NCBI GenBank assembly: GCA_020724225.1
Contig: DYHI01000012.1
Location: 1-33,045, forward strand
Reading direction: 5' to 3'
Length of the DNA stretch: 33,045 bases
From: Candidatus Altimarinus sp.
GTDB lineage: Bacteria; Patescibacteriota; Gracilibacteria; BD1-5; UBA6164
The notes beneath the pieces are model-generated. The model searched no databases and was not told the origin of the DNA. It saw only the letters and a program-made list of their open reading frames with translations. The translations under genes were made by a program, and so were the position numbers. This document shows positions 1 to 33,045 of this stretch, in pieces; position 1 is the stretch's first letter, and each line of letters opens with the position of its first letter.

Positions 1-23
1 TTTTTTTTTTTTTTTTTTTTTTT
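1..23. repeat. Poly-T run at the window edge
   Basis: Twenty-three consecutive T residues open the window. The 49 bases between this run and the first gene hold no recognisable element. The run could be a contig edge, a sequencing or assembly artefact, or the U-tract of a terminator that lies upstream of the window. Confidence 0.6.
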
Positions 24-72
24 GCAAATATATGAAACCTTTTTAAAATAGAGATTGAGTTAATTAAAAACT

Positions 73-564
73 ATGTACAAAACCAAACTAAACAAAATCT
101 GAAATTTGATAGATAAAATAAAAGATGATATAAATTTACCAATTATATCAGATTTTTTAGAATGGTTTTATGATAAAATAGAGATGAATTTTGAGAAAAA
201 TGATTTAAACTTAAAATTAAGTAAGTGAGATATAGTTTTTGTAAAACTTTGAAAAAATATTTGAAGTGAGTTAAATAAAACTAGACCTTGTATAGTTTAT
301 AGTGTTAAAAGTGCTAATTTCTGAAATACGGTTGTAATTTTACCATTAAAATCATACAAATGAAAAATTAGTAGTGATTTTAATGTGTTTCTAAATAAAT
401 CTGATGAATTATGACTAGAAAAAGATTCAATCGTTGATTTATGATGAATTAGACAAGTTTCAAAGAAAAGAATAAATAAAAGAATATGAAAAGTTCAAAA
501 AGAATTATTAAATGAAATTGACTTTAAAATTTTATGATTATTTTGAATAAAAAATAAAGAGTAA
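73..564 (+). CDS. MazF/PemK-like toxin (type II TA family)
   Basis: A 163-aa protein read with TGA = Gly. After an N-terminal extension of about 50 residues, the rest matches the MazF/PemK/Kid fold: GDIVFVKLG near residue 55, then GSELNKTRPCIV, a VVILPLKS strand and DSIVDLGGIRQV with IGKV towards the end. MazF-family proteins are mostly sequence-specific RNases, with the GSE and TRP segments near the active site. No antitoxin gene follows and only 72 bases precede it, so a partner upstream of the window cannot be excluded. The start is the first ATG in frame and has no Shine-Dalgarno sequence. The N-terminal extension is unusual for the family; it could be a fused antitoxin-like or regulatory segment. 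Toxicity is inferred from family only. Confidence 0.75.
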
Positions 565-581
565 TATATTACTCTTTATTT
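552..581 (+). terminator. Terminator hairpin after the MazF-like gene
   Basis: A perfect 15+15 base palindrome that contains the stop codon of the MazF-like gene. The downstream arm ends in a T-rich stretch (TTTATTT), consistent with intrinsic termination. Confidence 0.7.
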
Positions 582-588
582 CAGTTCC

Positions 589-626
589 ACCACTTAAAGT
601 AAAGTGGTCCAAAGATATAAATCTTT
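589..626 (+). other. Two small hairpins in the leader of metG
   Basis: Hairpin one pairs ACCACTT (589-595) with AAGTGGT (602-608) around a 6-base loop. Hairpin two pairs AAAGAT (611-616) with ATCTTT (621-626) around ATAA. They fill the gap between the MazF-like gene and metG. No T-box or other known riboswitch consensus is recognisable, so this may simply be leader structure. Confidence 0.4.
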
Positions 627-673
627 GATAGTAAGTTTATTATATACTTAATTCCTAAAAATACAAATTTTTT

Positions 674-2266
674 ATGAAAAACGATAAATTTTTTATAACA
701 ACACCGATTTATTATACAAATGGTATTCCTCATATATGACATAGTTACAGTTCAATAATTGCTGATTCTATTGCTCGTTATCAAAGGATAAGTGGTAAAA
801 AAACAAAGTTTTCAACTTGAGTAGATGAAAATAGTCAAAAAGCAATAGGGAAAGCTCAGGAACTAGGTATGGAAACTATGTCTTACCTGGATATGATGGC
901 TGAAAAACACAAAGCTGTTTGGGATTGATTAAAGATAGAATATAGTGATTTTATAAGAACAACTGAGGATAGACATCATAAATTAGTTAGAGAAGTATTG
1001 CAAAAATCATGGGATAATTGAGATATCTATGAATGAGTTTATGAAGGAATGTATTGTGTTTGATGTGAAGCATTTAAAAAAGAAGAGGATCTGGTTTATA
1101 TGAACAAGACTACAAAAAAAACTTTTCCAATAACAAAAGAAGTTGAATTGTCAGATAATATATGCAAAGTTTGTCCTGATCATCTAGTAGAACCTCAAAA
1201 ACTGAAAGAAAAAAACTATTTTTTCAAACTGTCAAAGTATGGGGATTTTTTACTAAATCATTATAAAAATAATCCAAATTTTGTGATTCCACAAGATAGA
1301 TTCAATGAAGTCATAGCTTTTGTTGAAAGATGACTTGAGGATTTTTCTATTTCTAGAGAAACAAATAAGTTTGGGATACATCTACCTTTTGATGAAGAAC
1401 AAGTTGCTTATGTATGGTATGATGCACTTTTTAACTATGTGACTGTATGTAAAAGCCCTCACCCTAACCAGGGGATAAAAAGTGAGAATTTCTGGCCTAC
1501 TGACTTGCATGTAGTAGGTAAGGATATAATCAGATTTCATGCTATTTACTGGCCTGCGATGCTAGCTTCAGCTTGATATGAATTACCAAAACAGATATTA
1601 ACAACTTGATTTTTTACAGTTAACTGACAAAAGATTTCAAAATCAATAGGTAATGTAATAGATCCAGTAGAGTTTAGTCAAAAATATAGTAAAGATTTAC
1701 TTACTTTGTATCTTCTTTCTAGCTTCAATATCTGACAAGATTGAGATTTTGACGAAAAGCAAGCTATTTTGACTTACAATGCTAAATTAGCAAATAATCT
1801 ATGAAATTTAGTGAATAGGGTAGTAGTTTTGGCATTGAAATTACAAAATAATTCATGAGTACTTGAAAGTAAAATTTCTGATGTAAAAGCTGAAAATTTT
1901 ATTAAAAATAATAAAAAATTATTTAATGATTACAATTTAAAAGCAGTGCTTGATGAAAGTTTTTCATTTCTTGATTCTCTAAATAAGTTTGCAGATGAAA
2001 AACAACCATGGCAAATTATAAAAGATCCAGAAAAACAAGAAGAAACTAGAGAGGTATTATATACCATTGCTGAATGACTTAGACAAGTTTGACTTGCCTT
2101 GTACCCATTTTTTCCTGAAAAAATGGCAGAAATGTTTACTAAACTTTGATTACAAAATTACAAAGAAAGACTTGAAAATTGAGAATTAGAAAAAATATTG
2201 CCTGAAAATGTAATCTTTGAAATAAAAGAAAAATGAGAAGCTTTATTTTCTAGATTTGAGGTATAA
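674..2266 (+). CDS. metG: Methionyl-tRNA synthetase
   Basis: A 530-aa class I aminoacyl-tRNA synthetase that charges tRNA-Met in the cytoplasm. The HIGH motif is at residues 20-23, with its Gly encoded by TGA. A zinc knuckle is visible as C128-x2-C131 and C164-x2-C167. The KMSKS loop appears as KISKS at residues 320-324. The anticodon-binding helical domain follows, including the typical QPW segment. The length fits the short MetRS type without the C-terminal tRNA-binding domain. A locally GC-rich stretch near 1453-1476 encodes SPHPNQG in the catalytic-domain region and looks like a small in-frame insertion. The start is an ATG after a T-rich leader with no Shine-Dalgarno. The next gene begins one base after the stop codon, so the two are probably co-transcribed. 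Confidence 0.96.
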
Positions 2267-2267
2267 T

Positions 2268-2858
2268 ATGAAATTTGAAATTATTTGATGATGAGAAGAT
2301 AAAAGAATATGAATTCCACTTTGAATAGATAACTATGAAGTTAGATCATGACTTTATAGATATTTTGTTTGAATGCTGATTGAACCATTTTTGGGTAAAT
2401 TTTGATTTGATTCATATGACAGTGCATGGGATGAGAGTTTTTCTATTTTTCAGACTTTGATTATAAATTGTACTGAAGATTCTTTAAAAAAATACTTAGA
2501 AAAAAATTGATTTGAAGTTGTATGAGTAAAAAACATTAATTTCAAAATAATTAGAAAATGAAAAAAAGATATTTTAGATAAGTATAATGAAACTTGAGAT
2601 GATTTTGAAATGAAAAGTTTTCTTGAAAAAGCAAGAAATGGTGAATTGTCTTTTTGATTTATTCCGTGAGAGAATAATTGATTAAGAGTTATATTTGCAA
2701 AACATAAAATAGAAGATTTAGAGTTTTTTAGTACAACTAGATTAGATGAATTACAAACACAAAAAAAAGTTAGTGATTTACTTTCAGATTCTCCAACTCC
2801 TGAAAAGTTAGCTGAAGCATCAAAACCTTGATGATCACTACATTGATTTACCTTATAA
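2268..2858 (+). CDS. Hypothetical protein, 196 aa
   Basis: I do not recognise this protein. It begins MKFEII followed by three consecutive TGA-encoded glycines, then mixed alpha/beta-like sequence, and ends in a charged helix with a short Gly-rich tail (KPGGSLHGFTL). There is no signal peptide and no membrane segment, so it is probably cytoplasmic. It starts one base after the metG stop and ends eight bases before the next gene, so it lies in the middle of a three-gene operon-like unit. It is the only gene here with a plausible Shine-Dalgarno-like GAGG about seven bases upstream, but that sequence lies inside metG and may be chance. Confidence 0.85.
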
Positions 2859-2866
2859 AATAAACT

Positions 2867-4063
2867 ATGCAATTATTTATTCATCTTTGAACAAATTTAG
2901 AGTATTTTAAACTATTAAATGAGTGATTTTTACTATCAATGTGAAAACAGGATAGGGATATTGCTAATTTTATAAGCGAAAATTACCCATGAGAACTTGC
3001 AGAAAACATAAGTCCACAGTATGAAGTAAATTTTGTTTCTATAAGAGAGATAAAAAGGAAATTCGGGCCAGATGCATTTAATAAAATAGATGGAATTTAT
3101 TATTGAAGTGATAATTGTGAATATCTTGTTCCATACAAGCATGAAGTAGAAAAAGCTATTGAAGAATTTAGAGAATTTAATAAAAATTTTCCACCACATA
3201 AAGTTCGTACTTTTACTTTGGTTACTCCATATTTAGGTGATAAAATGCTTGGATTTCTAGAAGAAAGTTTAGATTATTTAAACAACCTAAATATTAAAAA
3301 TCCTATAGAAGTAGTTGTGAATGATTTTTGAGTATTAAACCTGCTTCACAAAAAATATACAAATATTAAACCTATTTTTGGTAGGGTAATTCATAAACTT
3401 TTAAAAACTCCACTTATTGATACATTTTGATATGAAGTGCATCCAGCTTGAGAATTGATCAAAAATAAATCAGAACAAGAAATAAAAGTACTCAGAGATG
3501 AGATAATTAAGTGGCAGCTTAGATTTTATAATAGTGCGGAAATTAGTTTAGATATTTACCAAAGTTTCTTAAAGAGATTTTGAGTAGAAAGAGTGGCTAT
3601 TGATTATATGGAGAAAAGAGAAGAACTTTATAAAAATTACGAATGAAAAATTACGAATTACAAATTAATAGAAAATAAAGTTTGTGATTCTGAACAGTTG
3701 TTTGCTGAATCTTATATGAGTGAAAAAACAACAAAACAAAGTATTAAAAATCCTGAAATAAATTCAGGATGACTAAGTATAGGAATTGATTTATATTACC
3801 CTTGGGCTTTGGTTTTTACTGGGAGATTATGTGATACTTCGGCTATAGAAAATCCAACCAGATGATATTATGCAACCGATGATATATGTCCTAGAACTTG
3901 TAATAGGTATGATATACATTACAAAATAAAAACTGTTTGATACAAATTATTACAAAGGTGAAATGCTTGATATAGAAGCGAAATAAATTTAGATTATTTA
4001 AAAGAAGATTTTATAAAAAACGAAAATAATAGATTGATTTTTGCCCCATTTGTTGCTGTTTAA
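2867..4063 (+). CDS. U32 peptidase / UbiU-UbiV-like protein, probable Fe-S
   Basis: A 398-aa protein resembling the peptidase U32 family, whose UbiU/UbiV members form a TIM-barrel-like fold with a [4Fe-4S] cluster. The segment EVVVNDFGVLNLL followed by IKPIFGRVIHK matches the family's characteristic strand-loop. A later PWALVFTGRLC and ICPRTCNRY match the cysteine-rich region. The likely cluster ligands are C84, C322, C341 and C345, with the same C-x3-C ending as UbiV. Some U32 proteins support O2-independent hydroxylations or RNA modification; the substrate here cannot be told. An in-frame heptanucleotide repeat lies at 3636-3670. It is the last gene of the metG cluster and ends in a shared terminator. 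It might instead be a distant TIM-barrel paralogue without a cluster. Confidence 0.6.
3636..3670 (+). repeat. Heptanucleotide tandem repeat inside a gene
   Basis: Five 7-base units in tandem: ATTACGA, ATGAAAA, ATTACGA, ATTACAA, ATTAATA. They lie inside the U32-like coding region and are translated in frame. Gain or loss of a single unit would shift the frame. Confidence 0.65.
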
Positions 4064-4094
4064 AAAAATAAAATCATAATGATTTTATTTTTTT
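4062..4094. terminator. Bidirectional terminator between convergent genes
   Basis: A perfect 15-bp stem with a 3-base loop. It has an A-run on one side and a T-run on the other, so it works in both directions. It overlaps the stop codons of the U32-like gene (plus) and the secreted coiled-coil gene (minus). Confidence 0.85.
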
Positions 4095-5100
4095 AATTTG
4101 TTATCAATTTATCCATTCAAAAATCTATTCATCAAGATTGTTTTAATGTATCGGAATCTTGATTTTTTAAATTAAATGGGTCTCATAGAAGTCATTCTCA
4201 ATCAATACTGTTATTAGAATATCAGTTATTATAATTAATTGTATTTGTAGTAGTATCTAATCATGAAAATGATTTTAAATTTTCAGGCAAACTACTTTCG
4301 TCATATATTAAATTAAGATTTTTTAACATCTCACTTCAAGAATCAGGGATAACCACATAATTTTTATTTATTATTGCTGTTTGATTTAATTTTAAATTTG
4401 TAAGAATATTTCTATTATAATTATTTAAACCATTATAATATTTTAAAAATTGGTTACAATAAATTATATATGTTCTATATGTATTATATTGGTTTTTTAA
4501 AATCAAATAATCATTAATATTGTTATTTAATCATTTTGCATTATAAACTTTCATATTTGTACTCATACTTTGTTTTGTATTTTCGATAGCATTTTCTACT
4601 TCTTTAATTGCTGTAATTAAGTTATTAATTTGTATTTCTAGATTTTTACTATTGGCATATCAAGTTTTATACCTTATCTTTAATTGATTTACTAAACTAT
4701 TGTATGTATCTTGTCTTTCTCAAGAATCTAGATATCATTTTATATCAATTTTTGATATATTTATATAATCTTTTATAGATTCAATATTTTTTGTTATAAG
4801 TATTTCATTTGTTTTATCTCTATTTGTAAGAATCATTGATATGGCGACTATATCATTGTATAATCATGAATCATTTATATTTCCAGCAGTATAAAATTTA
4901 GTTCAAATATTTATACTTAGTGCAACTCAAACTTCATTTAATCATGAAATGTCCATTGATGTAAAATTATCAATATTTTCTTTTTTATCACTTTTCCACC
5001 ACCAAGCATTTAGTGCTTGATTTCATAAATTGAATAATAATATAAAGATAAAAGTTAAAATTGTAATTTTAGTAATATTTTTTATAATATTTTTGTGCAT
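4093..5100 (-). CDS. Secreted coiled-coil protein, unknown function
   Basis: A 335-aa protein with an N-terminal hydrophobic segment (about residues 8-28, probable signal peptide or anchor). An oddly Trp-rich NAWWWKSDKK follows, and then a long, mostly helical, Asn/Lys/Ile-rich region. Residues about 130-200 look like a coiled coil (ILE/QIN/AIK/VEN heptad-like spacing). The C-terminal third is low-complexity and Asn/Ser/Gly-rich. I recognise no domain. It is divergent from the amidase-SpoIID gene across a 98-base spacer that contains a perfect palindrome, so the two may be co-regulated. A cell-envelope role is inferred from the signal peptide and neighbour only. The start is the ATG directly before the hydrophobic segment and has no Shine-Dalgarno. 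Confidence 0.85.
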
Positions 5101-5129
5101 AAAGATTGCTTTTTAGACAAATATTTTAA

Positions 5130-5148
5130 TTATTTTATCATAAAATAA
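5130..5148. promoter_or_regulatory. Perfect 9-1-9 palindrome in a divergent intergenic region
   Basis: TTATTTTAT, a central C, then ATAAAATAA: a perfect odd palindrome in the 98-base spacer between the divergent coiled-coil and amidase-SpoIID genes. It is a candidate operator for a dimeric repressor. In DNA this AT-rich, one such palindrome per window is expected by chance, so only its position is suggestive. Confidence 0.35.
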
Positions 5149-5198
5149 GTTAAGAGTAAAATTTTTGCTAGTTTTTTACCTATTTTTAAAAAAATTAC

Positions 5199-7079
5199 AT
5201 GAAAAAGTTAATTATTATTTTATTTTATATACTAAATTTTACATTTTTATCAGTTTTTGCAGATGATATAAAAATAATTTCTAGAAGTGAATGGTGAGCA
5301 GATGAAACATGGAGATATGCTGATAGTGAGGTTTGGAAAAATTATTTTGATAAACTTTATAAAGATTCTAGTTTACCTGAAACTGAAACTCAAAAAAAAC
5401 AGAGAATTAAAAATCAAGAAATTAATAATTATCTTTCAAAAAATTATAAAGAAGATAATACCTTAGTTGAATTTATAAAAGAGGAAAAATGACATCAACT
5501 TTTTTGGCCTATATGAAAAACAAATTATGTTAAATCAATAGTGATTCATCATACTGATACATCAACATGATGAACTTCAATAGATGCTATAAAATCTATT
5601 TATAAATATCATACATTAACAAGATGATGGGGGGATATAGGATATAATTATCTTATATGATTTGATTGAGAAATTTATGAGTGAAGAGCTTGATGAGATT
5701 ATGTAGTTTGAGCACATGCTTTGCGGAATAATCGCTCATCTATATGAATATCAATTATTTGAAAATATAATCATGAAAAAATAAGTGAAAAACAATATGA
5801 ATCTTTAAAAAAACTGGTACAATTTTTGACAAAAAAATATGGAATTGATGTAAATAACTCTTATGATTACCATAGAGATTGTATATGAAATAAATGTGAT
5901 TTTCATATAGAAACTTATAAGGATAATGTAATAGTATGACATAGGGATGTATGACATACAAATTGTCCTTGAGATGAATTTTATAAACAAATTCAAATAC
6001 TAAAAAATGATCTAAAATCAGAAACTTTTTGATTTAAATTAGTTAAAAATAATTTCAAACCCAAAGAGCTTGTTAAATCTGAATTGGATAAAAAATTAGA
6101 TAAATTATCAGAGTATGAATTATTAAAATTACTTGCTCAAATTGATTATTCACTAGATAAGAAAAATGATTTAAATCTTAAAAATTTAAGATCGAAAATA
6201 TATTCAAGATTATATAAAGAAAAATTAAAAAATACAGATAATGTTAAATTAGACTATGATAAAAATGATAAAATAAAAGTAAAATTATCATATCCATATA
6301 AAGATTATATAACTGTAAAAAATTGAACTAATATTTACGATATTAAATTATTTTCTTGAAAATTATTAGTAAATGATAAAGTAGAGTATAACAAAATTAA
6401 TATAAAATCACTAAAGTGATGATTTTTAGAGGTACTTTCTTGGGAAAGAATTCCTTCATGGGATAAAGAAAAAAAATATAATGATAATAAATTTAAATGA
6501 AATTTATTTTTATATGTAAAAAATAATGAAATAGTAGTCGTTAATGAGGTAAACTTTTCTGATTATTTAAAGTGACTTTGAGAAGTAAGTGATAGTGATA
6601 ATCCAGAAAAAATAAAAACTATAATAATTGCTGCAAGGACTTATGCAAAATGGTATACAACAAAAGCTAGAAAATTTCCTTGAGAAATTTATGATGCATC
6701 TGATAATCCTGATGTTTTTCAAAAATATTTGTGATATAGTTTAGAATTAAGAAGTCCAAATATAAATAAATTGGTAGATCAAACATCGGGGCAAGTAATT
6801 ACTTATAATTGAGATATTATAAAAGCTTGGTATTTTTCTCAAAGTAATTGAAAAACTTTGAGTTTTAAAGATTATTGTACAAAAAATTGAGCAAGTTGTA
6901 AAAATATAGATTATCCTTATCTTACATGAGTTTTTGATCCATGAAGTGTTTGAAAATCTAGTTTATGACATTGAGTTGGTATATCATGAGCTTGAGCGAC
7001 TTATTTAGCAAAAAAGTGATGGACTAATGATATGATAATAAAATATTTTTTAAAATGAGTTAAAATTAATAGTATATAA
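5199..7079 (+). CDS. Secreted PGRP-type amidase fused to SpoIID lytic transglycosylase
   Basis: A 626-aa exported peptidoglycan hydrolase with two catalytic domains. A signal peptide occupies about residues 1-21, ending SVFADD. The Amidase_2/PGRP domain spans about 100-275: IVIHHTDTS with H117/H118, GDIGYNYLIG, IYEGRAGGD and GHRDVGHTNCPGD with H248 and C256 as likely zinc ligands. It would cleave MurNAc-L-Ala bonds. After a Lys-rich helical linker comes a SpoIID domain (about 430-626): DYLKGLGE with E462 as the likely catalytic acid, IIIAARTYAKWY, YFSQSNGKT, and a final GHGVGISGAGA. SpoIID cuts glycan strands from which stem peptides have been removed, so both steps would lie in one chain. 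Codon 176 is CGG at a normally aromatic position. A Lys-rich leaderless-like start (no Shine-Dalgarno) precedes the gene. Confidence 0.9.
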
Positions 7080-7105
7080 AGTGAAGAAAAAATCACAAAA
7101 AAATC

Positions 7106-7132
7106 TTGACAAGAAAATTATGCTAGTATAAT
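7106..7132 (+). promoter_or_regulatory. Promoter of the giant cadherin-repeat gene
   Basis: A perfect -35 TTGACA (7106-7111) and a perfect -10 TATAAT (7127-7132) are separated by 15 bases, slightly short of the optimum. They lie 65 bases upstream of the ATG and give an AT-rich 5' leader. Confidence 0.6.
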
Positions 7133-7197
7133 AAAGTGAAAATTAAAAACAAAATTGTATCTAAAATAAAAATTTTACTTTGTTAATATAAACTAGT

Positions 7198-10100
7198 ATG
7201 ACAAATTTCTTTAAAAGTACTAGAGTTAAAATAATTGTGTTTTATGCATTTTTTTTACTCTGAATAACTAGTCTATTAGCTGTTGATAATTTAAGTTTAT
7301 CAACAACAGATATAGAGGATAATATAGTTTCTTGAACAAGTATATCTACTATTAGTTCAACAAATGCTAGTTGATCTGTAGTTTATAGTTTTGATTGTTC
7401 TACACCTTGAGTAGATGATTCTAGATTTTCTATATGATGAGCTTGAGATGAACTTATCATAAATGAAGATCCTGATTATTGGACGAAAAGCTCTTATGAT
7501 ATATGTATAAGAGCAACTGATGATGATTGAACTTATGATGAAAATTTTACTTTAAATGTAGTTGATAAAACTAATCCTGAATTTACTGCATTGACACTTT
7601 TGTCAAATAATTCAAATTCATGAGCATTTGCAAAAGCATGAGATGAAATAATTTTTTCTTTTGATTTATCTACATGAGATTCTTGGTGAGCTTGAAATAA
7701 TTTAGTTTTTGATATTTGAAATACAATTTGAGAAATACTTAATTTTGATCAAAGCTTAACTCAGTTATTATCACAAAATAAAACTTATATAGTTTTGCCA
7801 TGACAATCTTGAAGTATAAATTTAACCAGTTATACTTTTGTTGATAATAATTCAAATTCTTTAAATTGATTATCATTACCTTATACATTTTCACAAAATA
7901 TAATTGTTGATACAACATCTCCAAACATATCTTTTGTAGATGATGTTTCATCAACTCCTACTTTATATGATGATATAAATATAACAGTTAATGATGATTA
8001 TTTAGATGAAGAAAATAGTTTAAAATATTCATATTCATCTGATAGTACTTGTGATGATAATGATTTGTATTCTGAGTCATTTACATCTGGATTAACTTTC
8101 ACTATTTCAGATACTTTAAATAATTGAAAATATGTTTGTGTAAAAGCAGTTGATTATGCTTGAAATGTAACTTACTTAGCTTCTTCAAATCCACTAGATA
8201 TAGCCATACCAAGTATAAGTTTGTCATGAACTTGAATTAATGAAAATCTATGATTAGGGGTATCAATATGAGATTTATCAACTACATTTTCAACTTGAAC
8301 AACTTTTGATTATGCTTTAGTTATATGAACTTGATCAGATGATAATGCTAGTTTTTCTATAAGTTGAGCATCTTTATTTGCAGAATTTGATTGAGATTTT
8401 GAAGTAAAAAATACTTATAATATAAGAATTAGTAGTACTGATGAAAATTCAAATGTTATAGAGAAAGATTTTGTTATATACATAAATGATGTAAACGAAA
8501 ATCCAACGGATATAAGTTTGAGTCCTGTTTCAATAGATGAAAACTCATGAATTTGAGCTACAGTATGAGATTTTACAACTACTGATGAAGATTCAAGTGA
8601 TACTCATACATATTCATTAGTTGTATGAAGTTGATCAGATGATAATGCTAGTTTTTCTATAAGTTGAGCGACTTTAGTTGCAGAATTTGATTGAGATTTT
8701 GAAACAAAATCAAATTATTCTGTTCTTATAAGATCTACTGATAATTTATGATTATTTATAGAAAAAGAATTCACAATATCAGTAAATAATCTTGCAGAAG
8801 CTCCAAGTGATATAATTTTATCATGATCTACGATTGAAGAAAATTCTTCAATTTGAACTTTTGTATGAGATTTAAGTAGTATAGATGAAGATTTACTTGA
8901 TTCACATAACTATAGTTTAGTTATATGAACTTGATCTGATGATAATGATTTATTTTCAATAACATGAACATGACTTTATGTTAACTGAAATATAGATTTT
9001 GAAACAAAATCAACTCTTTCAATTTTAGTTAGAAGTACAGATTTAGGGGGAGCATATTTAGAAAAACAATTTAATATAACAGTTACAAATGCAAATGATA
9101 CTCCAACTGATATAACATTAACTTGAAGTACAGTTGATGAAAATACTTCTACTTGAACTTTAGTTTGAGATTTAAGTAGTGTAGATGAAGATGTAGGGGA
9201 TAGCTTTTTGTTCACATTAGTTGCATGAACATGAAGTGATGATAATGCTTTATTTACACTATCATGAGCAGAAGTTTATACACAATTTTCTCCAAATTAT
9301 GAATTAAAAAGTGCTTATAGTATAAGAGTTCAAACAGCTGACAATTTATGAGCAACTTTTGAAAAAGCAATTACAATAAGTATAAATGATATAAATGAAA
9401 TTCCAACAGATATAACTTTAGATACAAATTCAATAGATGAAAATTTACCAATATGAACAATAGTTTGAGATTTAACTACAACTGATGAAGATGTTTGAGA
9501 TACTTATACTTATAGTTTAGTATCTTGAACTTGATCTGATGATAATGCTATTTTTTCTATAAGCTGAGCAACTATAGTTGCAGATTTTAGTGCTGATTAT
9601 GAAACAAAAAATAGTTATACTATATTGGTGCAAACTACTGATGCAGGATGATTAACTTTAGAAAAACAATTTACAATTACTATAAATGATATAAATTTAG
9701 CACCTTCCAACTTAACTCTTAGTGGAAATACAGTAGATGAAAATCTAGTTTCTCCAGTTGTAATTTGAGAGTTAACTTGAACTGATGATGGTGAAAATAA
9801 TTGAACACTTACTTATAGTATATCATGTGTTACTTGATGAGTTGATGATGCAATTTTTGCACTTAGCTGAACAACTCTATCAATAAATGTAACTTCTGAC
9901 TATGAAACTAAAAGTTCATATGATGTATGTGTAAGAGTAAGTGATGGAATATTAAATCTAGATCAAAACTTTACAATATCAGTAAATGATATTAACGAAA
10001 CTCCAACTGATATTGGATTGACTTTAACTTCAATAAATGAGAATTTATCTGTTTGAACTTTAGTTTGAACACTAAGTACAACTGATGAAGATTTAGGGGA

Positions 10101-13100
10101 TACTCATACATATAGTTTAGTTTCATGAACATGATCAGATGATAATTTATCATTTTCAATTAGTTGATCTTTACTTTATGCAGAATTTAGTGCAGACTAT
10201 GAAATAAAAAATAGTTATAGTATATTGGTACAATCTACAGATTTAGGATGATTAATTATAGAAAAACAATTCACAATTTCTATAAATGATATAAATGCAG
10301 CACCAACTGATTTAACACTTAGCTGAAGTACAATAAATGAAAATTCATTCGTTTGAACTTTTATATGAACATTAATATGAACTGATGATGGAGAAAATAA
10401 TTGAATTTTAACATATTCATTTACATGTGGAACTCCATGAATAGATGATACATCATTTACTTTAAGTTGATCAAATCTACTTAGTAATGCTGTATTCAAT
10501 TTTGAAACTAAAAATACTTATGATATTTGTGTAAGTGTAAGTGATTGAAATTTAAGTTTAGATAGAAATTTTACAATTACAGTAAATGATGTAAATGAAA
10601 CTCCAACAGATTTAATTTTAAGTTCAACATCAATAGATGAGAATTTATCAATCTGAACAATAGTTTGAAATTTAAGTACAACTGATGAAGATACTTGAGA
10701 TACTCATACTTATAGTTTAGTAGCTTGAACTTGATCTGATGATAATGCTAATTTCTCTATAAGTTGAGCAACTTTGATTGCAGAATTTAGTGCAGATTAT
10801 GAAACAAAAAATACTTATACTATATTGTTACAAACTACAGATGCTGGTGGATTAGTAAGAATTGAGCAATTTACAATTACTATAAATGATATAAATTTAG
10901 CTCCAACTGATTTAACTATGAGTTGAAGTACTATTTTGGAAAATTCATTTATTTGAACTGTAGTTTGATCTTTAATATGAACAGATGATAATGAAGATAA
11001 TTGAATATTGACTTATACTTTGACATGTGCTACTTGATGAGTTGATGATATAAAATTTAGTATAGTTTGAGATGAACTTAGAACTGCAACACAAATTAAC
11101 TTTGAAAGTTGAAGCACTTTAAATATATGTGTAAAAGTAAGTGATTGACTTCTTAGTTTTGATAAAAATTTTGTAATAGATGTTATAAATGTAAATGAAT
11201 CTCCGTATAGTTTTATATTGACTCAAAATACCTTTAATGAAAATGTTTGAACTTGATTTATAGTTTGAAATCTAAGTAGTTTAGATGAAGATTTTTGAGA
11301 TAATCATACTTATAGTTTTTGAACTTGACCTTGAAGTACACATAATTCTAGTTTTACACTTAGTTGATCAGAAGTTATAGCAAATTTTAATCCAAATTAT
11401 GAATTAAATAATTTATATGAAGTAAAATTTAAAGTAACTGATAGTTGATGAATAAGCACAGACTTACAAAGCATAATTTCAGTTAATGATGTAAATGAAG
11501 ATCCAACCGATATTACATTGACTTGAAGTTCAATTGATGAAAATATTTGAACAGGTTCATTGGTTTGATTATTTAGTACTGAAGATGAAGATATATGAGA
11601 TAGTCATACTTATACTTTTGTTTGAGGAATTTGAAGTGATGATAATACAAGTTTTACAATTATTTGAAATGCTCTAATAGCAGACTTTGTATGAGATTTT
11701 GAAACAAAAAATACATATAATATAAGAATTAGATCAACTGATAATTGATGATTATTTACTGAAAAACAATTTACAATTACTATAAACGATATAGATGAAA
11801 CTTGAGTTTTAGTTACTCTTAGTTGAAGTACATTGAATGAAAATACTTCTACTTGAACTTTGGTTTGAATACTAAATACAACAAGTTCAAATACTTGAGC
11901 AACTTCATTTACATATACTTTAGTAACTTGAACTTGATCTGATGATAATTCTAACTTTTCTATTAGCTGAGCAATTTTGGTTGCAGAATTTATCGCAGAC
12001 TATGAAACAAAAAATAATTATAGTATATTAGTAAGAAGTACAGATAATTTATGAAATCATACAGATAAACAATTTATTATAAATGTACTAAATCAAAATG
12101 AAGTTCCTTTAGATATTTCACTTAGTTCAAATACAATTGACGAAAATATTATGGGGATATATACAATAGGTAATTTTTCAACAATTGATACAGATAATTC
12201 AGATTCACATACTTACAATTTAGTATGATGAGTTTGAAGTAATGATAATGCAGATTTTGCTATAGTTTGAAATACTTTAGTTTGAGCATTTGTTCCAGAC
12301 TATGAAACAAAAAATACATACTATATAAGAGTTAGGAGTACAGATGCAGGATGATTAATGATAGAAGAACAATTTACAATTTTGATAAATGATCTAGGAG
12401 AAAATCCAACTGATATAACATTTAGTGGAAGTTTGAGTTTGGATGAAAATATGTCAACTTGAACAACTCTATGAGATTTTAGTACTACTTGAACAAACTC
12501 ATGAGTAACTTATACATATACACTTACTTGATGAGTAATGGATAATGATAGTTTTACCATAAGTTGAACTACATTAACTGCTAACTTCAGTGCTGATTAT
12601 GAAACAAAAAATATTTACAATATACAACTTAGAAGTACTGATAGTTTAGGATATTTTATAGAGGAAAATTTCACAATTACTATAAATAATGTAAATGAAA
12701 CTCCTACAGATATAAGTTTATCAGCTAATACTCTTTTAGAAAACTTATCAATCTGAACAACTATTTGAAATTTAAGTACAACAGATATAGATTTTGGTGA
12801 TACTTTCACATATAGTTTAGTTGCATGAACTTGAAGTGATGATAATTCTAGTTTTTCTATAAGTTGATCAACTCTAATTGCAGAGTTTAGTGCAGACTAT
12901 GAAACAAAAAATACTTATAACATACTAGTACAAAGTACTGATTTAGGTTGATTAACAACTGAAAAACAATTTACAATTTCTGTAACTAATGAAAATACAG
13001 CACCATCAAGTTTAACATTAAGTTGAAGTACGATAGATGAAAATTTACCTATATGAACTTTTATTTGAGAATTAATATGAACTGATGATTGAGAAGATAA

Positions 13101-15123
13101 TTGAGTATTGAATTATTCTTTAACTTGTTGAACTCCATGAGTAGATGATACATTATTTACATTGAGTTGATCTAGTTTATTTTCAAATGCAGTATTTAAC
13201 TATGAAACAAAAAATTCTTACAATATATGTGTAAAAGTAACAGATTGAACTCTAGACTTGGATCAAAATTTTACAATTACTATAAATGACCTTGTTGAAA
13301 ATCCTACTGATATAACATTTAGTTGAAGTCTATCAATAATTGAGTGAACTTTTACTTGATACACTATGTGAGATTTTGACTCTGTATGAGTAAATACTTG
13401 AGTAACTTATACATACTCATTTGTAACTTGAACTTGAAGTGATGATAATTTATCATTTACATTAAGTTGATCAACTCTATCTACAAACTTTAATGCTGAT
13501 TATGAAATAAAAAATATATATACAATAAGAATTAGAACTGAAGATAATTTATGAGCTTCTTTTGAAAAACAATTTACAATTACTATAATAAATCAAAATA
13601 ATCCTCCAACAGATATAACATTAAGTTGAAGTACAATAAATGAAAACTTACCTATTTGAACTTTGATTTGAACTTTAATATGAACTGATGATTGAGAAGA
13701 TAATTGAGTATTAACTTTTGGTTTAAATTGTTCTACTTGATGAACTGATGATGCTAGTTTTAATATATCTTGAATTAATTTACTAAGTAATGCTATTTAC
13801 GATTTTGAAACAAAATCAACATATAATATATGTATAAGAGTTAGTGATTGAACTTTTACATTTGATAAAAATTTTGTTATTTCAATTAATGATGTATCAG
13901 AAACAACATCAGATATAATATTTAGCTGAAGTTTAGCTTTTGCTGAAAATACAGTATCTTGATATATTTTATGAGATTTTGATACAACTTCTACTAGTAT
14001 TTGATTAACTTATACATATTCTTTAGTAGCTTGAACTTGATCTGATGATAATACAAGTTTTACATTATCTTGAAGTACTTTGATAACAAATTTTGTTCCA
14101 GATTATGAAACAAAAAATACTTATACTATAAGAGTTAGTAGTACAGATAGTTTATCTGGAACAATTGAAAAACAATTTTCAATTACAATTAATGATGTAA
14201 ATGAAATACCAACTGATATAGCTTTAAATAATTCATCTATAAATGAAAATTTATGAGTTTGAACTATTGTTTGACAATTATCTTCAATAGATGTAGATGC
14301 TTGAAGTACTTATACTTATGCTTTGGTTTCTTGAACTTGAAGTGATAATAATGCATTATTTTCAATAAGTTGAAATAACTTAATAGCAAACTTTAGTGCA
14401 GATTATGAAACAAAAAATACTTATACAATTAGAGTTAGATCTACAGATAATGGATTATTGTTTACTGAAAAAATATTTATTATTTCAATAAATGATGTAA
14501 GTGAATGATGAGGTTCTTCAGGATGATGAAGTAGTTGATGATGATGATGAATGTTACCTGCTTTACAAAAAGATACTTGTCCATCTTGAGATTATTCACC
14601 AAGTTATTATGATAAAACTTGTGGTACAAAACCTACTTCTACTGGATCTACAAGTAATTGAACTACTAAATCTTCAACTTCTACTTGAAGTATATCTTCA
14701 GTTACAGGATCTCTAGATTTAGCTACAATTGAAAAATTACTTGATAAAAGTTTTAAAGCTATAATTCTTGTAAGTAGTGATTGACAAAAATTAACTCTTC
14801 AAAAAACTATTACTTGAAAATATGTTTTAAAAAATCAAGATTGAAAATATATAAATAAAGTGTTTTGAAGTATGTTACAAGCAAAACTTTATGTTTCAAA
14901 TTTATGAGATAATGAAAGAGAAACAATGCCAGAATTAGATAATCCTTTGATTACTATAGACTTATGATTTACTCCAATTATATATAAGAATAGTAAATGA
15001 GAAAGATTTATAGTTCAAAAAACAACAGATTGAAGATATGTACTATATACTGAAAATTGAATGAAATTAAACTGATACTTTACAAAACTTTGGCATATAA
15101 TTGTGTATTTGAAATATAATTAA
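7198..15123 (+). CDS. Giant secreted cadherin-repeat surface protein, 2641 aa
   Basis: A very large exported protein, probably an adhesin. A hydrophobic N-terminal signal segment (about residues 10-30) is followed by a first cadherin-like module, two Ig-like or bacterial-type beta modules (to about residue 340), and then 21 cadherin-like units of about 100 residues. Each unit follows the pattern I(D/N)EN...GT.VG.LST.DED..DT.TYSLV.GTGSDDN..FSISG..L.A.FS.DYETKN.Y.I.V.STD..G...EKQFTI.INDINE.PTDI. The acidic DEN, DED, DYE and ND/DxN residues are those that bind Ca2+ in cadherins. A 15-residue Gly/Ser linker, a CPSGDYSPSYYDKTCGT motif, a Ser/Thr-rich spacer and two short beta modules (GKYVLKNQDGKYI, GRYVLYTENGMKL) close the protein. 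No LPXTG motif and no C-terminal membrane helix are present. Nearly all glycines are TGA. Confidence 0.92.
8221..14505 (+). repeat. Tandem array of 21 cadherin-like units with 300-bp period
   Basis: Units begin at about 8221, 8521, 8821, 9121, 9421, 9721, 10021, 10321, 10621, 10921, 11221, 11521, 11821, 12124, 12424, 12721, 13021, 13321, 13624, 13924 and 14227. Units 2 to 13 are spaced exactly 300 bases apart. Three subtypes can be seen. Type A has TTDEDxGDT and no Cys. Type B has GTDDGExNG and one Cys pair (units 6, 8, 10, 17, 19). Type C begins SGSL and has a modified DF-T-S/T-N-TG segment (units 15, 18, 20). Units 1 and 2 share near-identical DNA around 8338-8400 and 8638-8700. Confidence 0.9.
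14506..14550 (+). repeat. Gly/Ser linker with five consecutive TGA codons
   Basis: The segment encodes GGGSSGGGSSGGGGG. Its end, 14536-14550, is (TGA)5 in frame, residues 2447-2451 of the cadherin-repeat protein. It separates the repeat array from the C-terminal domains. Confidence 0.9.
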
Positions 15124-15168
15124 TAAATAAAAAGATTAAGTTTTTAAAAACTTAATCTTTTTATTTAT
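15123..15168. terminator. 46-base perfect palindromic bidirectional terminator
   Basis: A perfect 23+23 base palindrome with A- and T-rich flanks. It overlaps the last base of the cadherin gene's stop codon and the complete stop codon of the minus-strand ABC-F gene. It should terminate transcription from both sides. Confidence 0.9.
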
Positions 15169-16870
15169 GTTTAAATTTCTTAAATCTATTTTTCAATCTT
15201 TTTACTTCTTTTTCACCTAGTTTTTCTTCTAAAACTAGGTTTAATTGTCATTCTTCATCAAAGAGACTCATATCCATATTTATTCCGTGTTCTTCCTTGT
15301 ATTTATAGTCTTCATAGTTTCAGTAGCTTACAATTAGTTCTGAGTCTTTAATAATCCAGATATTTGTAGCCGATTTGTTTACAAAGTATCTATCATGACT
15401 TATAAAAAGAATAGTTCAATTATAACTTTTTAGTGCAGTTTCTAAAGCTTCACGAGTATCATAATCTAGATGATTTGTAGGTTCATCAAGGATTAATAAA
15501 TCATACTCTTTTTGTCCAAGAATTGCAAAATTTAGTTTACTTAATTGTCATCATGATAAGTTTCAGGCTTTTTTTTCTAAGTCTTCAAATTCAAAAAGAT
15601 AGTGTCTAAGTATTCATATAAGTTGCTGCTCTGAATAATTTAATCAGTGTTTTATAAAGTTATCTCTAATGCTTTTGTTTTTATCAATTTCTTCATGCAT
15701 TTGACTATAGTAACCAATTTTTAGTCATTTAGCTTTTGAAAAATATCAATCCAAAAAATCTATTTGTCCTAAAATACTTTTAATAAAAGTAGATTTTCAG
15801 ACTCAGTTTTCTCAAACTATTCAGATCTTTTGTCATTTGTATAAGACTAAATCATTTATATAAAAAAGTGGTTCTTTTCTACCAATAAATACTTGTTTAA
15901 ATGTAAGTATTTTATCTCATATATCATCTGCATTTTGAAATAAAAATTTAGCTTTGGAAGGGATATAAGGTGGTTCAATTCTTTCAATTCTATCTATCAT
16001 CTTTTCTCTTGATTTTGCCCATCAAGCTCTACTTCAAGCTCTAAACCTATTTACAAGTCATATTTGTTCTTTTATATAATCATCTTGTCTTTCAAAATCT
16101 TCTTGTAGTTTTTTTTCTCTTTTTTCTCTTTCTGTTACATAATTACTATAATTTGAATAGTAAAAGTTTATAGCTCTTGCAGGTTGTAACTCAAATGTTT
16201 TATCACAAGTTTTATCTAAAAATTCTCTGTCATGAGAAATAATTAGGTATCAACCTTTCCATCTATTTTGTAAATAATTTTCAAGCCATTCAAGAGATTT
16301 CATATCTATGAAATTTGTTGGTTCATCTAAAAAAATCATATCAGGCGAAAGCATAAGTACTTTAGCTAAGGCTACTTTTGTTCTTTGTCATCAGCTTATT
16401 TCTGTAAGTTTTGATTTAAGTAGGCTTGTTATACCTAGTCCACCGGCAACTAGGTTTATGATACTATTATAATTATATCATCATATATTATTGAATTGTT
16501 CTAATTTATTAGAATATTCTTCCATTATATCATGATCTGCATTTTCAAGTAGTCACTCGAGTCTTTTTAAATCGGTTTCCATTTTGTTTATATCTATAAA
16601 TGCATCTTTTAATTCTTCATAAACAGTTTTGTTTTCATTGTCATTGTAGATTTGAGCAAGATATCATATACTAACTCATCAAATATTTTCTATATTTCAA
16701 TCAAAATCTTTGATTTCTCAAGTAATTACTTTTAATAGTGTGGTTTTTCATACTCAGTTTCATCAAACAATAGCTATTCTATCATCTTTATTAAGAGTGA
16801 ATTCTATATCTTTAAGGATTATATTTGAATCTACTTCATATTTATTGATTTTTATTTTTAAGTGTTTCAT
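15161..16870 (-). CDS. ABC-F family ATPase (ribosome-associated type)
   Basis: A 569-aa soluble protein with two ABC ATPase domains and no membrane segments, as in the ABC-F family (EttA, Uup, YbiT), which act on the ribosome. Domain one has Walker A GGNGVGKTT at residues 36-44, signature ISGGQRTKVALAK and Walker B MIFLDEPTN. A charged linker (the ABC-F hallmark P-site tRNA interaction motif region, about 240-310) follows. Domain two has GENGVGKST, signature LSGGQLSKLN and LLILDEPTNHLD, then ISHDRYF. The C-terminus is a short Lys-rich helix. All P-loop glycines are encoded by TGA. Which subfamily it belongs to, and whether it protects against antibiotics, cannot be decided here. A heptanucleotide repeat touches its start codon on the upstream side. 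Confidence 0.93.
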
Positions 16871-16904
16871 TTAGAGATTAGAGTTTAGAGATTATAGTTT
16901 AGTA
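16870..16904. repeat. Heptanucleotide tandem repeat upstream of the ABC-F gene
   Basis: Five 7-base units on the plus strand: TTTAGAG, ATTAGAG, TTTAGAG, ATTATAG, TTTAGTA. On the minus strand they form the leader right before the ABC-F start codon, so copy number could alter leader length or structure. Confidence 0.7.
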
Positions 16905-16997
16905 TATTTTACTTTTGATTATTGTTTTTACAAATTATACTTTGAAAAATGGTAAAAAGGTATAGAATATAAAAAATATTTTTTAATAAACTTTACT

Positions 16998-17633
16998 ATG
17001 AATAATATAATAGATGCATTAAACTGGAGATATGCCACAAAAGTTTTTGATAAGACTAAAAAAATTAGTAATGAAGATTTGGAAGAAATAATTGAGGCTT
17101 TCAGACTTACTGCTTCCGCTTATTGACTGCAAGCTTGGAAATTATTAATAGTTGAAAATCAAAAAACAAAAGATAGTTTAATAGAAGTTAGTTTGTGACA
17201 AAAACAAGTTTCAGATTGTTCAAATTTACTTGTACTTTGCAGGCTAGATAGTATCTGAGTTACAGAAATTGATAAACTTTTAGATAATGTTGTTAAAATG
17301 AGATGAATTTCTAGATCTGATTTATTGTGATATGAAAATATGATGAAATGATATATAAATTCACTTGATGAAGTAACTAAATGACATTGGATGGATAAAC
17401 AAGTTTATATTGTACTTTGAAATCTTTTAACTGTTTTAGCTTTGAAAAAAATTGATTCTTGTCCAATGGAGTGAATTATGAGAGATAAATATGATGAAGT
17501 ACTTTGATTAAAAGAAAAATGACTTAAAACTGTTTTAGCTTTACCTATATGATACAGAAGTTCTGATGATAAATATGCAAATTTGACAAAAGTCAGATTT
17601 GATAGAGATGATGTTGTTGAAATAATTAAATAA
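16998..17633 (+). CDS. Nitroreductase-family FMN oxidoreductase
   Basis: A 211-aa protein of the nitroreductase family, FMN-dependent NAD(P)H oxidoreductases that act as dimers in the cytoplasm. The N-terminus RYATKVFDK is the typical FMN phosphate-binding region. FRLTASAYGLQAWKLLIV matches the family's S.N.QPW-like segment. SCPMEGIMRDKYDEVLGL and LALPIGYRSSDDKYA are the typical C-terminal motifs (PxxGy...VLGLPE and the Y...G.R region). It is close to the NfsB-type subgroup by length and motif order. The physiological substrate is unknown. It stands alone on the plus strand, divergent from the ABC-F gene and followed 101 bases later by ftsH. The start ATG has no Shine-Dalgarno. Confidence 0.88.
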
Positions 17634-17734
17634 ATAGAATTTTTTTGCAATTAATCGTTTTTTTTGTAAAATGCTCAAGCTATAAAATGCAAAAACAAAT
17701 GAATATATTTTAGATTTTAAAAATTATAATAAAG

Positions 17735-19609
<1,875 letters not shown>

Positions 19610-19617
19610 AAAATATT

Positions 19618-19653
19618 AAAAATAAAGTATGATTTATATCATACTTTATTTTT
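19618..19653 (+). terminator. Terminator of ftsH
   Basis: A perfect 16-bp stem with a TTAT loop, ending in five Ts of the downstream arm and more Ts after it. It begins nine bases after the ftsH stop codon. Confidence 0.88.
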
Positions 19654-19666
19654 TGAAAAATTATAT

Positions 19667-19694
19667 TTGACAAATAATATATATTATATATGAT
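19667..19694 (+). promoter_or_regulatory. Promoter of the two small genes after ftsH
   Basis: A -35 TTGACA (19667-19672) and a -10 TATGAT (19689-19694) are separated by 16 bases. They lie 34 bases upstream of the next ATG and directly downstream of the ftsH terminator, so the two small genes form their own unit. Confidence 0.6.
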
Positions 19695-19728
19695 TTAAAA
19701 ATCTTAATTTAAAATTAATAAATATTTT

Positions 19729-20013
19729 ATGATAGATTTTTGAGTTGATTTTTCACAAGCAGATACTTCATATTATTCAATTAGACATACTGAAGTATCA
19801 AGAGATATAGATAGAGATGAGTTAAAAAAGTTAATTGAGAAACATATCTGATTAGATTATTTTAGTGTTGCAGTTCACTGAAAAATAGTTCATATTTATA
19901 TTGATAGAGTTTCTAAAGAAATTGTTGTTAGTTGAAAAGAAATAATCATTTGAAAATGATTATTAACAAATTGTAGAAATGGAACTAAAGAGTTAGTAGA
20001 AAAAGTATTATAA
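19729..20013 (+). CDS. Hypothetical protein, 94 aa
   Basis: I do not recognise this small protein. It has an alpha/beta pattern: MIDFGVDFSQ, a basic/acidic helix (EVSRDIDRDELKKLIEKH), then a run of beta strands (FSVAVHGKIVHIYIDR, KEIVVSGKEIIIGKG) and a closing helix. It lacks a signal peptide and membrane segments. It has its own promoter and ends 15 bases before another small gene, so both are probably made together. The conserved-looking strand-turn pattern makes a small binding domain possible, but no function can be named. Confidence 0.8.
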
Positions 20014-20028
20014 TTAATCATATTTTTT

Positions 20029-20298
20029 ATGAGATTAGATGTAACTCCAAAAATATCAATGGCTAGATCAACTTTATCTGATGTTACTTTACTTTTAGAA
20101 AAACAAGGAGAAAACCATACGAAATTTATAAAAGAAGCAACTTCCTTAGTTTGACAAATATCTGCTCAGATTGACTGTCTTATTGCAAATAATAGATTAG
20201 TTGAATGAAATCAACATATAGAAGCATCTGCACTTATATGAGAATTAAGTAAAGAAAGAGATAGACTTTTAGATTTATTAAAAATAGAGAAAAATTAA
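20029..20298 (+). CDS. Hypothetical small helical protein, 89 aa
   Basis: I do not recognise this protein. It is almost entirely helical, with heptad-like hydrophobic spacing (LSDVTLLLEKQGENHTKF, then SLVGQISAQIDCLIANNRL, then LIGELSKERDRLLDLLKI), suggesting a coiled coil or helical hairpin that oligomerises. There is a single Cys and no export signal. It is the second gene of a two-gene unit after ftsH. The ATG follows a T-run (ATTTTTTATG) with no Shine-Dalgarno. It ends inside a terminator shared with the convergent aldehyde dehydrogenase. Confidence 0.78.
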
Positions 20299-20313
20299 TT
20301 TTTTCTCTATTTT
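20281..20313. terminator. Bidirectional terminator between convergent genes
   Basis: A perfect 14-bp stem (AAAATAGAGAAAAA with its complement) around a 5-base loop. It contains the stop codon of the 89-aa gene and lies just past the stop codon of the minus-strand aldehyde dehydrogenase. Confidence 0.85.
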
Positions 20314-20317
20314 TGTT

Positions 20318-21682
20318 TTATCCTTCAACTATTACTTTTTCATTACAAAAAGTTTTGATTCATCTTTCTCATAGTTCTTTTCAGTATCATGTATTTTTAA
20401 TTCATCAGTATGGTAAAAAAGGATAACTTGTAACTATTTTATTGATTCATATATTTGAAACCTCTACTTTTGATGCTATATAGTTCATTTCTTCATAACT
20501 ATCTCAAAATATAGAACATCAAAGTCCATATTTAGAATTGTTAGCAAGTTTAATTGCATCTTCTATATCTTTAGCTTTTATAACTGCTGCAACAGGACCA
20601 AAAACTTCTTCATCAAAAACTTGCATTCCTGGTATTACATCATAAATTACAGTTGGTTCGTAAAAGTATCATTTTCTATCCATTCTTTTTCATCAACAAG
20701 CTATTTTTGCACCTAAACTAATGCTTTGTTTTATCATAATATCTATATCAGCAATTGCCTCTTCTTTCGCAAGTGGTCATATTTTTGTGCTTGGTTCCAT
20801 TGGATCTCAAACTATTGTATTTTTCATACCTTCAGCAAATCACTTTACAAATTCATCATAAATTGATTCTAAAACTATAAATCTTTTTGAACTATTACAT
20901 TTTTGTCCACAGTTTGAAAGTCTTCAAGTAAGTGCAAATTTAACTGTTTTTTCTATATCTTTAGTCTCTAGAGCTATAAATGGGTCATTTCAACCTAGTT
21001 CTAAAACTGATGGTTTTAGATTTTTTCATGCAAGTTCTCAGATAGTTCTTCAAGCTTTATCTCATCCAGTTATAGTAGTTCAAACTATTTCTTTATGACT
21101 AATTATGAATTCAGAAAAGCTTCCTGGAATAAATAAATTTGTATATATTCACTCTGGGAATCCAGCATCAAGAAACAATTTTTCCAAAGCAAGTGCAACT
21201 TGTGGTACATTTGAAGCATGTTTTACTAAAACTACATTTCAAGCCATCAAGTTTGGGATTGTACTTCTAAAAACTTGGTTGTATGGATAGTTCCAAGGAG
21301 CAACACAGTATAGTACTCACATTGGTTCATATATAATCTTTCATTTAATTCAACCTTCCTCAAATTTTTTACTTTCAAGCATTTTTGATGCATTTTCGAC
21401 AAAATAAAGTATATTTTGCATAGATTTTGATACATCACCAAGTGCATCAGTGTAAAGCATTCACATTTCAATTGTGTTTAGTTTAGCAAGTTCTTCTTTT
21501 CTTTCACTCATTAAATTAACAAGTTTTTTTAGATATTCTCACCTTTCTTCAAAACTTAAACTTTTCCAAATTTTATATCCAATAGATGCTTTTTTAATTT
21601 TTTGTTCTAACTCTTCTTTTGTTATGTAAGGAACTTCAAAAAGTAGTTCTTCAGTTGTTGGATTAATTGTTTTTGCTGACAT
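20318..21682 (-). CDS. NAD(P)+-dependent aldehyde dehydrogenase, YneI/Sad-like
   Basis: A 454-aa ALDH-superfamily enzyme that oxidises an aldehyde to the acid, most like the YneI/Sad succinate-semialdehyde dehydrogenase subgroup by motif order. VLYCVAPWNYPYNQVFR is the cofactor-binding PWN segment. LMAGNVVLVKHA holds the conserved Lys. TTITGGDKAGRTIG is the Rossmann turn. VLELGGNDPFI supplies the general-base Glu, and SNCGQKCNSSKR the catalytic Cys (the Cys of GQKC). EEVFGPVAAV and PYGGIKNTGYGKELG are the usual C-terminal motifs. All catalytic residues are present. It lies 23 bases after tpiA on the same strand and is probably transcribed with it. The actual substrate is not known. Confidence 0.92.
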
Positions 21683-21705
21683 AAGTTATACAAAGTTAAA
21701 AATTA

Positions 21706-22431
21706 TTATTTAATCGTTTCCTCAATTATTTTCAAAAATTTGTTTGGATCTAGACTTGCTGAACCGATAAGAAATCAATTTACATTGTTTTTCTTTATTA
21801 GTTCGTTTGCATTTGTATCATTTACACTTCAACCGTAGATTATTCTTGACTGCTTATTTCAAAGTAATTCTCTTAAGAAATTGTGAATTTCCTGTACATC
21901 ATCCGGAGTAGCAGATTTACCTGTTCATATAGCCCAAACTGGCTCATAAGCAATATCAACTAGACTTGCATCAACTCATTCAAGTCACTCTACTAATTGT
22001 ATTTTTAATACTTCTTTTGTAAGTCAAAGTTCCTTTTGTCTTAGATTTTCTCAAATACAAAGTATAGGCCTTATACCATGTTCTATAGCTTTTTTTACTT
22101 TTTTATTTACACTTTCATTTGTTTCTCAAAAAAACTGTCTTCTTTCACTATGTCCTAAGATAACATAACTACATCACAAATCTTCAAGCATTGTAGGAGA
22201 AGTTTCTCATGTATAAGCTCAACTTTCTTCAAAATACATATTTTGTGCTCATAAATGTACACAACTATCTTTTAGTATTTCAGAGGCTATTCCAAGTCAT
22301 GCAGTAACAGGTGCTACCATCAAATCTATATTTACAAAACATGCATAAGTATCTTTAAAAACATTTAAATACTCTTTTAGTTCGCTTGTATTTTTATTCA
22401 TTTTAAAGTTCGCTCAGATCAGTAGTTTCAT
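21706..22431 (-). CDS. tpiA: Triosephosphate isomerase
   Basis: A 241-aa TIM-barrel enzyme that interconverts dihydroxyacetone phosphate and glyceraldehyde-3-phosphate in glycolysis. NFKMN carries the catalytic Lys, YVILGHSERRQFF the electrophile His, and AYEPVWAIGTGK the catalytic Glu and loop 6. IIYGGSVND and GFLIGSASLD form the phosphate-binding end. The length is normal for the family. It is the first gene of a minus-strand pair with an aldehyde dehydrogenase. A well-formed promoter lies upstream, with a Fur-box-like palindrome between the -10 element and the ATG. Confidence 0.96.
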
Positions 22432-22446
22432 ATTTTAATATTAAAA

Positions 22447-22461
22447 TGATAATAATTCTCA
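22447..22461. promoter_or_regulatory. Fur-box-like operator overlapping the tpiA start site
   Basis: TGATAATAATTCTCA differs at one base from the 7-1-7 consensus TGATAAT-N-ATTATCA used by Fur-family repressors. It lies immediately downstream of the minus-strand -10 TATAAT of tpiA, where a bound repressor would block initiation. In DNA this AT-rich, one such near-match per window is not impossible by chance. Confidence 0.45.
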
Positions 22462-22488
22462 TTATATAAATATTTTATAGCTTTGCAA
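22461..22488 (-). promoter_or_regulatory. tpiA promoter
   Basis: On the minus strand, -35 TTGCAA (22483-22488) and -10 TATAAT (22461-22466) are separated by 16 bases. The -10 element is about 30 bases upstream of the tpiA ATG and abuts the Fur-like palindrome. Confidence 0.6.
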
Positions 22489-22554
22489 AAAATAATTAGA
22501 TTTTTTTATTTTTTCAGTTAAATTATATGTAAATTATTTTTTATAAAAGTTTTT

Positions 22555-23175
22555 ATGCATGAATTGGTAAATTTTGTAGTAAATTTGGTTTGAAGTATGT
22601 GATATATATGAATTTATTTAATGATGACAATTGAATCTAGTTTCATTCCATTTCCATCAGAAGTAGCTATGATACCTGCTTGATATCTTGCAAGTACATG
22701 ACAAATGAACTTTTTAGTGGCTTTTTTAGCTTGAACTTTAGGAGCATTAACAGGAGCTATTATTAATTATATGTTATGAATGAAGCTTGGTTGACCAATT
22801 GTAAAAACTTTGATTCATAGATATTGAAAATATATATTTTTAAAAGAAGATCATTATTTACAAGCAGAGGTTTATTTTCAAAAACATGGTTCTATAACAA
22901 CTTTACTAGGTAGATTTATCCCTGCTATTAGACAACTTATTAGTATTCCTGCATGAATCTTTAAGATGAATTTTGCAAAATTTTTGTTCTATACAGGAAT
23001 TTGAGCTTGAATTTGGAATTTGATTTTGATGACAATTTGATATATAGCAGGAGAAAATAAAGAGTTGATAGAAGAATATTCAAAAGAAATATTGACATTA
23101 ATTATTATTGTAGTTATAATAATTTGAATAATTTATTATATACTTAATAAGAAAAAATGAATAATTGTGAAGTAA
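22555..23175 (+). CDS. DedA-family membrane protein
   Basis: A 206-aa integral membrane protein of the DedA/VTT family, whose members are implicated in lipid flipping and membrane homeostasis. The family motif E-S-S-F-I-P-F-P-S-E is at about residues 24-33, followed by AMIPAGYLA. A central GRFIPAIRQLISIPAGI matches the second conserved G-R-(F/Y)-x-P-x-x-R motif, with the re-entrant loop pattern. Four to five hydrophobic segments are visible, with the last near the C-terminus (ILTLIIIVVIIIGIIYYIL) and a basic tail. It is the first gene of a cluster with a Nudix hydrolase (19-base overlap) and murD. A role in undecaprenyl phosphate recycling, as for some DedA proteins, would suit the murD neighbour but is only inferred. 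Confidence 0.92.
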
Positions 23176-23597
23176 GCTCAGAAATAAAATATTCAAGTAA
23201 AGTTATTATAATAGATAGAGTAGGTAATATTTATTTAGAGTATAATAAAAGATTGTGATGAGTACTATCTTTTTTCTGATGATGAAGAGAAAAAAACGAA
23301 ACTCAAGAAATGACTGCAATTAGAGAATTGAAAGAAGAATTATGAATTTCAATATGAATGTGAAAATTGAAATTCATAGAGGTTGATTGACCAAAATACT
23401 TTAATACATGAACTTATGTAGCATTTATATATGTTGTTTTTGTATCTGATATTGAAGTTGAATCAATAATGTGAGTCAATAATGTTATGAAATTTGATTA
23501 TGAAACACTGTCATGACAAGATGCATTAGCATTTGCTATTGAAAGGGGAGATTTTTTATCGAAGATTAATAAAGCTTTAAATTTAAGAAAAAATTAA
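23157..23597 (+). CDS. Nudix hydrolase
   Basis: A 146-aa Nudix-fold protein that hydrolyses a nucleoside-diphosphate-linked substrate. The Nudix box is complete at residues 42-64: G-x5-E-x7-RE-x2-EE-x-G, seen as GGREKNE...RELKEELGI. Three consecutive TGA-encoded glycines (41-43) sit at its start. The substrate cannot be predicted: it could be a mutagenic dNTP, a sugar nucleotide or a capped RNA. Its ATG lies inside the 3' end of the DedA gene and its stop overlaps the murD start (TAATG), so translation of the three is probably coupled. There is no Shine-Dalgarno at its start. Confidence 0.9.
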
Positions 23598-24901
23598 TGA
23601 ATTTAAATGAATTAATAAATAAAAAAATAGCAATTTTGTGATTTGGAAGAGAAGGGAAGTCTACTCTTTCTTTTTTGCAAAAAATTTGATGTAAGGATAT
23701 AACTATTTTGGATAAGTATCCAGTAGATTGTAAATGTGAAAAAGTAAGATCAATCACTTGAGATAATTACCTAGATAATCTTGATCAATATGACTACATA
23801 ATTAAATCTCCTTGAATTAGTCCTTATGTAAATTGATTAATCAAATATAGAGATAAATTAATTACTCAAACTGAAATATTTTTTAGAAATTATTCTTGAA
23901 AGGTTATTTGAGTAACTTGAACTAAAGGTAAATCAACTACAGCAACTTTGATATATGAAGTTCTAAAAGATATATGATATGATGTTAAACTTGTTTGAAA
24001 TATTTGAAAACCAGTTTTAGATGAAATTGATATTTTTTCTACAAAAACTTATGATTTTGTAGTTTTTGAGATGTCTTCGTATATGTTAGATAGTTTTTCA
24101 CCAAACCTTTTTGCATGAATTTTGATTAATCTTTACAAAGAACATCTTGATTGGCATGACGGTTTTGAAAACTATAAAGATGCTAAATTAAATATTCTAA
24201 AAAATGCGAAATATAAGTTTATAAATAATGATTTAAAAGATTTAGTAACAGGTACTGGGATTTATTTTTTTTGAAAAAACTGAAATTATATATACAAAAA
24301 TTGAAGTTTTTTTATTGATTGAATAGAAGTTTTAAAAAACACTGATTCAAAATTGGTTTGAGAACATTTTTTGATAAACACTGCATCGATTTTATGACTA
24401 ATTGATTTGTTTTGAAAAATAGATTGAAAAAACTATATAAAAAATCTACAAAATGTACTAAGAAACTTTTCACCACTTCCTCATCGTTTGCAAAATATAT
24501 GAACATTTAATTGAATTACATTCATTGATGATGCAATTTCAACAACTCCTGAAAGTACAATTGAAGCAATAAAAACATATATAAATGATGTAGAAACTAT
24601 TTTTTTATGATGAACTGATAGATGATATGATTTTGAAAATTTAGTTGAAATTATTAAAAATACTTGAATTAAAAATATTGTTTTATTTCCTGACACATGA
24701 AATAAAATTAAATTATTACTTAATAATTCATTTAATATACTTGAAACAAAATCTATGAAAGATGCAGTGGAATTTGCGTATAAATATACTTCAAATTGAA
24801 AAGTTTGTTTACTTTCAACTGCCTCACCTAGTTACAGTAATTGGAAAAATTATGAAGAAAAGTGAGATGAATTTAAAAAATATATAGAAGAGTCGAAATA
24901 A
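23597..24901 (+). CDS. murD: UDP-N-acetylmuramoylalanine--D-glutamate ligase
   Basis: A 434-aa cytoplasmic Mur ligase that adds D-Glu to UDP-MurNAc-L-Ala in peptidoglycan synthesis. The N-terminal Rossmann segment is KIAILGFGREGKSTL. IIKSPGISP is a MurD hallmark. The ATP-binding P-loop is GVTGTKGKSTT, with its GTKGKST at residues 108-114. FEMSSYMLD and ILINLYKEHLDWH follow, then PHRLQ and DDAISTTPESTIEAI in the central domain, and LGGTDRGYDF and CLLSTASPSYSNW in the C-terminal domain. Its start overlaps the Nudix stop by one base. Its presence shows that this organism keeps at least this step of making its own stem peptides. It ends in a terminator shared with the convergent transporter gene. 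Confidence 0.95.
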
Positions 24902-24927
24902 AAAAGTGCAATTGCACTTTTTTATTT
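24896..24927. terminator. Bidirectional terminator between murD and the MFS-like gene
   Basis: A perfect 16+16 base palindrome, AAATAAAAAAGTGCAA and its complement. It contains the stop codons of both convergent genes. Confidence 0.9.
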
Positions 24928-26442
24928 ATTAATTTCTTTTCTTTTCTTGATTGACCAGTATAAAAACCAAATTATAAATGAACCAAATACAATGAAGAAA
25001 CCAAGATAATGTAGTATAGCTAGTATTAATCATCAAAAGAAAAGTCAAAACACATTTGCTAAGTTTTGAAGTATTTTCATAGGGGCAGCAGACGCATTTG
25101 CATCAATTTCTTTCAAGTTATTGAAGTTTGCATAAGACTTGTTGTACTGATCTAGAAAAACTGCTTGTGATAAACTCATACATGATGCATATCATATACT
25201 ATTTATAACGGCAAATACCATAATTATTAGTACACTGGAATTTGAGAAAATTCACATTAAGAAAAGAGATATTCAAGATAATAAAAGTCAAATATTTGCA
25301 ATTGTATATGCTCAATGTTTTTCTGCTAATTTTGAAAAAAATCATTGAAGTCAAAAAGCAGGAATTGCTATAATTCAAAGTAAAAGATAACTCCATCATC
25401 ATTTTCAAAAGATTTTTATATCATTTAAAAAGTCAATTAAAAAGGTTGAAGCAAAAGTGTCCCGGAATCAAAATGTAAGTACCATAATTATACTCCAATA
25501 TATTAGTAGTGATGATTGAGGTGCTTTGATAACATTATAAGTATTTATAAATGTTGTTTTAGTTTCACTTATTAGTAGTTTAAAAGTTAATCAACTTTTT
25601 TTAACCTGAGGTTTTATAAAGATATATTTTGTAGATTGAATTAGATTTTTTAATTCAATAGTATTTACAGATTTTACTATTTTATTTTTTAAATCATTTT
25701 TAATTCATTCTATGTTTTCCTTTTCAAAGAATACTTTAAATTTATATATATCTTTTAAATTTATAGTTTTCTCTCAATTATCAAAGAATTTAGAAGTAAA
25801 AAGTAGTATCAGAACTATAATTAAAATAATTGAAAAAATAATTAATTTTGGAGAAAATGTCAAAATAATTCATGATAAAATAAGTCAAAATAATCCTCAA
25901 ATTCACATTGCTATGTTATTTTTTGCTATTATATTTGCATACTGACTTGGATTTCAATTATTTAATATATATGAAATAGTTGTTATGTCTTGTAACTCTC
26001 TAGTTATTCAATAACAAATAGATGCTATAAGTAATAGTATTATATTTAATCAGTTTCATAAGAAAAAATTAAGTGCAGTTCAGACTATTCATGTATTTGA
26101 AGTCAACGAAGTTGTTAAAAAATCAGTAACTTGAAATATGAAATTTGCAAATATTATAATTGCAATTAATTGAGTAATAAAAGATATGATATATAAAGTT
26201 TTTGATTTATAATAATTTTGAATTACTCAAATAGGTATATCAAGTAAAAAAGCAAATAAATTTCAGATAGCAAGAAATATTCATACTAATGCAACAGATT
26301 GTAATTGAAGAGTAAAGAAAAATACAACAGTAAAGTGAAAAAGCATCCACATAAAATGAATTGCAATTACTGAAAAAAATAGATTTTTAGCTTTTATTGG
26401 ATCGAGTTCTCTATCAACTGAAATTATTGCTTTTTCTGACAT
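24922..26442 (-). CDS. Multi-pass membrane protein, MFS transporter-like
   Basis: A 506-aa protein with about ten to twelve hydrophobic segments in two halves, separated by a charged cytoplasmic loop (about residues 215-300), as in Major Facilitator Superfamily carriers. No substrate-diagnostic motif is visible. LAIGNLFAFLLDIPIGV resembles the first-half MFS loop with a conserved Asp-Pro, and LLLGIIAIPAFGLQGFFSKLAEKHG is a second-half helix pair. Codon 327 is a CGG, in GF-[CGG]-DTFASTF; reading it as Trp would give a more membrane-typical FWDTF. The gene is divergent from rimO and shares a spacer with a long nested palindrome. It may instead belong to a related permease family. The substrate is unknown. 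Confidence 0.75.
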
Positions 26443-26471
26443 TTATTGGGATTATAAATTATAAATTTAAA

Positions 26472-26512
26472 ATGTTAAATTAATTTAAATCATTAAATTA
26501 TATTTTTAACAT
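26472..26512. promoter_or_regulatory. Nested palindrome in the divergent MFS-rimO spacer
   Basis: An outer pair ATGTTAAA (26472-26479) and TTTAACAT (26505-26512) surrounds an inner pair TAATTTAA (26481-26488) and TTAAATTA (26493-26500). It could be a cruciform, an operator, or a leader hairpin of the minus-strand transporter gene. Confidence 0.35.
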
Positions 26513-26557
26513 ATTATATTTCTTTAATTTTATCATTTTTTCTAAAATAAATCAAAA

Positions 26558-26585
26558 TTTGAATTTATTTTTTTATTTATATAAT
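26558..26585 (+). promoter_or_regulatory. rimO promoter
   Basis: A -35-like TTTGAA (26558-26563) and a perfect -10 TATAAT (26580-26585) are separated by 16 bases, 29 bases upstream of the rimO ATG. Confidence 0.5.
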
Positions 26586-26614
26586 GGCACAAATTACTTT
26601 TTTATTTATAATTA

Positions 26615-27979
26615 ATGAAATTTTATTTTAGTGCAATAAATCTGGGGTGTACAAAAAACTTAGTTGACTTAGAATATGTTGTTTGACAGATACTTTCGTC
26701 ACAAAGCTGAAATGATATAAGATTTTTTGAAGAACCTGAGGCAAAACAAGTAGAATACATAGTAATTAATACTTGTTGATTTTTATCTAGTTCTAGAGAT
26801 GAGGCAGAAAATACAATTAGATACTATGATGATTTATGAAAAAAGATTATTTTGATGTGATGTTATATTCCAGTTAGAGATGATGACTTTTTAAATAGTT
26901 TAAAAAATCTTTACAAAATAATTCCTCAAAAAGAAAGCGAACACATAAATAGTGAGATTTTTGGATGAGATAAAAAAGTTGATTTGGTTTCAAAAGTGCA
27001 AAATTTCAAAGAATGAAGACTAAAAGACTATTTAAAAAATCTAGATAGGTTAGAATCAGATAAAAAAGCATTTATTTGGAGTGGGAAATCTACTAGAATG
27101 CCTTTTAATTCGCCTTATTGACATGAATTTGTAAAGATATCAGAATGATGTGATAATAGATGTAGTTTTTGTATTATTCCAAAAATCAGATGAGACCAAA
27201 AATCTAGACCAATTGAAGATATACTTGACGAGATAAAAAATCTAGTAAATATGTGAATAAAAGAAATAGAAATAATTTCACAAGACACAACTAGATATGG
27301 ATCTGATTTATATGGAGAAGTTAGATTTTTTGAACTTTTAGAAGAGATAGAAAAACTTGATTTAGATTTCAGATACAGGATATTTTACCTATACCCAGAT
27401 ATTTTAACTTTTTCACATTTAGAAAAGTTAAAATCTTTTAAAAAGTTTATTCCATATTTTGATCTACCATTTCAGCATATAAGTCCAAAAATACTTAAAA
27501 GAATGTGAAGATTTTACGATGATAATCATATATTTAAGTTACTTGACTTTATAAAAAGTGAATTTAATGATTTATTTCTACATACAAATTTTATAGTTTG
27601 ATTTCCTTGAGAAGATGAAGATGACTTTAATGAGTTAGTAAATTTTGCAAAGAAATATGAATTTGATAGTGTTTCTATGTTTGGTTATCATGATGAACAA
27701 TTAGCTTCAAGTAGTAAATTGGATCAAAAGGTAGATGATAGTGAAATTATAAAAAGGGTTGAAATTTTGTCAGAAATATTAAATGAAATCTATAATAAAA
27801 AAGAAAACTTTAGAATTTGAAAAGAATTTACTTGATATATTTATGATTTTGATGATGAAAAAGCTTATATAAGATGGGAATATAAAGCCCCAGAGTTAGA
27901 TGAATTAGATACAGTACCATTAAAAAATATAATTAATTGAAATATAGAAATCTGAGAAAAAGTAATATATAGATTATAA
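26615..27979 (+). CDS. rimO: Ribosomal protein S12 methylthiotransferase (RimO)
   Basis: A 454-aa radical SAM methylthiotransferase with two Fe-S clusters. The N-terminal UPF0004 domain has C12 (in LGCTKNLVDLE, the RimO-type signature), C54 (INTCGF) and C83 (MGCY). The radical SAM motif is C179-x3-C183-x2-C186 in SEGCDNRCSFC, followed by IPKIRGDQKSR. RYGSDLYGE, PYFDLPFQHISPKIL, RMGR and FIVGFPGEDEDDF are further family motifs. A C-terminal TRAM-like domain (about 395-454) ends the protein. The LVDLE signature and the QHIS region favour RimO, which modifies an Asp of ribosomal protein S12, over MiaB, which modifies tRNA. It is followed by secD after a short spacer. Confidence 0.93.
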
Positions 27980-28015
27980 AATTCTTAAAAAACTTTACTT
28001 TTTGAGTAAAAAGAT

Positions 28016-28058
28016 TATAAATTAAGGCAATTATTTTAGTTAGTAATTGTCTTTTTTT
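28016..28058 (+). promoter_or_regulatory. Terminator-like hairpin and U-tract abutting the secD start
   Basis: AAGGCAATTA (28024-28033) pairs with TAATTGTCTT (28044-28053) with one G-U pair. Seven Ts (28052-28058) run straight into the secD ATG. A possible -10 TATAAA lies at 28016-28021, with a weak TTTACT 16 bases upstream. The element could be the rimO terminator, an attenuator of secD, or a 5' leader hairpin. Confidence 0.55.
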
Positions 28059-29753
28059 ATGAGAAAAATTTATTTTAGATTGTTTGTAATATTCATATTA
28101 TCTTTATTTGCTTTTGTATATACTTTTCCATGGTTAAGTTATGCTATACAAATGCCATTTTCTTGAAAAGAATATAAGTTATGACTTGATTTACAATGAT
28201 GAATTGAACTTGATTATAAGGTTGATTTAGATGAGGTTAAAAAAGATCCTGATTTTGATAAGACAAAAGAAAAATCAATTATTGAATGATTAAAATCAAT
28301 TATAGATAAAAGAGTTGAAGCATTGAAAATAAATGATTCAATAATTACATCAGCAAATTATGGTTGAGAGCAACATATAATTGTTCAAATTCCTTTAAAA
28401 TGAAATAGTGATTTTGAAAATCAGGAAAATATTAATAAAGCTAAAGAAACAATTTGAAAAGTTGTAAAAATAGAATTTAAAGAAAAAAGAACTACAATTA
28501 CAGATGCTGATAAAAAGGAAAGAAAAGATATAGCAAGAAAAGCAATTGCAGAGCTTTTAGATACAAAAACATGATTTAGTCCTATTGCAGATAAGTATAA
28601 ATTGACTTATGAAAATGTAGATACTTGAACATTTTCATGAACTATTGAGGAGTTATCAGAGTATTTTTCACTTAATTATAATGATTTATCAATTTGAGTT
28701 CAATGAGATATAATTTCATGAACTTGAAAGACTATTTTTATGTTTGATAATTGATCTTTACAAGAAAATAAATGATCAGAGTGATATTATGTACTTGATT
28801 ATTTATGAGAAAATAAGACAAATTCATGAAGTATACATGCTTTTAATTACATATTTTTAACTAAAAGTCCAAGTGAATGGATGTCAGCAAAAGATAAAGA
28901 ATGAAGGATTTTAAATGATAAATATTTTGTTAAATCATCAGTTCAATATAATGAAGCTTTTCAGCCTATGGTAGAGCTAACCTTTAACGATGAATGAGCA
29001 AAAATTTTCTGAGAGTTAACAACTAGATTATCATGAGAGCAAATAGCAATATTTGTATGATGACATATGTTAACAGCTCCTAGAGTAAATGAACCTATAC
29101 TATCAGGTAAGGCAGTCATTACTTGAAATTATACAAATGATGAAGCTGTAAAATTATCTCAAGATATAAATACATGAGTAGTCCCAGCTCCAATTTATCT
29201 AACATCAGAAAGAACTATTGATTCTAGACTTTGATTGAATTCGTTAGATAAACTTGTTGTAGCATGAATTATTGGATTTTTGTTTATAATGTGATTTCTA
29301 ATATTTATTTATAGACTTAGTGGTTTGATGGCTTCTATAGCATTGGCAATTTATGTTATATTGTTATTGGCTATAGTTAAAGCATTTTGAGTAGTACTTA
29401 CATTGGCTTCAATAGCTTGACTTATACTTTCAGTTGGTATGGCAATAGATGCCAATATACTTATATTTGAAAGAATTAAAGATGAACTTAGAAATTGAAA
29501 AAAATTAGATGATGCTCTTAAATCATGATTTAAAACATCTTTTACAGCTATATGGGATAGTAATCTAACTTGATTACTTGTTGCAAGTATCCTTTTTATT
29601 TTTGGTATAAATTTGATTAAATGATTTTGACTTATGTTATGACTTTGAATAATAATGAGTTTATTTACTGTTCTTTATATAAGTAAATTATTTATTGTTG
29701 CTTTATCAAAAGCAAAAGTTTCTAATAATATGTTTATAGGGAATGTGAAATAA
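28059..29753 (+). CDS. secD: Protein translocase subunit SecD
   Basis: A 564-aa RND-type membrane protein that helps the Sec translocon pull preproteins outward using the ion gradient. The first membrane helix spans about residues 5-27. The SecD signature GLDLQGGIELDYKV follows, with glycines read from TGA. The large extracytoplasmic P1 domain contains the conserved VQYNEAFQPMVELTFNDEG segment. Five helices follow, with SVGMAIDANILIFERIKDEL (the D-x-N motif of SecD TM4) and GFKTSFTAIWDSNLTGL. No secF follows: the next gene encodes a peroxiredoxin. SecF must then lie elsewhere or be absent. The start is an ATG right after a U-tract, without a Shine-Dalgarno. Confidence 0.95.
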
Positions 29754-29771
29754 TTTTTAATTTTATTAAAA

Positions 29772-30218
29772 ATGATAATTAAATATATATCTTCTATATG
29801 AGAAATAAAGGAAATTGATTTATTTGATTTATTTAAAAAGTCTGAAAAGACTATATTGTATTTTTATCCTAAGGATAATACTCCATGATGCAGTTTAGAA
29901 GCAAAAGATTTTACTTGTAGAAAAGATGAGTTTAAAAAATTATGAATTCAAATAATTTGAGTTTCAAAGGATAGTATAGAAAGTCACAATAAATTTATAG
30001 ATAATCTATCACTTTGAATTGATTTGGTTTCTGATCCAGATCTTGTTTTGCATAAAAAATTTTGAGTTTATTGAGAAAAAAATAATTATTGAAAAATAGT
30101 TATGTGAGTTATAAGGAGTACATTTTTGATTGATTTGAATTGAAATATAATAAAAGAATGGAGAAATGTAAAAGTAACATGACATGTAGATAAAATATTA
30201 AAAGAATTACAAAAATAG
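29772..30218 (+). CDS. bcp: Bcp/PrxQ-type peroxiredoxin
   Basis: A 148-aa thiol peroxidase of the AhpC/TSA family, Bcp subgroup, that reduces H2O2 and organic hydroperoxides in the cytoplasm. LYFYPKDNTPGC matches the Bcp active-site loop, with peroxidatic Cys C40. A second Cys is C49, a C-x8-C spacing, whereas the usual PrxQ resolving Cys follows after four residues. The position of the usual resolving Cys is K45. VIRSTFLIDLNG is the conserved Arg segment. It lies 18 bases after secD and may be co-transcribed with it. This is the only complete gene in the window that ends in TAG. Confidence 0.9.
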
Positions 30219-30247
30219 AGTTTACTTTTCAATAAACTCTATTTTTG
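30210..30247 (+). terminator. Terminator after the peroxiredoxin gene
   Basis: A perfect 15-bp stem (CAAAAATAGAGTTTA and its complement) with an 8-base loop, containing the TAG stop codon. Confidence 0.85.
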
Positions 30248-30249
30248 TC

Positions 30250-30278
30250 AAAAGATTTTTACAAAAAATCTTTTTTTT
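30250..30278 (+). terminator. Second tandem terminator
   Basis: AAAAGATTTTT pairs with AAAAATCTTTT around a 3-base loop, with a run of eight Ts at the end. It lies three bases after the first terminator and probably insulates the downstream surface-protein genes. Confidence 0.75.
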
Positions 30279-30326
30279 GACTGTAAAAATATATAATTGA
30301 ATTAATATTATATAATAAATATATTT

Positions 30327-31199
30327 ATGACAAAAATAAAAAAGGATTTTTCATTAATACTATGAGTTTTAGTTGTATGAATTATTATGATTGTTTTGGT
30401 TTGATTGATAAATTCACGAGATAAGTCAACTGTTAATTTTCCAAAAACACCTCCAAAGGATATCAATTTTCCTGCAGCAAATATTGATGATTTAGATATT
30501 TGAGATTCATCAACATGATTATTAGATGAAACAGATTGATTAAATACGAAAGTTAAAGATGAAAATAAAATTAATCAAGAAAAAGAAAATCAAATTCAAA
30601 AAGATATAATAGATGCAATTAATCTAGCTTGAAAAATTGGAGTTCCTGATTGATGTGATTCAATAACAGATTTAGTAGAAAAGGAAAAATGTCTTAATAA
30701 TTCAAATGCATCAAAAGCTAGTTTGGAAAATAATCTAGATTATTGTAAAAAAATCACAGATATAGAATGGAAAAATAGATGTTCAGATAATTATTATAAT
30801 GAAAATGCATATAAAAATAATGATTATTCTGTTTGTAAAAAGATTTTAAATGAAGATATCAAAAATAATTGTTTATCATCAATTATTTTGTGACAAATAG
30901 ATTCTAGTGATTTTAAATGATCTAAAGAAATATGTAATCAATTAAAATGAGATAATAAAACATATTGTGAAAATAAGTTAAATTCAAAAAATGATGTGGA
31001 AATATTGTGAGATGCAGTTGATTCTTTAAATTTAAATCTATGCTGAAAAGTAATTGGGCAAGAATTAAAAGCAAAATGTATGGATGTTATAAATTTTAAA
31101 ATAGCTATTAATAATAAAGATATTTCAAAATGTGAACTAATAGTTGAAGAAAATTTAAATAGTCAATGTATATTAACTTTAACACAAATAAAAAAATAA
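30327..31199 (+). CDS. Membrane-anchored protein with six Cys-pair helical repeats
   Basis: A 290-aa exported protein. An N-terminal helix (about residues 8-27) is followed by a Pro/Asp-rich stretch and an extracytoplasmic part with 12 cysteines in six C-x10/11-C pairs. Examples are CKKITDIEWKNRC, CKKILNEDIKNNC, CGKVIGQELKAKC and CELIVEENLNSQC. Each pair would clamp a helical hairpin through a disulfide. Spacing between pairs is about 20-40 residues. I recognise this as a repeat type common in CPR exported proteins, with unknown function. Codon 31 is the only in-frame CGA in the window. The next gene starts one base after the stop, so the two exported proteins are probably co-produced. The start is an ATG after an AT-rich leader. 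Confidence 0.82.
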
Positions 31200-31200
31200 T

Positions 31201-33045
31201 ATGAAAAAACTATTAGTAATATGTTCTTTTCTACTAGTTTTAGTAGTAAATAGTGTAGATGCTGCAAATATAAGATCTATTTGATCAGTTCCAGCTGATA
31301 CTACTTGAGCTTGATATGGATGAAAACTAGTTTTCCCATCAACATGAAGTTGAGTTTTTGTAAATAATGATAATTATTTATTAAATCCAAATTCAAATTT
31401 GCAAATATCATGAAGTTTTTGGTTATCAAATCTTTCAACTGTAGCAGATCCAAGTTTATGATGGGTAACTTTTGATATATGAACAGTACCATGAGCTTCA
31501 AACGTAGTTTTAATTAATAATTTAAATAATACTTTTACTTTTTCATGATATGCTTGGTCAAAATGAGCTGGATGGATATATTTTTCTCCTGCTTTATTAA
31601 AAGATACATCAAATAATGATATTGCAAATTCAAAAGTTATTTACAATAAAACAACATGATTAGTTTCTTGATGTGCATGGAGTCAAAATTTGGGATGGTT
31701 ATGTTTTGATTGAATAACATTGGATATGACACCACCTGATTTGACTAATATTCTTAAGCCTACAGCAGCTAATAGTTCAAAAACTTTTACTTTACTTGAA
31801 AGTGCAACAATTGAAATTGATAATTGGACCTCAGTATGAGTATCAACATATTCATGAACTTATTTTACACACGATATAAGAAAAGCTAAATTCTATCATA
31901 TAAAAGTTACTGATACATCTTGAAATTTTTCTACTTGATTAATTCAAGTTGTGGCAAATATACCTTCAAAAACACTTAATTCAAATAATATTTGAGAATG
32001 AGCTAGCCTATATAACTCAACTGTATTAGATAATGTTAAAGCAGATTGATATGATAAACACAGTATAAATATAAAACTTAGAGATACTTATTGAAATCTT
32101 GTCATTCCAGTAGATTGAGTAAAAGAAGTTTTTGTAACTTTATGATTTGATAATAGTATTGATTTGAATCAGTTTTCTAATAGTGATTTATGAGATGCAG
32201 TAAAATTTGAAATAGAAGACTTTTTTTTCAATCCATGAAGATACATAGAAACTTCAAATTTGATGCCAAAAAACGATTGAAACTATAAATTAGATTTTTC
32301 TTCATATGCCCCATCAAAATCTTGATATACTTATACTCAATCAAACAATGATATAAAAGTTAATAAATTGATTATAAATGTAACCGCATTATGATGAAAT
32401 ACTTGAGTTTGAGAATGAAGTTTTGATGAAAAAGATAATTATCCAAATGTATTTGCTTTTATTCCGGCTGTTTCTGTAACATGAATACTTAACTCAAATA
32501 GTTGGAACATAACTAGAGATAATGAAACAAGTTTTACCTGAGTAGTAAATGTAATAAAAACTTCAGGTTCATCTAATATAAATAATATACAAATAACTCA
32601 TATACTTGATGTAATGAGTGGTAGTACTTATAAAAATGATTTATTAAGTTTCCAAGATTTAGTATGAACTACAGGGGCATCTGTATGTGTATGAAATAAT
32701 ACTTCAACAGGATATTATCAATCAAATATATCTTGTAATAAATATTCACCAAATAAATCATCAAATATAATAAGAAATCATTGAGATAAAAATTCATCAA
32801 CTACTATATATGATATATTTAGAGCTACACCAAGAATAGTTGCAAGTGGATTATCAAAAATGGATACTAGATATAGTTCTGAAGTATCTTATACAATTGA
32901 TTGAAAAAATGTTAAATATCCTTCATTTTTTAGTACATATTGATCAAATATAATAAACAATGAAGTAAAAATTACTTGAATTGTAAATAAAAATAATAAT
33001 AACTTTTCAGTTGTTTCTGATTCAAGTATAAATTATATCTGAAAT
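31201..33045 (+). CDS. Large secreted surface protein, partial (runs off the window)
   Basis: The first 615 residues of an exported protein; the frame is open to the window end. The signal peptide (MKKLLVICSFLLVLVVNSVDAA) is followed by a beta-rich region with two aligned motifs, GYAWSKGAGWIYFSP (about residues 114-128) and GCAWSQNLGWLCFDG (about 156-170). This GxAWSxNxGWxxF motif recurs in exported proteins of CPR bacteria. The rest is Ser/Thr/Asn-rich with Ig-like features (TYSGTYFTHDIRKAKFYHIKV, SGNFST). Glycine is almost always TGA. It probably forms an operon with the Cys-pair repeat protein ahead. Function is unknown; adhesion or surface assembly is inferred from export and composition only. 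Confidence 0.85.

Follow-up and report, generated by a model that had tools for sequence, protein, structure and literature searches.

A cysteine-pair repeat gene and an AWS-motif surface protein gene form a conserved pair in Gracilibacteria and may head a surface adhesin-display locus

The window analysed here, a stretch of 33,045 nucleotides, is contig C48 of the Candidatus Altimarinus sp. genome G000 (1.17 Mb, 54 contigs, 94.6% complete), which uses NCBI genetic code table 25, with TGA read as glycine. Two genes occupy its end on the plus strand: a 290-aa cysteine-pair protein (30327-31199; hereafter the Cys protein) and a surface protein with AWS motifs (31201-33045; the AWS protein), of which the first 615 of 828 aa lie in the window. 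The single base between them, pointed out in an earlier note on this DNA, was recovered under table 25; with table 11 neither gene is an ORF and the window end carries no gene on that strand, indicating that table 25 is required. Two AT-rich, terminator-like hairpins with T-runs (plus strand, 30209-30248 and 30250-30274) stand between a peroxiredoxin-like gene (29772-30218) and the pair; RNA folding of 30209-30274 gave -22.9 kcal/mol (z -4.9), supporting the two tandem terminators described earlier, and a simple terminator scanner listed the first hairpin only, on the minus strand. The AWS gene runs off the end of the contig. The window's final 55 bases (32991-33045) are identical, base for base, to the first 55 of contig C13 (L046 1-55), so that the two contigs of this assembly can probably be joined, and reading across them (rest of the gene at L046 2-697) gave the complete 828-aa protein. 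The large secreted protein proposed at first does carry a signal peptide but is cut by the contig end, which is also why the genes that follow it, here called tails, were invisible in the first reading. Elsewhere in the window, 15 kb from the pair, a 2641-aa exported protein (7198-15123) has, by eye, many cadherin-like repeats, and a 626-aa exported protein (5199-7079) has an amidase-like and a SpoIID-like domain by eye, perhaps marking a peptidoglycan hydrolase.

The Cys protein is composed of an N-terminal hydrophobic anchor, a charged linker and six C-x10/11-C helical repeats. The anchor, a predicted helix at aa 5-29 (30339-30413, plus strand), has no A-x-A cleavage site, and the repeat region (aa 107-290; 30645-31196, plus strand) holds exactly 12 cysteines (110/122, 140/152, 170/182, 203/214, 239/251 and 269/281), forming five C-x11-C pairs and one C-x10-C pair. 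Six pairs were reached in none of 100,000 shuffles of the ectodomain, which bears out the six repeats read from the sequence at first. All 12 cysteines were invariant in an alignment of 13 sequences, that of the window included, and many relatives have 16 cysteines rather than 12. An AlphaFold model (mean pLDDT 76) showed a helix at the N-terminus, a linker of low confidence and a helical repeat of about 30 residues made of one short and one long helix; both cysteines of each pair lay in or beside neighbouring helices, so that each pair can pin a hairpin, and the model suggests that disulfides form within the pairs. TPR and alpha-solenoid folds are superhelical arrays of helix pairs, and matches of the model to alpha-solenoid folds were weak (best Foldseek E 0.28, best Z 6.4). 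A Pfam scan of two Cys proteins gave no match, Sel1 included; Pfam and NCBIfam scans of the two window proteins yielded nothing except one chance-level match (E 0.05), and a profile search of solved structures with the Cys protein returned two chance-level matches only. A search for VKOR, a usual disulfide former, gave no match in either the window's genome or G001. The window's genome has two DsbA-like thioredoxins, which do not discriminate, since such proteins occur in 37 of the 40 genomes of that search. The cysteine-rich Hcp proteins of Helicobacter, which are Sel1-like, carry disulfide-pinned alpha-hairpin repeats outside the cytoplasm, and the Cys protein would resemble them in this respect; in contrast to Hcp, its repeat is about 30 aa long with C-x10/11-C and no Sel1 Pfam match, and it has a membrane anchor, whereas Hcp proteins are freely secreted.

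The AWS protein starts with a signal peptide with a V-D-A cleavage site after aa 21 (31201-31263, plus strand), followed by a triad of beta-hairpins (31378-31734, plus strand), the last two of which carry G.AWS...GW motifs at aa 116 and aa 157 and are preceded by a third, degenerate hairpin. Both motifs of the earlier note were therefore present, although its consensus GxAWSxNxGW fits the second only, the first being GYAWSKGAGW. The protein has further beta-rich stretches and a conserved C-terminal domain ending in I-E-Y-D...P-P. A signal-peptidase-I-like site was present in all AWS proteins inspected (13/13), with no later helix of membrane strength by a hydropathy rule. The window's AWS protein had no N_methyl match in Pfam and no class III prepilin leader of the kind that marks type IV pilins. 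PilC/PilY1 proteins carry a C-terminal beta-propeller domain; in a sequence test, the PilC/PilY1 Pfam domain was not matched by the window's AWS protein or by three relatives. A profile search of solved structures gave no match for the AWS protein, and its structure model (mean pLDDT 57) was too poor to reveal a docking surface. Foldseek matches of this model (complement, integrins, GhpA) were left unused, being generic Ig-rich hits with TM-scores of 0.05-0.25 to a poor model. For the AWS hairpin repeat, no Pfam model was seen covering it in ten proteins of other groups (L060, L064, L068, L069, L073, L076, L078, L080, L081 and L088), although many phyla have the repeat.

Co-occurrence of the two gene types in related genomes was the test proposed with the first reading. 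Single-protein searches of 40 genomes, the window's own included, gave matches to the Cys protein in 13 and to the AWS protein in 10, and two genomes of the window's genus lacked both. In a class-wide profile survey (n = 353 genomes) the AWS profile matched 199 genomes and the Cys profile 137, many of the AWS matches covering the C-terminal domain only. Full-length AWS proteins, defined by a match E below 1e-100, amounted to 18 copies in 17/353 genomes, and all 18 had an adjacent Cys match on the same strand, a count uncorrected for shared descent; the Cys gene was upstream in 17 and downstream in one (G098, contig C28). Conversely, among 24 genomes with a strong Cys match (E 1e-37 or better), an AWS partner was adjacent in 21, truly absent in one (G032) and unjudgeable in two (G039, at a contig end, and another in which the sequence next to the gene is unreadable). 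In the window's family (f1) the pair was present in 5/48 genomes (G000, G001, G004, G113 and G115). At all five loci read in family f34, the Cys gene stands before a 1130-1270-aa protein with the C-terminal domain, and the AWS match was placed inside that protein in four of the five. In most loci the two genes were no more than 84 bases apart, and in three they overlapped slightly. Adjacency was counted at 26/32 loci (L123 corrected by HMM coordinates), a biased set because L107-L126 were partly picked for proximity of both matches, and the counts on which we rely were taken from ranked lists; L043 (G026) had no Cys match above the locus-scan threshold.

Fifty loci in named genomes separated the whole protein from its motif. 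Seven were full-length, all from Candidatus Gracilibacteria and each with a Cys gene, whereas the remaining 43, with AWS repeats or the C-terminal domain only, had no Cys-family match within the available sequence; these came from Paceibacterota, Riflebacteria, Acidobacteria, Phycisphaerales and others. A unit consisting of the AWS motif with the Cys repeat was consequently rejected, since the AWS repeat is common in other phyla, where no Cys gene accompanies it. The proposed co-occurrence therefore held for the whole proteins and failed for the motif, indicating that the pairing belongs to the former.

Beyond the contig junction, the AWS gene on C13 is followed by four tail genes (241, 290, 433 and 344 aa, at spacings of 8-26 bases) and then by what looks, by eye, like uvrB. 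Common to the tails is an N-terminal module made of a signal peptide, [IL]-[TS]-aromatic-P, P-S-G-E, G-G-x-F-x-x-Y-F-N-K-I-L-V-N-T and D-G-T-V-K-K, while the C-termini of the C13 tails are unrelated, matching Fib_succ_major, kelch and TSP1 in three of the four; tails of other genomes matched Shufflon_N, tail-fibre, List_Bact_rpt and DUF285 domains, with one sub-threshold collagen match. A signal-peptidase-I-like A-x-A site was found by a simple rule in 15/15 tails, with no later hydrophobic stretch of membrane strength, and the tails scanned showed neither an N_methyl match nor a type IV pilin leader. An aromatic residue preceded the first proline of the mature protein in 31 of 35 tails parsed by a crude rule, which left 3/38 unparsed and misread at least L147. 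Two tails of G113 are 100% identical over their first 270 bases and then unrelated, and two of G001 are 91% and then 22% identical, which points to the joining of new 3' parts to a constant 5' part. In the PilV shufflon tips of IncI plasmids, a recombinase and inverted repeats switch the 3' end while the N-terminus stays constant. The tails resemble that system (Shufflon_N, PF04917) in their constant N-terminus and variable C-terminus, and two of them match part of Shufflon_N; they differ from it in being separate complete genes with no invertible 3' end, and in having a signal peptide instead of a prepilin leader. Giant tails of 1366-2265 aa were also seen (L146 7308-11408, L147 4509-9401 and L148 7927-14724), those of L146 and L147 ending in a charged stretch, ...L-D-A-I-E-A-x-L-x-K, coiled-coil-like in appearance. 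At L131 3910-5192 (G115), two neighbouring genes share the near-identical N-terminus AAWTTLTSNQGATGQPVNQTLMQGIINNLNDLNTRVA and end differently, which makes them another constant-plus-variable family in addition to the tails.

A tail profile, built from genes near the pair, matched 25/353 genomes, namely all 17 with a full-length pair and 8 of the other 336. Among the 48 genomes of family f1, tails were found in the five pair-bearing genomes and, as a weak match (E 4e-4), in G126. Nothing argues more strongly for a joint function of the three parts than this patchy co-occurrence, although transfer of the set as a block would produce it equally well. Seven tails were counted in the window's genome (C13, four; C14, C23 and C46, one each), and up to ten were found in another genome (G101). 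In 14 of the 25 tail-bearing genomes a tail and an AWS triad shared a strand and lay no more than 6 kb apart, against a mean of 0.6 and a maximum of 5 in 5,000 random-placement draws; of these loci, six were on contigs used for the tail profile and nine (eight genomes) were independent of it. Six pair-bearing genomes had tails only elsewhere (G024, G037, G098, G101, G113 and G115), which contig ends explain in part. At the five f34 loci read, the pair was present and no tail gene was recognised nearby, indicating that tails are not needed for pairing.

AWS triads and tails were also found in pilin-like settings. Contig C14 of the window's genome encodes a 464-aa protein with a pilin-like N-terminus, KKAVTLVELVVVITIL (by eye), and three C-terminal AWS hairpins, homologous to the window's triad (32% identity). 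Its N_methyl match (E 0.0015, 18.5 bits) is below the cut-off of 21.2, and it is probably a type IV pilin. A tail gene follows 24 bases later and then a signal-peptidase-like gene (by eye). In G094 the gene order is T2SSF, two N_methyl pilins, one further gene whose product is PilX-like by eye with no Pfam match, a gene with AWS and the C-terminal domain, and three tails. Among ORFs of other groups with at least two AWS motifs, a strict pattern recognised a pilin-like N-terminus in 6/32. The AWS protein's C-terminal domain may itself be a pilus marker, as proteins sharing it are encoded near prepilin-peptidase or pilin genes, which is suggestive only. As a separate observation, in family f34 a prolipoprotein diacylglyceryl transferase gene (LGT, E 3e-26; L111 11166-11945) follows that of the big protein, and LGT-similar ORFs are present in L112-L114 and, by eye, beside the AWS-tail loci of family f2 (L143, L144 and L148).

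Taken together, we consider it on balance probable that the pair forms the constant front part of a locus for displaying surface adhesins, with a Cys anchor, an AWS platform and exchangeable tails; the linkage of these genes is observed, and the binding of their products is what we infer from it. The Cys protein would stay uncleaved in the membrane with a disulfide-pinned alpha-repeat arm outside, and would hold the secreted AWS protein at the surface. The latter would act as the platform on which tails dock through their conserved mature N-terminus, [IL]-[TS]-aromatic-P...P-S-G-E...G-G, so that the exchangeable binding domain would lie outermost, where it could touch host cells or surfaces. 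Of the roles offered at first for the Cys protein, an anchoring or assembly partner fits its anatomy: a signal-peptidase-like site was found by a simple rule in 3/13 Cys proteins, in each case inside the hydrophobic run, and as the only part without a clear site the Cys protein is the likeliest anchor, its hold on the AWS protein being presumptive.

A membrane-tethered chaperone is unlikely: the Cys protein would then be a folding or export factor for the AWS protein, which something else would hold. The short spacing and the Cys-first order in most loci resemble a chaperone made just before its client, and helical-repeat folds are characteristic of scaffolds and chaperones, but the fold matches are weak (best Z as given above), an AWS protein with no other membrane helix by the hydropathy rule would be released if unanchored, and no Cys gene adjoins those of the related AWS proteins at C14, C34 and C142.

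We regard as quite doubtful a reading that places the AWS protein at the tip of type IV pili, as a counterpart of PilY1, with the Cys protein as a pilus assembly accessory and the tails as further pilus-borne adhesins. The G094 gene order, the AWS triad on a pilin-like protein of the window's own genome and the AWS repeats on pilin-like proteins of other groups speak for it; against this, inspection by eye of the window and of the fetched flanks of the pair (G000, G001 and G004) revealed no pilus gene save one opposite-strand pilin-like ORF (L033), and the AWS proteins scanned lacked a PilC/PilY1 match. That the pair forms an envelope structure such as an S-layer-like coat, with tails adjoining by chance or shared transfer only, would suit the pairs without recognised adjoining tails in f34 and other families but is very improbable given the tail-AWS adjacency at the nine further loci, far above the random-placement null.

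Returning to the display locus that we favour, precedents known already are modular pilins, PilY1, CofB-CofJ and shufflon tips. In CofB-CofJ of ETEC CFA/III and TcpB-TcpF of V. cholerae, according to the accessible parts of the sources, a minor-pilin adaptor is combined with a secreted protein docked by its N-terminus (PMC9565799, PMC8179133), and an aromatic residue of the mature N-terminus of CofJ and TcpF is needed for minor-pilin binding (PMC9565799). Here too the adaptor gene (AWS or AWS pilin-like) adjoins that of a secreted protein bearing a signal peptide, as on C13 and C14 and in the 14 of 25 genomes above, and the mature tail N-terminus is conserved with an aromatic, as in the CofJ and TcpF peptides so far as those sources describe them. 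The systems share no sequence relation in family scans, one adaptor would serve many unrelated C-termini, and the window's adaptor is not a pilin, as CofB and TcpB are, but is secreted and paired with a Cys protein of the membrane. Modular pilins and PilC/PilY1 join a carrier module to an effector module (PMC8179133, as far as its text was available). A carrier with a variable binding module is common to both, and the AWS triad on a pilin-like protein fits that description (PMC8179133, same extent); in contrast, carrier and effector are here separate proteins and the window's pair has no pilin part.

Since the aromatic is needed in CofJ and TcpF and recurs in most tails, we hypothesise that tails plug into the AWS triad much as CofJ and TcpF bind a minor pilin. 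AWS genes with tails also occur without a Cys gene, on the pilin-like protein and in the pilus gene cluster, so that the Cys protein would be one of two mounts. Tentatively, the AWS triad could be a general docking socket and the tail N-terminus its plug, with two mounts and interchangeable tips, some arising by 5'-3' joining. Just as speculatively, the seven tips of the window's genome would then be divided between the Cys mount (four) and the pilus mount (one), the remaining two being scattered.

Published work describes a hypervariable surface-protein repeat in one Gracilibacterium (PMC6851277, accessible part) and the expression of type IV pili and of a VCBS protein by Gracilibacteria from groundwater (PMC11452946, likewise in part). 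No description of a Cys-AWS-tail gene set was found in the open-access PMC literature, within the available portions of these two papers and others. On how Gracilibacteria and Patescibacteria recognise and hold their hosts, the literature, to the extent accessible, names type IV pili and mostly unspecified adhesins. The locus gives the Cys-pair repeat and the AWS triad, neither of which has a Pfam model, a setting and a test, and is a concrete conserved candidate for host holding, with anchor, platform and exchangeable tips. It could help explain how uncultured, host-dependent Gracilibacteria grip their hosts, and, if the plug-and-socket arrangement is true, a host-dependent bacterium could exchange tips and thereby alter or widen the range of its partners.
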